The notes beneath the pieces were generated by a model. The model was not told the origin of the DNA. It saw nothing but the letters and a program-made list of their open reading frames with translations, and made no database searches. Of a DNA stretch of 64,000 nt, positions 1-64,000 are shown piece after piece. The first letter of the stretch is position 1, and each line of letters starts with the position of its first letter. The position numbers and the translations under genes are program-made. Source of the DNA: Bacteroidota bacterium (GTDB taxonomy: Bacteria; Bacteroidota; Bacteroidia; Palsa-965); contig JADBYT010000012.1 of assembly GCA_020402865.1 (NCBI GenBank), positions 1 to 64,000 on the forward strand, read 5' to 3'.

Positions 1-954
<954 letters not shown>

Positions 955-1178
955 AAGTTTGATTTGGCGTCCCCACGGGGGGGGACAATTTTTACCAGGT
1001 TATCACTACTCCTTCACGACTCGGTGAAGTGAGTGATAATACATTACTTCCTAATTTAATTTTGGCCTTTCCCAATCTTTCAAAGAACTTTCTGATATTA
1101 ATATCCGGCGAACCGGCGAATCAGTCAAGCTGTATTAAGAACGTGTTCCGTTTTCTTTTTGTTTGTCGAAACGGGCTG
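955..1178 (-). other. rRNA leader region between promoter array and 16S
   Basis: About 220 bases transcribed ahead of 16S. It contains boxA-like GTTCTTT motifs on the minus strand (plus positions about 1079-1090 and 1136-1146), which in rRNA leaders act in antitermination. It also holds a short hairpin with arms cttcac and gtgaag around 1013-1030 that may belong to the processing stem. No protein gene is credible here. Confidence 0.6.
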
Positions 1179-1209
1179 CAAAAGTACAACCAATTTCGTT
1201 ATCTCCAAA
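1179..1209 (-). promoter_or_regulatory. rRNA promoter P1 (TTTG-N19-TACTTTTG)
   Basis: On the minus strand the -33 box TTTG (plus 1206-1209) is separated by exactly 19 bases from the -7 box TACTTTTG (plus 1179-1186). This matches the Bacteroidota consensus TTTG-N19-TAnnTTTG. It is the copy nearest the 16S gene and is followed by the shared start region CAGCCCGTTTCGACA. Confidence 0.85.
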
Positions 1210-1264
1210 CTTTTTTCGATTTTTTTTCGAAGAAGTTTTTCAACCTTTCTGTCGAAACGGGCTG

Positions 1265-1295
1265 CAAAAGTACAACCAATTTTGACACCTCCAAA
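1265..1295 (-). promoter_or_regulatory. rRNA promoter P2 (TTTG-N19-TACTTTTG)
   Basis: Second unit of the array. The -33 TTTG lies at plus 1292-1295 and the -7 TACTTTTG at plus 1265-1272, again with a 19-base spacer. The same CAGCCCGTTTCGACA initiation region follows, and downstream there is a degenerate boxA-like CTTCTTCGAA (about 1228-1238). Confidence 0.85.
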
Positions 1296-1353
1296 CTTTT
1301 CTGAAAAAATTTTTCTTTCGAAGAACGTTGGTTTCTTTTATTGAAACGGGCTG

Positions 1354-1384
1354 CAAAAGTACAACCGATTTCGAAACCACCAAA
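1354..1384 (-). promoter_or_regulatory. rRNA promoter P3 (TTTG-N19-TACTTTTG)
   Basis: Third unit. The -33 TTTG is at plus 1381-1384 and the -7 TACTTTTG at plus 1354-1361, with a 19-base spacer. It is followed by the conserved CAGCCCGTTTC region and by AACGTTCTTCG (about 1319-1329), a boxA-like motif. Confidence 0.85.
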
Positions 1385-1447
1385 CTTTTTTTGATTTATT
1401 TTTCAGCGTTTTCGTGTTTGAAAGAACGTTTTGTCGAAAACGGGCTG

Positions 1448-1480
1448 CAAAGATACAGAGTTTAATTTTTAATCTGCAAA
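1448..1480 (-). promoter_or_regulatory. rRNA promoter P4 (TTTG-N21-TATCTTTG)
   Basis: Fourth unit. The -7 box TATCTTTG (plus 1448-1455) is perfect. The nearest TTTG (plus 1477-1480) gives a 21-base spacer, longer than in the other copies, so this promoter may be weaker. The initiation region CAGCCCGTTTTCGACA and a boxA-like AACGTTCTTTCAAA (about 1417-1430) follow. Confidence 0.7.
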
Positions 1481-1565
1481 TCTTTTTTCAAAGATTTTTT
1501 TCTGTGGCCTTTGCAAACCTTGATGAACCGCGTCTTAAAGAACGTTCCGTTGTTGAACGGGGCTG

Positions 1566-1596
1566 CAAAAGTAGCGGGAGTTCTGATACCTGCAAG
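1566..1596 (-). promoter_or_regulatory. rRNA promoter P5 (CTTG-N19-TACTTTTG), most upstream
   Basis: Most distal unit. The -33 CTTG is at plus 1593-1596 and the -7 TACTTTTG at plus 1566-1573, with a 19-base spacer. CAGCCCCGTTCAAC follows, then GAACGTTCTTTAAGA (about 1533-1547), the clearest boxA-like motif of the array. Confidence 0.8.
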
Positions 1597-1673
1597 CACT
1601 ACAGGTTCTTTTTTTCATAGTGATTACCCAGTATGCTGATTTACAGCCTATTTAATTTTAACACCCTATTGCG

Positions 1674-2384
1674 TTAAGGTGTACTTAATGCTACCGGCAG
1701 AATCTTTCCATTGAAATACTTATGTCCGTTTAAGGCGAACCAGCCCACATACTCAGCCATTTCCGCAGCAGACAGCGGAGCCTGATAGCCCGGGAATGCA
1801 TTTTCAAGCATTTCGGTTTGTGCCGCACCAAGTGCGAGGCAGTTTACACTGATATTATACGATTTGAATTCCTCGGCGAGTAATTCGGAAAGGTTTGCAA
1901 GTGCTGCTTTAGATGAGCTGTAGGCTGAAAGTCCGGGGAATTTGGCGCTGCCCTGCACACCGCCCATACTACTGATGTTTACTATATGTGCTTTTCCGGG
2001 GGCGGCGTCAAGTAAGGGCAGCATCAGTTGCATAAGTCTGAAAGGCCCAAACACATTGACCTGATAGATGTGGGTCAGTTCTTCATGGGTAATTTCAGTG
2101 AAGGGTTTATTAAGTAATGCGCCTGCATTATTAATTAGTACATCAAGATGTGGCACTATTGTACCAATCCGCTCACTGAATGAATTGGCCGAATAATGAT
2201 CAGTAAGATCAAGCGGCAAGGTATGTATGGCCGCGCCGGGGGTATTTCCGTCAATTTCCGCAGTGAGGCGGCGTAATCCGGTAATGTTTCGTGAGGCTGC
2301 AATAACGTTGTGCCCTTGTGCGGCAAGCTGAGCTGCAAGCTGTGCACCAATACCTTTGCTGGCTCCTGTAATAAGTATATTCAT
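1674..2384 (-). CDS. SDR family NAD(P)-dependent oxidoreductase
   Basis: A 236-residue classical short-chain dehydrogenase/reductase, cytoplasmic. The Rossmann cofactor motif TGASKGIG is at residues 6-13, the structural NNAG near 85-88, and the catalytic Ser (NISSMGG) near 138 is followed by YSSSK near 153-157, giving the Ser-Tyr-Lys active site. Length is normal for the family. An Arg (ASRN, residue 32) after the second beta strand hints at NADP(H), but this is inference. The substrate cannot be read from sequence. It lies downstream of no other gene on its strand and is divergent from the outer-membrane protein at 2505. The start is the first ATG that leaves the Rossmann strand MNILITGA intact. 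Confidence 0.9.
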   Translation of the reverse strand: MNILITGASKGIGAQLAAQLAAQGHNVIAASRNITGLRRLTAEIDGNTPGAAIHTLPLDLTDHYSANSFSERIGTIVPHLDVLINNAGALLNKPFTEITHEELTHIYQVNVFGPFRLMQLMLPLLDAAPGKAHIVNISSMGGVQGSAKFPGLSAYSSSKAALANLSELLAEEFKSYNISVNCLALGAAQTEMLENAFPGYQAPLSAAEMAEYVGWFALNGHKYFNGKILPVALSTP

Positions 2385-2504
2385 TTGATGAACCGGAATT
2401 GACCGGCACAGCGAAGTTAAAGTTCCGCGGGCAAAACGTATAAATTAATCGGTCTTTTAACTGGCGCTTCTGCAATTTGGCTTGGCCTTTGTACCTTTAG
2501 CGTT

Positions 2505-3080
2505 ATGAAACGTATATATTTTATTCTTGTGCTGCTTTTAGCAGTTGTATGTACCGGATTGAATGCACAAACCTTGGGCGACGAAACGGAAGAGTACCGT
2601 TCGCCGCTTATGGATAAGCTGGTGGTTGGTGGAAACGTGGGTTTGCAGTTCGGGAATTTAACTTACATCGATGCTTCACCCATGGTAGGATATAAACTAT
2701 TTGAACGTGTACACGCAGGTGTTGGCGGTACTTACCGTTATTACCGCCAGCGTGTTCCGCAAAGTTCATCAATTTTGCGTGCCAATATTATTGGCGGAAG
2801 TATTTGGGCCAGGGGCTATATTTTCGGGAATTTATTTGTGCATGGTGAGTACGAGGGTTTACGTTTTGAAGCAATTGGCGGCACCCGTCGCCGGGCAATT
2901 TTACTGAATTATGCACTGGTGGGAGGCGGTTATACCCAGCAATTCGGTCCGAGGCTGTCGGCTATGGCTACTTTTCTTTTTCCGGTTTACAGTCGCAGCA
3001 CAATCCCCAACTACACAATTTACGTCAATACGGTAATACGTGTAGGTGTGATGTTTGAATTTGGCGGCATAAACCGGTAA
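2505..3080 (+). CDS. outer-membrane beta-barrel protein, unknown function
   Basis: 191 residues with a signal peptide (residues 1-21, cut after LNAQ). The mature part alternates polar and hydrophobic residues, is rich in Gly, Tyr and Phe, and ends in a strand like VGVMFEFGG, all typical of a small outer-membrane barrel. Segments such as GAGVGGTYRYY-like strands suggest about eight strands. No catalytic motif is visible. The start codon lies 5 nt after TACCTTTA (2492-2499), close to the TAnnTTTG -7 consensus, so the message is probably almost leaderless. Role unknown; a porin-like or assembly-marker function cannot be separated from sequence alone. Confidence 0.75.
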   Translation: MKRIYFILVLLLAVVCTGLNAQTLGDETEEYRSPLMDKLVVGGNVGLQFGNLTYIDASPMVGYKLFERVHAGVGGTYRYYRQRVPQSSSILRANIIGGSIWARGYIFGNLFVHGEYEGLRFEAIGGTRRRAILLNYALVGGGYTQQFGPRLSAMATFLFPVYSRSTIPNYTIYVNTVIRVGVMFEFGGINR

Positions 3081-3140
3081 TAAACGGGCATTGCCTTTTT
3101 GTTATATTGCTGAACCAAAACCAATATTCAGCAATTTCCC

Positions 3141-6100
3141 ATGCGTAAGCTTTTTCTGTTTCTGGCATTATTTATGCCAGCAATTTCATTGCGTGCTATT
3201 GAAGATCAATTGCCGGTAAATGCCTATGCGGCATACTTTGACGAAGCTTATTCACGCTATCCGCTATTGAAGCGAGGTTCGCTTGAAGCGGTGGCATTTG
3301 TAAATACGCGGTTTCAGCATCTGGATGCATCTGTACCGGAAAGCTGCACGGGTATGCCGCGTGCCTGGAGTGTAATGGGGTTGATTGAAGACGGTAAGGG
3401 ATGGTTTACCCCCACTCTTCAAATCATTGCAAAAACGGCACACTGCACACCAGAGCAAATAAAAACAGATCCGCGTACGGCTATTCTCGCTTATGCAGCA
3501 GCACTTGACAGCCTGATGAGCAAGAATGCAAATGGCAATGCAATCAGCCCCGAATATTACCTGCTGAACATGCAGTTTTTAAATGAGTTTCCGCAACGCT
3601 TAAACACTTTGGAAATGCACATGGGCGCAGATGCGGCTGAGGATATTAACCGCATATTCGTACATGATGTCTGGCTTTATGGGCTGTACGCATTTCTGAG
3701 TAATCAGGAGTACGCGCTTTATTACGGATTTCCTGTGTGGCAGCTGGATACACCTTCTATTTTCGGAAGTAATATAAAGTTGCTTTCCTCCTCACACATC
3801 CGGATAAGCCGAAATAAGATACCATCCGGAGATGCAGGAGAATATCAAATCAATGCCAGTAATATTACTCCTTCAGTACCATCTGTTCAGTCGCCCGATT
3901 ACGGCCCGGCACTTTGGAATCCGGCTGCCACGTGCAATTTCAGTTCGCGGAATAGTGTGGCCATTTCGGCAGTAACCATTCATACCGTGCAGGGAAGCTA
4001 CGCCGGGTGTATTTCGTGGTTTCAGAACTGTGCCGCGGGCGTGAGTGCGCACTATGTGGTGCGCTCAAGCGACGGGCAGGTTACACAAATGGTGCTTGAA
4101 TCGCAGAAAGCGTGGCATGTGGGCAGCGAGAATCCTTACACGGTGGGTATTGAGCACGAAGGCTATGTAACCAATCCGGCCTGGTACACCACGGCTATGT
4201 ATCAATCATCGGCCGATCTGACGCGCAACATCTGTACCGACAACAACATCAACCCGATGCGTACCGGTTTCTGGCCGTGGCTTGCCACTACGTATTACAA
4301 CCAGTCGTCGATTCCCGGCAACTGCACTCGCGTAAAAGGACACCAGCATTATCCCAACCAAACCCACAACGACCCGGGCGTGAACTGGGACTGGAACCGT
4401 TTCTATCAGCTCATCAACAACACGCTACCTGCAGCTACCGTGTACACTGCAGTAACCGGCAATTTTTACGACAGTGGCGGACAAAGCAGCAACTATGCCG
4501 ACGACGAGCGCCTGATCTGGCGTATTGCACCAACCAATGCCACTTCAGTTACACTCAACTTTAGTGCATTTGCCATAGAAAACACATGGGATTACCTCTA
4601 CATCTACGATGGAAATTCCACCTCTTCCCCACTCCTTGGCAGCTATACAGGCAACGCCAATCCCGGAACCATTACTTCAAGTGGCGGAAGCATTACCATT
4701 GAATTCCGTTCAGACTGTGCCACCAATGGCAGCGGCTGGGCGGCTTCATGGACAAGTACATCAAACACGCCGAGCACCGATAACACGGCACCCACCACAA
4801 GTTTGGCTGTAAGCGGAAACTGGCAAACGGCAAACTTCAGCGCCTCGTTTGCTGAAACAGATAATGCCGGCGGCAGCGGACTTGAAAAAAGCTTTTACCA
4901 GATTATTGATTTCGACGGAAATGACTGGCGCGCCAATGCTTCGCGCGGTTTCTTCAGCGACAATTTTGACCAAACAACCATTCATCCCGAATGGACAGCT
5001 GTAACGGGTACATGGGCAATTACAAATGCCTCGCTTGAACAAAGCGATGAGAACATAAGCAACACCAATATTTACGCATCACTCACCCAAAACCTTTCCA
5101 ACAAATACCTCTACCACTGGGCCGGAAAAATAGACGGCACGGGGAATAACCGTCGCGGTGGTTTTCATTTTTTCTGCGACAGTGCATCGCTTACCAATCG
5201 TGGCAATTCATACTTTGTCTGGTTCAGGGTTGATCAGGGTGTGTGCGAATTTTATGAGGTGGTGAATGATGTGATTACGCTGCGAAATTCGGTGAGCATG
5301 ACTACTGTGGCCGGACAGTGGTATGACTGGAAAGTGATTTACGACCGCATTACCGGAAAAATTGAGGTATATCAGAACAATGTATATATCGGAAGCTGGA
5401 CAGACCCGACGCCGCTTGCAAACGGCAATGCGGTTTCGTTCAGAAGCGGAAACAGCAACTGGCAGATTGATAATTTTAAAGTGTATCGCTCGCGCTTCAG
5501 TAATCAGCCGGTTACGGTAAATGTGGGCAACTGCGCCTTGTGTGAGCTGCGTTATCAGAATACCAACCCACTTACACCAGCCGGGCGTATCAAATCAATT
5601 GTGCGTGATTCGGCCAATAATCTTTCGGCGATTGCCTATCAGGATGTGAATGTGGACTGGACGCAGCCGTTGATGATTGATACGGTAAATGATGGTCCGG
5701 CAGGCGATATTGATTTATCGCTTTCGTCCACCACACTCAGCGGCAACTGGTCGGCTTCGTCTGATCCGCATTCGGGGCTGGCCACCTATTGGTATGCAAT
5801 AGGCACTGCTGCCGGTGATTCGGATGTGGTGAGCTGGTCGCCAAACTGGGGATTTGATACGGTTTCGCTGAGTAATCTCACGCTGGTTACCAATCAATGG
5901 TATTATCTCAGCGTGCGTGCCGAAAATGGTGCGGGGCTTCGCAGTACAACAGCAGTGAGCGATGGTGTGCTGATTGATCTTACCACAGGCTTTTCAGTAG
6001 CGCAGGGTGGTTTGGCTGCAGGTGTGTATCCGAATCCATGCAATGCTTCGGGTGTGCTACAGCTGCAAGCAGATGTGGCAGCAACCGCGGTGATTCGTGT

Positions 6101-6269
6101 GACGGATGCTTCGGGACGATTGGTTGCGCTGGAACAGAAAGTACTGCATGCCGGTGCCAATCAATTGTCTTTACATACGTTAATTGGCCACGAAGCGCGG
6201 GGAGTGTATATGCTTACTGTGCAGGTAAGCGAAAAACTGCTTGTGCTGCCAGTTGTGCTTACCGAATGA
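3141..6269 (+). CDS. secreted N-acetylmuramoyl-L-alanine amidase with CUB domain and T9SS sorting domain
   Basis: 1042 residues. A signal peptide (1-19) is followed by a region of unknown fold (20-260), then an Amidase_2 (zinc amidase) domain at about 275-415. Zinc-site candidates are His in VTIHTVQ (about 279) and His in KGHQHYP (about 400), with a catalytic Glu in GIEHEGY (about 339) and the HNDPG tail that resembles the usual K/T-DPG ending. A CUB domain follows (about 437-540, with the DYLYIYDG motif), a LamG-like beta domain (about 605-785) and a Fn3-like stretch (about 850-950). The last 80 residues are a type A T9SS sorting domain (YPNPCNASG, GVYMLTVQV). The protein should cross the outer membrane and cleave the stem peptide from the glycan chain of peptidoglycan, most likely of other cells or debris. 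Confidence 0.88.
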   Translation: MRKLFLFLALFMPAISLRAIEDQLPVNAYAAYFDEAYSRYPLLKRGSLEAVAFVNTRFQHLDASVPESCTGMPRAWSVMGLIEDGKGWFTPTLQIIAKTAHCTPEQIKTDPRTAILAYAAALDSLMSKNANGNAISPEYYLLNMQFLNEFPQRLNTLEMHMGADAAEDINRIFVHDVWLYGLYAFLSNQEYALYYGFPVWQLDTPSIFGSNIKLLSSSHIRISRNKIPSGDAGEYQINASNITPSVPSVQSPDYGPALWNPAATCNFSSRNSVAISAVTIHTVQGSYAGCISWFQNCAAGVSAHYVVRSSDGQVTQMVLESQKAWHVGSENPYTVGIEHEGYVTNPAWYTTAMYQSSADLTRNICTDNNINPMRTGFWPWLATTYYNQSSIPGNCTRVKGHQHYPNQTHNDPGVNWDWNRFYQLINNTLPAATVYTAVTGNFYDSGGQSSNYADDERLIWRIAPTNATSVTLNFSAFAIENTWDYLYIYDGNSTSSPLLGSYTGNANPGTITSSGGSITIEFRSDCATNGSGWAASWTSTSNTPSTDNTAPTTSLAVSGNWQTANFSASFAETDNAGGSGLEKSFYQIIDFDGNDWRANASRGFFSDNFDQTTIHPEWTAVTGTWAITNASLEQSDENISNTNIYASLTQNLSNKYLYHWAGKIDGTGNNRRGGFHFFCDSASLTNRGNSYFVWFRVDQGVCEFYEVVNDVITLRNSVSMTTVAGQWYDWKVIYDRITGKIEVYQNNVYIGSWTDPTPLANGNAVSFRSGNSNWQIDNFKVYRSRFSNQPVTVNVGNCALCELRYQNTNPLTPAGRIKSIVRDSANNLSAIAYQDVNVDWTQPLMIDTVNDGPAGDIDLSLSSTTLSGNWSASSDPHSGLATYWYAIGTAAGDSDVVSWSPNWGFDTVSLSNLTLVTNQWYYLSVRAENGAGLRSTTAVSDGVLIDLTTGFSVAQGGLAAGVYPNPCNASGVLQLQADVAATAVIRVTDASGRLVALEQKVLHAGANQLSLHTLIGHEARGVYMLTVQVSEKLLVLPVVLTE

Positions 6270-6416
6270 TGTGCCAAGCTATTATGCTGGTGGCAATGCA
6301 CTATCAGCAGGTTTAATTTTTGCGTTGGAGTGTGCGTGATCTGCTGCTGCAATTTTGTGCGGCGCATGATATTCTCCGATCACCACAAAAGCAAACGAAT
6401 TGCATTTTATAGCCTG

Positions 6417-9400
6417 TTAGTGTGAATGCAGCAGCATGACTTTGGCTGTTTTCATCACTTCGTGCTTTACGGTTATCTGCACAATGTAGATTCCTTCGGC
6501 TTGTGTGTGCATGGGAACAGCGGCAATGCCTGAAGCGGGATGCATGTGCTCGGCTACAATGCGTCCGCTACGGTCGTACACACGAATGGTGGCTTGTTCG
6601 TTAAGCGGTGTATTGAAGTTTACAAGAATTGCACCGGGCGCATTGATAAGCTGAATGGCAGCGGCTGTTGTTTCGTTTATACCGGTGGGATCATACACAT
6701 GCAGCTGCATGGAAACCGAATCGGTGCAGATGCCGGCCTGTGCGGTGAGTGTTACGGTGTAATTGCCGGTTTGGTTGTAGTAGTACACCGGATTTGCCTG
6801 AGTGGATTGCCCGCCATCGCCGAAATTCCAGAGATACGAGGTGGCTCCGTTGGTGAAGTTGGAAGTAACCAGCGGGTAGGTAAATTCAAGTGTATCGGTA
6901 TTGAGCGTAAATGCGGGCTGCACGTTGTTGAGTGCGGGTACATTAATGGTTTGTGCAGTTACACATCCGTTGGCATCGGTAATTTGCAGTATGTATGTGC
7001 CGGTGGGAATACCGCTCAGCGAATCAAGTTGAGAGCCATCGGGCCAGAGGAGCTGATAAGGGCCGGTGCCGCCTGCAATTTGTGTAATGCGTATGGTGGC
7101 GTCGGTAGTATTGCTGCAGGTTGCGGGAGTGATGCTGGTGAGTGGCATTACAGGCAGCGGACCGTTTACGTGTATGGTATCTTCGCGGTAGCCGCAGAGC
7201 CCGCTGTTTCCGGTTACCTGCACGGTGTAAACACCGGCCGTAATGCTGTGCAGCGTATCGTATCCGGTTATTCCGGTGTGCGTAGCAATCACATTGTTTT
7301 GAGCATCGAGCCAGGTATAATTCCACGGGCCGTTTCCGGTGCCGCGCGCAATGGCTTTACCGTTTGCCGTTGTGCCACAGGTAGCGGCTACTGATGATTT
7401 TGCAAGCGATACGCCTGTGTGCAAAACAAAGCGCGGGTGCTCGGTTGTATCCGAAATGGTAAAGGTATAGCTGGATGTATTCTGCAAATTGGTGAGTGTA
7501 CCGGTGAGCAAATCTTCGAGAATGATGCAGGCGCTGTTGGGCATAGTCCAGAGCGAATCGCGGGAAATGGTGTATTGTCCGCTCACACCCACTTTGAGGC
7601 GTACAGGTATTGACACGTCATTGCCCAGCGGTGCCATTGAATTAACGGAAGCATCCATTGAGTCGTTGATGAGCGACGAGAATGTGGGCATGAGTGTATC
7701 ACTGCTGGGCAGTTTCCAGGCATCATAGTCGGCATCAAAACCATCCGTTGCACCTGCGTAAAATCGAATAATCAGTTCATCATTCCGCACATTGCCGTCG
7801 GTTACTGAAAGCCGCATCAGTCCGGTAGGTGCTGTAGCGGTATTCATGCGCATAAACGCCACATCTGTGGCCGACTTGACACTCTCCGTCATGCTGAGTG
7901 AGGGCGAAGATGCAATGGCATGCACCCAAAATGCCTGCGACGAAGGAATGTTTGCTGTTCCTCCGTTGGTACCAATTCCGCTTACATATGTGGCATACTG
8001 GTTAATCACGGGATTCCACACATACACTGCAGCTTCAATTCCGGTGCGTGTCCAGCCCGCATTGTCCCAGTTAATTGATGAAGGATAAGGATTGGGCACC
8101 ATATTCCATCCATCTTCCAGATATCCTGCAGAAGGGGTGTAAGAAAGGGGAATGTTGCGGGTAAATTTATTCGGCGGGCCATCTACATCAACCGTCACTG
8201 CAAGTGGTCCGACATAGACATAATAGCCGCGATTCGTTAAAATGGGGTCGTTTGAATTGGCCGGGGGTGCATAACCGAATTCTTTCGGGCCAGGTTGCGT
8301 TTCATCGTAGGGGGCAATGGAGTAGAATCCGTTCAGATTGGGATAATCTGAACCGGGAAAACCGGCCGTGATGAGATCATCATCCCAACTTTCGAAGGTT
8401 TGTCCGCTCACAGCTGTTGACATTTGCCGCCAGTTTGTGGGGCCTTGATAAATGTGGCGTTGCATGATGATATTTCCGGTAATATCGCCGCCGGTGATGG
8501 TTGCAATACGTGCAGTGCCCTGTGTATTTGAAACAAGGGTAAATGCTTGTCCGGTAGTGGTGAAAATGCCACTGGTGAGGGTGAGGGTACCGAGCAGATT
8601 TTGTGCGGAAGTAATGCTTACACCGGCAGTATTTTGTATGGTCATGTTTCGGAAATTAGTAATTGCCGGCCCGGAAAGTGTTTGAGCAACTGTGCCATTG
8701 CACACAACGGTACCCGATGTTTGTCCGTTGTAAGTACCTGCACTGGCCCAGTTGCCACGCAGGTTAATCGTAAATCCTGGCGTACCGGCGTCCACATTGG
8801 CATTGGTAAAAACATTCAGGTTGTTGCAGCCGATGTTGGAAAGCAGTGTTTTTACACCTGCACCGGAGAACACCACGTTATTGAAATTTTCATCGGCCAG
8901 GGTGCGTGAAATAGTTTGCGGCGAAGCTCCGTTAAAAGTGGTGGTATTGGTGCCAGGCTGATAGACCCCGCCGGTGTTCACCCAGTTTCCGCCCAGTGTT
9001 ACATTCTGGTTGTTTGCATTGAATGTTCCTGCCGCAAGTGTTACGTCGGCAATTACGGTAAGCGGGTCGTTGATGATGCGTGCGGTAGCATTGGCGCTAT
9101 TCACCAGTAAATTGCCCACGGGTGCCACCGTACGGATATTCATGATCTGAGCGGCAGGTGTAGTTGCATCACCAATCTGAAGTACGCCGCCGGTTACATT
9201 TGAAATCACCACACCACTTCCGTTAAATCCCAGATCCTGTCCGCCGGTACCGCCTTCTCGTTTAATTACAATCGTGCCTCCGCTTTGTGTAAACTGCGAG
9301 CCGGGAACATCCATCATAATCGGCCAGCTTGTTGTTGACGTAGAACTCACCACAGGCACGTTTATTTGACCGCCCGAAATAGTAAGCCTCACCAGCGAAG

Positions 9401-11246
9401 TAGAATTCACACGATCAAGCCTGCCTGCAATATTTAATGTACCGCCCGAAACGTTAACCAATCCGCCATAGGAAACAATATTCTGATTAGCATTATTTCC
9501 AATATTCACAGTTCCGCCCGTAATCCGAAGTTCGCCATACAGGTTAATGTTTCCGCCTGTGGTTGATACCGTGGCAAAATTGCTGTTTATCCAGAGGCGG
9601 GCATTACGGGGAATATTTGCGGTAGCATTAAACGGGATTACATTTACAGGGCCGGTTACCGAAAGTTTGAATGTGCCCTGCACAAGCGAGAGGAAACCAA
9701 TGGCGGCGGTGAATGTGCTGGTTGCAAAATCAACCTGCCGGATGGTATTATCTACTTTATTAATGGTAATTCGGTTGTAGCGGTTTACCGTTCCTACTCC
9801 ATTCACCAACTGATTGGCGTAGGGATTGTCAAAGGTCACATCACAAAGCGATGTCCCTGTGGGCGCAAAATCAATGGTTCCGGCATTGGCTATGTTTCCG
9901 TTTACAAACAGCTGATGTGTAATAAGCGACGCGGTGTTTACTGTAAACGATGCATTTTGCCGCACCAGAATGTTTCCGCCCACATCAAGTGTGCGTGAGG
10001 TATTGTTGTTTCCGAAACGGAGTGAGGCTGTTCCTCCCTGCCCGACCTGCAGGTTGTTGCAGGCCGAATTGGCATTGATGGTCACGGTATGTCCGTTTGC
10101 TACGATCACGTTATCCGACGCACCGGGCACTGTACCTGCATTCCAGGTGCTGCCGGTGTTCCAGTTTCCGCTTTGCACCGAAATAAATGTAGTTCCGGCG
10201 GCAGTAGCCTGCGTGCCCGTAAGCGGTGTGCCGATTGCGCCTTCGGTTACGGCATATACACGCCAGTAATAGGTGGTTGCGGCGTAAAGGCCGGTAATGA
10301 TTGAGCTGGTGGCATTGGCCGCAGTTTGCAATTCAAAATCGTAGTTAACACCATCAACCGAACTGTAAATTACATAGCCCACTTCGTTGGTAGCCCAGTT
10401 AGGCCACGAAAGTGTCATCTGATTTGAGGTTACTCCGCTAAAAGTGAGTGTACCGGTTGTAGCAGTAGGAACCGGCGGCACAAAATTGAGGCGCGAATTA
10501 GTGGCCGGCATGGCCGTAAGGTTGTTTTGCGGCGTATTGCTGAAAGTAGCGGTATTCGCCGTTTGCTGTGTGCGCAACTGGGCAGCAGTGGGTATAAAAT
10601 TGAGTACAGCCGCATTCATGCCTATGGTATAGGAGAAATTGGCTGTTCCCTGTGTCATGTTGCCATACACGTACTGAATCTGCCCGGTAGTTTCGTAAAG
10701 TTTTAGCTGATAATTGAGATTGGGGGTTGTGTTGAGATAAATGGCCATATTGAACCACTCAACCGTGAGCACACGATTGGGGGCGCTGCCCGTAACCAGA
10801 TAGCGGATACTCAGGCCAAGCGGATCGGAGCCGCCCTGCGTGGTCTGATCGTCATAAAAAACGGCCAGCGCATTATTTGTTCCGCCCGATACCGAAAACT
10901 GTCCGTTGAAATAGCCGTAAGGCCCGGTAGTGGGCCCTCCATCAGCCGCAGAGGCTGAGAAATCGACATACCCGTTTGTGGACACACTCAGTTCGGTGTA
11001 ACGCACGCCGTTGTACCAGAAATCAAACCCAATCGGAATCGGATTACTTCTGTTGTCATCTTGCTGAAAACCACCCGAATACCGCCAGCTATTACAGGGA
11101 AAAGCAATAGCATTGATAGGCGAGAAAGTAATCCCGGTATTGCGTGTAACCGTGTAATTGGCAAGGCTTTGCGCCACTGACGAACAAGTCACAAATAACG
11201 CCGACAGCAGAAGCAATAAATTACGTCTGAGTGGAAGTGTAATCAT
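6417..11246 (-). CDS. large T9SS-exported surface protein (Fn3, beta-helix, SprB-like and PKD repeats)
   Basis: 1609 residues. A signal peptide (1-26, cut after SVAQ) is followed by a beta-rich N-terminal domain, a fibronectin type III domain at about 262-350 (TYYWRVYAV), and a long Asn/Gly/Thr-rich region at about 355-960 that looks like repeated parallel beta-helix or G8-like rungs. Two SprB-like repeats lie at about 1280-1430 (GPYQLLWPDG, GTYILQITDANGC), a PKD domain at about 1440-1520 (SYLWNFGDGG), and a type A T9SS sorting domain forms the C terminus (IRVYDRSGRIV, GIYIVQITV). No enzyme motif is visible. The likely role is an adhesin or matrix protein on the cell surface. It is divergent from the propeller protein at 11417. 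Confidence 0.82.
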   Translation of the reverse strand: MITLPLRRNLLLLLSALFVTCSSVAQSLANYTVTRNTGITFSPINAIAFPCNSWRYSGGFQQDDNRSNPIPIGFDFWYNGVRYTELSVSTNGYVDFSASAADGGPTTGPYGYFNGQFSVSGGTNNALAVFYDDQTTQGGSDPLGLSIRYLVTGSAPNRVLTVEWFNMAIYLNTTPNLNYQLKLYETTGQIQYVYGNMTQGTANFSYTIGMNAAVLNFIPTAAQLRTQQTANTATFSNTPQNNLTAMPATNSRLNFVPPVPTATTGTLTFSGVTSNQMTLSWPNWATNEVGYVIYSSVDGVNYDFELQTAANATSSIITGLYAATTYYWRVYAVTEGAIGTPLTGTQATAAGTTFISVQSGNWNTGSTWNAGTVPGASDNVIVANGHTVTINANSACNNLQVGQGGTASLRFGNNNTSRTLDVGGNILVRQNASFTVNTASLITHQLFVNGNIANAGTIDFAPTGTSLCDVTFDNPYANQLVNGVGTVNRYNRITINKVDNTIRQVDFATSTFTAAIGFLSLVQGTFKLSVTGPVNVIPFNATANIPRNARLWINSNFATVSTTGGNINLYGELRITGGTVNIGNNANQNIVSYGGLVNVSGGTLNIAGRLDRVNSTSLVRLTISGGQINVPVVSSTSTTSWPIMMDVPGSQFTQSGGTIVIKREGGTGGQDLGFNGSGVVISNVTGGVLQIGDATTPAAQIMNIRTVAPVGNLLVNSANATARIINDPLTVIADVTLAAGTFNANNQNVTLGGNWVNTGGVYQPGTNTTTFNGASPQTISRTLADENFNNVVFSGAGVKTLLSNIGCNNLNVFTNANVDAGTPGFTINLRGNWASAGTYNGQTSGTVVCNGTVAQTLSGPAITNFRNMTIQNTAGVSITSAQNLLGTLTLTSGIFTTTGQAFTLVSNTQGTARIATITGGDITGNIIMQRHIYQGPTNWRQMSTAVSGQTFESWDDDLITAGFPGSDYPNLNGFYSIAPYDETQPGPKEFGYAPPANSNDPILTNRGYYVYVGPLAVTVDVDGPPNKFTRNIPLSYTPSAGYLEDGWNMVPNPYPSSINWDNAGWTRTGIEAAVYVWNPVINQYATYVSGIGTNGGTANIPSSQAFWVHAIASSPSLSMTESVKSATDVAFMRMNTATAPTGLMRLSVTDGNVRNDELIIRFYAGATDGFDADYDAWKLPSSDTLMPTFSSLINDSMDASVNSMAPLGNDVSIPVRLKVGVSGQYTISRDSLWTMPNSACIILEDLLTGTLTNLQNTSSYTFTISDTTEHPRFVLHTGVSLAKSSVAATCGTTANGKAIARGTGNGPWNYTWLDAQNNVIATHTGITGYDTLHSITAGVYTVQVTGNSGLCGYREDTIHVNGPLPVMPLTSITPATCSNTTDATIRITQIAGGTGPYQLLWPDGSQLDSLSGIPTGTYILQITDANGCVTAQTINVPALNNVQPAFTLNTDTLEFTYPLVTSNFTNGATSYLWNFGDGGQSTQANPVYYYNQTGNYTVTLTAQAGICTDSVSMQLHVYDPTGINETTAAAIQLINAPGAILVNFNTPLNEQATIRVYDRSGRIVAEHMHPASGIAAVPMHTQAEGIYIVQITVKHEVMKTAKVMLLHSH

Positions 11247-11379
11247 GGGTATTGAGCGATAATGACATTAAACGATTCTATTCAGTTATGGTTACTCCTC
11301 TTCGATAAATAAATGCACGACACGATGAACTAAGAATAAATCCGGTTAAACAGCGTGGCAATTAGTTTATTATCAGGAA

Positions 11380-11408
11380 TTGAACGAGAATTTTAACGAT
11401 TATCTTTG
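11380..11408 (+). promoter_or_regulatory. promoter of the YCF48-like gene (TTG-N18-TATCTTTG)
   Basis: -33 TTG at 11380-11382 and a perfect -7 TATCTTTG at 11401-11408, spacer 18. The ATG at 11417 lies 8 nt after the -7 box, so the 5' untranslated region should be only one to three bases. Confidence 0.65.
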
Positions 11409-11416
11409 AAGCTGCT

Positions 11417-12619
11417 ATGAAACGACTCCCGACCCTGATTTTACTATTTGGCCTGCTGTATTTTAAACCGATACTGGCGCAATGGGTGCAACAAAATCCG
11501 GGGACTTCTTCCACGCTGTTTTCGGTACATTTTGCAAACGGGCAAAGTGGCTGGGCCGTGGGGGCAGGCGGCACCATTATTCATACGGCCGATGGTGGTC
11601 AGAACTGGCAGCCTCAAACATCGGGGGTGAGTACGGCGCTCAATGCGGTTTGGTTTGCCGATACGCAGCAGGGCTGGGCAGCGGGCGATGGCGGAGTGAT
11701 TCTGGCTACCACCGATGGCGGCCAGAACTGGGTGCCTCAGGTAAGCAATTCGGTAAGCAAGCTGCGTACGATCTGGTTTTTCAACAGTGATACCGGCTAT
11801 GTGGCCGGCCAGGGTGGACTATGCCTGCGCACGGTGAATGGCGGGCTGGTGTGGACACAGGTCGGCACGGCAGTTAATCAGGATATTTTCTCGATTGGAT
11901 TTGCCGATGCCAGCAATGGTTACCTGAGCGGGCGAAACGGCAATTTTCAGAAAACCATTACAGGCGGCACAAGCTGGATTAACGGACCGCCCCCGCCCCC
12001 GCTCGATACGCTTAAAGCTGTGCGCGCTCCCGCCCCGACCGATGTGTATGTGACCACCCACAACGGCAAAGTGCTGAAAACCGACGGCAGCGGCAACTGG
12101 ATAAGCCAGCAGCCTGGCAGCACCAAAAGCCTCAACGGCGCCTGGTTTACCACCACCACCACCGGCTGGGTAGCCGGTGATTCGGGCCGCGTATTTACCA
12201 CCTCCAACGGCGGCGGACTATGGCTGCAACAGTCAACCGGCCTTGCCGAAAGGCTCTGGGCCATACACTTCCCCAACGACAGTGCCGGCTGGTGTGTGGG
12301 GGCCAACGGCACCGTGATAAAACTCACGCTGCTTACCACGGCGCTGCCTGCTACAGCGGCCCCGCAAACAATGCGCATTTTCCCCAACCCGGCCAGTGCA
12401 GCCACGCCACGCTACATCAGCCTGCCCCAAAACGAAAATGTGGTTCAGCTGGAGTTGTTTGATGCCCAGGCAAACCGGCTCAGTGTTTCACAATTCGCGG
12501 CTACGGCTTTCGGAAACGGCTGGAAATTAGAAACCGGCACATTGCCGCCGGGTGTATATATTCTTCGAATCACTACCACATCCGGTGTAATTTGCAGCCG
12601 AGTGGTTGTGACCGAGTAA
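11417..12619 (+). CDS. YCF48/BNR-like seven-bladed propeller protein with T9SS sorting domain
   Basis: 400 residues. The signal peptide is 1-22 (cut after ILAQ). Seven repeats of about 42 residues each follow the pattern GW-x-G-x-GG-x-I-x-x-T-x-DGG-x-x-W: GWAVGAGGTIIHTADGGQNW is the first and GWCVGANGTVIKL the last, so a closed seven-bladed propeller is likely. The last 80 residues form a type A T9SS sorting domain (IFPNPAS, GVYILRITTTSG). YCF48-like propellers are used as assembly or binding scaffolds, but its partner here is unknown. It precedes gldM by 130 bases on the same strand, which may be a functional link or chance. Confidence 0.85.
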   Translation: MKRLPTLILLFGLLYFKPILAQWVQQNPGTSSTLFSVHFANGQSGWAVGAGGTIIHTADGGQNWQPQTSGVSTALNAVWFADTQQGWAAGDGGVILATTDGGQNWVPQVSNSVSKLRTIWFFNSDTGYVAGQGGLCLRTVNGGLVWTQVGTAVNQDIFSIGFADASNGYLSGRNGNFQKTITGGTSWINGPPPPPLDTLKAVRAPAPTDVYVTTHNGKVLKTDGSGNWISQQPGSTKSLNGAWFTTTTTGWVAGDSGRVFTTSNGGGLWLQQSTGLAERLWAIHFPNDSAGWCVGANGTVIKLTLLTTALPATAAPQTMRIFPNPASAATPRYISLPQNENVVQLELFDAQANRLSVSQFAATAFGNGWKLETGTLPPGVYILRITTTSGVICSRVVVTE

Positions 12620-12748
12620 AGTCAGCGCACTTTAGAATAAGTCTGTGTGGCTGTCAGGATTTTTTTCGGGCAGGCGTGTACCTTTTTCCTGAATGCGGTA
12701 TTAGGAGTTCAAAAACGAATAGTTGCGAACGCTTAATACTGAAGAAAC

Positions 12749-14350
12749 ATGGCATCAGGCAAACAAACTCCCCGTCAAAAAATGATTGGCATGATGTATC
12801 TCGTGCTTACGGCGCTGCTGGCGCTGAATGTATCAAAAGAAATTCTGGATGCATTTGTAACGGTGAATGCCGGACTGGAAAATACCGGCGCCGGAATAGA
12901 CCGCGATATTTCTGCGTTGTATGCTGAATTTGACGCACGTAAAAGTGTAGATCCGCTGCGCGTGGGCGGGAACTGGAAAAAAGCGCAGGAAGCACGGCGA
13001 CTTTCGAAAGCACTCAACAGCCATATCGACCAGCTGAAACGGCGATTGATACGCGAAACAGAAGGTTTTGCCAACCACGAAGAAGACACCATCAGACTGC
13101 AGTTTGTGGAGGCGAAAGACAACTATGATATTCCAACCAATATTCTGGTAGGCACCGCCGAGGATGGCTCAAACGGTGAAGCGCATGTATTAAAACAAAA
13201 GCTGAACGAATACCAGTCAAAACTGCTTGGATTGCTTGAACCTGAAACGCGCAAATCGGTAAACCTCAATATCGACACCCGCGATCCGGTGAATGAGCCG
13301 GAACTCAAAACGTGGGAAATGAAAACGTTTTATCATTCGCCGCTGGCGGCTTCGGTGGCCTTGCTTTCGAAAATTCAGGATGATGTAAAAAGTGCCGAAA
13401 GCGATGTGGTGGATGCCCTGCTGCGCGAAACCGAAGCCGATATAATTCCGTTCGATACGGTGGCAGCGCGTATTGTAGCGCAAAGTAACTATGTACTGCT
13501 TGGCGAAAATTATCAGGCCGATATTTTCCTCGCCGCATTTAATAAAACACTCAAACCTCAAATTTATCTCGGTGACTATGATCCCGCCACGGGGAAAATG
13601 CGCGGTAGTTTCGACAGTGTAAATGTAGAACGGGGTATTGGTAAATACCTGGTTCCGGCCAGCAGTGAAGGAATTAAGCAGTATAACGGCGTAATCAATA
13701 TGCGCACACCAAAAGGGCAATTGATGCAATTCCCGTTTCAGTCGGAATACATTGTGGCGCGGCCTGCATTGACGGTGAGTGCGGATAAAATGAATGTAAT
13801 GTATGCGGGACTGGAAAATCCGATTTCCGTTTCCGTGCCGGGTATTCCGAATGAAAAACTTCGGGTGAGTATTGATAATGGCGTGCTTACCCCTAAAGGA
13901 AACGGACAATACATTGTTACGAAACCTAAAACCGGATTTGCCAATGTGCAGGTTATTGCAGAAATAGATGGCAAAACCAGAAATATGGGCAGTATGAAAT
14001 TCAGGGTAAAGCCTTTGCCTAAACCTGTAGCAAGATTGAGTTGTCTTTCTGCTCCCGGTGGCACCATTACAAAAGCGCAACTGTTAGCCTGCCCCGGTGT
14101 GATTCCGTTTTATGATCCGAATTTTGAATTTGATGCCAAAGCCCGTGTGGTATCTTTCACTGTGGAGATTCCAGGTGCGAGCGGAGCTTCTTCAAGTTTC
14201 AATTCAGGCAATGCTTCTTTCCCGGATGCGGCTAAACAAAACTTCAGCAAATTAAAACGTGGCGACCGGGTTACGCTTACCAATATCAAAGCCCTTGGAG
14301 CCGACGGAAACGTGGTTACGCTCGAAGATATCACCTACAAAATACTGTAG
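12749..14350 (+). CDS. gldM: gliding motility / type IX secretion protein GldM
   Basis: 533 residues. The N terminus (MASGKQTPRQKMIGMMYLVL...) with one transmembrane segment at about 13-32 is the hallmark of GldM/PorM. The rest is a long periplasmic arm: a helical part to about 220, then beta domains. GldM works with GldL as the proton-driven motor in the inner membrane and spans the periplasm to the GldK/GldN ring, powering the T9SS and gliding. Length agrees with the family (about 510-550). Unlike the usual gldK-L-M-N operon, no gldL, gldK or gldN lies nearby: the upstream gene is a propeller cargo protein and the downstream gene a CHU_C cargo protein. It could be the sole GldM encoded apart from its partners, or a paralogue. 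Confidence 0.9.
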   Translation: MASGKQTPRQKMIGMMYLVLTALLALNVSKEILDAFVTVNAGLENTGAGIDRDISALYAEFDARKSVDPLRVGGNWKKAQEARRLSKALNSHIDQLKRRLIRETEGFANHEEDTIRLQFVEAKDNYDIPTNILVGTAEDGSNGEAHVLKQKLNEYQSKLLGLLEPETRKSVNLNIDTRDPVNEPELKTWEMKTFYHSPLAASVALLSKIQDDVKSAESDVVDALLRETEADIIPFDTVAARIVAQSNYVLLGENYQADIFLAAFNKTLKPQIYLGDYDPATGKMRGSFDSVNVERGIGKYLVPASSEGIKQYNGVINMRTPKGQLMQFPFQSEYIVARPALTVSADKMNVMYAGLENPISVSVPGIPNEKLRVSIDNGVLTPKGNGQYIVTKPKTGFANVQVIAEIDGKTRNMGSMKFRVKPLPKPVARLSCLSAPGGTITKAQLLACPGVIPFYDPNFEFDAKARVVSFTVEIPGASGASSSFNSGNASFPDAAKQNFSKLKRGDRVTLTNIKALGADGNVVTLEDITYKIL

Positions 14351-14392
14351 TCTGTGTTTGATTGCAGTTAGTTACTGCAATTGTGTTTGCCG

Positions 14393-14423
14393 CAAAGCCT
14401 TCTGACAAATTCAGGAGGCTTTG
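14393..14423 (+). terminator. rho-independent terminator after gldM
   Basis: Arms CAAAGCCTTCTGA (14393-14405) and TCAGGAGGCTTTG (14411-14423) pair over 13 positions with one G-T wobble around a 5-base loop, followed by TTTTT. Confidence 0.85.
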
Positions 14424-14548
14424 TTTTTACAAATAGAAACAGCACTTAATTTTCCCAATTTACTGACCGAATGATTATTAGTATGTGATTCAGGCGGGTT
14501 GAATTTATGCCAAACAAACACATATTGTTTTCAAGATGAAGCATTTAC

Positions 14549-14579
14549 CTTGCTTGTATGCCAGCTATTTTTATCTTTG
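14549..14579 (+). promoter_or_regulatory. promoter of the choice-of-anchor-L gene (CTTG-N19-TATCTTTG)
   Basis: -33 CTTG at 14549-14552, 19-base spacer, perfect -7 TATCTTTG at 14572-14579. It leaves a leader of about 50 bases before the ATG at 14634. Confidence 0.75.
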
Positions 14580-14633
14580 TAAAAGCGCAACACATTATTC
14601 ACTTCCGGTAACACGGTAATTCAAGACAAACAC

Positions 14634-16892
14634 ATGAAACAGGTCAGATACAATCTGTCCTTATTATTCCTGCTTTTAGCGGGCATAATAAAAGCACAGT
14701 TAACGGTAAATTCAACAGTCACCACCAATCAGCTTTTAAGTGCCCTGGTGGGATCAGGCTTAACAGTAAGCAATATTACGTTGAATTGCCCCAGCGGGGC
14801 GTATGCCAGTTTTTCCAATGGAAATACCACAAACCTGGGCCTGAACAACGGAATTTTTCTGGGCACCGGACTGGCTGACAGCATTCCCTTCCCGAACACC
14901 ACATCATTTGATGTCGGGACGTGTCTAAATCCCAACGGCAATCCGTTTAACGACCCCGACCTGATAGCCATTGATCCTACTGCACAAAATGATGTGTGTA
15001 TTCTCGAATTCGACATTCTTCCTCAATGCGATTCGCTTACAATTCGTTTCGTATTCGGATCCGATGAATATCCGGTGTTTGTGAATTCGATCAACGATAT
15101 TTTCGGCTTTTTCATCAGCGGTCCTAATCCGGCCGGCGGTCAATACACGGGATTAAACATTGCCACCATTCCGCCCAATATTCCTGTGGGTATCAATACC
15201 ATTAACAATGGCAATACCAACACCGGCCCGTGTGTTAACTGTGCGTATTATGTAGATAATTCAACCGGCACAACCATTGAATTTAATGGCTTAACTACAG
15301 TCATCACGTCTTCGGTATGGCTTGTGCCCTGCCAGTCGTATCATTTCAAAGTGGCTATTGCCGATGCGTCGGACTGTTTCTATGATTCGGGGGTGTTTAT
15401 TGATTTTCTTCAATGTTCATCGGCCTTTACCTACACACTGGCCAACACGCCCGATGTGTGCAATACATGTAACGGTACGGCATCGGTTACTGTGCAGGGC
15501 GGCGTAGGTCCGTTCACCTACCAATGGCTGCCCAGCGGCGGCAACGGGCCTACGGCAACCGGCTTATGTGCGGGCACCTACTCTGTACTGATTACGGATG
15601 TAGTATCGTGCGGTATCCCGGATACGGCAATAGTTACGGTGCAGGCGCAGAACAGCGTATCCACCACGTCCACCCAAACCGATGCGTTGTGCAACGGCGA
15701 CTGCAACGGCACAATTGCCATTACGGCACTGGGCACACCGCCGTTTACTTATGCGTGGACACCCAATGTAAGCACCACCAACTCGGCCAACGGGCTTTGT
15801 GCAGGTGCTTATACTGTAGCCGTAACCGATTCGAGCGGATGCAGCAGTACACTGAATTTTACCATTACACAACCCGCAGCACTTAGTGTGGCGCTGGCGG
15901 GTACTACCACCATTTGCAATGGCGATACATCTGTAATAACTGCCACACCCGGAGGCGGCACCGGCCCATACACGGTTACGTGGGACAACAGCCTGCCGCC
16001 CGGTCTTACACAAAGTGTATGGCCCACTGTAACTACAACCTACAACGCCACGGTAACCGATTTTAACGGCTGCAGCGTTACACAGGCCTTCACGGTAAAC
16101 GTAAGTCCTACACCGCTGGTAAGTTTTACTGCATCGCCCGGCGATTGTGCTCCGGCTACCGTTTCATTTACCAACACCAGTACCGGCGCCACCAGCTATT
16201 TATGGAACTTCGGCGACCCGGCTTCGGGGTCGCAAAACACCTCCGTTACACAAAATGGCTCACACTTATACCAAACGGCGGGGTCCTACACCGTCACACT
16301 GGTGGCTGTATCCGGCGCAGGCTGTGTGGATTCATTCAGTTTCGGACCGGTAATCATTTTCCCTCAGCCGGTAGCCGGCATTATTTCCAACACCGCTACC
16401 GTAAATGAACTTTCACCGCAAGTGACGTTTACCGATCTCTCTTCAGGCGGCACCAATTGCGTGTTCTACTTCGGCGACGGCGACTTTACCACAGTGTGCA
16501 ACTTTGGTAACATTACACACACCTATCCCGCCCCGGGCACTTACACGGCCATGCAGATTGTAACGGATTCCAGCGGTTGTTCAGACACGGCTTATATTAC
16601 CATTGTGGTGGAACAGGAAACATCTATTTATGTTCCAAATGCATTTACGCCTAACGGAAACGGCAACAACAATGTATTTCAGGCTTACGGCATCAATGTG
16701 CAGCAATACGAACTGCTTGTATTCGACCGCTGGGGAATGTTGCTTTACAGCACAAAAGATATTGCGCAAGGCTGGGATGGCTCGTATATGGGTAATTTAT
16801 GCCAGCAGGATGTATATGTATGGCGGATAAACTATACGGATTCACGCGGGAAAAAGCACCGGCTTATTGGCAGCTGCACACTGCTTCGGTAA
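14634..16892 (+). CDS. choice-of-anchor L protein with PKD repeats and type B (CHU_C) T9SS sorting domain
   Basis: 752 residues. Signal peptide 1-21 (cut after IIKA). A choice-of-anchor L domain covers about 25-265 (the FVFGSDEYPVFV and DIFGFFISGP motifs are characteristic). Two SprB-like repeats (about 270-420, each with GLCAGTY/AGAYTV and CNG), an Ig-like stretch, and two PKD domains (about 500-575 with SYLWNFGDP, 590-660 with YFGDGDF) follow. The C terminus (about 665-752) is the gliding-motility-associated CHU_C domain: VPNAFTPNGNGNNN, LLVFDRWGMLLYS, GWDG, DVYVWRINY. Type B domains are exported by the T9SS and usually attach the cargo through PorP/SprF-like partners. Likely an adhesin. 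Preceded by its own promoter and followed by a bidirectional terminator. Confidence 0.9.
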   Translation: MKQVRYNLSLLFLLLAGIIKAQLTVNSTVTTNQLLSALVGSGLTVSNITLNCPSGAYASFSNGNTTNLGLNNGIFLGTGLADSIPFPNTTSFDVGTCLNPNGNPFNDPDLIAIDPTAQNDVCILEFDILPQCDSLTIRFVFGSDEYPVFVNSINDIFGFFISGPNPAGGQYTGLNIATIPPNIPVGINTINNGNTNTGPCVNCAYYVDNSTGTTIEFNGLTTVITSSVWLVPCQSYHFKVAIADASDCFYDSGVFIDFLQCSSAFTYTLANTPDVCNTCNGTASVTVQGGVGPFTYQWLPSGGNGPTATGLCAGTYSVLITDVVSCGIPDTAIVTVQAQNSVSTTSTQTDALCNGDCNGTIAITALGTPPFTYAWTPNVSTTNSANGLCAGAYTVAVTDSSGCSSTLNFTITQPAALSVALAGTTTICNGDTSVITATPGGGTGPYTVTWDNSLPPGLTQSVWPTVTTTYNATVTDFNGCSVTQAFTVNVSPTPLVSFTASPGDCAPATVSFTNTSTGATSYLWNFGDPASGSQNTSVTQNGSHLYQTAGSYTVTLVAVSGAGCVDSFSFGPVIIFPQPVAGIISNTATVNELSPQVTFTDLSSGGTNCVFYFGDGDFTTVCNFGNITHTYPAPGTYTAMQIVTDSSGCSDTAYITIVVEQETSIYVPNAFTPNGNGNNNVFQAYGINVQQYELLVFDRWGMLLYSTKDIAQGWDGSYMGNLCQQDVYVWRINYTDSRGKKHRLIGSCTLLR

Positions 16893-16910
16893 ATGTATTC
16901 CGGCAAAAAC

Positions 16911-16942
16911 AAAACGGCCTTCACGAAAATGAAGGCCGTTTT
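16911..16942. terminator. bidirectional terminator between the CHU_C gene and nfu
   Basis: Perfect 13-bp arms AAAACGGCCTTCA (16911-16923) and TGAAGGCCGTTTT (16930-16942) with a 6-base loop. It gives a T-run on both strands and lies between two converging genes. Confidence 0.88.
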
Positions 16943-16961
16943 ATTTTGAATGAAACAGCGA

Positions 16962-17588
16962 TTACATGGCTTCTGCCACAACTTCTTTCACGCCGGGCAC
17001 CATGCGGCGAAGCAACGCCTCGATGCCGGATTTGAGTGTAACGGTAGATGAAGGACAGCCGCTGCAAGCGCCTTTGAGCTGTACGGTAACGGTGCCGTTT
17101 TCAAACGAGCGGAAGGTGATGAGTCCGCCATCTGATTCTACTGCCGGACGTACATACTGTTCGAGCACTTCCACAATTTTGTGTTCGGTTTCCGATTGCG
17201 GGGCGGCATGTTCGGTGAATACCGTGGTGGTTTCTTTGAACGAGGAGTCGGTATGCACTTTTTGTTCGGGGAGATTATTGATAACTGCGCCGCCTTTGTT
17301 GAGATAATCGCGGATGAACTCGCGGAGTTCGAGAATGACATCATCCCACAATACGATATCAGACTTTGTAACGGTGATGAAATTGGCAGTTACAAACACG
17401 CCTTTTACAAACGGAAACTGAAACAGGCGGGCAGGTAAAGGTGCGTCAGCTGTGTCGGCGGCTGATTTGTATTCGGCGGTGGCGCCTTCGGCCTGAAGGA
17501 GAAATTTATTGGCCACGAATTTCATGGTAGCCGGGTTGGGTGTGCTTTCGGCGTATATGATGAACGGAAGTTGTGTCGGTGTTTCCAT
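16962..17588 (-). CDS. NifU family iron-sulfur scaffold/carrier (Nfu type)
   Basis: 208 residues, cytoplasmic. The N-terminal Nfu domain begins with IYAESTPNPATMKFV (about 10-24), the family signature, and the C-terminal NifU-like domain (about 130-205) holds the cluster-binding CxxC in GACSGCPSSTVTLKSGIE. The protein binds a 4Fe-4S cluster between two subunits and hands it to target enzymes. Its ATG is 4 nt downstream of a perfect -7 box. It faces away from nadB across a palindromic element. NadA, the partner of NadB, is a 4Fe-4S enzyme, but a functional link here is only inference. Confidence 0.92.
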   Translation of the reverse strand: METPTQLPFIIYAESTPNPATMKFVANKFLLQAEGATAEYKSAADTADAPLPARLFQFPFVKGVFVTANFITVTKSDIVLWDDVILELREFIRDYLNKGGAVINNLPEQKVHTDSSFKETTTVFTEHAAPQSETEHKIVEVLEQYVRPAVESDGGLITFRSFENGTVTVQLKGACSGCPSSTVTLKSGIEALLRRMVPGVKEVVAEAM

Positions 17589-17592
17589 AATA

Positions 17593-17600
17593 CAAAGGTA
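17593..17600 (-). promoter_or_regulatory. -7 box of nfu (TACCTTTG), 4 nt from the ATG
   Basis: Minus-strand TACCTTTG then TATT and ATG. No TTTG is found at the right distance upstream, because the expected -33 position falls at the border of the palindromic element (17620-17623, TGAA). Confidence 0.6.
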
Positions 17601-17622
17601 CGAGATGCCCGACGGAAACTTC

Positions 17623-17784
17623 AGAGGCAGTTAGGATTTTTTCTTACTAATGATTTTACGTCTTTTTTGACCGCTCTTCGTTGCTTTTTTCGCTAAGACC
17701 TTCCAGGTATTCACTCAAAAAGCGCCTCAATCGGTCAAAAAATCCTGCAAAATCAAAGTGCAACAAAAAGTCCTAACTGCCTCT
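17623..17784. repeat. 162-bp imperfect palindrome (REP/MITE-like element)
   Basis: The ends AGAGGCAGTTAGGA (17623-17636) and TCCTAACTGCCTCT (17771-17784) are exact inverted repeats. The inner segments tgatttt..cttttttgaccg (about 17651-17673) and cggtcaaaaaatcc..aaaatca (about 17732-17756) also pair, and the centre holds GACCTTCCAGGTA. The whole unit could fold into one long hairpin. It has no coding capacity and fills the gap between nfu and nadB, so it behaves like a mobile palindromic repeat rather than a terminator. Confidence 0.75.
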
Positions 17785-17792
17785 CAAACAAC

Positions 17793-17800
17793 TAACTTTG
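17793..17800 (+). promoter_or_regulatory. -7 box of nadB (TAACTTTG)
   Basis: Perfect TAnnTTTG immediately right of the palindrome. The expected -33 place (17770-17773) lies inside the palindrome and does not read TTTG. Because transcription would begin near 17806, the upstream TTG at 17798 cannot be the start codon and GTG 17822 is preferred. Confidence 0.55.
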
Positions 17801-17821
17801 TTTTACGTTAAAATTAACAGC

Positions 17822-19411
17822 GTGGCCAAACAAACCGATTTTCTTATCATCGGCTCAGGTATTGCCGGTTTGACATTTGCCCTGAAAGTGGCAGCACACG
17901 GCAAGGTACTGATGATTACCAAAGCCAATGCCGACGAGTCGAATACGAAGTATGCGCAGGGCGGAATTGCAGCCGTGATGTACGGGCACGACTCGTACGA
18001 CAAGCATATTGCTGACACGCTCGACTGCGGCGACGGGCTATGCGACCGGGAAGTGGTGGAAATGGTTGTGCGCGAATCAACCGAGCGTGTGCAGGAGCTT
18101 GCCGCCTGGGGGGCGCAGTTCGATAAAAAGCCCGATGGTGGTTATGATCTCGCCAAAGAAGGCGGGCATTCGGAGCACCGCATTCTGCATCACAAAGACA
18201 TTACCGGCTACGAAATTGAGCGGGCCCTGCTGCAACAGGTGCACACACATCCCAACATTACCATACTCGATCATCATTTTGCGATCGACATAATTACCCA
18301 GCACCATCTGGGTGTGGAAGTAAACAGCCGCACGCCTGATATAACCTGCTACGGCGCCTATATTTTCGATACTGAATCAGGTTTAACGGAAACCGTGCTT
18401 GCACGTGTTACGCTGATGGCTACCGGCGGTGTGGGCCACGTATATGCCACCACCACCAATCCAACCATTGCCACCGGCGACGGCATTGCCATGGTGTATC
18501 GTGCAAAAGGGAAAGTAGAGCACATGGAATTTATTCAGTTCCACCCTACTTCGCTTTACAACCCCGGCGAGCATCCTTCGTTTCTCATTACCGAAGCCAT
18601 GCGCGGCCATGGCGGCATTTTGCGCACGCGCGACGGGAAAGAGTTTATGCACAAGTACGACGAGCGTAAATCACTCGCCCCGCGCGATATTGTGGCCCGT
18701 GCAATTGACAATGAACTCAAGCAGCGCGGCGACGACTGTGTGTATCTCGACTGCACACACCTGAATGCCGACGACCTGATTGCGCACTTCCCGAACATTT
18801 ACAAGAAGTGCCTCAGCATTGGTATCGACATTACCAAACAGCCCATTCCGGTGGTGCCTGCGGCGCATTACCTGTGCGGTGGCATTAAAGTGGACAAAGC
18901 AGGGCGCAGCAGTTTGCAAAATCTGTATGCGGTGGGCGAATGCTCGTGTACAGGTTTGCACGGCGCAAACCGGCTGGCGTCCAACTCGCTGCTTGAAGCG
19001 GTGGTGTATGCGCACACAGCCAGCCACGATGCAATTACGCGCTTTAAAAAAATAGAATTTGCGCAGGGCATTCCCGACTGGGATGCCGAAGGTACGGCCA
19101 CACCGGAAGAAATGGTGCTGATTACACAAAGCCGCAAGGAAGTGCAAACGATTATGAGCAGCTATGTAGGCATTGTTCGCTCTGATTTACGTTTGCAACG
19201 CGCGCTCGACAGGCTTGAAATAATCTGGCGCGAGAACGAAGCGCTGTACAAACGCACCACCATTTCGCAGTCCGTATGCGAGTTGCGCAACCTGATCAAC
19301 TGCGCGTACATTATTCTCAAACACGCCCGCCTGCGCAAAGAAAGTCGCGGACTGCATTACACCATTGATTATCCGCCGGTGCGGCCATTGCTGCGTGAAG
19401 GTGTACTTTAA
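17822..19411 (+). CDS. nadB: L-aspartate oxidase
   Basis: 529 residues from GTG 17822 (MAKQTDFLIIGSG...). An in-frame TTG 24 bases upstream overlaps the -7 box and is rejected. The FAD-binding GSGIAGLTFAL is near residues 11-21, the family segment SNTKYAQGGIAAV near 44-56, substrate-site HSEHRILHHKD near 116, EFIQFHPTSLY near 237, and active-site HGGILRTRDG plus DERKSLAPRDIVARAID near 270-300. HGANRLASNSLLEAVV near 375 closes the FAD domain and the C-terminal helical domain completes the family length. It oxidises L-aspartate to iminoaspartate, the first step of de novo NAD synthesis. NadA and NadC are not in the window. Confidence 0.95.
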   Translation: MAKQTDFLIIGSGIAGLTFALKVAAHGKVLMITKANADESNTKYAQGGIAAVMYGHDSYDKHIADTLDCGDGLCDREVVEMVVRESTERVQELAAWGAQFDKKPDGGYDLAKEGGHSEHRILHHKDITGYEIERALLQQVHTHPNITILDHHFAIDIITQHHLGVEVNSRTPDITCYGAYIFDTESGLTETVLARVTLMATGGVGHVYATTTNPTIATGDGIAMVYRAKGKVEHMEFIQFHPTSLYNPGEHPSFLITEAMRGHGGILRTRDGKEFMHKYDERKSLAPRDIVARAIDNELKQRGDDCVYLDCTHLNADDLIAHFPNIYKKCLSIGIDITKQPIPVVPAAHYLCGGIKVDKAGRSSLQNLYAVGECSCTGLHGANRLASNSLLEAVVYAHTASHDAITRFKKIEFAQGIPDWDAEGTATPEEMVLITQSRKEVQTIMSSYVGIVRSDLRLQRALDRLEIIWRENEALYKRTTISQSVCELRNLINCAYIILKHARLRKESRGLHYTIDYPPVRPLLREGVL

Positions 19412-19511
19412 TCTTCCCCAAAATTCTGTTTTGATTCAAATTCACTGCATTAACCGATGCAACGCATGGGGGTGAATGCGTATATTTATTTTCACACATA
19501 CCCCTCCTGTT

Positions 19512-20645
19512 ATGAAACGATTTTTACGCTCGCTTTTACTTACTGTTATTCTTATAAACAGCACTTACAGTACTGCGCAACAGCCTCAATTAACAGATAG
19601 CGAAATTACGGCAATAGCTCTGCAGCGCGGAATTGCGGAGATAGATATTCCGGGATTTATTACACATTACCGGAAGTATCACCTGCCACATAATTCTCAA
19701 ATTCAACGCAATCCCTCAGCTACGCCTACGGCTCCGCTTACTACATTCAACCTTGGTTTTGAGACTGGCGATTTTAGTGGTTGGACTGGTTATATTGGTA
19801 ATAACGACATACAAAGCGACTCGATATGGAGTAATGTGCAATACGGTATTTTCAGTACAACAAACAATGCAACAATTAATTCCTGCAATGCCCGACATAC
19901 GATCTTTGATACAATAACTACCGACTATTGTGGCAACTTTCAGATTTTGCCACCTGCGATGGGTACTGCAATAGCACGGTTAAACAATAATTGTGCAGGC
20001 TATATGGGCAGTGGGATACAAAAATCATGGACCGTTACACCCGGTTCATCTGTATTGTACATTAGCTATGCGCTATTACTGAATGATGGCGGGCATACAG
20101 TGCTTGAAGCTCCATACTTTTCATATCAAATTAGCGACTCAATTACGGGCTCTGTCTTGTTTGATAGTTTGATAATGGCCAATCAGAATACAACTCCTCC
20201 ATTTATTCAATGTCCGACTGATCCCTATACCTCTTACCTCAACTGGCGTACTGACACCATAGATTTAACTTCTTGGCTCAACCAGACTATCATCATTAAA
20301 CTTGAGGTGGCCGGTTGTATTTACGGCGCGCATTTTGGAATTGCATATGTTAACCTCGATTTACCCAACCCGTCCGCAATCAATACCACATCTCAAAATA
20401 CATTGCACCTGCAACCCAATCCGGCAATTAATTTCGCAGAATTAACATACCCCCAAGTTATTGATGATGATGCGTACCTCATCCTCACCGACATGAGCGG
20501 ACGCATTATTAATACCGATATAATGCGAACTTCTGCGGGATGGAGAATAAATACTTCATCGTTAGCTGCGGGTATATATACGATCACTGTAATTGCCGCT
20601 AATGAAAAATTAAGCACGCAGCGATTACTTATTCAGCCGCACTAA
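19512..20645 (+). CDS. T9SS-sorted secreted protein, unknown function
   Basis: 377 residues from ATG 19512. A longer frame from 19476 only adds MRIFIFTHTPPV ahead of a normal signal peptide, so the inner start (MKRFLRSLLL..., cut after STAQ) is chosen. The middle part looks like a jelly-roll/MAM-like carbohydrate- or ligand-binding domain (FNLGFETGDFSGWTGY near 80-95, DSIWSNVQYG, IIIKLEVAGC, HFGIAYVNLDL). The last 80 residues are a type A T9SS sorting domain (LQPNPAINF, LTDMSGRII, GIYTITVIA). Base composition is clearly more AT-rich than its neighbours, which may mark a foreign or fast-evolving gene. No catalytic motif is evident. Confidence 0.8.
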   Translation: MKRFLRSLLLTVILINSTYSTAQQPQLTDSEITAIALQRGIAEIDIPGFITHYRKYHLPHNSQIQRNPSATPTAPLTTFNLGFETGDFSGWTGYIGNNDIQSDSIWSNVQYGIFSTTNNATINSCNARHTIFDTITTDYCGNFQILPPAMGTAIARLNNNCAGYMGSGIQKSWTVTPGSSVLYISYALLLNDGGHTVLEAPYFSYQISDSITGSVLFDSLIMANQNTTPPFIQCPTDPYTSYLNWRTDTIDLTSWLNQTIIIKLEVAGCIYGAHFGIAYVNLDLPNPSAINTTSQNTLHLQPNPAINFAELTYPQVIDDDAYLILTDMSGRIINTDIMRTSAGWRINTSSLAAGIYTITVIAANEKLSTQRLLIQPH

Positions 20646-20649
20646 ATCG

Positions 20650-20680
20650 GTTGAACCAATGTACACATCGCTTATTTTTG
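20650..20680 (+). promoter_or_regulatory. promoter of the ClC gene (GTTG-N19-TATTTTTG)
   Basis: -33 GTTG at 20650-20653, 19-base spacer, perfect -7 TATTTTTG at 20673-20680. ATG follows after CACA, so the transcript should start at or next to the start codon. Confidence 0.8.
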
Positions 20681-20684
20681 CACA

Positions 20685-22460
20685 ATGCCTTTCAAACCAC
20701 TGCTCGATAAAATTTATGAATGGCGTACACGTCACATCAGCAACCGCAATTTTTTAATTGTGGCCAGTTTACTTGTGGGGCTTGTGGCGGCTATAGCGGC
20801 TGTAGTGCTCAAAAGCACGGTGCATGGCATACAGCATTTGCTTGAATTGCTTCGTGCAGCATCGGGCAACAATTATCTGTATTTTATTTTTCCGCTCATC
20901 GGCATTTTACTTACCGTATTTTATGTACAGCGTTTTCGGGGCGGAAAGCTGGGGCGTGGCATCGCCAATATTCTTTATACAATTGTAAAGAAATCGAGCA
21001 ATGTGGAGCGCGACAAAATTTATTCGCATGTAATTACCAGCGCACTTACTGTGGGTTTTGGCGGTTCGGCGGGGCTGGAAGCGCCCATTGTTGTGACAGG
21101 TTCGGCCATTGGCAGCAATACCGGCCGCGATTTGCGCATGAATTACAAGGAGCGTACTGTGCTGCTTGCTGCGGGTGCAGCGGCTGGTATTGCAGCTGTT
21201 TTCAATACACCTATTGCCGGAGTAATTTTTGCGGTGGAAGTAATTCTGATGGAAGTAGCCATTCCTTCGTTCATTCCGCTCCTCATTGCCGCAGCCACAG
21301 CAGCGGTAATCTCAAACCTGCTGCACAGCGAACAGTTGTTTTTCCTCATTACAAAAGGGTGGGAGTTTAAAGCCATACCATTTTATATTCTGCTTGGCAT
21401 CTGCATGGGCTTTGTGTCGGTGTACATGTCGCGGCTCACATTGCGTATCGAGGGTTTCTTCCGCAGTAAAAAGAAAGTGTGGCAAAAAGCCGTATTGGGC
21501 GGAATCGGACTTGGTGTATTAATTTTCATGTTACCTCCGTTGTATGGCGAAGGCTATCGCACCATTGAAAACCTGCTCAACGGTAACTATGAAATTCTTT
21601 ACGGCGGAAGCTGGTACAGCAGTTTCATGCAAAGTCCGTGGATGCTTGTAGTGGCCGGGCTGCTGCTTGTGTTTATTAAAGTCATTGCCACTTCGCTTAC
21701 CATCGGATCGGGAGGCAATGGCGGAATTTTTGCGCCTTCGTTGTTTACCGGTGCGGTGGCTGGTTTTGTATTTGCCTACTTCTTCAACCTCACCGGCATT
21801 ATTGAGCTTACCGTACCCAACTTTATTGTAGCGGGCATGGCTGGTGCGTTGAGCGGTGTAGTGCATGCGCCCATGACAGCCATCTTTCTTATTGCAGAAG
21901 TAACTGGCGGATACGCCTTGTTTGTACCGCTCATGATTGTTTCGGCATTCTCCTATTTCATTTCGCGTTATTTCGAGCCTTACTCTATTTACACCAAACG
22001 CCTTGCTGCACGCGGCCTGCTGCTTACACAAAACAAAGACAAGAATGTGCTGGCCCGTCTCAAACTAAAGAAACTCATTGAAACCGATTTCACACCTGTG
22101 CACCCTAACGATACACTCGGGCAGCTTGTGGATACGTTTGCCAGTTCGAAACGCAATGTTTTTCCGGTACTCAATCCGCACGATGAACTTATCGGACTCG
22201 TGCATCTCGAAAACATCCGCGAAATCATGTTTCAGACCGAACGCTACGACAACACGCTTGTAAGCGATTTAATGACACGCCCGGAGCTGACAATTGACAG
22301 TAATGAAAGTATGGTGGATGTGATGAAAAAATTTGAACAGCACAATGCCTGGAATATACCGGTACTTGAAGATGGAAAGTATATCGGCTTCATTTCAAAA
22401 TCCACACTGCTTACACAGTACAGAACAAAAATGGCGAAGCAGGATTCGGGTGTGGCGTAA
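20685..22460 (+). CDS. ClC family chloride channel/antiporter with C-terminal CBS pair
   Basis: 591 residues. About ten membrane segments fill 20-440. The anion pore motifs are present: GGSAGLEAPIV near 128-138 keeps the gating Glu of the usual G(K/R)EGP motif, though Gly-Pro has become Ala-Pro, and GSGGNGGIFAPSLFTGA near 343-360 is the third signature (GxFxP). Two CBS domains follow (about 465-520 with DFTPVHPNDTLGQL, and 530-585 with TRPELTIDSNESMVDVMKKF), which bind nucleotides in homologues. It moves chloride (or fluoride/other anions), perhaps in exchange for protons; the exact ion is not decided by sequence. It has its own leaderless-type promoter and ends 6 bases from the converging phosphatase gene. 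Confidence 0.92.
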   Translation: MPFKPLLDKIYEWRTRHISNRNFLIVASLLVGLVAAIAAVVLKSTVHGIQHLLELLRAASGNNYLYFIFPLIGILLTVFYVQRFRGGKLGRGIANILYTIVKKSSNVERDKIYSHVITSALTVGFGGSAGLEAPIVVTGSAIGSNTGRDLRMNYKERTVLLAAGAAAGIAAVFNTPIAGVIFAVEVILMEVAIPSFIPLLIAAATAAVISNLLHSEQLFFLITKGWEFKAIPFYILLGICMGFVSVYMSRLTLRIEGFFRSKKKVWQKAVLGGIGLGVLIFMLPPLYGEGYRTIENLLNGNYEILYGGSWYSSFMQSPWMLVVAGLLLVFIKVIATSLTIGSGGNGGIFAPSLFTGAVAGFVFAYFFNLTGIIELTVPNFIVAGMAGALSGVVHAPMTAIFLIAEVTGGYALFVPLMIVSAFSYFISRYFEPYSIYTKRLAARGLLLTQNKDKNVLARLKLKKLIETDFTPVHPNDTLGQLVDTFASSKRNVFPVLNPHDELIGLVHLENIREIMFQTERYDNTLVSDLMTRPELTIDSNESMVDVMKKFEQHNAWNIPVLEDGKYIGFISKSTLLTQYRTKMAKQDSGVA

Positions 22461-22466
22461 AGGCAG

Positions 22467-24461
22467 CTACAGCTTAATACCGATCATCATCATATCATCC
22501 GTTTGCTCCATATCACCCTGCCACGCATTCATCAGTTCGGCAAACTTCGTGCTTTGTTCGTTCATGCTCAGATGTGAGGTGGAAAGCAGAAATTCTTTCA
22601 GGCGTTTTTTGGTAAACTTTTTATTAGAGCCGGCACCAAACTGATCCGTTACCCCATCGGTAAACAAATAAAGTTTATCGCCTTTTGCAAGTGACAATGT
22701 ATGTGTGATGAATTCCTGATTTTCGGGTGTATATGCACCAATAGAGGCGCGCGTGGCCTCGGTTTCCTCAATTGTATCGTTACGCATTATCCAGAGCGGC
22801 CGGTTGGCGCCGGAATAATAAAGCACGTTGCGTGAAAAATCAATCGCACACACGGCAATATCCAGCCCGTCGTTGATACGCTCTTTTGTATTTTTATTTA
22901 AATCCTGACTAATCCGCGTATTCATATATTTAAGCAATTCACCGGGTGAATTAATCTCAGGATTTTTCACACTGTGATTAAGCAGTTGTGTGGCAAGCAA
23001 ACTCATAAAACCACCCGGCACTCCATGTCCGGTACAATCAGCAAGCGCCACCACAATAAGCTGTATGGGCGTTTCCGAGGTGGTGCTCAGTTTAGCGTAC
23101 CAATACAGGTCGCCACTTACTATGTCTTTCGGATTATTGTATATAAATGCTTCGGTAAATTCATCAATGAAATTTTCACTGTCGGGCAAAACCGCATTTT
23201 GAATACGTTTTGCATAATTGATACTGTCGATTATTTCCTTTTGCTTTTCCCGTATTACCTGATTTTGCTTAATTACGGTTTCGCTCACCTGCCGCTTTTT
23301 CACGTAACTCCGATATATAAATACCGCAAAACCGACCACCAGCACCAGCAATGAACAGACCAGAATAAGAATCTGATTTTTCTTTTTCTTTTCCGTTTCA
23401 GTTACTGCATCTTTTTTTGCCTGAGCAAGTTTTTCTTCATCCAGTTTTTTCTCCAGTTTATACTGATACTCCTCAGCATAGAGTTTAGCCGTATTCTCTT
23501 CATTGTATAAGCTATCGCGGAACCAGATGTATTTCTGATAATAGTCCAAAGCTTTATCAAACCTGCCTGTTTGCTGATAAATCCGGCTCATCAGGTTATT
23601 TGCTTCAAGCATGGTTTCTGCATCACCTATGCGGGAAGCAATGCTAATCGCTTTTTCGCCATAGCTTTCTGCAGTTGCATAATCCTTCATCAGCATGTAG
23701 GTGCGGCAAAGGTTTACGTATGCAATTTCCTCATCCTCCTCATTATTTGAAGCAAACGCATTCATTTCAAGTGCCCGTTTATGAAAAACGATTGCACTGT
23801 CGTAAAGGCCAAGATCAGTATATACGCCGCCAATGTTGTTGAGAGAAAGTACAAGCATAGCTGTATCCTGCTGTTCTACCTTTATTGCCAGCGACCGGTA
23901 ATGGCTTTGCAGTGCCTCTTTATATTTTTTCTGGCTATGATAGATGTTTGCAATGTTATTGTACGAATTGGCAATATTGTCTTTGTCTTTCAGCCGCAGC
24001 CTGATGTTGAGCGCCTTCTGATGAAAGTCGATAGCCTGATCGTAGTATTTCTGACGGGTATAGGTATTACCGATATTATTGTAACAGTTGGCAATACGAG
24101 TAGAGTCTTTCTGCTTTTCGTAAATTTTCAATGCAATGAGATAACTTTTTACTGATTCGGGATAAAGCCCACGGAAGTAATAGCAGTTGGCCAGAATATT
24201 ATGCGCAGAAGCAAGCTGACGGGGAAAATTGCCCTGCGATGCATAATGAATTACGGTCTGGGTATATTTAATTGCACTATCGTATTCATTGGCATACACA
24301 AATTGAATACTGGCTTCATTGAGTGCAAATAACCGTGTTGTATCAGCTCCCTTTTGCTGAATTTCGCGTAAAACGGAAGCCGCATCCGCTTGTTGGGCAT
24401 GAAAAGATCCTGACACAAAAAGCAGGCAAAGAAGAAAAAAGCAGTTCGGCTGTATGAACAT
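22467..24461 (-). CDS. TPR-containing membrane SpoIIE/PP2C-type serine phosphatase
   Basis: 664 residues. Signal peptide 1-22, then about seven TPRs at 30-320 (each with the N-N-I-x-N/Y pattern, e.g. CYNNIGNTYTRQKYYDQAI), a charged helix, one transmembrane segment at about 358-382 (ILILVCSLLVLVVGFAVFIY), a short coiled coil, then the SpoIIE domain from about 410. The metal-binding residues are seen in KDIVSGDLYW, ADCTGHGVPGG and LFTDGVTDQFG. In such proteins the periplasmic TPRs sense or bind a partner and the cytoplasmic phosphatase acts on anti-sigma-factor antagonists or other phosphoproteins. No partner is encoded nearby. TATATTTA, near the -7 consensus, lies 4 nt before the ATG. Confidence 0.9.
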   Translation of the reverse strand: MFIQPNCFFLLCLLFVSGSFHAQQADAASVLREIQQKGADTTRLFALNEASIQFVYANEYDSAIKYTQTVIHYASQGNFPRQLASAHNILANCYYFRGLYPESVKSYLIALKIYEKQKDSTRIANCYNNIGNTYTRQKYYDQAIDFHQKALNIRLRLKDKDNIANSYNNIANIYHSQKKYKEALQSHYRSLAIKVEQQDTAMLVLSLNNIGGVYTDLGLYDSAIVFHKRALEMNAFASNNEEDEEIAYVNLCRTYMLMKDYATAESYGEKAISIASRIGDAETMLEANNLMSRIYQQTGRFDKALDYYQKYIWFRDSLYNEENTAKLYAEEYQYKLEKKLDEEKLAQAKKDAVTETEKKKKNQILILVCSLLVLVVGFAVFIYRSYVKKRQVSETVIKQNQVIREKQKEIIDSINYAKRIQNAVLPDSENFIDEFTEAFIYNNPKDIVSGDLYWYAKLSTTSETPIQLIVVALADCTGHGVPGGFMSLLATQLLNHSVKNPEINSPGELLKYMNTRISQDLNKNTKERINDGLDIAVCAIDFSRNVLYYSGANRPLWIMRNDTIEETEATRASIGAYTPENQEFITHTLSLAKGDKLYLFTDGVTDQFGAGSNKKFTKKRLKEFLLSTSHLSMNEQSTKFAELMNAWQGDMEQTDDMMMIGIKL

Positions 24462-24513
24462 GTACTAAATATAATTAAAAACCAACAGGAATCAGACTAT
24501 TGAAAACGGGAAA

Positions 24514-24544
24514 TTTGCGGGAAGGTGAGTTTTTCGTATTTTTG
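24514..24544 (+). promoter_or_regulatory. promoter of the metal cassette (TTTG-N19-TATTTTTG)
   Basis: A full consensus match: -33 TTTG 24514-24517, 19-base spacer, -7 TATTTTTG 24537-24544. The ATG at 24549 is 4 nt further on, which argues for a leaderless message and for this start codon rather than an in-frame ATG at 24525 that lies between the two boxes. Confidence 0.88.
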
Positions 24545-24548
24545 TGTT

Positions 24549-24950
24549 ATGAAGGCACGTTTTCTTCACTCAATTACACTTATGCTCACCGCAGTTATGC
24601 TGTTGAGTGCATCGGGTATTGTGGTGGGCAAAATGATTTGTCTGAAAACGGGAAGAGAAGTTGTAAAGATAAATTCGGCGGTGGATTCCTGCTGCCCTGA
24701 GCCAGAGCAGGAAGCTGAACTGGACAAACAATGTTGCCTTTATAAGAGTTACGGTATTGTTACTGACAATTTTATACAGGCTTCGCAGTTGTTTGTGAAA
24801 GCACCGGTTTGGGTGGCAGTTCCCTCACAGCAGCTTCCCTCTGTTTCATTACTGCTTACCTCGCAGCCACTTCCGGTGCAGGTATGCAGCAAACCGCCTC
24901 CGCGAAGTGCGCGTGTGTTGCTGCAACTCAATCAAACCTTCCTTATTTAG
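24549..24950 (+). CDS. small secreted/membrane Cys-rich protein of a metal-uptake cassette (HYC_CC_PP-like)
   Basis: 133 residues from ATG 24549; an upstream ATG at 24525 would put translation inside the promoter. One hydrophobic segment at about 5-27 (signal or anchor), then CL in MICLKTG, a CCPEPEQ and a QCCLYKS motif, and a Pro-rich tail SKPPPRSARVLL. Spaced Cys pairs before a PP tail are the pattern of the HYC_CC_PP small proteins that precede TonB-dependent receptors in Bacteroidota; this family match is from memory and unverified. Promoter of its own, with the receptor gene starting 70 bases downstream and a secreted HMA protein after it. Likely metal binding or receptor accessory; copper is a guess from the HMA partner. 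Confidence 0.7.
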   Translation: MKARFLHSITLMLTAVMLLSASGIVVGKMICLKTGREVVKINSAVDSCCPEPEQEAELDKQCCLYKSYGIVTDNFIQASQLFVKAPVWVAVPSQQLPSVSLLLTSQPLPVQVCSKPPPRSARVLLQLNQTFLI

Positions 24951-25020
24951 TGGTGAATTGTATTCCGGCCTGATGCAATAATTGCGTCGGGATTATTCGT
25001 ATATACAATTTACTCAACTC

Positions 25021-27234
25021 ATGTATTTCATCCGAATTCTACTTCTGTTGAATCTGTTGCTGAGTGCTGTTACGCTTCGGGCGCAGGATGTACTCACCGG
25101 CAATGTGTATAGCGGCAGATCAGAACCTGTGCCTGGTGCACAGATTTTCTGGCAGGGAACAAGTATTGGTACTTCCTGCGATAATCAGGGTAATTTCCGT
25201 ATTGCGTGGCCCGATAGTTTTCCGGCACAGCTGCGTGTGTCGATGACCGGTTTTCAAACGCGTGTACTTACTTTCGACAGCAAATCGCCCGCGCAGGTGA
25301 GTGTGGATTTGCTTCCTTCGAATACACTTAATGCAGTGGTTATTGAAGAACGTTTGCCTGCAAGCCAGTTCTCCACACTCAGTCCTATTTTTGCCGAGCG
25401 GATTACTTCGGCCGGTTTGCTGAAAGCCGCCTGCTGCAATCTTTCCGAGAGCTTTGAAACCAATCCGTCTGTAGATGCCGCCGTAACTGATGCGGTTTCT
25501 GGCGCAAAGAAAATACAGATGCTTGGCCTTGACGGAGTGTATTCGCAGATTCTGTTTGAGAACCTTCCGCTTATCCGTGGCCTTTCGGCTTCATACGGCC
25601 TTGCTTACGTGCCTGGCACATTTATCAAGGGCATACTCATTACAAAAGGCACAGGCTCGGTGCTAAACGGCTACGAATCAGTTTCGGGACAGCTGAACAT
25701 TGATTTGCTGAAGCCCGAAGAAGGTGCCGACCGTTACTTTGTAAACCTGTATGCCAACCAGCTTGGCCGTTACGAAGCCAACGTGCATTTTAACCGGCAG
25801 CTGAACGAAAACTGGGGCACCACGCTGCTTATGCACCACAGCCGTTTGAAACAGCGCAACGACAACAATAACGACGGTTTTCTCGACATGCCGATGTATG
25901 AGCAATACAATGTAATGTCGCGCTGGAACTGGGTGCATAAGAATAAAGTGGAAGGGCAGTTTGGCATACGTGCCTTGCAGGACGACCGCACGGGCGGGCA
26001 GTTTGCCTTTAACAAAGCGAGCGATTACGGCACCACCAATTTCTGGGGCATGGGCATACTGAACCGGCAGCTTGAGTTTTTTAATAAAACCGGTTTTGTA
26101 TTCAGGAAGCCCGGCCGCAGCATTGGCACCATGTTTTCGGCGCGGTGGCATGAGCAGGAAATGTTTTTCGGACTAAAAACTTATTCGGGCGAGCAGCGCA
26201 GTATTTATGCCAACGTGATCTGGCAGGATAATGTAGGCAGTGGCGACAAACACGGTTATAAATTGGGCGCAAGCCTTGTGTTTGATGAATACCGTGAGGT
26301 GTTTAACGACTCTGCCATGTTCAGACCTGAATCTGCGCCGGGTGTGTTTGCCGAGTACACAGGGCATCTGAGTACGCGTTTTTCAATTGTAGCCGGCCTG
26401 CGTGCTGATATGCATAGTGTGGCGGGCTTTCAGCTTACCCCGCGTGTGCATGCAAAGTATGATCTCACGCCCAAAACTGCGTTGCGCGTGTCGGGTGGCA
26501 AGGGATTTCGCACGGCCAATATTTTCACCGAGAACAGTGCCATTTTTGCAAGTTCGCGCGCGGTGAAGATAAATGGGCCACTGAAAGCCGAAATTGCCTG
26601 GAATTATGGCGGCAGTTTGCAGCAGAAATTTAAACTTGGCAAAGAGGCATTGCTCATTATCGATTTCTTCCGGACCGACTTTCAAAATCAGGTAGTGATG
26701 GACATGGAAACGCCGGAGCTGCTGCAATTTTACAACCTGCAGGGCAAGTCGTTTGCCAACAGCCTTCAGGCCGATCTTTCGCTCGAACCCATTGAACGGC
26801 TTGATCTGCGTTTCGCCTACAAGTGGTATGATATTCGTACTACCTACAGCGGACAATTAAAATCGCGTCCGCTTATGCCTGTGCACCGCGCCTTTTTCAA
26901 CATTGGCTATGCCACAATGCACGACCGCTGGAAGTTTGACGCCACTGTAAAATGGATGGGACAAAGCCGCCTGCCCAATGTATCGGCCCACGCACAGCAC
27001 GGGGGAATGAGCGATACGGTGGGCGAAGCCTTCTGGCTGTTCAATGTGCATATATTGAAAAACTTCCGCACATTTTCGGTGTATGCCGGCTGCGATAATG
27101 TATTCAATTTCATGCAGCACAACGCCATACTCCTGCCCGGTCAGCCCTTTGCGCCTGAGTTTGACGCTTCACTCATTTACGGACCAATGGATGGCCGCAT
27201 CATTTATGCGGGCATTCGCTACGCAATCAACTAA
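25021..27234 (+). CDS. TonB-dependent receptor with carboxypeptidase-regulatory-like domain, metal-linked
   Basis: 737 residues from ATG 25021. A TTG 39 bases earlier gives an implausible head before the signal peptide MYFIRILLLLNLLLSAVTLRAQ and is dropped. A carboxypeptidase-D-regulatory-like domain (about 22-105, TGNVYSGRSEPVPGAQIFW) precedes the plug (about 120-240; SGAKKIQMLGLDGVYSQILFENLPL) and the 22-stranded barrel, which ends in IIYAGIRYAIN rather than a terminal aromatic residue. It brings a substrate through the outer membrane with energy from TonB-ExbB-ExbD. The small Cys-rich protein before it and the HMA protein 18 bases after it form a likely operon that points to a transition metal such as copper; the substrate is inference. 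Confidence 0.88.
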   Translation: MYFIRILLLLNLLLSAVTLRAQDVLTGNVYSGRSEPVPGAQIFWQGTSIGTSCDNQGNFRIAWPDSFPAQLRVSMTGFQTRVLTFDSKSPAQVSVDLLPSNTLNAVVIEERLPASQFSTLSPIFAERITSAGLLKAACCNLSESFETNPSVDAAVTDAVSGAKKIQMLGLDGVYSQILFENLPLIRGLSASYGLAYVPGTFIKGILITKGTGSVLNGYESVSGQLNIDLLKPEEGADRYFVNLYANQLGRYEANVHFNRQLNENWGTTLLMHHSRLKQRNDNNNDGFLDMPMYEQYNVMSRWNWVHKNKVEGQFGIRALQDDRTGGQFAFNKASDYGTTNFWGMGILNRQLEFFNKTGFVFRKPGRSIGTMFSARWHEQEMFFGLKTYSGEQRSIYANVIWQDNVGSGDKHGYKLGASLVFDEYREVFNDSAMFRPESAPGVFAEYTGHLSTRFSIVAGLRADMHSVAGFQLTPRVHAKYDLTPKTALRVSGGKGFRTANIFTENSAIFASSRAVKINGPLKAEIAWNYGGSLQQKFKLGKEALLIIDFFRTDFQNQVVMDMETPELLQFYNLQGKSFANSLQADLSLEPIERLDLRFAYKWYDIRTTYSGQLKSRPLMPVHRAFFNIGYATMHDRWKFDATVKWMGQSRLPNVSAHAQHGGMSDTVGEAFWLFNVHILKNFRTFSVYAGCDNVFNFMQHNAILLPGQPFAPEFDASLIYGPMDGRIIYAGIRYAIN

Positions 27235-27252
27235 CAAACAAAAATCAATACC

Positions 27253-27636
27253 ATGAAAACCATTCTCAAAAATTCACTCCTCGTGCTGCTTTTCATCAGC
27301 GGCAGTATCCTGCTCCAGTCGCAGCGCCCGGCCGATACAACCGAAAACGTCACCATCGAAATCAAAACATCGGCTGAGTGCGGCATGTGCAAAACACGTA
27401 TCGAGAAAGCACTTAATCTAACCAAAGGTGTGGTAAGTTCATCGCTCAACATTCCCACACGCGTGGTTACAATTACCTACAATCCAAAGAAAATCACCCC
27501 TGCCAAAATCCGCGACATTATTTCCCGCACCGGCTATGATGCTGATGATGTAAAAGCTCGTCCGGGCGCTTACAAACGTCTGCCGGAATGTTGCCGCAAG
27601 AATGGGATGAATGGGGGAAGTTGTGAGGGGAAATGA
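27253..27636 (+). CDS. secreted heavy-metal-associated (HMA) domain protein
   Basis: 127 residues. An N-terminal signal/anchor segment (about 1-23, LLVLLFISGSILLQS), then an HMA fold at about 33-100. The metal motif is C-x-x-C in SAECGMCKTRIEKAL (Cys 40 and 43 by count), followed by the usual beta-alpha pattern (GVVSSSLNIPTRVVTITYNP, ISRTGYDAD). A second Cys pair lies in the tail (PECCRKN) with a further Cys near the end. HMA domains bind copper(I), zinc or similar ions. A periplasmic form next to a TonB receptor suggests metal hand-off. It starts 18 bases after the receptor stop and ends before a strong terminator, closing the cassette. Confidence 0.85.
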   Translation: MKTILKNSLLVLLFISGSILLQSQRPADTTENVTIEIKTSAECGMCKTRIEKALNLTKGVVSSSLNIPTRVVTITYNPKKITPAKIRDIISRTGYDADDVKARPGAYKRLPECCRKNGMNGGSCEGK

Positions 27637-27644
27637 GTATAATG

Positions 27645-27677
27645 AAACAGCGGGAATGAGTATCGTTCCCGCTGTTT
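27645..27677 (+). terminator. terminator of the metal cassette
   Basis: 12-bp perfect arms AAACAGCGGGAA (27645-27656) and TTCCCGCTGTTT (27666-27677) followed by more T residues. Confidence 0.9.
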
Positions 27678-27722
27678 TTTTTACAACACTGTATTTTGCA
27701 TACTATTTACAAGCAAAACAAT

Positions 27723-28370
27723 TTACTTACCAAACGAATACCCGACACTTACATTAACAATCCATGGCGAATTACTTACGCCTATGTTTAATGCATTATG
27801 AGTTAGACTCACTCCGTTTCTATCCGTATAAACCAACTTATCATCACTGAGTGAACTTGCTATGCGCGGCCACCAGCGTACACTGGGTGCAATGGTAATT
27901 CCTTTTAACCCCGACTGTTTATTTTGGAAAGGCAACCACCTGTAATATACACCCAAACCAAGCGTGTAAGTAGAATAACGTCCGATCCGATTGGCTGCAG
28001 TTTGGATGTCGGTTTGATTATAGAGTTCAAACACATGCAATTTGGGTTCGATCCTCAGATTAAGACCATCCGTAAATCGGTAGCCAAATCCGAAACCGAC
28101 GCTGTGCGGGATCTTCACATTGAGTTGTTGAGCCTCTAGTTCGCCTCCCACTAATCCACCATCAAGTTTTAATTCAACACCATGTGAATAGTCTATCACA
28201 AATCGTTTCATCCATAGATCAAATTCGGCATTGAAGCCGCGAAGAAAAATGGGTTGAGTAAGCCCTAAAACAAAGCTGTAACGTGGCGAAAAAGAAGGTC
28301 TCTCTTCTAAAGATTTTCCCTGAAGAAGTAAAGGAAACAAAAGAACCAAAAGACTGATACGATTTTTCAT
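27723..28370 (-). CDS. outer-membrane beta-barrel protein, unknown function
   Basis: 215 residues. Signal peptide 1-20 (ISLLVLLFPLLLQG), then repeated amphipathic strands with aromatic belts (RYSFVLGLTQ, VGFGFGYRF, TYTLGLGVYYRWLPF, WIVNVSVGYSFGK). The last residues SVGYSFGK are a barrel-like terminal strand. Length and strand count suggest a 10- to 12-strand barrel of the OmpA/OmpW size class. No known motif. AT content is higher than in most neighbours. It lies between the convergent metal-cassette terminator and a Crp/Fnr regulator that reads the same way; no operon is evident as 69 bases separate them. Confidence 0.7.
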   Translation of the reverse strand: MKNRISLLVLLFPLLLQGKSLEERPSFSPRYSFVLGLTQPIFLRGFNAEFDLWMKRFVIDYSHGVELKLDGGLVGGELEAQQLNVKIPHSVGFGFGYRFTDGLNLRIEPKLHVFELYNQTDIQTAANRIGRYSTYTLGLGVYYRWLPFQNKQSGLKGITIAPSVRWWPRIASSLSDDKLVYTDRNGVSLTHNALNIGVSNSPWIVNVSVGYSFGK

Positions 28371-28439
28371 GTTATGGATATTTGTCCATGCAAAAATGAA
28401 AAATCAATATAGTCCGCTATAAGACATTTGTCTGAAAAA

Positions 28440-29003
28440 TTATTTACCGCCTCTTAGTCTATTTAAATGACGCGGTGTAATTCCGAGATAAGAAGCGATA
28501 TATGTGACAGGAAAACGTTTAAATATTTCGGGCTTATCACTTAACAGCTTTTGATAACGATTTTCTACACTAAGACTTACCATTTCTACCGAACGACGGG
28601 CCATTGCCACCATTCCGTCCTGAATAAGTTTATATTGTACTTTAGCGGCATCGGGATGTTTTTTCACCATTGAACTGAGGTTATCAAGACTTAATACTAC
28701 AGCTTGAACAGGTTCTACAGTACGAATTGAAATTTCAGCCGGAGTGCCATCGGATAAACTCTTCACATAGGTTACCCATTCCCCCTCGAGTGCCAGATCG
28801 CAGGCGCTTTCATCAGCCTCATTATGGGCAAAGTAAACCATACTTCCTTTTTCAATAAAGGCAATATGACGACAGATATCTCCCTGACGCAAAAAGTATT
28901 CTCCTTTAGAAAAGGTTTTTATATCGAAAAAAGCAAGCATCGATTCAACCTTCGAAGGAGGTAGCTGATGATAATTAATAAGTGTTTTTCTAATGAGTTC
29001 CAT
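28440..29003 (-). CDS. Crp/Fnr family transcriptional regulator
   Basis: 187 residues from ATG 29003; the frame could extend upstream into the ABC-F gene (to 29042) but the head would be unlike the family and overlap that gene, while 29003 lies 3 bases past its stop. A cyclic-nucleotide-binding-like beta roll covers about 20-115 (GEYFLRQGDICRHIAFIEKGSMVYF), the dimer helix about 115-145, and the C-terminal part ends with the recognition region IASYLGITPRHLNRLR (about 168-183). The HTH is short, as is common in Bacteroidota members of this family. Ligand unknown; the set of Cys for an iron-sulfur cluster is absent. Position suggests co-transcription with the ABC-F gene. Confidence 0.85.
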   Translation of the reverse strand: MELIRKTLINYHQLPPSKVESMLAFFDIKTFSKGEYFLRQGDICRHIAFIEKGSMVYFAHNEADESACDLALEGEWVTYVKSLSDGTPAEISIRTVEPVQAVVLSLDNLSSMVKKHPDAAKVQYKLIQDGMVAMARRSVEMVSLSVENRYQKLLSDKPEIFKRFPVTYIASYLGITPRHLNRLRGGK

Positions 29004-29005
29004 AA

Positions 29006-30922
29006 CTAACTTCCCTCCACAATTTCCGCCAGTTCCAGCCATCGCATCGACTTCTCTTCCAATTCTTTTTCAAGCACTGAAAACCGGTCAGATAACTTAC
29101 CCAACTCCACATGATCGGTTGTAACAGTCATTTTTTCGGTTAACTCCGCTTTTTCTTTTTCGAGTTGGGGAATTTGTTTTTCCAGTTGCTCGAATTCGAA
29201 TTTCTCCTTGAACGAAGGTTTACGTTTGGCCGTTGAAGCGGTGGCTGAATTAACAGTAGTTTTAGGCGAATTATTTTCTTCTGCTTTAGCCTCAGCGGCC
29301 TGCTGGCGGCGTTCTTCGCGGTCCTGCTCAATTTGTTTTTCGCGCCACTGCGAGTAGTTTCCGGGGAAATCTTTCACCACACCGCTGCCTTCAAACACAA
29401 AAAGATGATCCACCAGTTTATCCATGAAGTAACGGTCGTGCGAAACGATGACCACGCATCCCGGAAAATCCATCAGAAAATCTTCGAGTACACTCAGCGT
29501 TAAAATATCAAGATCGTTGGTGGGTTCGTCGAGGATGAGGAAGTTTGGATTTTTCATCAGGATGGTGAGCAGGAAAAGCCTTCGCTTTTCGCCACCACTG
29601 AGCAGCGACACGTAGTTGTAATGCGACTGCGGCGGAAATAAGAAACGCTGAAGCATTTGCGAGGCCGAGAGCTTGCTGCCATCGGCCAGCGGAAATACAT
29701 CGGCAATATCCTTGATTACTTCAATTACGCGTTTATCATCGGCAAACTGTATGCCTTGCTGTGCGTAGTAACCAAACACCACCGTTTCGCCGGTTTGGAG
29801 TTTACCGCTGTCGGGTGGTTCGAGGCCCATTACGATGTTAAGCAAGGTTGATTTGCCCACACCGTTTTTGCCTACGATACCGATTTTTTCGCCGCGTTTG
29901 AAGGTGTAATCAAAGCCGTCGAGAATGATTTGTTCGCCAAACTTTTTGCGTATGCGGATGAGTTCGAGAATTTTTCCGCCGAGGCGGGTCATCTTCACCT
30001 GCAGCTGTAGTTCTTCGTCGGGTCTTTTACCGCGGGCTTTTTCGGCTACATCCGCAAATGCATCTTTTCGGGCTTTTGCTTTTGTGCCGCGTGCACGGGG
30101 CATTTTGCGCACCCACTCCAGTTCGCGGCGATAGAGGTTTTTGGCTTTCTCCAGCGCACTTGCGTCGGCAGCTTCACGCTCGGCCTTCTTTTCTATGTAG
30201 TAGGCAAAATCGCCGTCGTAGCGAAAGAACTTTCCGTTCTCGAGTTCAATCACTGCATCGCACACGCGATCGAGAAAGTAGCGGTCGTGTGTAACAAGCA
30301 GCAGTGTGCGCTCGCTGTTGGCCAGAAAGCTTTCGAGCCACTCAATCATGTCGATATCGAGGTGGTTGGTGGGCTCGTCGAGGATGAGCAGATCAGGTGC
30401 CGACTGGATAAGCTGTGCCAGCGCAAGACGTTTGCGTTGCCCGCCGGAAAGTGTGCTCACGGGCTGTGTGAGCTGTTTAAAGCCAAGTCGGCCCAGCAGG
30501 GCTTTCAGCTGCACTTCATGGTCCCAGGCCTGCAGCCTGTCCATTTCGGCCAGCGCATCATCAAGGCGCTGCCGCGCAGCGGGGCTGTGATCGGTTTCAC
30601 TTTCTTCGAGTGCGGTTTCGTAGGCGCGCAAAGCACGCAGCGCGGGCGTATCGCCTTCTACTGCAGCCTGAATCACAGTGAGGCTTTCGTCGAACTTCGG
30701 ATCCTGATCGAGAAAGCCCACAGTAATGTCGCGGCGCATGCTTACTGTACCGGTATCAGGCACATCACGCCCGGCGAGAATATTCAGCAACGTGCTTTTT
30801 CCAGCACCGTTGCGGGCCACAAGTGCCACCTTCTCGCCCTGCGCCAGTCCGAAACTAACATCGGTAAACAGTGTGCGCAAGCCGTAACTCTTGGAAATCG
30901 ATTCAACCGAAAGCAAATTCAT
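29006..30922 (-). CDS. ABC-F family ATP-binding protein (Uup-like)
   Basis: 638 residues from ATG 30922. A TTG nine bases upstream lies within the -7 box TATCTTTG and is not used. Two ABC domains: the first has Walker A ARNGAGKSTLL near 36-46, signature LSGGQRKRL near 153, Walker B LLILDEPTNHLD near 172; the second has GKNGVGKSTLLN near 348, LSGGEKRRL near 438 and FLILDEPTNDLD near 458. A charged coiled-coil tail (about 530-638) is typical of Uup, which binds DNA or ribosomes. No membrane part exists, so it is not a transporter. It is followed by the Crp/Fnr gene with a 2-base gap. Confidence 0.92.
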   Translation of the reverse strand: MNLLSVESISKSYGLRTLFTDVSFGLAQGEKVALVARNGAGKSTLLNILAGRDVPDTGTVSMRRDITVGFLDQDPKFDESLTVIQAAVEGDTPALRALRAYETALEESETDHSPAARQRLDDALAEMDRLQAWDHEVQLKALLGRLGFKQLTQPVSTLSGGQRKRLALAQLIQSAPDLLILDEPTNHLDIDMIEWLESFLANSERTLLLVTHDRYFLDRVCDAVIELENGKFFRYDGDFAYYIEKKAEREAADASALEKAKNLYRRELEWVRKMPRARGTKAKARKDAFADVAEKARGKRPDEELQLQVKMTRLGGKILELIRIRKKFGEQIILDGFDYTFKRGEKIGIVGKNGVGKSTLLNIVMGLEPPDSGKLQTGETVVFGYYAQQGIQFADDKRVIEVIKDIADVFPLADGSKLSASQMLQRFLFPPQSHYNYVSLLSGGEKRRLFLLTILMKNPNFLILDEPTNDLDILTLSVLEDFLMDFPGCVVIVSHDRYFMDKLVDHLFVFEGSGVVKDFPGNYSQWREKQIEQDREERRQQAAEAKAEENNSPKTTVNSATASTAKRKPSFKEKFEFEQLEKQIPQLEKEKAELTEKMTVTTDHVELGKLSDRFSVLEKELEEKSMRWLELAEIVEGS

Positions 30923-30928
30923 AGGCCG

Positions 30929-30936
30929 CAAAGATA
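30929..30936 (-). promoter_or_regulatory. -7 box of the ABC-F gene (TATCTTTG), 6 nt from the ATG
   Basis: Perfect TAnnTTTG on the minus strand. The best -33 match is TTG at plus 30954-30956, spacer 17, slightly short. The box overlaps an upstream TTG codon and so fixes the start at 30922. Confidence 0.6.
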
Positions 30937-30983
30937 GACAGTTCCGCCCGTTGCAACGATACCGATATATTCACTTACAGCTA

Positions 30984-31017
30984 TAAAAAACAACGGCTCC
31001 CCTTGCTGAGGGAGCCG
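30984..31017 (-). terminator. terminator of the M43 protease gene
   Basis: On the minus strand, arms CGGCTCCC and GGGAGCCG (plus 31010-31017 and 30994-31001) enclose an 8-base loop and are followed by TTGTTTTTTA. Confidence 0.85.
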
Positions 31018-31062
31018 CTGCCGGTACCGGTTGTTGCTGCAACCAATACCACCACACATATT

Positions 31063-33195
31063 TTACAAGCTCATGAAAACTATTTTGTGTGTACTGCGGG
31101 AACTGCCGTTATCAATTGAAATAAAATATACTCCGTTTGAAAGTCCCAATGCATGCGGATCAATCTGAAGCTGCTGCGGACCGGCTCCGAACGACTGATT
31201 GTTGCTTAGTGAAATGGTGCGGCCAGTAATATCAGTGAGCCCGATGTTAAGCTGTGCAGCATCAGCCAGCACAAAGGAAACAGTGGTGATGCCTGAGGAT
31301 GGATTTGGTGAAGCAAAAAGATTAAAATCATGATTCACAATTTCCTCCTGTCCCACAACACCGGTAATATTGATATCGTCGATATAGAGGTTGTTTGAAA
31401 AATTACCTGCGGTAAACTCAAATTTAAACCGCACCCGCTGCTGAGCTACTACACTGGGCAAATTTATCGCTACACTGTTCCATTGATTTTGCATTACCGG
31501 TGAGTAAGCATTCTGGTCGAGTCCGCCGGGCACCAGCGCATATCCGTTAATGTTTCGCAACAACACCCATGTGCGGCCACAGTTTAAAGAGTAATACACA
31601 CGCAAGGCATCGCGCACCGAATCCTGCAACGAACTTACTGCGGCGGTGTATTTAAAGTTAAGCACCATTTGCGAAGTGAGCGAAAGATCAACCGAAGGCG
31701 AAATCGCTTCGTCGCGCACGGCACCATCGCTCCCAAATGAATTGAGTTTAAGTGCATGTGACCCCGAAAAACCGGCACTGTTAGATACCTGCCACTGCGA
31801 AGGTGTATTTCCCGGATTGGAAATAATCCACTGATTGAAATTCACATTTTCAAAATCTTCACTCCATGTACCGGTAAAATCACTCCAGCCGGGACTGATA
31901 TACACATTGTTCCATTTTGTGACACTATTGTTTCCGGTGCTGTTACTTACATTGAGCGAAGTAGAATAATACCCGGCCTGATTATAAGTAACCGCCTGCG
32001 AAGCAGCGGTGGATGTGGCCGGCGAGCCTCCACCGAAATTCCAGTTGCGGCTTGTTACCGGACCGTTCCAGCTCTGGTCGCTATAATTAATGGTAGTGCC
32101 TTCACATGCACACCATACTGAATTATTAAAATCAGCAATGGGCGCACAGGGCGTGGTCACAGAGCCGTCAACTCCGGTAAGTGCAAGATTTGCGGGTGAC
32201 CATAAATTATCGCGGTCGCTGATGCTGCTGTTGAGTGTGGCGTGCATGGCCAGCACCTGATCGTTGGTAAACATGCGCGAGCAGTAAGAATAGTCCATAA
32301 AATTCTGCACGTTCTCAGGCACACCGGGTGTACATAGTGCCCACTGCGCATAAAGCGGCGGCGTGGGTGTGGGGCAATTTGTCCAGCCTTCGGTAACCGG
32401 TGTATCAGGAATACCATCGTCGCCACAAGCCACACCGGGATTGTTCGTACTGCCCCAGGGATGGGCAAGGTTGAGGTAGTGGCCTATTTCGTGTGTGAGT
32501 GCACGCGACGTACCGGGCGCACCTGTGCCGATGCTGCCGATGTAATCCTGAAGGATGATAATTCCATCGTAATAATATCCAAACCCGTTTTGCACGGCCG
32601 ACGGATAGTAAGCATATCCAGCCACGCCGTTGCGCATTTGTTTTACCACCCAAATGTTGAGATACTTATCTCGCGGCCAGGGATTGAGTTTTGAAAAATC
32701 ATCGCCCACGCGGGTTTCGTGCGAGTAGATGCGGTCGATGCCGTTGGTGCAATTACCATCGGGGTCAATTTTAGCGAGACGGAATTCGATACCGGCATTG
32801 CCCACAAGTGGTTTGAAAGGTGGAATAACCACACTGGTATCAGCGTTGAGTTTCTGAAAATCTTCATTGAGTATGGCTACCTGATCAAGTATCTGCGCAT
32901 CGCTGATGTTTTCGGCGCCATATTCATGAATGATGTGAAATACGATGGGAATTACATACTGCACCGAGGCGGCGCGCGCTGTATTGTTTTGCTGCAATGC
33001 TTTCTGCTGCTGCATGTATTGCTGCACATAAGCATCGTACTCCGCCTTACGCTGATCGTAGGTTGGATCCTGCTGCTGAATGTGGCGGTGTGCATCGGTA
33101 CTGCCGCAATTGAGCTGTGCGTGCAGGCCGGACTGGTTAAGCCCCAGCCATACAAACGCACACACTCCTGTTTTGAGGAGGAAATGTTTGGTCAT
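31063..33195 (-). CDS. secreted M43 family zinc metalloprotease with PKD and T9SS sorting domain
   Basis: 710 residues. Signal peptide 1-26. The zinc motif HEIGHYLNLAHPWG lies near 237-250 (HExxHxxxxxH, the metzincin pattern), and the Met-turn is NFMDYSYCSRMF near 300, typical of M43 (pappalysin-like) proteases, as is CGDDGIPDTP. A PKD domain follows at about 352-425 (NWNFGGGSPATST), then a MAM/jelly-roll-like domain at about 440-615 (WSEDFENVNFNQWIISNPG), and the C-terminal 80 residues form a type A sorting domain (ASPNPSSGITTV, LTDITGRTISL, GVYFISID). It should be exported by the T9SS and digest proteins outside the cell. A strong terminator follows. Confidence 0.93.
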   Translation of the reverse strand: MTKHFLLKTGVCAFVWLGLNQSGLHAQLNCGSTDAHRHIQQQDPTYDQRKAEYDAYVQQYMQQQKALQQNNTARAASVQYVIPIVFHIIHEYGAENISDAQILDQVAILNEDFQKLNADTSVVIPPFKPLVGNAGIEFRLAKIDPDGNCTNGIDRIYSHETRVGDDFSKLNPWPRDKYLNIWVVKQMRNGVAGYAYYPSAVQNGFGYYYDGIIILQDYIGSIGTGAPGTSRALTHEIGHYLNLAHPWGSTNNPGVACGDDGIPDTPVTEGWTNCPTPTPPLYAQWALCTPGVPENVQNFMDYSYCSRMFTNDQVLAMHATLNSSISDRDNLWSPANLALTGVDGSVTTPCAPIADFNNSVWCACEGTTINYSDQSWNGPVTSRNWNFGGGSPATSTAASQAVTYNQAGYYSTSLNVSNSTGNNSVTKWNNVYISPGWSDFTGTWSEDFENVNFNQWIISNPGNTPSQWQVSNSAGFSGSHALKLNSFGSDGAVRDEAISPSVDLSLTSQMVLNFKYTAAVSSLQDSVRDALRVYYSLNCGRTWVLLRNINGYALVPGGLDQNAYSPVMQNQWNSVAINLPSVVAQQRVRFKFEFTAGNFSNNLYIDDINITGVVGQEEIVNHDFNLFASPNPSSGITTVSFVLADAAQLNIGLTDITGRTISLSNNQSFGAGPQQLQIDPHALGLSNGVYFISIDNGSSRSTHKIVFMSL

Positions 33196-33392
33196 ACGAA
33201 TAATATGAGTTTACTGCGCTTCGCAGGCGCAAAATGGAACAATGAAAAAACACTACACAAACCTGAATGCTGAATAAACGAATTGCACCTTATTTGCGGT
33301 GTAAAGCAAATAAATAGATGCGTGCAAAGTACACAGCACTGTTTGTGTGAATGTTTTCAGTAAAAAAGGTATAATTTGAGAAGGGATACTTC

Positions 33393-33920
33393 TCAGCAAA
33401 GATCAGGCGGGGGTGTCGGCACATTGGGGATGAAAGCCGGAACCCGCCAGGCAGGTTCGGCAAAATGCAGCCGTGTAAACAAATCCGGACGAGCCGGAAT
33501 TTCGGTTTTCGTAAAATGGTCGATTGCCAGAAGTTCGAATTCGTTTAAAATAGTATTGTAAGGATTGTTATTGTTTTCATCGGTCATTTTCTTCATGGCA
33601 AGCACCATGAGGGTTTCGTCATTATCATCAAAACAACTTAACACTACTTTTCCTCCTTCCACCTTCATCGAAACAATATCATACATACGCCCCTTCCACT
33701 CTATTTCTTTTCCTTCATCTTTGAAACGGGCGGAGGCAAGTTCACCTGCTGTAAGCGTAATTGATACCAGATGCGACTCGGAAAGTTCAGTCAGCACCTG
33801 GTGCTTTACCTTGTGTCTGTGTGCTTCGCGCAGCGCCATCCACCAAAGTGAACCGAGAGTGAGTTGCATGAGCATACACAATGGTACAGCCAAAAATAGT
33901 ATGTGGCGCCATTTACGCAT
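33393..33920 (-). CDS. small one-TM protein with Pro-rich tail, unknown function
   Basis: 175 residues. One membrane segment at about 8-29 (LFLAVPLCMLMQLTLGSLWW), then an extracytoplasmic domain with the shared core EIEWKGRMYDIVSMKVEGGKV-type strand, an acidic FDDNDETLMVLAMKKM helix, and a tail FIPNVPTPPPDLC. The protein at 35285 has the same layout (EFELNGKRYDVARVEQTDSG, then EDRMRAQEKL, then VPPDPPPPRTVQC), so the two are probable paralogues. Not recognised as a named family. On its strand the next gene downstream is the M43 protease, 200 bases away. A short hairpin (about 33374-33392) with T-run may terminate it. Confidence 0.65.
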   Translation of the reverse strand: MRKWRHILFLAVPLCMLMQLTLGSLWWMALREAHRHKVKHQVLTELSESHLVSITLTAGELASARFKDEGKEIEWKGRMYDIVSMKVEGGKVVLSCFDDNDETLMVLAMKKMTDENNNNPYNTILNEFELLAIDHFTKTEIPARPDLFTRLHFAEPAWRVPAFIPNVPTPPPDLC

Positions 33921-34015
33921 ACTACAAATATGTAATTATTGAGTATAAAGTAATGTTAATCTTGTCAAATGGCTGAAAATTTCCTTCCTGCGGCTGAAAG
34001 CAAATTGCAGGAGGT

Positions 34016-34762
34016 TCATTTTTCAGCATTTCCGGTTTGATCCTTTGAATCGCGGTACCAATAGGTAATGTTTACGTGCGGATGAATGGGATCAGCCGGA
34101 GGCGGCGGTGGCTGTGGGGTATCGCTGAAGTCCGGCAGTTCTTCGGGAAAGGGCAGAGGCTCATTGTCATCTTCCGGTTCATCCTGCCAGTAAACCTGCC
34201 GTTGCGGACCTTCGCGGCGATATACCCAGGCCAGCATCATGCCGGTGAGTGCGCCAAACAAATGACCTTCCCACGAAACCGTAGGATCAATTGGCAGTAC
34301 GCCCCAAACCATAGAGCCATAAAGAAAAACAACCAGCATGGAAATAACCATGAGTTTAAGATGCCGGCGGATAATGCCGCTGAAAAACAAGAACGCTGCC
34401 AGTCCGTACACAAGTCCGCTTGCGCCGAGGTGCCACGATTCGCGTGCAAAAAACCACACCAGAATACCCGTAAGCAAATACATGATAAAGAAGACCCGGT
34501 GCGCAATAATCTTGTAGGCATTAAAAAGAAGCAGACCCAGTACAAGCAGCGGAATACTGTTCCCAATCAGGTGACTGAAATCGGCGTGCAGCAGCGGGTG
34601 AAAAACGATACCGTAAAGACCTTCTGTATGCCTGGGGAATAATGCAAGGTGGCGTAATCCGTTGTGAGAGAAACCCTGCAAAATATGCATCAGCCAAAGC
34701 GCCACCACAAAGGTGAAAGGAAACAACTCCCGAAAAAAAACACCTTTCCTTTTTTCAGCCAT
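34016..34762 (-). CDS. rhomboid family intramembrane serine protease
   Basis: 248 residues. Six membrane segments across about 14-190. The catalytic Ser is in GASGLVYGLAAF near 112-123 (GxSG motif) and the catalytic His in EGHLFGALTGM near 165-175. The HxxxN oxyanion residues are in ADFSHLIGNSIPLL near 58-72. Tail about 190-248 is acidic and proline-rich (DEPEDDNEPLPF, PQPPPPPADP), an extension beyond the catalytic core. It cuts membrane proteins within the bilayer; substrate unknown. No operon partner is clear, and the tail may recruit partners. Confidence 0.92.
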   Translation of the reverse strand: MAEKRKGVFFRELFPFTFVVALWLMHILQGFSHNGLRHLALFPRHTEGLYGIVFHPLLHADFSHLIGNSIPLLVLGLLLFNAYKIIAHRVFFIMYLLTGILVWFFARESWHLGASGLVYGLAAFLFFSGIIRRHLKLMVISMLVVFLYGSMVWGVLPIDPTVSWEGHLFGALTGMMLAWVYRREGPQRQVYWQDEPEDDNEPLPFPEELPDFSDTPQPPPPPADPIHPHVNITYWYRDSKDQTGNAEK

Positions 34763-34816
34763 ATTATTATGAGGTCAACACTTATGCCAGACCTGATTTA
34801 CTGACGTTGTGGCAGT

Positions 34817-35200
34817 TTACGAATGCGCAAGATGCCAGGCAAGCAGTGCCTCAAAATGAGGATTCTTTTCAAAGAAATAATTCAGCGCATACTCAACTGC
34901 CGCTTCGGGTGTATCAAACGAAAGATCAAAATCACCGGGGCCGGGGCCCGGTGTCCAGTTCACGCATTGCAGCAAATATTTACCCTCTTCAAACAAAAGA
35001 CCGAGTTGGGGACAATCAGACCGGTATTCCTTGCACTCAGAAAGCATTTCGCCGGTAAATACAGCAACTACCGCCGCAGGCAGGTTATTCAAACTATTTC
35101 CGCCGGCTTCAGGATTTTTGAGCAGGAGGTAATGCGTAGGATACTCAAATACCCACACACCTTTTGACCGGATATTATTCAAAACTGCGTCAGACAACAT
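34817..35200 (-). CDS. hypothetical protein, cytoplasmic, unknown function
   Basis: 127 residues from ATG 35200. Earlier in-frame ATGs at 35251 and 35296 are rejected since the -7 box TAGCTTTG lies at plus 35207-35214, only 6 nt before 35200. No signal peptide or membrane segment. Visible features: VWVFEYPTHYLLLKNPEAGGNSLNNLP, ECKEYRSDCPQL, and a C-terminal helical part with NYFFEKNPHFEALLAWH. Not recognised; the layout resembles small stress or immunity-type proteins but nothing decides it. It is divergent from the paralogue at 35285 and the two may share a control region. Confidence 0.55.
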   Translation of the reverse strand: MLSDAVLNNIRSKGVWVFEYPTHYLLLKNPEAGGNSLNNLPAAVVAVFTGEMLSECKEYRSDCPQLGLLFEEGKYLLQCVNWTPGPGPGDFDLSFDTPEAAVEYALNYFFEKNPHFEALLAWHLAHS

Positions 35201-35206
35201 ATCATT

Positions 35207-35214
35207 CAAAGCTA
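35207..35214 (-). promoter_or_regulatory. -7 box (TAGCTTTG) setting the start of the 34817-35200 gene
   Basis: Minus-strand TAGCTTTG, then AATGAT and ATG at 35200. A weak TTTT lies at the -33 place (plus 35234-35237), spacer 19. Confidence 0.6.
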
Positions 35215-35272
35215 AGCGTTTGCTGTTGGCTATAAAAGTTAAACGGCACATAAGCAGTGCTGAATGTTTATT

Positions 35273-35280
35273 TATATTTG
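35273..35280 (+). promoter_or_regulatory. -7 box (TATATTTG) of the gene at 35285
   Basis: Perfect TAnnTTTG ending 4 nt before ATG 35285. No good TTTG is seen at the -33 distance, so activity may need an activator or the box may be weak. Confidence 0.5.
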
Positions 35281-35284
35281 TTTC

Positions 35285-35800
35285 ATGCTGCTGCAACGCA
35301 TAAAAGCTTTTTTCCTGCTTTTAATTATTCTTGTTCAGTGTGCGGGCCTGCAAATATGGGCGGGCTGGCAACTGGGGCAGTATCGTGCAGCCATGCGTAA
35401 AGCCTGCAAAGCTATTCAGCCTCATCTTCGTTTTACACCGGCTCAACTCAAACAGGCACGGTGGATTCATGCACATGAATTTGAGCTGAACGGCAAACGC
35501 TATGATGTGGCCCGTGTGGAGCAAACGGATTCTGGCATTGTGTATCATGCAATTTCCGACAGCCGCGAAGACCGCATGCGTGCACAGGAAAAACTCTTGC
35601 ATACGCAGGACGAAAGCAGCAGGCCGGCGCAAAAAATTGTACTGAAAAAACTTACTGATTATTCGCCCGCAACAGATGCGGTGTCTTTGCCCCCGCTTTT
35701 TCTTACCGGAAAGACAAGTTTTGATTTACGGCCGCAAGCCTCCCACGGTTTGCGCCCTGTTCCGCCCGATCCTCCCCCGCCCCGCACGGTACAATGCTAA
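35285..35800 (+). CDS. small one-TM protein with Pro-rich tail, ahead of a TonB receptor
   Basis: 171 residues from ATG 35285; an ATG at 35264 lies upstream of the -7 box and cannot be transcribed. One membrane segment at about 5-25 (AFFLLLIILVQCAGLQIWAGW), a helix with AAMRKACKA, a beta core HEFELNGKRYDVARVEQTDSG, and a Pro-rich tail PVPPDPPPPRTVQC ending in Cys. It matches the 33393-33920 protein in layout. It stands 106 bases before the haem-type TonB receptor on the same strand, as the Cys-rich small protein stands before the other receptor, so a receptor accessory role is plausible but unproven. Confidence 0.65.
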   Translation: MLLQRIKAFFLLLIILVQCAGLQIWAGWQLGQYRAAMRKACKAIQPHLRFTPAQLKQARWIHAHEFELNGKRYDVARVEQTDSGIVYHAISDSREDRMRAQEKLLHTQDESSRPAQKIVLKKLTDYSPATDAVSLPPLFLTGKTSFDLRPQASHGLRPVPPDPPPPRTVQC

Positions 35801-35804
35801 CACG

Positions 35805-35849
35805 CATGCTGCATCACGCAGCATGAAAACTGCAGCATACCGGCTGCAG
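35805..35849 (+). promoter_or_regulatory. double hairpin leader upstream of the haem-type TonB receptor
   Basis: CATGCTGC-atcac-GCAGCATG (35805-35825) is followed by CTGCAGC-ataccg-GCTGCAG (35830-35849). Neither is followed by a T-run, so they look like a leader structure or protein-binding sites rather than terminators. A GTAC-atcatt-GTAC pair stands at about 35870-35883. Confidence 0.4.
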
Positions 35850-35906
35850 CAGTTGTAGTTTGTTGCAACTGTACATCATTGTACACCAATTTACCTTTCA
35901 ACTCAA

Positions 35907-38369
35907 ATGAAACGCATATACTTTATGGCTATTGCCGTGTACACGCTGTTGTGCTCGGCTGCCATGGCCCAAACCAGCCAAACCATTACCGTTCGCGACC
36001 GCGCCACACTTACACCCGTAAGCAATGCAGCGGTAGAAATACACGCCCCGGCATCTGAGGGAATAAACAATGCCCGCACCTGGCAGCATGCAGGTGTAAC
36101 GGATGTAAAAGGCCAGATCACCATTTCAGTTACGGCTTCGGCCGACAGTGTGCGGTTTACGCATCCGGCCTTTGGCACACAAGGCAATACATTGGCAGCC
36201 GTAACGGCAAACAACGGCCTGATGCTGCTTACCCAGCGGGTTCTGTTGCTTAACGAGTTTGTGTATGCCGCCAACCGCTCCGAAGAACGCAAGGCCGATG
36301 TGCCTTATCAGGTAGGCGTAGTTTCCTCGCGCGATGTAGAACTGGGCAACCCGCAGAACTCCGGCGATATGCTGATGAACTCAGGACAGGTATTTGTGCA
36401 GAAAAGCCAGATGGGCGGAAGCAGCCCGGTGCTGCGCGGCTTTGAAGCCAGCCGCGTACTAATAGTGATTGACGGCGTACGCATGAACAACCTGATTTAC
36501 CGCTCAGGCCATCTGCAGGATGTAATTACCATTGATCCCAACATGCTCGAACGCACAGAAGTGGTGTTCGGGCCTTCGTCGGTAATTTATGGCAGTGATG
36601 CCATGGGCGGAACCATGCACTTTATTACCAAAAAGCCGGTGCTGGGAACCGACAGCGGCATGTTCACTACGGGCAACGGCTTTGTACGTTATTCAACCGC
36701 CAATAACGAACAAACGGCGCACATCGACTTTAACCTCGGCACAAAGCGTTTTGCATCACTCACCAGCATTACCCGCAGCGATTTCGGCGACTTGCGTATG
36801 GGCGCAAACGGTAATCCCTACGACCCGCAATTTGGCTGGTGCAAATACTACGTGGAACGAATCGACGGAAAAGACAGCGTGATGCAAAATACCGATCCGC
36901 TGGTACAGAAATTTACCGGCTATACACAAATTGATGTCACTCAGAAATTCCTGTTCAGGCAAAGCGACAATGTATCGCACCTGCTCAACCTGCAACTTTC
37001 CACCTCATCAGACATTCCGCGTTATGATCGTTTGCAGCAGCTGAGCAACGGACTTCCGCGTTTTGCCGAGTGGTATTACGGACCGCAGAATCGTGTACTG
37101 GCGGCTTACACGCTGCAGCTGAGCAATGGCAACTCGTTTTATGATAATGCCAGTATTACACTTTCTACACAGCGCATTGATCAGGATCGCATTACACGCC
37201 GCAGAAACAGCAATAACCGTATTCGCCAGAATGAAGATGTAAGCATGTTTGCGCTTAATGCTGATTTCAAAAAGCAGATAGGGAAAGAAAATGAGCTGCG
37301 CTATGGAGCAGAGTTGCTTTACAACACTGTACTTTCAACCGCCACCAGCACACACATTGAAACCCTTGCCGAAACTCCGGCCGCCACACGTTATTCGGAT
37401 GGCGATAATTCACAGCTTATGGCTTCGCTGTATGCTTCAAACAGCTGGGAAGTGAGTGAGAAGTTTATTGTGAGTGGCGGTTTGCGTGTGGGTATTGTTA
37501 ACCTTAGTGCGCAATGGAATGATACCACATTCTTCCCCTTTCCTTACACAGAAGTAAAGCAAAACAATTTTGCTCCCAGCGGGAATCTTGGTTTTGTGTG
37601 GATGCCTTCGCAGAAGCTGCGAATCAATATTTTGGGTTCAACCGCTTTCCGCGCGCCCAACATCGACGATTTGTCCAAAGTGTTCGACTCGCAGCCCGGT
37701 ACACTGGTTGTGCCCAATCCAAACCTGAAACCGGAGTTCGCACTGAACGGCGAGTTTGGTATTTCGTGGACCTTTACCGAAGGGGTGCGCCTTGATTTTG
37801 CAGGCTGGTACACGGCCATTACCAATGCCATTGCCGTGCGCGATTTCACCTTTAATGGTGCTGATTCGCTTGTTTTTGACGGCACACCCAGCCGCGTGGT
37901 AGCTGCGCAAAATACCGACCGTGGCTACATTACCGGCTTCAGCAGCGGCATTACGGCAGATTTTAATGATCATTTCTCATTTCGCGGCACGGTAACCTAC
38001 ACCTACGGCAGATATATCGACACTCAACTCGACACTGTAGTTCCGCTCGATCATATTCCGCCGGTGTTTGGACAAAGCGGTCTGGTGTATCACACCAACA
38101 AATTAGAGTGCGAGCTGTTTGCACGCTACAATGGCTGGAAGCATCTTGCCGATTACAGCGCCAGTGGTGAAGATAATTTATCACAGGCCACACCTTATGG
38201 CATGCCGTCCTGGACCACACTTAACTTCCGTGCCGGTCTTCAGCTTAACCGCTGGGTGCGTGTAACCGGTGCCGTTGAGAATATTTTTGATCTCAACTAT
38301 CGCCACTTCGCCTCCGGTATGAGCGCGCCCGGCAGAAACTTTATTGTTGCCGCACGAGTACGATTTTAA
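35907..38369 (+). CDS. TonB-dependent receptor, haem/haemoglobin-receptor type
   Basis: 820 residues. Signal peptide 1-20 (cut after AMAQ). A carboxypeptidase-regulatory-like domain covers about 22-100. The plug follows (about 125-250): SQMGGSSPVLRGFEASRVLIVIDGVRMNN and RTEVVFGPSSVIYGSDAMGG. The barrel contains FRAPNIDD (about 575) and VPNPNLKPE (about 597), the FRAP and NPNL boxes known from HmuR-type haem receptors. The last residues AARVRF close the barrel with a terminal Phe. A haem or haem-protein substrate is therefore likely. A small one-TM gene precedes it and two structured RNA candidates follow it. Confidence 0.9.
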   Translation: MKRIYFMAIAVYTLLCSAAMAQTSQTITVRDRATLTPVSNAAVEIHAPASEGINNARTWQHAGVTDVKGQITISVTASADSVRFTHPAFGTQGNTLAAVTANNGLMLLTQRVLLLNEFVYAANRSEERKADVPYQVGVVSSRDVELGNPQNSGDMLMNSGQVFVQKSQMGGSSPVLRGFEASRVLIVIDGVRMNNLIYRSGHLQDVITIDPNMLERTEVVFGPSSVIYGSDAMGGTMHFITKKPVLGTDSGMFTTGNGFVRYSTANNEQTAHIDFNLGTKRFASLTSITRSDFGDLRMGANGNPYDPQFGWCKYYVERIDGKDSVMQNTDPLVQKFTGYTQIDVTQKFLFRQSDNVSHLLNLQLSTSSDIPRYDRLQQLSNGLPRFAEWYYGPQNRVLAAYTLQLSNGNSFYDNASITLSTQRIDQDRITRRRNSNNRIRQNEDVSMFALNADFKKQIGKENELRYGAELLYNTVLSTATSTHIETLAETPAATRYSDGDNSQLMASLYASNSWEVSEKFIVSGGLRVGIVNLSAQWNDTTFFPFPYTEVKQNNFAPSGNLGFVWMPSQKLRINILGSTAFRAPNIDDLSKVFDSQPGTLVVPNPNLKPEFALNGEFGISWTFTEGVRLDFAGWYTAITNAIAVRDFTFNGADSLVFDGTPSRVVAAQNTDRGYITGFSSGITADFNDHFSFRGTVTYTYGRYIDTQLDTVVPLDHIPPVFGQSGLVYHTNKLECELFARYNGWKHLADYSASGEDNLSQATPYGMPSWTTLNFRAGLQLNRWVRVTGAVENIFDLNYRHFASGMSAPGRNFIVAARVRF

Positions 38370-38520
38370 TCTCTATTCAAATAATTGATTTACAACCAAA
38401 TAAATCATTAAATCAACTTTAATCAAAAAATAGTCCGATCCCGATAAACAAAACATCCACACCCTTGTTTTATATGGGAATTCACCAAGAGATTGTGTGA
38501 AACTCAGGGGTAATACTCAG

Positions 38521-38580
38521 CATCACTTCGTGGTGTGAGTGGTTTGGACAAAACAAGAGCCTAACAGGCTCTTGTTTTGT
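38521..38580 (+). ncRNA. candidate small RNA, copy 1 (hairpin, conserved linker, terminator)
   Basis: First hairpin CATCAC-ttc-GTGGTG (38521-38535), then the linker GAGTGGTTTGG (about 38537-38547), then a perfect 14-bp terminator stem ACAAAACAAGAGCC / GGCTCTTGTTTTGT (38548-38561 and 38567-38580). Copy 2 at 38719 has the same plan. The two terminator stems differ in sequence but keep the pairing, which supports a real RNA structure. The true 5' end and promoter are not identified. No protein frame is plausible. Confidence 0.5.
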
Positions 38581-38718
38581 TTAATACCGGTTCGTACCCA
38601 AATAAAAACGGTTAATCCCCTTTTAATTGTTTTAATTAGGCAAAAGATAACGGATGATACATATTTGCATATCAATTATTGCTACTGGCAAACATAGTTA
38701 GCATAATTGATATTCGAT

Positions 38719-38782
38719 CATCACTTCAGTGGTGAGAGTGGTTTGGGAAAAAACAGGGACGCTAAACGGCGTCCCTGTTTTT
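38719..38782 (+). ncRNA. candidate small RNA, copy 2 (hairpin, conserved linker, terminator)
   Basis: CATCAC-ttca-GTGGTG (38719-38734), then GAGTGGTTTGG, then a perfect 14-bp stem AAAAACAGGGACGC / GCGTCCCTGTTTTT (38749-38762 and 38769-38782). It repeats 38521-38580 over the first 27 bases with only three differences. The 138-base gap between copies is AT-rich with no gene. See the companion entry for the comparison. Confidence 0.5.
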
Positions 38783-38872
38783 ATTTCAGTATGTGCTCCG
38801 CAAAACCTTCAATCTGGCTTCACACAGGCTTAATACAAGTGGCGTAATCTTGCACAACTAAATGATGAATTT

Positions 38873-39097
38873 ATGATGAATGCCTCTTACGCGGGAATTG
38901 CCCGTATTTTCCTGAGCAACGGACAACAACAAACCGGTTTATTGCTGAACGATGTAGAACGTGAAGATGCGTTTGACAACGGCGTACGTTTTGTGCCGTA
39001 CAGCATGCTGAATGCTTTTTTGCAAACGGCTGATGAAACACTTGTAAAAATCCTGGAGCCTTCGCGCGTAACAGGAATTGATTTGTTTCAAAAGTAA
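38873..39097 (+). CDS. small hypothetical protein (74 aa)
   Basis: 74 residues from ATG 38873 (a second ATG follows directly). No signal peptide. The sequence reads like a compact folded protein: GIARIFLSNGQQQTGLLLNDVER, then FVPYSMLNAFLQTADETLVKIL. The start of the message may lie near TAATCTTG (38845-38852), one base off the -7 consensus. Not recognised; similar short proteins in this phylum are usually conserved and uncharacterised. It follows the twin small RNAs and converges with the TerB/DnaJ gene. Confidence 0.5.
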   Translation: MMNASYAGIARIFLSNGQQQTGLLLNDVEREDAFDNGVRFVPYSMLNAFLQTADETLVKILEPSRVTGIDLFQK

Positions 39098-39103
39098 TTA
39101 TCT

Positions 39104-39176
39104 GGTGGTTTCGATAAGCTCAACCACCAGAGATCGTATCGTTGCGTGGTGGTGGCGAAAAACTCAACCACCGGTT
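39104..39176. repeat. two REP-like hairpins
   Basis: CTGGTGGTT-tcgataagctc-AACCACCAG (39104-39132) is followed by a related GTGGTGGT-ggcgaaaaactc-AACCACC unit (about 39146-39175). The sequence tcgataagctcaaccacc resembles the short palindromes that are spread through many Bacteroidota genomes. They lie between two converging genes and may also act as bidirectional terminators or mRNA-stabilising hairpins. Confidence 0.55.
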
Positions 39177-39184
39177 TACGTAAA

Positions 39185-39973
39185 TTAACTGAATCCTCTT
39201 TGTTTACGGATGTTCTCGTAGGCATCCTGAATATGCTGAAATCGTTCTTTGGCCGATTTCTGTGCTTCTTCTCCCAAATCAGCCACGCGGTCAGGATGAA
39301 AGCGGAGTGCCATTTTGCGATAGGCTTTTTTCACTTCTTCATCGGTTGCGCCTGAATCAATTTCGAGGATTTTGTAATCGGCCCCCGCATCGCGGAAATA
39401 CATGGCTTTGAGTGAGCCAAAGTCGCCGGAAGAAACACCCATTTGTGCGGCCAGTGTTTCAATCAGATCTGATTCTGACTGCGACACAACACCATCGGCT
39501 TTCGCGATTCCGAACAGATAATGGAGCAACTGCACACGTTGTGCCTCGGGCATGTACATTTGCAGGCGCCTGCAAATTTCAGTGGTGTTAATCTGCTGAT
39601 CAAGCAGTGTGCGTAGCTGGGGCAACAGCTGACGCGTATTTTCCTCGCCAAACTGTACCACCAGAAATCGTTTCACATAATCAAGTTCTGATTTGAGCAC
39701 CTTGCCGTCGGCCTTCATCATTACGGCGGAAAGCGCAAGCAGACTGCGCACAAAATCCTGCCTTGCATTCACCGGGTTGTAGCCGGTACTGTAACTATCA
39801 AAATCGGCAAATCCCGGACCGCCGCCCATGCGTCTGCCATTTATGTTGGCCACAAATGTAAACCCGTCGATAAAAGAGCCGATGAAAAAGCCCAGAAGAG
39901 CGCCCCAGAAACCGCCGCCAAGAATCCAGCCCAGCGCGGCTCCCACCCATTTAAAAAATTTAAAATTGCCCAT
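39185..39973 (-). CDS. TerB-like/DnaJ domain protein (DjlA-like)
   Basis: 262 residues. A glycine-rich hydrophobic N terminus (about 8-34, GAALGWILGGGFWGALLGFFIG) may insert in the membrane. A TerB-like helical domain spans about 75-180, and a C-terminal J domain covers about 195-260 with the invariant HPD in ALRFHPDRVADLG. J proteins stimulate Hsp70 (DnaK). DjlA of proteobacteria has the same order: membrane segment, TerB, J domain. The -7 box TACATTTG at plus 40001-40008 leaves a leader of about 22 bases. Confidence 0.9.
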   Translation of the reverse strand: MGNFKFFKWVGAALGWILGGGFWGALLGFFIGSFIDGFTFVANINGRRMGGGPGFADFDSYSTGYNPVNARQDFVRSLLALSAVMMKADGKVLKSELDYVKRFLVVQFGEENTRQLLPQLRTLLDQQINTTEICRRLQMYMPEAQRVQLLHYLFGIAKADGVVSQSESDLIETLAAQMGVSSGDFGSLKAMYFRDAGADYKILEIDSGATDEEVKKAYRKMALRFHPDRVADLGEEAQKSAKERFQHIQDAYENIRKQRGFS

Positions 39974-40059
39974 CAGGCTTTACGCTAAATAGTTTAGCTG
40001 CAAATGTACAAACCATATACCGCTATTGGAACATACGCCACAATGGCAGGCCTCAGAAA

Positions 40060-40090
40060 TTCAAAACGCCCCGAAAAGGGGCGTTTTGAA
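40060..40090. terminator. bidirectional terminator between DjlA-like and MORN genes
   Basis: Perfect 13-bp arms TTCAAAACGCCCC (40060-40072) and GGGGCGTTTTGAA (40078-40090), 5-base loop. Mainly ends the large MORN gene read on the minus strand. Confidence 0.85.
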
Positions 40091-40109
40091 TTATAAAGTA
40101 ACGAGACTT

Positions 40110-43100
40110 TTACTTTTTATTACCTGGCTTGGCCGGCTTTGCGGGAGGCGGAGCAAGCTTTGTCATTATTCCCGAATCAAAAACCTGGTGATCATTGTGA
40201 TACACTTCACGGCGTATAACGGTTCCGTTTTCGTCGTGGTGCAGCACTTCACCATCCAGATCATCCCACAGCCAGTTTTCTACTCGTTTCACCTGACCAT
40301 TTTCGTGGAAGTATCGTTGTTCAAGATGTTTGAAGCCAGCTTTGTAGTTGCGGACCTCTTTGCTTTTGCCATTTTCATAATATACTTTCTGCACACCTTC
40401 ATAATCGCCATACTCGTAATTTTCTTCCTTGTAAACGGCTCCGTTGGCGTAGTATTCTTTCCAGACACCATGCAGGTATCCGTTTTCAAAACTACCCTCA
40501 ATTGATTTCTGGCCGTTGGCAAAGAATGCTTCAATTTTACCATTCCCGTTTCGAATGGGTTTACGCGGCAAAAGATTACCATCGGGACCGTTATAGGTAT
40601 AACCTACCAGCGCACCGGCTTCGTAGTAGCGAATATGTGTAAGCTCACCTTCGGGACTGAAGAAACGATGTTCGCCCCAGGGTTCGCCGTTGCGGTAAAG
40701 GCCTACGCGGCGCAACTTGCCGTTTTCGTAGTAATAATAGCTGGTATCATCTTTTGAATCGAGCACATAGTTTTCTTTGTACTCTAACTGACCGTTTTCA
40801 TAATAGCGTTTGCAGATGCCCTGACGGCTGCCGAGGTGGTAATTGAATTCGGCGCGGAGCTGGCCGTTAAGATGATACGATTTATAAGTGCCTTCATCTT
40901 CACTGTTGCGCATAGGGCGCTCACTCTGAATGCTGCCATCCATGTAATACCCTTTGGAAACACCGGTAATACGGCCGTTCTGATAATTCTGCTCAATGCG
41001 TACCTGTCCGTTTGGATAAGATAAACGCAATTCGCCTTTAAACTGTGTGGAGTCATAACGATATGTGTACACAATGGTGTTTCCGGTGGTGTCATAGAAA
41101 TTGCTGTAACGCATCCAGCCTTCACGTATAAAATTATTTTCCACCAAACGCCCTTTGTTATCGTAGTAATACTGATTGCCATAGTTGCCGCCATTAATGA
41201 AATACTGCTTACCGGTCATCACACCACCTGCGTTATACTCAGTCCATTCCGACTGGCGTTCATCATACTGATACCAGCCTTTGGAGCTGATCTGACCGTT
41301 TGAGTGGAAAAACTTGAAGAAGCCGTGGCGCATGTCTTCCTTGTATTCACCTTTGCTTTCTACGCGGCCGTTGGCGTGGTATGTGGTGGAAGGCCCGTCT
41401 TTCATACCGCGTTTAAATTCATACTTTGATTCGAGCCAGCCGCCCTCTTCGCGGAAGAATTTCCATTCACCTTCGCGCATGTTGTTCACGAGTTCACCTT
41501 CGGCCGCTTTTGATCCGTTGGGGTGATATTCGATTACCGCAAGGCGCTGCCCGGTGAGTTTCTGATTTAGTAACACATCGCCATCTTTAGCGTAATAGCG
41601 CATCTGCTGAATCACACCAACTTTGTAGGTATTTTGGTTGTATTTGATTCCGTCAGCATCATACATAAACAAATCACCATTCAATTTACCGTCTTTTCCA
41701 AAGGTCGCTTCAGTTTCGAGTTTGCCATTACGGTGATACTCTTTCCATGAACCTACACGGTTGCCCTGTGCGGTGTATTCTCCTTCCCGTAGTTTCTCTC
41801 CCGTGCCATAATAGTTTGTCCAGCTACCTGTTTGTACACCATTGGTAAACTGTCCGGAGGTAATCAGTTTGCCGGTTGCTGAATAATCAAGAAACTCACC
41901 GTTTTCTTTATCGTTTTTGAAATTAATTACACGCGACACAGAGCCATCGGCGAAGTATTCCGTTGCTTTACCATCACGCATTCCGTTTTTGTATTCCACT
42001 TCAATACGCAGCGTGCCATCGGCAAAATAGGTTTTCACCTTTCCGTCGTATTTCCCTTTGCTCATGGAGCCTTCTTCGTACTTGGCGCCATTTGAACGGT
42101 AGGTGGTATAGGGCCCGTCCATTTCTCCGTTGGAGTATGTATATCGTTCGCGGATTACGCCGTTATCGAAATATTTTTCCTGTACCCCATTAAGTTTACC
42201 ATTTTCATAATTTTCCTTTGTCCGGATTACGCCATTAATCGGATAATACCAAACCCACTCACCGGTTTCCTTACCCATGCTGTTGTAGCTTCCCTTGCCG
42301 CGCAGCAAACCGTTTCGTTCCTGATAGAACACCCACTCGCCGCGACGTTCAGGAGTTCCGGGGTCTTCTCCTTTTTTCTTCTTACTTGGCTTGGCATTCA
42401 GTTGCTGCTCACGCACTACCGGATCTATTTTACCAATACCAAAAATAATTTTGTTGTCGTGGAAAAGTATATCTACGTTTTCGGTGTTGCTCATTGCCAT
42501 TTTAGCCGGATGGCGAAGATTTTTATCAATAAAATCAGTCGCCCACTTGGCAAATGCCGGAATCTTTTTCTTTTTATTTTTCTTGTATGCTTTTGCTTCT
42601 GCCTTGTCGGCTACGGTGGCAAGCGTGTAGTAAGTATATACTTCGTAGTATCCGTTTTTATACATGTTTACAAAAAACGGCACATAGGTTTGCATAAACC
42701 AGTTTTTCGAATCATCCTCCATCTTCATGCTTTCAAACATGAGCTGGCGCTGCATCACAAACTTGTATTTAAGCGTAGTGAGGTTTTTGTACGCGGGATT
42801 AAGTGCCTTTTTCGATTCGAGCAAATCAACCAGATAATCAAAACACTGATCACCGGCTTCAGAAGAAGAAAGCCGGGCTTCCGGATCTGAATCAAGATTA
42901 CCGCCATACATATCTTCTATCTGAACCACTACTTTGTTGGCACGCTCACTGCTGTTATCCAGCAGCAGATAATATTCGAACGAAAGCAATGCGGGCAAAA
43001 GACGACCCTGCTCCACAAGTGCTTTACCGAGCTGAAAATGACTTGAACGATGATACTGGTTCAGTTCAATTGATTTCTGAAAACAGGTTACTGCATCGGC

Positions 43101-43553
43101 ATATTTCTTCTGCTTCACATAGGTAAGCCCTTTATGGTAGTAGAGGTAAAAGAAATAGGGAAATTTCTCAATGCCTTCGTCGAATGCTTTGTGCGCATCG
43201 TCATACTTAGCCATCTCACGATTCGACTCACCGATATACTGGTAAAAATCGGCCTCAAAACGATTTCTCATTTTCAGCCCTTTCTGCGCGGTAATGAGGC
43301 AGAGGCTGTCGTCGTGATTATCATTGTAGGCCGAAGCGAGACGGAGTATGGCATAGGCGTAGTTCGTATCGTTCGGGTGACATTTTTTGTAATTGGTTAT
43401 GGCTTTTTCGTACTTGCCGGTGAGCTCATAAAACGAGCCCTGGATAAGCAATTCACCGGAAGATGTGTATTCTTCTTCATCAACCTGAGCAAACACAGAC
43501 TGCCAGGAAAACAAAAACGAAAAAACGAGGGTCAGGCGAAAAATCTGATTCAT
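40110..43553 (-). CDS. giant MORN-repeat protein with N-terminal TPRs
   Basis: 1147 residues. Signal peptide 1-22 (cut after VFAQ). Four to five TPRs lie at about 30-215, then a linker with lysine-rich tails (KAYKKNKKKKIP). From about 400 to 1125 there are roughly thirty MORN_2 (YwqK-like) repeats of about 23 residues, pattern YxxNGxxxGxxxxYYxxG, such as NGKLNGVQEKYFDNGVIRE. The C terminus is PPPAKPAKPGNKK. MORN repeats form elongated beta surfaces. A soluble periplasmic or surface scaffold is likely; the N-terminal TPR part suggests binding to a partner. The -7 box TATTTTTG (plus 43613-43620) leaves a leader near 50 bases. Confidence 0.85.
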   Translation of the reverse strand: MNQIFRLTLVFSFLFSWQSVFAQVDEEEYTSSGELLIQGSFYELTGKYEKAITNYKKCHPNDTNYAYAILRLASAYNDNHDDSLCLITAQKGLKMRNRFEADFYQYIGESNREMAKYDDAHKAFDEGIEKFPYFFYLYYHKGLTYVKQKKYADAVTCFQKSIELNQYHRSSHFQLGKALVEQGRLLPALLSFEYYLLLDNSSERANKVVVQIEDMYGGNLDSDPEARLSSSEAGDQCFDYLVDLLESKKALNPAYKNLTTLKYKFVMQRQLMFESMKMEDDSKNWFMQTYVPFFVNMYKNGYYEVYTYYTLATVADKAEAKAYKKNKKKKIPAFAKWATDFIDKNLRHPAKMAMSNTENVDILFHDNKIIFGIGKIDPVVREQQLNAKPSKKKKGEDPGTPERRGEWVFYQERNGLLRGKGSYNSMGKETGEWVWYYPINGVIRTKENYENGKLNGVQEKYFDNGVIRERYTYSNGEMDGPYTTYRSNGAKYEEGSMSKGKYDGKVKTYFADGTLRIEVEYKNGMRDGKATEYFADGSVSRVINFKNDKENGEFLDYSATGKLITSGQFTNGVQTGSWTNYYGTGEKLREGEYTAQGNRVGSWKEYHRNGKLETEATFGKDGKLNGDLFMYDADGIKYNQNTYKVGVIQQMRYYAKDGDVLLNQKLTGQRLAVIEYHPNGSKAAEGELVNNMREGEWKFFREEGGWLESKYEFKRGMKDGPSTTYHANGRVESKGEYKEDMRHGFFKFFHSNGQISSKGWYQYDERQSEWTEYNAGGVMTGKQYFINGGNYGNQYYYDNKGRLVENNFIREGWMRYSNFYDTTGNTIVYTYRYDSTQFKGELRLSYPNGQVRIEQNYQNGRITGVSKGYYMDGSIQSERPMRNSEDEGTYKSYHLNGQLRAEFNYHLGSRQGICKRYYENGQLEYKENYVLDSKDDTSYYYYENGKLRRVGLYRNGEPWGEHRFFSPEGELTHIRYYEAGALVGYTYNGPDGNLLPRKPIRNGNGKIEAFFANGQKSIEGSFENGYLHGVWKEYYANGAVYKEENYEYGDYEGVQKVYYENGKSKEVRNYKAGFKHLEQRYFHENGQVKRVENWLWDDLDGEVLHHDENGTVIRREVYHNDHQVFDSGIMTKLAPPPAKPAKPGNKK

Positions 43554-43637
43554 TTGAAAAGTGAACGGGTTAGGTTATTCAATGAGAATTACAACGGGTT
43601 TTACCCGGCAAACAAAAATAACAATTTCGGCGATTTA

Positions 43638-44063
43638 TCAGTCCTGTTTAAGAAGATCGCTGAGGAGCTGATTAAGGCGTTGTTCGGCCTGCAGGCGGCC
43701 TATGGAAAACGTGGATAAATCGACTGTTTTCAGCCATGCATAAATGGCCAGAGCTTTGCGGCAACGGTCGGAAGCTGCGGCATTATCGTGGTTGTGATGA
43801 AGGAAGGCCTCCATTTCAAGTGCGCGGGCCAGCGCATCGGCCTGCGCGGGTGTGAGCGGATTTTCCTGCCCGATTAAATCTGCAAGTGCCTCCGGCGTGA
43901 GGCGGTAAAGCACTTCGGGGGTGATTCCAAAAAACGGATGATAGCTTTCGGCCAGTTCGTGCAAGGCATCTTCGCGGCGCTGCTGGTTGCGCAGGCCCAT
44001 TGCCCGTGCAAGCACGCGGGCAAACTCCTCAATCATGCGCTGTACGTAATCGCGGCGATACAT
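43638..44063 (-). CDS. hypothetical helical protein (DUF6483-like)
   Basis: 141 residues, no signal or membrane segment. The N terminus MYRRDYVQRMIEEFARVLARAMGL resembles the start of small uncharacterised bacterial proteins called DUF6483 (from memory, unverified). The rest is helical with TPR-like periodicity (ALEMEAFLHHNHDNAAASDRCRKALAIYAWL). Function unknown. The start is the first ATG of the frame, next to the FAD-monooxygenase on the same strand but 160 bases away. Confidence 0.6.
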   Translation of the reverse strand: MYRRDYVQRMIEEFARVLARAMGLRNQQRREDALHELAESYHPFFGITPEVLYRLTPEALADLIGQENPLTPAQADALARALEMEAFLHHNHDNAAASDRCRKALAIYAWLKTVDLSTFSIGRLQAEQRLNQLLSDLLKQD

Positions 44064-44225
44064 GTTGACTTTTCAGATAACAGACCATGGCTTTTAACAT
44101 AGCCGGTGCAATGCCCGGTGAAAAAAGCCAACAGGCCAAAAGTACAAATGCCCGGCACGATTATGAAATGCTACAGCTGCAGAAAGCACCATTCGTGGTG
44201 TTTTCGCACAGCAAGCAGTTAACAT

Positions 44226-45368
44226 TCAGACAGGGAAGCTGACATCGTACAGAAACTGAAACTGACGGCTTGCCAGCGATGAGGGTAATATTCGCATGAG
44301 CGCATTGCGCATTGCAGCAAGCAGGCGACTGTCTGTTTGCGCCAATTTACCCACGCGAAGGCTTTCTTCCACAATCCGGCTTGTGCGCGGCAGGCGCATG
44401 GCCGAGAAACTGCGCAGGCTCTGCTCCACGGTATCTGCCGTTGTTAAATATGCGGGGAGCAAAACCGCATCTTCAATGGCCTGACAGGCGCCCTGTCCGA
44501 GATTTGGCGTAGTAGCGTGGCCTGCATCGCCAAGCAGCAGCACGCGCCCGTAAGCCAGCGACTGCAGCGGCTTGAGGTCGATAATATCATTGTGCATAAG
44601 CTGTGCAGGCGGCGTGGCAGCCAGCAGTTGCGAAACGGGATAATGAAAACCGGCAAAGTGGTTTTGCAATTCACTCAGCTTCCATGCAGCGAAGCGCGGG
44701 TCGTTTTCCTGCGATGTATTTATGCAGGCGTACCAGTACACGCGGTTGTTTGTGAGCGGACAAATGCCAAAGCGTCCGGCCGTATCCCATGTTTCGCTGA
44801 AGGCGATGCGCGTGGTATCTACCGTGGCGGCAGTAACGCCGCGCCAGCAGGTGTAGCCGGCATAGCGATGTGCAACATGCGGCAAAAGCTGGCGGCGAAT
44901 CGTGCTGTGAATGCCGTCGGCCGCAAGAAGCAGGTCGCCCTGCCAGGCGCTGTTGTCGGTAAAATGCAGTACAATACCGGCGGCTGTTTCGCTGAAATGG
45001 CTTACGGTTTTGCCGGTGTGTAATGTGCCCGGCAGCAGTTTGCTGCGCAGCAGTTCATGCAGTTCGGCACGATGCAGCGTGTAGGTATGCATTTTACCCG
45101 ACGGATGCGAAAAATCGTTTGCCGAAATTACGTTCCCGTTCCGCGATAAAATCAGTGCTTTGTCAATAAGCGAACCCGCCGCAATAACCTCTTCGCCTGC
45201 ACCAATGCTTTTGAGCGCACTTATCGCATTTGCGGCCAGCGCAATACCTGCACCCACAGCCTTTAGTTCGGGTGCGCGTTCGGCAAGTTGTACTTCATGC
45301 CCCGCGCGCTGAAGGGCAATGGCTGCGGTTAATCCGCCTATTCCGGCTCCGGCAATGAGAACTTTCAT
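44226..45368 (-). CDS. FAD-dependent monooxygenase
   Basis: 380 residues. Rossmann FAD motif GAGIGGLTAAIAL at 7-19, the DG motif LLLAADGIHSTIRR near 154-165, and GDAGHATTPNLGQGACQAIEDA near 280-300, the order of group A flavin hydroxylases (urate hydroxylase, salicylate hydroxylase, Tet(X)-like). The enzyme uses NAD(P)H and O2 to hydroxylate an aromatic or polycyclic substrate, which sequence does not reveal. It is divergent from a TetR regulator, and duplicated GAACA-N-TGTACTAA sites cover its -7 and -33 regions, so TetR-controlled resistance or degradation is likely. Truncation is not seen. Confidence 0.92.
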   Translation of the reverse strand: MKVLIAGAGIGGLTAAIALQRAGHEVQLAERAPELKAVGAGIALAANAISALKSIGAGEEVIAAGSLIDKALILSRNGNVISANDFSHPSGKMHTYTLHRAELHELLRSKLLPGTLHTGKTVSHFSETAAGIVLHFTDNSAWQGDLLLAADGIHSTIRRQLLPHVAHRYAGYTCWRGVTAATVDTTRIAFSETWDTAGRFGICPLTNNRVYWYACINTSQENDPRFAAWKLSELQNHFAGFHYPVSQLLAATPPAQLMHNDIIDLKPLQSLAYGRVLLLGDAGHATTPNLGQGACQAIEDAVLLPAYLTTADTVEQSLRSFSAMRLPRTSRIVEESLRVGKLAQTDSRLLAAMRNALMRILPSSLASRQFQFLYDVSFPV

Positions 45369-45382
45369 ATTACCAAGATTTA

Positions 45383-45426
45383 GAACAAATGTACTAATTT
45401 ATTTTTCACTGGAACATTTGTACTAA
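45383..45426. promoter_or_regulatory. duplicated putative TetR operator in the shared promoter region
   Basis: gaacaaatgtactaa (45383-45397) and gaacatttgtactaa (45412-45426) are direct repeats 29 bases apart differing only at positions 6-7. The first covers the -7 box TACATTTG of the monooxygenase gene (plus 45386-45393, minus strand) and the second covers its -33 position (plus 45413-45416, 19-base spacer). The second also lies ahead of the TetR gene, so it could serve autorepression. Confidence 0.6.
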
Positions 45427-45443
45427 ATATTTATTTTTACAGG

Positions 45444-46076
45444 GTGACTACCAAAGAACGCATACTTCGCACCGCGCTTGAACTTTACAACAAATCGGGT
45501 CCCGAAACCGTAACCGTGCGGCACATCGCCGCCGAAATGGGCATCAGTCACGGCAACCTCTGCTATCATTACCCCAACACCGAAGCCATTGTGCGGGCGC
45601 TGTATGATGAGCTGGTGGCCGAAATGAACAGGATGGTAACGGATTCGCAATCAAATTCGGCAGGCGATTTGAAAGCGGTTTTGCAAATGGTGCTCCATGC
45701 GGCGCGGCGCGGCTTCGAAACATTGTATCGTTACCGTTTTGTGTTGCTCAACTTCCACGCGATCATGCGGAGCGATGAATACATCCGCAAAAATTACAGT
45801 GAACTGACGCGTCAGCGTCAAACCGAATTCAGAATGATTACCGATGCGCTCATCCACGCCGGAATCTTCCGCCCCGAAAGCTTTCCCGGCCAGTACGATC
45901 TGCTCATCGAGCTTCAATTACTGGCCGGCGACAACTGGATAGCCCGTGCAGAAATCATTCGTAAAATGAATAAAACACAGGCAATAAATTATTACACCGA
46001 TGTACTGCTTTCGCCGTGGACGGCGATAATGACCGAGCAGGGAATGAAGATGTACAGAGAGCTTTCAGGGAAATGA
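45444..46076 (+). CDS. TetR family transcriptional regulator
   Basis: 210 residues from GTG 45444 (MTTKERILRTALEL). The HTH lies at about 24-45: VTVRHIAAEMGISHGNLCYHYPN, a classic TetR recognition helix. The ligand-binding C-terminal helices run to the end (FRMITDALIHAGIF, LLIELQLLAGDNWIARAEII). It likely represses the divergent FAD-monooxygenase and itself through the two direct repeats between the genes. The ligand is unknown. A membrane protein gene starts on its stop codon (ATGA overlap). Confidence 0.9.
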   Translation: MTTKERILRTALELYNKSGPETVTVRHIAAEMGISHGNLCYHYPNTEAIVRALYDELVAEMNRMVTDSQSNSAGDLKAVLQMVLHAARRGFETLYRYRFVLLNFHAIMRSDEYIRKNYSELTRQRQTEFRMITDALIHAGIFRPESFPGQYDLLIELQLLAGDNWIARAEIIRKMNKTQAINYYTDVLLSPWTAIMTEQGMKMYRELSGK

Positions 46077-46501
46077 GTAACCGAAATCGCCGGAAAAATA
46101 AAATACGAGATAATAAGCGGAAGGCTCGGCGAGATGCTCCTCCGGCTCAAGGCTGGTTTGGAAAATTTCTTGATGTGGTTTTCTTTGAGTTTTATCTTGT
46201 TGGAAAAATAGCCCAAAGAGGGATTAGTGTTAGTGGTCAAACTTCATGGATAATGTTAATGATTGGGGTAATGTATTTCCCTCTATTATTTGATAATGCG
46301 TCAAAACAGCTGAGTCTTTCTATAAAGATATTGATTGGCATTCAACTGCTTTTACAACTCATTTGGTGGTTGCGTTATGGGAATGACACACAAATTGAAT
46401 TACTGAAAGTTAGACGCAGAGACAGACATCCTCTTATGTTTTTAGTGATCTGGGGGCCAATTTTTGGGTATCCGCTTTGGCGGTTATATGTGTGGTACTA
46501 A
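46073..46501 (+). CDS. membrane protein coupled to tetR, unknown function
   Basis: 142 residues. The ATG overlaps the tetR stop (ATGA), which implies translational coupling. The N terminus is strongly basic (NRNRRKNKIRDNKRKARRD), then three to four membrane segments at about 55-75, 80-95, 105-125 and 125-140 (TSWIMLMIGVMYFPLLF, ILIGIQLLLQLIWWL, LMFLVIWGPIFGYPLWRLY). The AT-rich codon use differs from the neighbours. It is not recognised; a possible role is export or sensing of the compound controlled by TetR. Confidence 0.6.
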   Translation: MSNRNRRKNKIRDNKRKARRDAPPAQGWFGKFLDVVFFEFYLVGKIAQRGISVSGQTSWIMLMIGVMYFPLLFDNASKQLSLSIKILIGIQLLLQLIWWLRYGNDTQIELLKVRRRDRHPLMFLVIWGPIFGYPLWRLYVWY

Positions 46502-46509
46502 CTAAAGAC

Positions 46510-46541
46510 AACGCCCGCCAAATATCGATTGGCGGGCGTTG
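46510..46541 (+). terminator. terminator after the tetR operon
   Basis: Arms AACGCCCGCCAA (46510-46521) and TTGGCGGGCGTT (46530-46541) are perfectly complementary with an 8-base loop. Followed by a T-rich stretch. Confidence 0.8.
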
Positions 46542-46551
46542 TTAATTATTT

Positions 46552-46672
46552 TATAGCATGCACAGAACGAAGTCACAGACTTCGCTAAATGTTCCGAAAA
46601 GCTACGGCAGTCTTCGACAGCTTAAACTTTTCGGAGCATTTTGAGTTATACAGCCGAAACTTTTCAGGGCTA
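46552..46672. other. structured intergenic stretch before htpG
   Basis: CGAAGTC-aca-GACTTCG (46568-46584) and a longer TGTTCCGAAAAGCT ... AGCTTAAACTTTTCGGAGCA pairing (about 46588-46642) lie in sequence, the latter able to end htpG transcription on the minus strand. No coding frame is present. Confidence 0.4.
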
Positions 46673-46674
46673 TA

Positions 46675-48552
46675 TCAACCAATCATTTCAACCGATCGGC
46701 GAATGAATTTGGTTAACTCCTCGCCTTTGAGTAATCCCTGAGCAAGCAACGCCAGATCGGCCGATTGCTTGAGGAGTTGCTGTTGTTTTTCGGCATCAGC
46801 CTCCTGCGCAATTTTATAAATGAGCGGATGATTTGCATTTACCACAAGGTTATGCATATCGGGCAGTGAGCCGTAAAAACCTGCACTGCCGCCCGAAAGC
46901 GCGCTCATGTCTTTCATACGTCGCATAAACTCAGGACGCGTGATCAGCATCGGGGCCTCTGTTTCGCTGAGCGACTCGAACACTACCGTGTATTTTTCTT
47001 TGGGCACAATGCCTTCAACCACAGGCTTGAGTTTATCTTTTTCTTCATCGCTCAGCTTCGAGGGTTGCACATCGTCTTTGGCAATGAGTTTATCCACCGT
47101 GTTCGAATCGACACGCACAAACATGGTGTTTTCGAGTTTCGACTCGAGGAAGTTGATGTAATGCGGATCAATCGGACTGTCGAACACAAGCACATCGTAG
47201 CCGCGCCCGGAAGCTGAATGAATATAGCTGTGCTGCGCCTCGGTATCGTTGGTGTAGAGGAATACCACTTTTTTGTCCTTGTCGGTTTGCACGGTTTCCA
47301 CGTGCTGGCGGTATTCGTCGAGGGTGAAGTATTTACCTTCCGTATTTTTCAGGAGTGCATACTTGCGTGCGCGTTCGTAGAACTTATCGTCGCTGAGCAT
47401 GCCGTATTGTACGAAGATGCGGATATCATCCCACTTCTTCACAAAGTCTTCGCGGTCTTTTTTGAAAAGCTCGTCGAGTTTATCCGCCACTTTTTTGGTG
47501 ATGTGGCTGCTGATTTTCTTCACATTGGCATCGCTCTGCAAATACGAGCGCGATACGTTGAGCGGAATATCAGGCGAGTCGATTACACCGCGCAGCAGCG
47601 TGAGGAAGTCGGGCACAATTTCTTCTACTGAATCGGTTACGAAAACCTGATTGCAGTAGAGCTGAATTTTATCGCGCTGCGCATCGAGTGTTTTCTGCAG
47701 GCGCGGGAAATAGAGAATGCCGGTGAGGTTGAAGGGATAATCGACGTTGAGGTGAATCCAGAAGAGCGGATCTTCGAAATTCATCGGGTAGAGTTCGCGG
47801 TAAAACGCTTTGTAATCGTCGTCGCTGAGGTCGGCGGGCTTTTTGGTCCAGGCCGGCGCCGGGTTGTTGATTACATTGGGAACGGTGGTTTTTACCTCGT
47901 TGCCTTCGTCGTCTTTGCTGGTTTCTTCGCGTTCGCCGAAGCGGATTTCCACGGGCAGAAACTTGCAGTATTTGGTGAGGATGCCGCGCAGACGGTGCTC
48001 TTCGAGAAATTCCTGTGAATCGTCGGCAATGTGCAGGATAATATCTGTGCCGCGATCATCGCGCGAGGCTGCTTCGAGTGTGTACTCAGGGCTTCCGTCG
48101 CAAATCCAGCGCACGGCTTCGGAGCCTTCTTTATAGCTGCGTGTTACAATTTCTACTTTGTGCGCCACCATGAATGCCGAGTAGAAACCGAGGCCGAAGT
48201 GACCGATGATACCGTTTACGGCGTCGGACTTGTCTTTGTATTGATTTACAAATTCCTCAGCACCGGAGAAGGCTACCTGTGCAATGTACTTTTCGACCTC
48301 TTCGGCTGTCATACCAATGCCACGGTCGGAAATGGTGACAGTTTTGGCAGCGGGGTCGGTTTTTACACTCACGTAAAGCTGACCGGCTTCACCGGTAAAT
48401 TCGCCCAGCGAGGAAAGCGCCTGGAGTTTGCGGGTAGCATCTACCGCATTGGAAACCAGCTCACGCAGAAAGATTTCGTGATCAGAATAAAGGAATTTCT
48501 TGATAATCGGGAAAATGTTCTCTGTCTGAACGTTGATTTTGCCTGTGCTCAT
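46675..48552 (-). CDS. htpG: molecular chaperone HtpG (Hsp90)
   Basis: 625 residues. The N-terminal ATP-binding domain of the GHKL family contains ELVSNAVDATRK near 31-42 (catalytic Glu 31 and metal Asn), DRGIGMT near 82-88 and GHFGLGFYSAFMVAHKVEI near 122-140. The middle domain holds NVSRSYLQSDANVKKI near 330-345, and the C-terminal dimerisation part ends in LTKFIRRSVEMIG. Length is typical for bacterial HtpG. The chaperone folds client proteins in the cytoplasm in an ATP-driven cycle. No heat-shock promoter is evident; the best candidate upstream is TTTG (about 48580). Confidence 0.97.
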   Translation of the reverse strand: MSTGKINVQTENIFPIIKKFLYSDHEIFLRELVSNAVDATRKLQALSSLGEFTGEAGQLYVSVKTDPAAKTVTISDRGIGMTAEEVEKYIAQVAFSGAEEFVNQYKDKSDAVNGIIGHFGLGFYSAFMVAHKVEIVTRSYKEGSEAVRWICDGSPEYTLEAASRDDRGTDIILHIADDSQEFLEEHRLRGILTKYCKFLPVEIRFGEREETSKDDEGNEVKTTVPNVINNPAPAWTKKPADLSDDDYKAFYRELYPMNFEDPLFWIHLNVDYPFNLTGILYFPRLQKTLDAQRDKIQLYCNQVFVTDSVEEIVPDFLTLLRGVIDSPDIPLNVSRSYLQSDANVKKISSHITKKVADKLDELFKKDREDFVKKWDDIRIFVQYGMLSDDKFYERARKYALLKNTEGKYFTLDEYRQHVETVQTDKDKKVVFLYTNDTEAQHSYIHSASGRGYDVLVFDSPIDPHYINFLESKLENTMFVRVDSNTVDKLIAKDDVQPSKLSDEEKDKLKPVVEGIVPKEKYTVVFESLSETEAPMLITRPEFMRRMKDMSALSGGSAGFYGSLPDMHNLVVNANHPLIYKIAQEADAEKQQQLLKQSADLALLAQGLLKGEELTKFIRRSVEMIG

Positions 48553-48734
48553 GGAGTAGTATGTTAAGACCTCGTAGAGTTGACCAAAACTGTGCCGGGA
48601 GAAAATCCTGCCATTTTGACACTACCTGAGGATTAAAAATTTTGTCGTGGATGGACGGGACAGCAAGAGAAAGGGAGGGCAAACGCCTGTTTTTGTTTAC
48701 TTTCGGGTTGAGCAAACACAAAACCTGATTCCAA

Positions 48735-51700
48735 ATGAAAAAAGTTACCCTGATTCTTGCCGGGGTGCTGTTGTATTTTGCCGCTGAGGCCCAGCTGAAC
48801 GGTACTTATACAATTGATGCCCTGCTACCGGCAAGCGCAACTAACTATCAAAGTGTCAATGCAGCCGTTGGCGATTTAGCCACCGGCACCCGCACCGACG
48901 GCGGGCCGGTAAACGGCCCCGGCGTATCGGGCCCGGTTGTGCTGCGTATTGATGCCGGCTCCGGCCCCTACAACGAACAAATTACCATTCCGGCCATCAC
49001 AGGCACATCGGCCACAAACACCATTCGCCTTACCGGTGGCTCCGGTCGCGAAGCGATTACGTTTACCGGCACCACCACCGCCGACAGGCAGGTGATTAAA
49101 CTCAACGGTGCGCGCCACATCATACTCGACAGCCTCACCATTGTGAATAACGACATCGGCTTCGGTTTTGGCGTACACATTACCAACAGCGCCGACAGCA
49201 ACCGCGTGAGCAACTGTGTGGTGAGTGTTTTCAATGCCTCCACAAGCACAAACTTTGCCGGAATTGTAATTGGCGGCACCTCTGTAACTACAAACAGCGA
49301 TGCCGGCGACGATAACGTAATTGAGAACAACACCGTGGAAGGCGGCTACTACGGCATCACCATGCGCGGGCAAAGCACCACCATTTTTAACCAGCGAAAC
49401 CGAATTGTAAATAACATTATCCGCGATACCTACTTCTACGGCGTGTACTGTATTTACCAGAACCTGCCCGAAATATCGCGCAATACCATTTCGGGACGCG
49501 CCACGCAAACTTCTTCCTCATACGGTATATTCATCAGCAACACCGACTTGTTTACCTGCGAGCGCAACCGCATTTTCAATGTAGGTCTTTACGGTATTTT
49601 TATTACCACAGGCAACAACCAGGGTGGCACCGGTACAACACGCGTAAAAGTGGTAAACAACATGGTTGGCGGGGGCTGGCTTTCGGTTAATCCCTACGGC
49701 ATTTATGTGGCAGGCACCTCGCGCCTGATCGATATCTGGCACAACTCGGTAAGCTTAACCAGCGGCAACGGCCGTGCAATTTATGTGCTTGGTACTTCGT
49801 CGGGACTTGACATAAGCAACAACTCACTTGCTGTATTTGGCTCTGCAACCGGCTATGCACTGTATGTAAATACTGCAGCAATGGCTACCACAATTGATTA
49901 CAACAATTACTGGGCGCCCGGCTCTTCCAACTTCGTTTTCATCGGTGCGGCTTACACCACTGCAAACTATATTGGCGGCGGCGGTTTCAACAACAACTCG
50001 CGCAGTGGTGATCCGATTTACATCAACAATTTCAACAACCTGCACACCACCGCCACACAACTTTTCGATGCAGGCACCAACCTGGGCATAACCACCGATT
50101 TCGACGGCGATATGCGTCCGATGGCCCCCACAAGCCTGTACGACATAGGTGCCGATGAATACACACCATCGGTAAACGATGCCGGTGTGCAGGTGCTGGC
50201 CAGTCCGGCGCAACCTTTTGGCGCAGGTTTGCAAACCATAAGCACACGCATTTTCAACTTTGGTGCAGCCACACTTACCAGCGCTACCATCAACTGGCGT
50301 GTAAACAATGTCGCGCAAACGCCGTTTAGCTGGACCGGCAGCGTACCCAGCAACAGCCTTTCGGCTCCTGTAAACATTGGCACCTTTACTTTTGCCAGCG
50401 GCACCACCTACAACATGAAATTCTGGACATCGAATCCTAACGGCGTTACCGACCAGAATTTCCTGAACGATACGCTTACGCTGAGTGTATGCGTGGGTTT
50501 AAACGGAACCTACACCATTGGCGGCCCCGGTGCCGATTACCCCACCATTTCGGCGGCAGTTTCAGCCTTGGTTTGCGGAGGTGCTGCAGGCCCGGTAACC
50601 ATGCGCCTAAACGCGGGTCAGGGACCGTTTAACGAGCAGGTGATTATTCCGTTTGTGGTTGGCGCTTCCCCCGCACGCCCGGTGCGCTTTACCGGTGGTG
50701 CTAACCGCGAGACGGTGACTTTCAACGGGAACCTTTCGTCTGAACGCGGCGTATTTGTACTCAACGGAGCACACAACATTACGCTCGACAGCTTAACCAT
50801 TATCAACACCGGCACCACACAGGGTTACGGTGTAAAACTCACCAACAGCGCCGATAGTAACATTATCCGAAATTGTATCGTGCGCCTTGATACGGTGAGT
50901 ACTTCCGCAAACTTTGCAGGTATTACCATTTCCGGTGCCACTGTAACTGCCAATGGAAACTTTGGCCGCGATAACCTGATTGAAAATAACTTCGTAAGCG
51001 GAGGTTATTACGGAATCACCGCCCGTGGTTTTTCCACCACCATATTCTCGCCGGGCAACCGGATTATCAACAACACCATTGAACGTTTCCACTATCATGG
51101 TGTATATTGTTTCTATCAGAATAAATTGGAAATAACCAGAAACGATATTCGTGCGCGGGTGGCACGTTCAACGGCCACCTACGGCATAAACATTGCCTAT
51201 GCCGATTCGCTTACCGTGGAACGCAACAATGTGCGCCGCTTTGGTACGTATGGCATTTACATGACTTACGGAAATTACCAGAACAACACCGGCACATTCC
51301 GCGCAAGGGTTACCAATAACATGATTGGCGGCGATGTAAACGGCGGTACTCCTTACGGAATTTACATTACCACCAACTCGCGCAACTTAGACATCTGGCA
51401 CAACTCGGTGAGCCTTAACAGCGGCAATGGCCGTGCCATTTACATTCTCAGCGGATCGGGAAACAATGTGCAAAACAACTCGTTTGCGAATTTCAATTCC
51501 ACTTCGGGTTGGGCACTGTACATAAGCAGTGTGGCCAACGTAAACGGGGTGGACTACAACAACTATTTCATACCCAACTCCACAAACTTCATTTTCATTG
51601 GCGGTGCTTACACTACGGCCACTTACGTGGGCGGAGGCGGTTTCAACGTAAACTCGCGCCACGGCAATCCGTTTTACGTAAACAACCTTACCGACCTGCA

Positions 51701-54395
51701 CAGCTTTGCCTCGCAGTTGTATGATGCGGGAACCAACCTCGGCATTAACGTGGACATTGACGGCGACGTGCGCCCGATGGCTCCCACAAACCTGTATGAT
51801 ATAGGTGCCGATGAGTTTGGTGTAATCAACAACAATGCCCTGCCGGTTTCGTTGTCGTCGCCCATTAACTTTGCCTGCGGCGACAGTGCGCAGGTGATTT
51901 CGGTGGTGGTAAGCAACCTCGGTGCCAATACCATTACGTCGCTGCCCGTTACGGCGCAAATCACAGGTTTTGTAAACACCACACTTACTACCACGTACAC
52001 CACGCCCATTCTGTTCGGGCAAACTGCCACCATTAACATAGGCACCATAAACGCCTACGCAGGCGGCACACTTAACCTGACCATTTACACACAGCTTGCG
52101 GGCGATCAGGTATTGGGCAACGATACGCTGCGCACACAAATTACAATCACTCCTCTCGCAGTGCCCGCAGTGGGTGCCAACGACACGGTATGCAACGGCG
52201 ATCAGGCAGTACTGACAGTAAACAGCGATGGCTTTGACCATTTCTGGTACACTTCGCCCACAGCTACCCTTCCGGTTGCGCAGGGTGATACACTGGTAAC
52301 TCCGGCACTGGTAAGTTCGCAAACCTATTATGTAGCTGCACTTACCTCAGGCTCCGGCAACCTTACCACACAGTTTACCGGCGGCAACGGTTGCGAAGGT
52401 GCTATGTTTAACATTACTCCGGTGGTGGACATGGTGCTCGATTCGTTTGATGTGAATCTGGGCTCTACCACCATTCAGGGTGTACGCGTGTTCTGGCGAC
52501 TTGGCGGCTATCAGGGTTTTGAAACCACCCCGACCGCCTGGACAGTGCTCGGACAAGACAGTGTGCAGGGCATGGGCGCAGGACAACCTTCGCGCGTGCA
52601 TCTTGGCGGATTGTTTCTGCAGGCCGGTCAAACGTATGGTTTGTATTTCCACAATCCTTCATCAAACATCGACTACACTACCGGCTCGGCCAACTTCAGT
52701 AATACGGATGCTGCTATTTCAACAGGCGCGGGCTTGTGCGGTTTGTTTACTTCTGTAAATGCCGGACGTATTTTCAACGGACGCGTGTATTACACCAAAG
52801 GCTATTGCCCTGCATCCACACGCACACCCATTACGGTAACCGTGCTTCCGCGTCCGCAGGTAACACTTGGCCCCGACACCACGCAGTGTGGTCCGCGTGT
52901 GCTTAACGCAGGCAATCCGGGCAACACGTTTACATGGTCAACCGGCGATACCACGCAGCAAATCTCGGCCGGGCTTTCCGGTCAGTACTCCGTTGCGGTG
53001 AGTGATGGGTTTTGTGTGGGACGCGATACGGTGAACCTTACTATCAACCCCATTCCGCCCGTAGCTGCATTTGCGTATGTGGGCGTGCTTTGTCAGGGCC
53101 AGCGTGATACACTTGTGGCCACCGGCGCAGTAAACTATGTATGGAACACCGGCGGCACCAGCAACACCGAACCGATTTTCCCGGCTACCACCACTACTTA
53201 CTCCGTTGTCGGAACTGATTTTGTGGGATGTTCAGACACAGCCTCAATTACAGTAGTGGTAAATCCGAACCCGACTGTAAGCTACACGGCTTCGCCGGAC
53301 ACAGTGTGTGCGGGAAGCAGCACCACACTGAGCGGCGCCGGCGCACAAACCTATGTATGGAGCAACAGCGTGGTTGACGGTGTACCGTTTACACCCTCCA
53401 CATCGGGCAGCTACACGGTAATTGGCACTGATGCTAACGGATGTGTGGACACCACTGTAGCGTCTATTGTGGTGAATGCAATTCCCAACGTAAGCTACAC
53501 CGCCAGCAGCACACAGCCCTGCGAAAATACACAGCTCACACTCAGCGGCACCGGCGCACAAAACTACAGCTGGACCGGTGGCGTGAATGACGGCGTTCCC
53601 TTTACCGCCACCACCACCACTACATACATCGTAACCGGAACAGATGCCGCCGGCTGTAGCGATACGGCTTCAGTTACCATTAACGTGTTGCCGGCTCCGG
53701 TAGTAGGCATCAACACAAGCGGCAACACGGTATGTGCGGGCAACGCAGTTACATTGAGCGGAACCGGCGCGCAAACTTACACGTGGACTGGCGGCATAAC
53801 CAACGGCGTACCGTTTACGCCTGCCACTTCGGGCAGCTACACGGTAACGGGCACCGCAGCCAACAACTGCAGCGCCACCGCCACAGCAAACATTACCGTA
53901 AACGCATTGCCCAACGTAGCACTCAGTCTGCCGTTCAGCACCATCTGCTTTGATGATGCCAATGCTGTGCTTAACGGCGGCACACCCGCAGGCGGCAACT
54001 GGAGCGGCCCCGGCGTAACCGGCAGCAGCTTTGATCCGTCGGCCGCCGGCAACGGTACACACGGCATAATTTACGCTTACACAGATGCCAACGGCTGCAG
54101 CAATCAGGCCACGCAAAACGTGGTGGTTGATCCCTGCATCGGCATTCATGAAAATACCGTTACGCTGATGCAGGTATATCCCAACCCGAACAACGGTATA
54201 TTCACCGTAGCTTTTGGCGGCAATGAAATGATGCAGCTGCAGGCGTTTGATGCCACCGGCAAACTTATGTTTGATGCACAGGTATTGCCCGGCACGGTTC
54301 AGCAAATGGAGTTTGCCTCGGCCGGCCTGTACACGCTGGTGGTAATTACTGCCGATGGCAGCCGGACCACGCAGCGCGTGATAGTGACGAAGTAA
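48735..54395 (+). CDS. large T9SS-exported surface protein with duplicated beta-helix modules
   Basis: 1886 residues. Signal peptide 1-20. Two tandem modules follow, about 20-580 and 585-1030, each opening with LNGTYTI and made of right-handed beta-helix rungs (NNNIISN-type turns, DNVIENNTVEGGYYGITMRG versus RDNLIENNFVSGGYYGITAR), each closing with DIGADEY/F. A CARDB-like segment (about 1040-1140) and several Ig/PKD-like repeats (about 1140-1800, repeated NPNPTVSYTASPDTVCAGS) lead to the type A T9SS sorting domain (about 1805-1886, QVYPNPNNGIFTV, GLYTLVVITADGS). The beta-helix rungs suggest polysaccharide binding or cleavage, yet no catalytic residues are obvious. A terminator follows. Confidence 0.85.
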   Translation: MKKVTLILAGVLLYFAAEAQLNGTYTIDALLPASATNYQSVNAAVGDLATGTRTDGGPVNGPGVSGPVVLRIDAGSGPYNEQITIPAITGTSATNTIRLTGGSGREAITFTGTTTADRQVIKLNGARHIILDSLTIVNNDIGFGFGVHITNSADSNRVSNCVVSVFNASTSTNFAGIVIGGTSVTTNSDAGDDNVIENNTVEGGYYGITMRGQSTTIFNQRNRIVNNIIRDTYFYGVYCIYQNLPEISRNTISGRATQTSSSYGIFISNTDLFTCERNRIFNVGLYGIFITTGNNQGGTGTTRVKVVNNMVGGGWLSVNPYGIYVAGTSRLIDIWHNSVSLTSGNGRAIYVLGTSSGLDISNNSLAVFGSATGYALYVNTAAMATTIDYNNYWAPGSSNFVFIGAAYTTANYIGGGGFNNNSRSGDPIYINNFNNLHTTATQLFDAGTNLGITTDFDGDMRPMAPTSLYDIGADEYTPSVNDAGVQVLASPAQPFGAGLQTISTRIFNFGAATLTSATINWRVNNVAQTPFSWTGSVPSNSLSAPVNIGTFTFASGTTYNMKFWTSNPNGVTDQNFLNDTLTLSVCVGLNGTYTIGGPGADYPTISAAVSALVCGGAAGPVTMRLNAGQGPFNEQVIIPFVVGASPARPVRFTGGANRETVTFNGNLSSERGVFVLNGAHNITLDSLTIINTGTTQGYGVKLTNSADSNIIRNCIVRLDTVSTSANFAGITISGATVTANGNFGRDNLIENNFVSGGYYGITARGFSTTIFSPGNRIINNTIERFHYHGVYCFYQNKLEITRNDIRARVARSTATYGINIAYADSLTVERNNVRRFGTYGIYMTYGNYQNNTGTFRARVTNNMIGGDVNGGTPYGIYITTNSRNLDIWHNSVSLNSGNGRAIYILSGSGNNVQNNSFANFNSTSGWALYISSVANVNGVDYNNYFIPNSTNFIFIGGAYTTATYVGGGGFNVNSRHGNPFYVNNLTDLHSFASQLYDAGTNLGINVDIDGDVRPMAPTNLYDIGADEFGVINNNALPVSLSSPINFACGDSAQVISVVVSNLGANTITSLPVTAQITGFVNTTLTTTYTTPILFGQTATINIGTINAYAGGTLNLTIYTQLAGDQVLGNDTLRTQITITPLAVPAVGANDTVCNGDQAVLTVNSDGFDHFWYTSPTATLPVAQGDTLVTPALVSSQTYYVAALTSGSGNLTTQFTGGNGCEGAMFNITPVVDMVLDSFDVNLGSTTIQGVRVFWRLGGYQGFETTPTAWTVLGQDSVQGMGAGQPSRVHLGGLFLQAGQTYGLYFHNPSSNIDYTTGSANFSNTDAAISTGAGLCGLFTSVNAGRIFNGRVYYTKGYCPASTRTPITVTVLPRPQVTLGPDTTQCGPRVLNAGNPGNTFTWSTGDTTQQISAGLSGQYSVAVSDGFCVGRDTVNLTINPIPPVAAFAYVGVLCQGQRDTLVATGAVNYVWNTGGTSNTEPIFPATTTTYSVVGTDFVGCSDTASITVVVNPNPTVSYTASPDTVCAGSSTTLSGAGAQTYVWSNSVVDGVPFTPSTSGSYTVIGTDANGCVDTTVASIVVNAIPNVSYTASSTQPCENTQLTLSGTGAQNYSWTGGVNDGVPFTATTTTTYIVTGTDAAGCSDTASVTINVLPAPVVGINTSGNTVCAGNAVTLSGTGAQTYTWTGGITNGVPFTPATSGSYTVTGTAANNCSATATANITVNALPNVALSLPFSTICFDDANAVLNGGTPAGGNWSGPGVTGSSFDPSAAGNGTHGIIYAYTDANGCSNQATQNVVVDPCIGIHENTVTLMQVYPNPNNGIFTVAFGGNEMMQLQAFDATGKLMFDAQVLPGTVQQMEFASAGLYTLVVITADGSRTTQRVIVTK

Positions 54396-54416
54396 TTACG
54401 AATATTTATTTGGTTG

Positions 54417-54446
54417 ATCTCCGCAGGTAGTATTATCTGCGGAGAT
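54417..54446 (+). terminator. terminator after the 1886-aa protein
   Basis: ATCTCCGCAG (54417-54426) pairs with CTGCGGAGAT (54437-54446), followed by TTTTTTT. Confidence 0.85.
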
Positions 54447-54487
54447 TTTTTTGTAGAAACAAGCAAAAAAACGAACAGAATCTGTTA

Positions 54488-54955
54488 CTATTTTGCCTTA
54501 ATCCTGTGCCGCACAGTGTCAAGTACTTCAATCGTTTTATCAAGCAGTTTCAATACAGCTGAAGTATCTATATACCTGGATAAATCGACGGGCTCTTCTG
54601 AAACCGGAACAGTATCGTTCGATGTAAGGCACCTGCCTTTATTCGAGCGTTTCACATGAATATCATACTCATCAAAAAGCCTGCGTTTGGACATTACCAG
54701 TACACAACTGTCGGTAATACAATTCTTATCGCTCAACACAATCTTTGCTATAGCAAATTTACTTGTTGGCTTGCTGATTACCTTCACTACGTTACCGACT
54801 TGAAACCCGTTTATCATTACTTTACTGTATGTGGTAAGTGAACCAGGTGCACATTTTATGTAGAAGGTTTTTGTTTCATCAGCACAATTGGAAAGACACA
54901 GGATGACAAAAAATACAATTGTAAAAATGACTGTTGTGCGGGATTGCATTGGCAT
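54488..54955 (-). CDS. MCE/MlaD-like domain lipoprotein
   Basis: 155 residues from ATG 54955 (MPMQSRTT). The frame extends to 55024 but that head is not signal-like. A lipobox-like LSNC at about 22-25 ends a hydrophobic segment, so this is probably a lipoprotein. The segment GSLTTYSKVMINGFQVGNVVKVIS with AIAKIVL resembles the MCE/MlaD fold that binds phospholipids in transport complexes, though the similarity is modest. Tail to 155 is helical (LKLLDKTIEVLDTVRHRI). No mla operon partners (ATPase, permease) are nearby, so it may be a stand-alone lipid- or metal-binding lipoprotein. AT-rich like the neighbours to its right. Confidence 0.55.
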   Translation of the reverse strand: MPMQSRTTVIFTIVFFVILCLSNCADETKTFYIKCAPGSLTTYSKVMINGFQVGNVVKVISKPTSKFAIAKIVLSDKNCITDSCVLVMSKRRLFDEYDIHVKRSNKGRCLTSNDTVPVSEEPVDLSRYIDTSAVLKLLDKTIEVLDTVRHRIKAK

Positions 54956-55086
54956 GAGTATATTTTGGAGTAAAATAGAATCTTTATAGCAGTTTTCGAA
55001 GTTGTTTTTAAAAAAAATAATCATTCTGAAACCCTTCCGAATTGTCAGTAGTGTACTTGTTGTACCATTGTTGTACCAAATGAAAA

Positions 55087-55116
55087 AAGCCTTTCAGGAT
55101 TTCTCCTGAAAGACTT
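55087..55116 (-). terminator. terminator of the four-helix-bundle gene
   Basis: Arms AAGCCTTTCAGGA (55087-55099) and TCCTGAAAGACTT (55104-55116), one wobble, 4-base loop, then TTTTTT on the minus strand. Confidence 0.75.
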
Positions 55117-55204
55117 GATTTTAGTAGAACTCATATCGAAATCATCCCAACAAACTGCTTATCTGCGAACAAACTGAAAATTCAATCAATTCCCTCGCAA
55201 ATTT

Positions 55205-55549
55205 TCACTCCAAATTCTTAATCATGGCATACAGCATCCTTGAAAGTTCATCTGCATTTGCGCATAATTCCTCAAATTGATCTTCCGACAATTTTGAGTC
55301 GTCTTTGAGTAAGTCAAAGATTGCCACACATTCAAAAACAGACCCGCGGGCAGTTACAAAGTAGTTCCTCCGATCAGGCTTTGAAAATTTACCCGAACCT
55401 TCGGCAATGTTGAGTACAATACTGAATGAAGCCCGGCCGAGTTGATCTTTTATATAAGAACCCAGCTTATGCTGACCAATGATATTTTTGCATGACAGGT
55501 GAAAGGCTTTCGACTTCTTGTAAACTTCTAGATTTCTAAATTCAAACAT
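55205..55549 (-). CDS. four helix bundle protein (23S rRNA intervening-sequence type)
   Basis: 114 residues, helical throughout. The family signature is visible: an N-terminal FRNLEVYKKSKAFHLSC helix and the SIVLNIAEGSGKFSKPDRRNYFVTARGS turn (about 50-75), then ECVAIFDLL. Proteins of this class form pentameric four-helix bundles and are often encoded in intervening sequences of 23S rRNA genes, but this one is free-standing. Function unknown. The upstream 270 bases carry three copies of a repeat that begins next to its start codon. Confidence 0.85.
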   Translation of the reverse strand: MFEFRNLEVYKKSKAFHLSCKNIIGQHKLGSYIKDQLGRASFSIVLNIAEGSGKFSKPDRRNYFVTARGSVFECVAIFDLLKDDSKLSEDQFEELCANADELSRMLYAMIKNLE

Positions 55550-55553
55550 CGTA

Positions 55554-55819
55554 TTTAATGGTTAAAGGATTACAAACAAGGGATATTACTATCAGAAAGA
55601 GAAAGAGAAAGAGTAAGAGAAAGAGAAAAACGTTGTGTTTAATGGTTGAATGATTACAAACAAGGGATATTACTATCAGAAAGAGAAAGAGAGTGAGAGA
55701 ACAGAAAAAAGAGAAACGTTGTGTTTAAAGGTTTAATGGTTTAATGATTACAAACAAGGGATATTACTATCAGTAAGAGAAAGAGAGTGAGAGAACAGAA
55801 AAAGAGAAAGAGAAACGTC
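55554..55819. repeat. three tandem copies of an 84-94 bp polypurine repeat
   Basis: The 24-base core acaaacaagggatattactat(cag) occurs at 55572, 55656 and 55750, each followed by runs of AAGAGAAAGAGA-type purine repeats and ending with cgttgtgttta. Copies differ in run length, so the array looks like slippage or duplication of the upstream region of the four-helix-bundle gene. No coding frame. Confidence 0.8.
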
Positions 55820-55848
55820 GCACTCGCTCTGTTTCTCTTTCTGTGTAG

Positions 55849-55921
<73 letters not shown>

Positions 55922-55947
55922 CCGTAGCGCTTCCGTAAAAGCGAGTG

Positions 55948-55955
55948 CAAATATA
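55948..55955 (-). promoter_or_regulatory. -7 box of the initiator tRNA (TATATTTG)
   Basis: Perfect TAnnTTTG about 27 bases before the mature tRNA 5' end. TTCA stands at the -33 place (plus 55975-55978) with a 19-base spacer, a partial match. Confidence 0.6.
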
Positions 55956-56261
55956 CAGCTTTTTCCGATTTGTGTGAAAAGATTATGAACATTTCGCCTT
56001 AACGCGGTTCATAAGACTGGAAAATAATTACGATCTCGCTGATTAACTGACACTTATGCAGTCGGGATTATTCATCAAAAACCGGACTGAGCGATTAATC
56101 CGGTCTTTCCGTGCGTTAGGGCTGCGTAAACAGGTTGTAAATGAATTTTCACGGCAATACGTCTTTAATATTATGCTTCGTGATAATGTGATTTAGCGTT
56201 AATACTTGCTTAAAGCTTTTTGAAATGAGGTATCGGAATTTTGTGACACAAAATAACGTGC
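55956..56261. other. intergenic stretch between tRNA and T9SS gene
   Basis: Apart from the upstream half of the tRNA promoter I see no gene, terminator or clear repeat. It is AT-rich and probably holds the unrecognised promoter of the gene at 56262. Confidence 0.5.
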
Positions 56262-59200
56262 ATGAAAAAACTACTGACCTCACTGGCTTTTTTGAGTATT
56301 TGTGCTGTTGCATCAGCGCAAAACGGGCCGGGACTGATTATTTCCGAAGCGCTTCCGAACCCTGCAGGAACTGATTCGCCTTTTGAATTTGTAGAACTGG
56401 TGGCTACACGCTCCATTAACTTCTCGGTAACACCTTACACGGTGGTGGTGTGCAACAACGGCACCGCAAACGCACAAGGCTGGATAGCCGGAGGTGCGTT
56501 GAGCTATGCGTTTGAAATAACTACCGGCACCGTAAACGCGGGCGACGTAGTATATGTAGGCGGCTCGTCAATGGCAGCTACCGGCACAGTGCTGCGCAGC
56601 ATAAACACCGGCACCACCGCGGGTGACGGATTCGGAAACCTTGCATCGGGTGGCGTGTTTGGCAATGGCGGCTCCAATGCCGATGGTATTGCCATTTTCA
56701 ACCAGCCTGTGGCCGCACTTACACCAGCTACCGTGCCTGTGGATGCACTTTTCTTTGGCACTGCTACCGGCACTGCAGTAGTGAACGCCGGGGCCGACGG
56801 CTACCAGCTTCCTGCAAATGATTTGTACGCCGGCGGCAAGCTTCAGTCAACCAGCTTTCTTGCACCCGACCCGGCTTCGGCACAAACGCTTACCGCAGCT
56901 GGCGTGTTCAATCCTGCAACCGGCAGTTTTACCACTACGCGCACCTGGACCATCGGCAGCTTTACCGACCTCACCACGGGTGTTACACTTTCAACCACAC
57001 CCGGCGCAGCCACACTTGCATTTTCAACCACCAACCAAACCGTGAATGAAAATGCGGGCACCGCTACCGTAAACGTAACCATAACCAACCCCAATAATGC
57101 GCAAATCGTTTTCACGGTGGGCGCAGCGGCATTCTCCAACGCCACAGCCGGAAGCGATTACAGCATTTCTGTCCAGCCCGTAGTAGTGCCGGCAAACACA
57201 AGCACTACGCAAACCATCACCATTACCATTACCGATGATGCGCAGGCCGAAAGTGACGAATACATTGCACTTACGTTTACACAACTCGTAAACGGAACTG
57301 CATCGGCTACTGCTGCTCATTTCCTTTACATCAAAGACAACGATACACAAACTCCGGTTGGCACCAACGAACTTTATCTCGATGTACTTGCAAGCTTCTC
57401 TAACGGAAGCAATGCCTCCAACTCGGCCGAGATTGTGGTACACGATCCTTCCACACAGCGCCTCTACATTGCAAACAGCATTGGTGCAAAACTTGATATT
57501 GTAAACTTCAGCAATCCTGCTGCTCCGGTGCTTATCAATTCGATTCCGGTTACCACTTACGGCAATATTAACAGTGTGGCTGTAAACGACAGTATTGTGG
57601 CGCTGGCTATTGAAAACAGCACCAATCCGCAAGACAGCGGCCGTATTGTGTTTCTCGATTACAACGGCGCATTCATTTCGCAGGTAAAAACGGCTGCCAT
57701 GCCCGACATGATTATGTTTAATCATGCCGGCACACGTGTGCTTGCCGCCTGCGAAGGCGAACCCAACAACGCCTACACGAGCGATCCCGAAGGTGCTGTG
57801 GCTGTTGTAAACATTACGGGCAATCTTGCCGCAATTACACAATCAGCAGTAACACATATTACGTTTACTTCTTTTAACGGACAGGAAGCGGCACTGCGCG
57901 CACAGGGCATCCGTATTTACGGCCCTGGCGCAACTGCTGCGAAGGACTTCGAACCCGAATACATTACCATTTCCGAAAACGATCAGACTGCCTGGGTAAC
58001 ACTTCAGGAAAACAATGCAGTGGCTGTGCTTAATCTGCAAACGAACACTGTTTCACAACTGCTTCCGCTCGGATACAAAAACCATAATGTATTGGGTAAT
58101 GGTATGGATGCCTCGGATCAAAGTGCGGGTGTTAATCTCTCGCTATTCCCCGTAAAAGGCATGTATTTGCCCGATGCGATTTCGCGTTTCAAAATTGGCA
58201 ATCAGGATTATCTGATTACCGCTAACGAAGGCGATGCCCGCGCATACAGCGGATTGAATGAAGAATCACGCATTTCGGGACTTACGCTCGACGCTGCTGC
58301 GTTTCCGCAGGGAGCGCTGATGAAGGCAAATACATTTATGGGCCGGTTGAATGCCACTAACAGATTGGGGGATACGGATAATGATGGTGATATTGATGAG
58401 ATTTATGTATATGGCTCACGTTCGTTTTCAATCTGGAATGCCACAACAGGTGCGCAGGTATTCGACAGCGGCGACCAGCTCGAACGCATTACCTCCACTC
58501 ACCCTGTTTTTGGCGCCATGTTTAATGCCAGCAACAGCACCAGTGCTGCCGCCAAAAACCGCAGCGATGATAAAGGTCCCGAACCCGAAGGCACAACCAC
58601 AGCAGTGATTAACGGTGAAACGTATGCCTTTGTAGCCCTTGAGCGTATTGGTGGTGTAATGATGTACAACATTACCAACCCGGCTGTTCCCGTTTATGTG
58701 GGTTATTACAACAACCGCAGTGTGGCTACAAACGGTCCTGACCGCGGTGCAGAGGGCATTGTATTTATTTCTGCGGCTAATTCGCCCAACGGACAACCGC
58801 TTGTGCTTCTCGCCAACGAAACATCAAGCACGCTTACTGTTTTTCAGGTGGTAACCTGCGCACAGCGTGCGGGCGTGGCTGTTACTCCGGCCGCTCCGGC
58901 TGCAGTATGTGCAGGCAATACACAGGTGCTCACCGCAACCAGTGTGCCCGGCACAAGCTACCAGTGGCTGCTCAACGGCAATACGCTTGCCGGCGAAACA
59001 AACAATGCTTACACAGCAAGCGCTTCGGGTATCTATCAGCTTGCTATTGCCAATACAACCAACGCCTGTGCGGGTAAAACACCGGCAGTAAACTTTACTG
59101 TAAATGCCTTGCCGGTTGTGAATGCGTCTTCCTCAAACGCTGCCGTGTGCAACGGAAACTCAGTAACACTCAGCAGCACCGGCGCAAACAGCTATACCTG

Positions 59201-61130
59201 GATGCCCGGTAACCTTAGCGGCAACAGCGTTACTGCCACACCTGCAGCAAACACCACATACACCGTTACAGGCACAAACACCGTTACAGGCTGTACCAAC
59301 ACAGCCACCGTAAGCATTGCCGTAAACGCACTGCCCGCCGTTACTGCCGCAGCAAACAACACTGCAATTTGTACCGGAAGCTCAGTAACACTCAGCAGCA
59401 CCGGTGCTGATACATACAACTGGCTGCCCGGCAACCTCAGCGGAAGCAGTGTTACAGCTTCGCCTGTTGCCAGCACTACTTACACCGTTACCGGCACAAA
59501 CACCGTTACCGGTTGCACAAACACATCAACTGTGAGCGTAGCTGTAAATGCATTGCCCGCTGTAACAGCCGCCGTAAACAATGCAACAGTTTGTGCAGGC
59601 AGCTCAATTACACTCAGCGGCACCGGCGCTAATACCTACAGCTGGCTGCCCGGCAACCTCAGCGGCAGCAGCGTTACGGCTTCGCCCTCGGCAAATACAA
59701 CCTACACCGTTACCGGCACCAATACGGCAACCGGTTGCACAAACACAGCCACGGTGAGCGTAACGGTAAATGCACTGCCTTCTGTTTCGGCCACCGCATC
59801 AAGCAACACCATTTGCAACGGTGCTCCGGTTACACTTAATGCAGCAGGAGGAAACACCTACAACTGGGTGCCGGGCAATTTAACCGGAAATTCAGTTACG
59901 GTAAATCCTTCAGCCACTACCACATACACACTTACCGGTACAAGTGCAGCCGGTTGCAGCAACACAGCCACACTCACAATCAGCGTAAGTGCTTCGCCCA
60001 CGGTAAGTGTCACTTCGCCGGCTACCACTATTTGCGCAGGCAGCAACACTACGCTCAATGCTTCTGGAGCCAGCACGTACAACTGGATACCGGGCAATTT
60101 AACTGCTGCGTCGGTTGTAGTGAATCCCTCCTCAACCACCACCTACACACTTACCGGCACCAATGCCGCAGGCTGCAGCAACACCAGCACAATTACCGTT
60201 ACCGCACTGCCGCGCCCGAATATTACTGCCACGGCAAACAACAGCACCATTTGCTCCGGCAATAGTATTACAATGAATGCAGGCGGCGGCAATACATACA
60301 CCTGGCTGCCCGGCCTGCTTACCGGCGCTACCGTAACTGATGCACCGCAAACCAGCGTTACTTACACCGTAACCGGTATGGGTTCTAACGGCTGTAACAA
60401 CACTGCAACCGTAGCAATCACTGTAAACGCATCACCCTCAGTTACAGCCACGGCTTCGCAAACTCAACTCTGCGGCGGCGATAGCGTAACGTTTACTGCA
60501 TCGGGTGCAACTGCCTATGTGTGGGTGCCGGGCAACATAAGCAACAGCAACTTCACACAGTTCCAAAACACCACTGCTACCTACACCCTCACCGGCACAG
60601 CAGCCAACGGATGTACGGATAGCGCAAACGTAACCGTTACTGTAAACACATTGCCCGTGGTTACAGCATCTATCAGCAACGACACACTTTGCCTGAACAG
60701 TGCCGCAGCCACACTTGCCGGCTCACCCGCAGGCGGCACATTCAGCGGAAACGGTGTAAACGGTAATTTGTTTGATGCTTCGGTTGCGCAGGCCGGTTTA
60801 CATCCCGTAGTTTACAGCTACACCGATGCCAACGGATGTACTGCAACGGATACGCTGGTGGTGTATGTGGATGTTTGTACGGATGTAAATAATTCGATTG
60901 TAAACAGCCTTACTGTATATCCCAATCCGTTTAACGAAATGATTCAGGTAAAATCAGATGAATCAATTTCGAAAATTACTGTGCTGGATATGCAGGGAAA
61001 AATTATTTCCACCACTTACCCTTACTCCACCCATGTAATGATCGAATCAATTATGCTTCCTGCGGGAATGTATATTTTGGAAGTTGAAACCGGTTCGGGA
61101 ATTTCAAGAAAGCAGATGATAAAATTGTAA
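56262..61130 (+). CDS. choice-of-anchor I protein with Calx-beta and Ig-like repeats, T9SS-sorted
   Basis: 1622 residues. Signal peptide 1-19 (cut after ASAQ). A lamin-tail-like domain at about 22-200 (GLIISEALPNPAG), a Calx-beta domain (about 250-360), and a choice-of-anchor I propeller domain (about 365-865; HDPSTQRLYIANSIGAKLD, LLANETSSTLTVFQVV) come first. Eight or so Ig-like repeats of about 75 residues follow (about 870-1540; each with ALPxVxA, CxGxSVTLSxTGAxTYxWLPGNLSG, TTTYTVTGT). The C terminus is a type A sorting domain (VYPNPFNEM, GMYILEVET). Very similar neighbouring Ig repeats at DNA level point to recent internal duplication. Likely long surface adhesin; no enzyme site seen. Confidence 0.88.
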   Translation: MKKLLTSLAFLSICAVASAQNGPGLIISEALPNPAGTDSPFEFVELVATRSINFSVTPYTVVVCNNGTANAQGWIAGGALSYAFEITTGTVNAGDVVYVGGSSMAATGTVLRSINTGTTAGDGFGNLASGGVFGNGGSNADGIAIFNQPVAALTPATVPVDALFFGTATGTAVVNAGADGYQLPANDLYAGGKLQSTSFLAPDPASAQTLTAAGVFNPATGSFTTTRTWTIGSFTDLTTGVTLSTTPGAATLAFSTTNQTVNENAGTATVNVTITNPNNAQIVFTVGAAAFSNATAGSDYSISVQPVVVPANTSTTQTITITITDDAQAESDEYIALTFTQLVNGTASATAAHFLYIKDNDTQTPVGTNELYLDVLASFSNGSNASNSAEIVVHDPSTQRLYIANSIGAKLDIVNFSNPAAPVLINSIPVTTYGNINSVAVNDSIVALAIENSTNPQDSGRIVFLDYNGAFISQVKTAAMPDMIMFNHAGTRVLAACEGEPNNAYTSDPEGAVAVVNITGNLAAITQSAVTHITFTSFNGQEAALRAQGIRIYGPGATAAKDFEPEYITISENDQTAWVTLQENNAVAVLNLQTNTVSQLLPLGYKNHNVLGNGMDASDQSAGVNLSLFPVKGMYLPDAISRFKIGNQDYLITANEGDARAYSGLNEESRISGLTLDAAAFPQGALMKANTFMGRLNATNRLGDTDNDGDIDEIYVYGSRSFSIWNATTGAQVFDSGDQLERITSTHPVFGAMFNASNSTSAAAKNRSDDKGPEPEGTTTAVINGETYAFVALERIGGVMMYNITNPAVPVYVGYYNNRSVATNGPDRGAEGIVFISAANSPNGQPLVLLANETSSTLTVFQVVTCAQRAGVAVTPAAPAAVCAGNTQVLTATSVPGTSYQWLLNGNTLAGETNNAYTASASGIYQLAIANTTNACAGKTPAVNFTVNALPVVNASSSNAAVCNGNSVTLSSTGANSYTWMPGNLSGNSVTATPAANTTYTVTGTNTVTGCTNTATVSIAVNALPAVTAAANNTAICTGSSVTLSSTGADTYNWLPGNLSGSSVTASPVASTTYTVTGTNTVTGCTNTSTVSVAVNALPAVTAAVNNATVCAGSSITLSGTGANTYSWLPGNLSGSSVTASPSANTTYTVTGTNTATGCTNTATVSVTVNALPSVSATASSNTICNGAPVTLNAAGGNTYNWVPGNLTGNSVTVNPSATTTYTLTGTSAAGCSNTATLTISVSASPTVSVTSPATTICAGSNTTLNASGASTYNWIPGNLTAASVVVNPSSTTTYTLTGTNAAGCSNTSTITVTALPRPNITATANNSTICSGNSITMNAGGGNTYTWLPGLLTGATVTDAPQTSVTYTVTGMGSNGCNNTATVAITVNASPSVTATASQTQLCGGDSVTFTASGATAYVWVPGNISNSNFTQFQNTTATYTLTGTAANGCTDSANVTVTVNTLPVVTASISNDTLCLNSAAATLAGSPAGGTFSGNGVNGNLFDASVAQAGLHPVVYSYTDANGCTATDTLVVYVDVCTDVNNSIVNSLTVYPNPFNEMIQVKSDESISKITVLDMQGKIISTTYPYSTHVMIESIMLPAGMYILEVETGSGISRKQMIKL

Positions 61131-61144
61131 GTCGTAATAACGAT

Positions 61145-61178
61145 AAAAAATCCCGGGTCGGATGATCCGGGATTTTTT
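61145..61178 (+). terminator. terminator after the choice-of-anchor I gene
   Basis: AAAAAATCCCGG (61145-61156) pairs with CCGGGATTTTTT (61167-61178), 10-base loop, continuing T. Confidence 0.85.
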
Positions 61179-61364
61179 TATACCAGTTGCCGGGACTCCG
61201 ATTTCCGGTTAAATTATTGATAATATTATAACTAAACCAACCTGATACATACAAAGCCTTTTAAACAAAAAAAATAATACCAATCCCGACAAAAGGTATT
61301 TTTGAAATACCGGAAAACCAAGCTATCCCTTTTCCATTTAATTAAAAAGCTATTGACTGGCAGC

Positions 61365-61372
61365 TATTTTTG
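61365..61372 (+). promoter_or_regulatory. -7 box (TATTTTTG) of the gene at 61411
   Basis: Perfect -7 match with no good TTTG at -33. Transcription would start near 61378, leaving about 30 bases of leader before the GTG at 61411 and excluding little else. Confidence 0.5.
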
Positions 61373-61410
61373 TCCTATAGTTGTATTCAGCATTTCTAAA
61401 ACCCGTCGTC

Positions 61411-62985
61411 GTGAATAAACTTCTATTATTCATTGCATCCGTTGTATTGCTTGCCGGAGGCATGATTCCAGCCGTAGCTCAGAGTTCTTACGTAAGAACC
61501 TATCAGCAAACAAGTGCGCCTTACACTGCGGCTTCTCCGGCAGCCATGTATCAGTGCAGCAACGGCAATTTGCTCACTGCATGGAACAACTCTTTTTATG
61601 GCTATGCAACCTTAACACGTATTGATGCTACGGGCTATGCACAATGGAGCATCACACTGGGCGATGGCAATTCCTCTACCTCACACGAAGTTTATTCAAT
61701 TGGTGAAAACACCGATGGTTCACTTTGGGTGTTTGGTGGCAGCCGTAATATTAACGGTATCCCGGAATATTATCTTTCCGAGTTATCTCAGGCAGGTGTA
61801 ATCAACTGGACAAAATTTTATTATGCCACAGATGAATACGCCTACGTTATACCAACCTGTCATAAAATGTTTGATGACGGCTACATGATGAACCTCTCTG
61901 TATCCTCGCACCTGCAGCTGCTTCGTACTGATGCCGACGGCAACCTGATGTGGGGACAGGTATTTAAAACCGACTCAAGCCAATACAAGCATCCCGGATT
62001 TGCAGGAACTCCCACCTACGACGGAGGTTTTGTAATGTCGGGAAAAGACGGTTCAAACAGTTGTCTGGTTAAAGTAAATCTGAATGGAGGTGTTGACTGG
62101 GGTTTTTCATGGAATCCGTGGAATAATGCTTACTGCCACACAAAAGATGTATGCCAGCTTAACGATGGAAGTATTATTGCGGGAGGTTATATTGATAATT
62201 TGTGTTTTCTGCTCAAGGTGGATATTTCAGGATCAATAAGCTGGATTAAAACGTTTGGAGTTGGTACGGCAGCTAATCCTTCTGTATATCGTATTCATCC
62301 GCTCTCTGATGGTTCTTTTCTGGCCTGTGGTGCAATGGTAAATTCTTTTACAAACCCCGGCGATTTTATTCTGAAAATGGATAGCGATGGGAATCTTATT
62401 GGTGCTGCACAGCATACTTCAAATTATTCAACAATGAGTTATGCGCTTGATGGACGCTCTATGGTGAATCAATCGAATGAATTGTTTGTACTTCAGAATA
62501 CATTTGCAGCAGGAAATCCGATTGAGCTCACCAAAATTGGCGTGGGTTTTGAATCGGGTTGCAACACCACACCCATTTCCGTTGCGTTTACTTCCCTGCC
62601 TGTGCCGCCCATGTCATCGCTGCTGCGTACTGTATGGGCTGCCAATGATGGAATTGAGGTAACAGGCAATACACTTAGTGCATACCCGGTGAGCCTAACC
62701 GTAAGTTTTATTTGTTTGGCAACCGGTATAACAGCCCCCCTACTGAGCAGTGATGCAAGTGTGTATCCCAACCCATCGGCAGCGGGCAATGTACTTCGCT
62801 TTAATTCGGTGGGAACTGCGCGCTGGACAATAACTGATGCAGCAGGCAGCACCGTGCAGGAAGGGCGCGCCCAACCCGGCAACAATACATTGCCTGAGTT
62901 AACGCTGAGCAGTGGCATGTACATGTTCCGCCTTGTAAACGATAACGGCGATGTACTTACGCAACAGAAACTGATTCGGGAATAA
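61411..62985 (+). CDS. T9SS-sorted propeller-like secreted protein
   Basis: 524 residues from GTG 61411. A TTG at 61381 is in frame, but the region from GTG gives a clean signal peptide (NKLLLFIASVVLLAGGMIPAVAQ), so GTG is chosen. The body has repeated strands of the pattern DGSxxxxG...ILKMDSDGNLIG and TDADGNLMWGQVF, which look like a beta-propeller of the delta-60/SBBP-like kind. The last 80 residues are a type A T9SS domain (SVYPNPSAAGNV, WTITDAAGSTVQEG, GMYMFRLVND). No catalytic site recognised. A terminator follows directly. Confidence 0.82.
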   Translation: MNKLLLFIASVVLLAGGMIPAVAQSSYVRTYQQTSAPYTAASPAAMYQCSNGNLLTAWNNSFYGYATLTRIDATGYAQWSITLGDGNSSTSHEVYSIGENTDGSLWVFGGSRNINGIPEYYLSELSQAGVINWTKFYYATDEYAYVIPTCHKMFDDGYMMNLSVSSHLQLLRTDADGNLMWGQVFKTDSSQYKHPGFAGTPTYDGGFVMSGKDGSNSCLVKVNLNGGVDWGFSWNPWNNAYCHTKDVCQLNDGSIIAGGYIDNLCFLLKVDISGSISWIKTFGVGTAANPSVYRIHPLSDGSFLACGAMVNSFTNPGDFILKMDSDGNLIGAAQHTSNYSTMSYALDGRSMVNQSNELFVLQNTFAAGNPIELTKIGVGFESGCNTTPISVAFTSLPVPPMSSLLRTVWAANDGIEVTGNTLSAYPVSLTVSFICLATGITAPLLSSDASVYPNPSAAGNVLRFNSVGTARWTITDAAGSTVQEGRAQPGNNTLPELTLSSGMYMFRLVNDNGDVLTQQKLIRE

Positions 62986-63004
62986 CTCATATTGCTTTGT
63001 TTGT

Positions 63005-63042
63005 GAAGTCGTTTCAGCCTGGCTGAAGCGGCTTCTTTTTTT
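63005..63042 (+). terminator. terminator after the 61411-62985 gene
   Basis: GAAGTCGTTTCAGC (63005-63018) and GCTGAAGCGGCTTC (63022-63035) pair over 14 positions with two G-T wobbles, then TTTTTTT. Confidence 0.85.
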
Positions 63043-63109
63043 ATGGGGTGTAAACGGCATTGTGTTTAGCCGGGCTTTTGCGTAAGTTCGTGTTTAAACA
63101 GAAAGTGCA

Positions 63110-64000
63110 ATGGATAAACGTTCGTTTCTTAAGAAAGCCGGTTTGCTTGGACTTGCAGCGGCATCGCGCATTTCATTGCCCGCACGCGAAACTGCGATCG
63201 CATTGCCCCAAGGCGATAACGACGAGGCCTTCTGGCAGGAAATACGCAATGGCTACGACCTGCCTGCCGATTTTGTGAATTTCGAAAACGGCTACTACTG
63301 TGTGCAACCCCGCTATGTTACCGAGAAATACATGGCACACATGCACGAAGTAAACCGGCTGGGCGCGCGTTACATGCGTACTGTACAGTTTGAAAACAAA
63401 AATGCCATAGCCGCAAGGCTTGCACAAACAGCAGGCGTGCAAAGCGACGAACTGATTATTACGCGCAACACAACCGAGGCGCTTGACATGGTGATTGCCG
63501 GTTTTCCGTGGCGCAAAGGTGATGAGGCGGTGATGGCCATGCACGACTATGGTGCCATGCTTGATATGTTTAAGCAGGTGGCGCGGCGGCACGGTGTGGT
63601 AAACAAACTGGTAACCGTTCCGCTTCATCCGCAAAGCGACGATGAAATTGTAAAGGTGTATGAAGCGGCTATTACCAAACGTACAAAGCTGCTCATGCTT
63701 TCGCACATGATAAATATTACCGGACAAATTCTTCCGGTGAAAAAAATTGCCGATATGGCCCGAAGCCGGGGCGTGCAGGTAATGGTTGACGGTGCGCATG
63801 CCTTTGCACATTTCCGGTTTTCAATTAATGACCTCAACTGTGATTATTACGCATGCAGTTTACACAAGTGGCTGAGCGCACCGCTGGGAGCAGGATTCCT
63901 GTGGATGCGAAAAGAACACATCCCCGCCATCTGGCCGCTTTTTGCCGAAGAAGGTATAGCGCCTGAAAAAATAGCACGCCTCAATCACACCGGCACACAT
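63110..64000 (+). CDS. class V aminotransferase (isopenicillin-N-epimerase-like), 5' part, runs off right edge
   Basis: ATG 63110 opens a frame that stays open to the last base (297 codons). The N terminus MDKRSFLKKAGLLGLAAASR has a twin-arginine-like look with only one Arg, common in this group. PLP-fold landmarks follow: ITRNTTEALDMVIAGF near 110, the Asp and His of VMVDGAHAFAHF near 225, and the likely PLP lysine in CSLHKWLSAPLGAGFLW near 251. Related proteins include cysteine desulfurase-like and epimerase-like enzymes; the substrate is undecided. The C-terminal domain lies outside the window. Confidence 0.85.
   Translation, partial: MDKRSFLKKAGLLGLAAASRISLPARETAIALPQGDNDEAFWQEIRNGYDLPADFVNFENGYYCVQPRYVTEKYMAHMHEVNRLGARYMRTVQFENKNAIAARLAQTAGVQSDELIITRNTTEALDMVIAGFPWRKGDEAVMAMHDYGAMLDMFKQVARRHGVVNKLVTVPLHPQSDDEIVKVYEAAITKRTKLLMLSHMINITGQILPVKKIADMARSRGVQVMVDGAHAFAHFRFSINDLNCDYYACSLHKWLSAPLGAGFLWMRKEHIPAIWPLFAEEGIAPEKIARLNHTGTH

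Follow-up and report, generated by a model that had tools for sequence, protein, structure and literature searches.

A 503-base intergenic gap with two head-and-terminator copies

We analysed a window of 64,000 nucleotides (the whole stretch of DNA under study) from a Bacteroidota genome of 4.89 Mb (G000). On its forward strand, a gene for a TonB-dependent receptor with Pfam Plug and beta-barrel domains (35907-38369) is separated from a conserved 74-aa open reading frame (ORF; 38873-39097) by 503 bases (38370-38872) without a recognisable gene, matching the gap of about 500 bases described in the initial annotation. The receptor, which lies outside the RNA element described below, had been called haem-type. 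This label holds only approximately: the best NCBIfam models, TIGR01786 and TIGR01785, reach 192 bits where their cut-offs stand at 324 and 317, and we refer to the receptor as haem/haemoglobin-like. The 74-aa ORF has no match in Pfam or NCBIfam, and orthologues are found in 6 of the 11 other genomes of the family (G002-G007).

The sequence TAATCTTG at 38845-38852 (forward strand) is likely the -7 box of a promoter that belongs to the 74-aa ORF itself; the Bacteroidota -7 consensus is TAnnTTTG (PMC9723704). Similar boxes (TAATATTG, TAAGTTTG and TATTTTTG) precede the orthologous ORF in G002, G003 and G005, and a TAnnTTG-like box lies directly 5' of the orthologues in relatives both with and without the RNA element. 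Past the ORF, an inverted repeat, CTGGTGGTTTCGATAAGCTCAACCACCAG (39102-39130), sits between this ORF and a convergent DnaJ/TerB gene; it looks like a common intergenic repeat and possibly serves as a terminator for both genes. Further downstream, positions 40110-43553 encode a protein of 1147 aa that carries TPR and MORN_2 repeats.

Within the gap, direct reading of the forward strand recovers the twin copies reported initially, each with a CATCAC-loop-GTGGTG hairpin, a linker and a terminator. The head of copy 1 (38521-38547; 38515-38547 with its lower stem, ACTC/GAGT) consists of CATCAC (38521-38526), the loop TTC, GTGGTG (38530-38535), a T and GAGTGGTTTGG (38537-38547), which ends in the tail GGTTTGG. 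It runs directly into an intrinsic terminator of 15 bp (38548-38580; arms 38548-38562 and 38566-38580) with the loop AAC and a T-rich 3' side. Copy 2, 199 bases away, has the same layout: CATCAC (38719-38724), the loop TTCA, GTGGTG (38729-38734), an A and GAGTGGTTTGG (38736-38746), again ending in GGTTTGG, form a head at 38719-38746 (38712-38746 with its lower stem, ATTC/GAGT), followed by a terminator at 38749-38782 (arms 38749-38762 and 38769-38782). Both terminator stems are perfect, as noted earlier; that of copy 2 has 14 bp, or 15 bp with one G-U pair. The two heads differ only in one loop base and in the single base before GAGTGG. Similarity starts sharply at CATCAC and stops at TTTGG, and both the sequence around the heads and the terminator stems are unrelated between the copies. 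The pair exceeds chance expectation: a 23-mer that covers the hairpin and runs into the linker, with up to three mismatches allowed, is expected 0.05 times per window.

Upstream of copy 1, CTCAGGGGTAAT (38503-38514, forward strand) contains CTCAGGGGTAA, which is identical in 11 of 11 positions in the congener G002, and the full 12-mer matches the congener G006 at 10 of 12. A further block, TTGTYTTATATG...AAGAGAnTG (38465-38502, forward strand), is conserved with G002, where it forms one blastn alignment with the head (E 8e-7); a promoter and a 5' part of the RNA are candidate readings of this block. At 38410-38422, AAATCAACTTTAA is identical (13 of 13) at the matching place of the G002 gap (blastn E 0.005) and may possibly be a regulatory site.

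Distribution within the genome and among relatives

A covariance model of the head, run against the whole 4.89-Mb genome, returned two sites, with E values of 3e-10 and 5e-9 (both sites had been used in building the model); all other matches were at noise level. With two copies in the entire genome, the element does not show the many copies of a REP or other dispersed repeat. The initial annotation had named scattered REP or attenuator copies within genes as evidence against its proposal; a genome-wide search showed none. Other exact GAGTGGTTTGG sites in this genome carry neither hairpin nor terminator and look coding. We screened 1.26 Mb of this genome for terminator-like hairpins; of the 113 recovered, one unrelated case has an adjoining TTTGG (~1%). 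The element also has no match in Rfam release 15, in keeping with the earlier remark that the RNA type was unfamiliar: in the window, only 16S rRNA and a tRNA exceeded the gathering threshold, and a permissive search gave sub-threshold noise.

We found a third close copy in G002 (L022:1563-1597), where it occurs singly between the TonB receptor and the 74-aa ORF. It was first spotted by eye in the syntenic gap, 3' of the receptor homologue, and then scored with the covariance model; this score (1.5e-8) is not independent, because the G002 sequence helped build the model. Blastn of the two gaps, which is independent of the model, gave an E value of 8e-7 with copy 1 and of 3e-5 with copy 2. The G002 copy reads CATCACCCGTGTGGTGGGAGTGGTTTGG plus a terminator, its head almost unchanged from that of G000, and the flanking proteins are 38% (receptor) and 39% (74-aa ORF) identical between the two species. 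The match extends upstream for copy 1 only, through CTCAGGGGTAA and the block ~40 bases further up. Because G002 shares these two features with copy 1 and not with copy 2, copy 1 is likely the orthologue of the G002 copy and copy 2 a duplicate. Just 3' of the G002 terminator, at about L022:1640-1650, lies AGTGGTGAGA (blastn E 0.22, a weak match), which could be what is left of another copy.

The orthologous gap of G006 (L083), beside the same ORF, holds a divergent version, CTCTGGAGTAAT-GCTG..CAGC-GTGGTTTGG-terminator. Its blastn match to our gap is weak (E 0.017); the order and position of the elements are alike. Here the hairpin stem has been replaced in sequence with pairing kept, GTGGTTTGG and the terminator are retained, and the gene in front is unrelated to the receptor, so a position after the receptor is not a constant property of the element. 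A doubtful copy in the congener G003 has the order hairpin-GGATTTGG-terminator and no further sequence similarity; it is only suggestive, because ~1% of terminators adjoin TTTGG by chance. The element is absent at the same spot in G004, G005 and G007.

With the covariance model we searched 12 members of the order, 395 genomes from the class and 396 from the phylum (the samples overlap); nothing credible came up beyond the order. Those weaker matches that were inspected had no terminator behind them and mostly read as coding. A screen for TGGTTTGGNNNAAA plus terminator, covering nearly all sites in the 12 relatives, gave the known loci and a few doubtful ones (for example G011 L105 and G007 L173), and searching at the DNA level with the G006 sequence turned up no additional credible copies. 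Searches of phages and plasmids gave nothing of weight. A head pattern gave only matches attributed to chance in viral contigs and GTDB genomes; the GTDB match was left uninspected, and the GTDB pattern required CACT, so that it would miss the G002 form. Congeners add one clear copy (G002) and one divergent copy (G006), and the element is not widespread.

Predicted fold of the element

Both copies fold far below shuffled sequence (z -6.7 for copy 1 and -6.2 for copy 2), with the terminators contributing most. When its flank is included, copy 1 folds as ACTC-AG-CATCAC-TTC-GTGGTG-T-GAGT, with an additional 4-bp lower stem formed by 38515-38518 and 38537-38540; the counterpart in copy 2 pairs 38712-38715 with 38736-38739. 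The minimum-free-energy fold of the isolated head instead pairs ATCACTT with GAGTGGT. We rejected this pairing, which is broken in G002 and gives way to CATCAC/GTGGTG plus the lower stem once the flank of copy 1 is added. All three close copies retain the T-G mismatch of the CATCAC/GTGGTG repeat, which is a wobble pair in RNA. A strong hairpin lies just 5' of the copy 2 head (38669-38713, forward strand; z -4.28, 0 of 200 shuffles); the 5' hairpin is weak in copy 1 (z -0.9) and in G002 (z -2.0).

The lower stem can pair in every copy: ACTC/GAGT in copy 1, ATTC/GAGT in copy 2, ACTT/GAGT in G002 and GCTG/CAGC in G006. If the G006 stem is aligned to the lower stem, two of its pairs have changed on both sides. 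We regard this covariation as supportive and not proven, because the alignment needs a 2-nt shift, and as thin, because secure copies come from two species. The initial annotation had argued from the terminators, whose stems differ completely while still pairing, that selection acts on structure. Any two intrinsic terminators have stems that differ in sequence and pair. Since every terminator pairs, the unrelated stems prove little and are weak evidence of such selection, although a structured RNA is still the best reading of the locus. Better evidence comes from nucleotide conservation in synteny and from the changed but still paired lower stem.

Possible functions and comparison with known small RNAs

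Two related candidate RNA genes with a common conserved segment, as in twin (sibling) small RNAs, are present at this locus, and we lean towards the reading that it encodes a small non-coding RNA, twice in tandem, that acts in trans as such twins do. Each RNA would be ~70-110 nt long, with a conserved hairpin domain at the 5' end, a GGUUUGG tail that is conserved as well and an intrinsic terminator of its own; the conserved head may mediate pairing or protein binding. Beyond a conserved structured RNA ending at its own terminator, everything proposed here is something we infer, including transcription as a separate RNA, action in trans and a function shared by both copies. No convincing promoter was recognised for either copy, the best candidate being a 9/12 sigma-70-like match for copy 2, and a scan of the gap for Bacteroidota promoter motifs gave 2 sites against a mean of 8.7 in mononucleotide shuffles. 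A screen for targets among 949 start regions (~1.26 Mb, about a quarter of the genome) gave no signal over shuffled seeds.

We considered whether the element is instead a conserved 3'-UTR or terminator module, in which serial terminators end the upstream transcript and the head stabilises the mRNA end or is released as a 3'-UTR-derived RNA. The element lies ~150 bases 3' of the receptor in both G000 and G002, its terminators are strong and it lacks a clear promoter of its own, as such a module would predict. We nonetheless judge this unlikely, if worth serious weight: an ordinary terminator leaves the conserved 27-nt head and CTCAGGGGTAA unexplained, and the head is missing at other terminators of this genome (1.26 Mb screened). 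In G006 the element stands behind an unrelated gene; because it is kept there without the receptor, it is more than a terminator for the receptor gene, and this case disfavours a role bound up with the receptor only. The element goes along with the 74-aa ORF more closely than with the receptor, which would suit a cis-acting leader (an attenuator or riboswitch) whose terminator decides read-through into that ORF. Such a leader is improbable, because both terminators lie upstream of the ORF's promoter-like box, which is also present in relatives without the element; across four copies, antiterminator pairing with a terminator arm never exceeded that in shuffled sequence.

The short head, with its sharp borders and near-identical sequence, would also fit a DNA-level binding site, with the imperfect inverted repeat CATCAC/GTGGTG standing beside ordinary terminators. 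We give this even less credence, given that the terminator is always directly 3' of the head, that the retained T-G mismatch in the three close copies makes sense as an RNA wobble, and that in G006 the inverted repeat differs while the order of hairpin, tail and terminator is kept. Least probable of all is a functionless remnant of a recent duplication or mobile element: it would account for two copies 199 bases apart at a single locus, but not for a head conserved between species more than the flanking proteins, nor for surroundings and terminator stems that are unrelated between the copies.

Returning to the twin small RNA, we tentatively place it in a new, fast-evolving family restricted to a single genus from an order with poor sampling. 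Its head is more conserved than the neighbouring proteins, one species has it in tandem duplicate, and it would work without the RRM protein that partners FopS. FopS, in Bacteroides, has a single-stranded seed and 14 paralogues and is bound by an RRM protein (PMC11697453). Our element resembles FopS and GibS in placing an intrinsic terminator behind a conserved 5' segment, and in occurring in several copies per genome, but it differs in its hairpin head and in having two copies at one locus. As far as the GibS model goes, no match to this family emerged: GibS scored only 17.5 bits in the Rfam search, on the other strand and against a cut-off of 115. No RRM_1 domain (PF00076) was found in the whole G000 genome, while the search did find it in a Bacteroides control genome.

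Small RNAs of Bacteroidota, the phylum to which promoter motif and protein content also point here, are little charted outside a few model genera. The twin RNA would be a small addition, not a new principle; its layout resembles two tandem pairs to which we found no sequence relation (OmrA/OmrB and PrrF1/PrrF2). PrrF1 and PrrF2 are tandem iron-responsive small RNAs of Pseudomonas, 95% identical and found through a Fur site (PMC4211561). Our elements are likewise a tandem pair, adjoining a haem-like receptor in two species; unlike PrrF, they have no established Fur site, share only the head, and occur in G006 without the receptor. The enterobacterial twins OmrA and OmrB are small RNAs that likewise lie in tandem within a single intergenic gap, with a near-identical 5' part and a terminator end. 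That pair is alike in its last 35 nt as well (PMC4211561), whereas our candidates have unrelated terminators; a tandem pair with a common head and unrelated terminators lets one test cleanly which region of a small RNA selection acts on.
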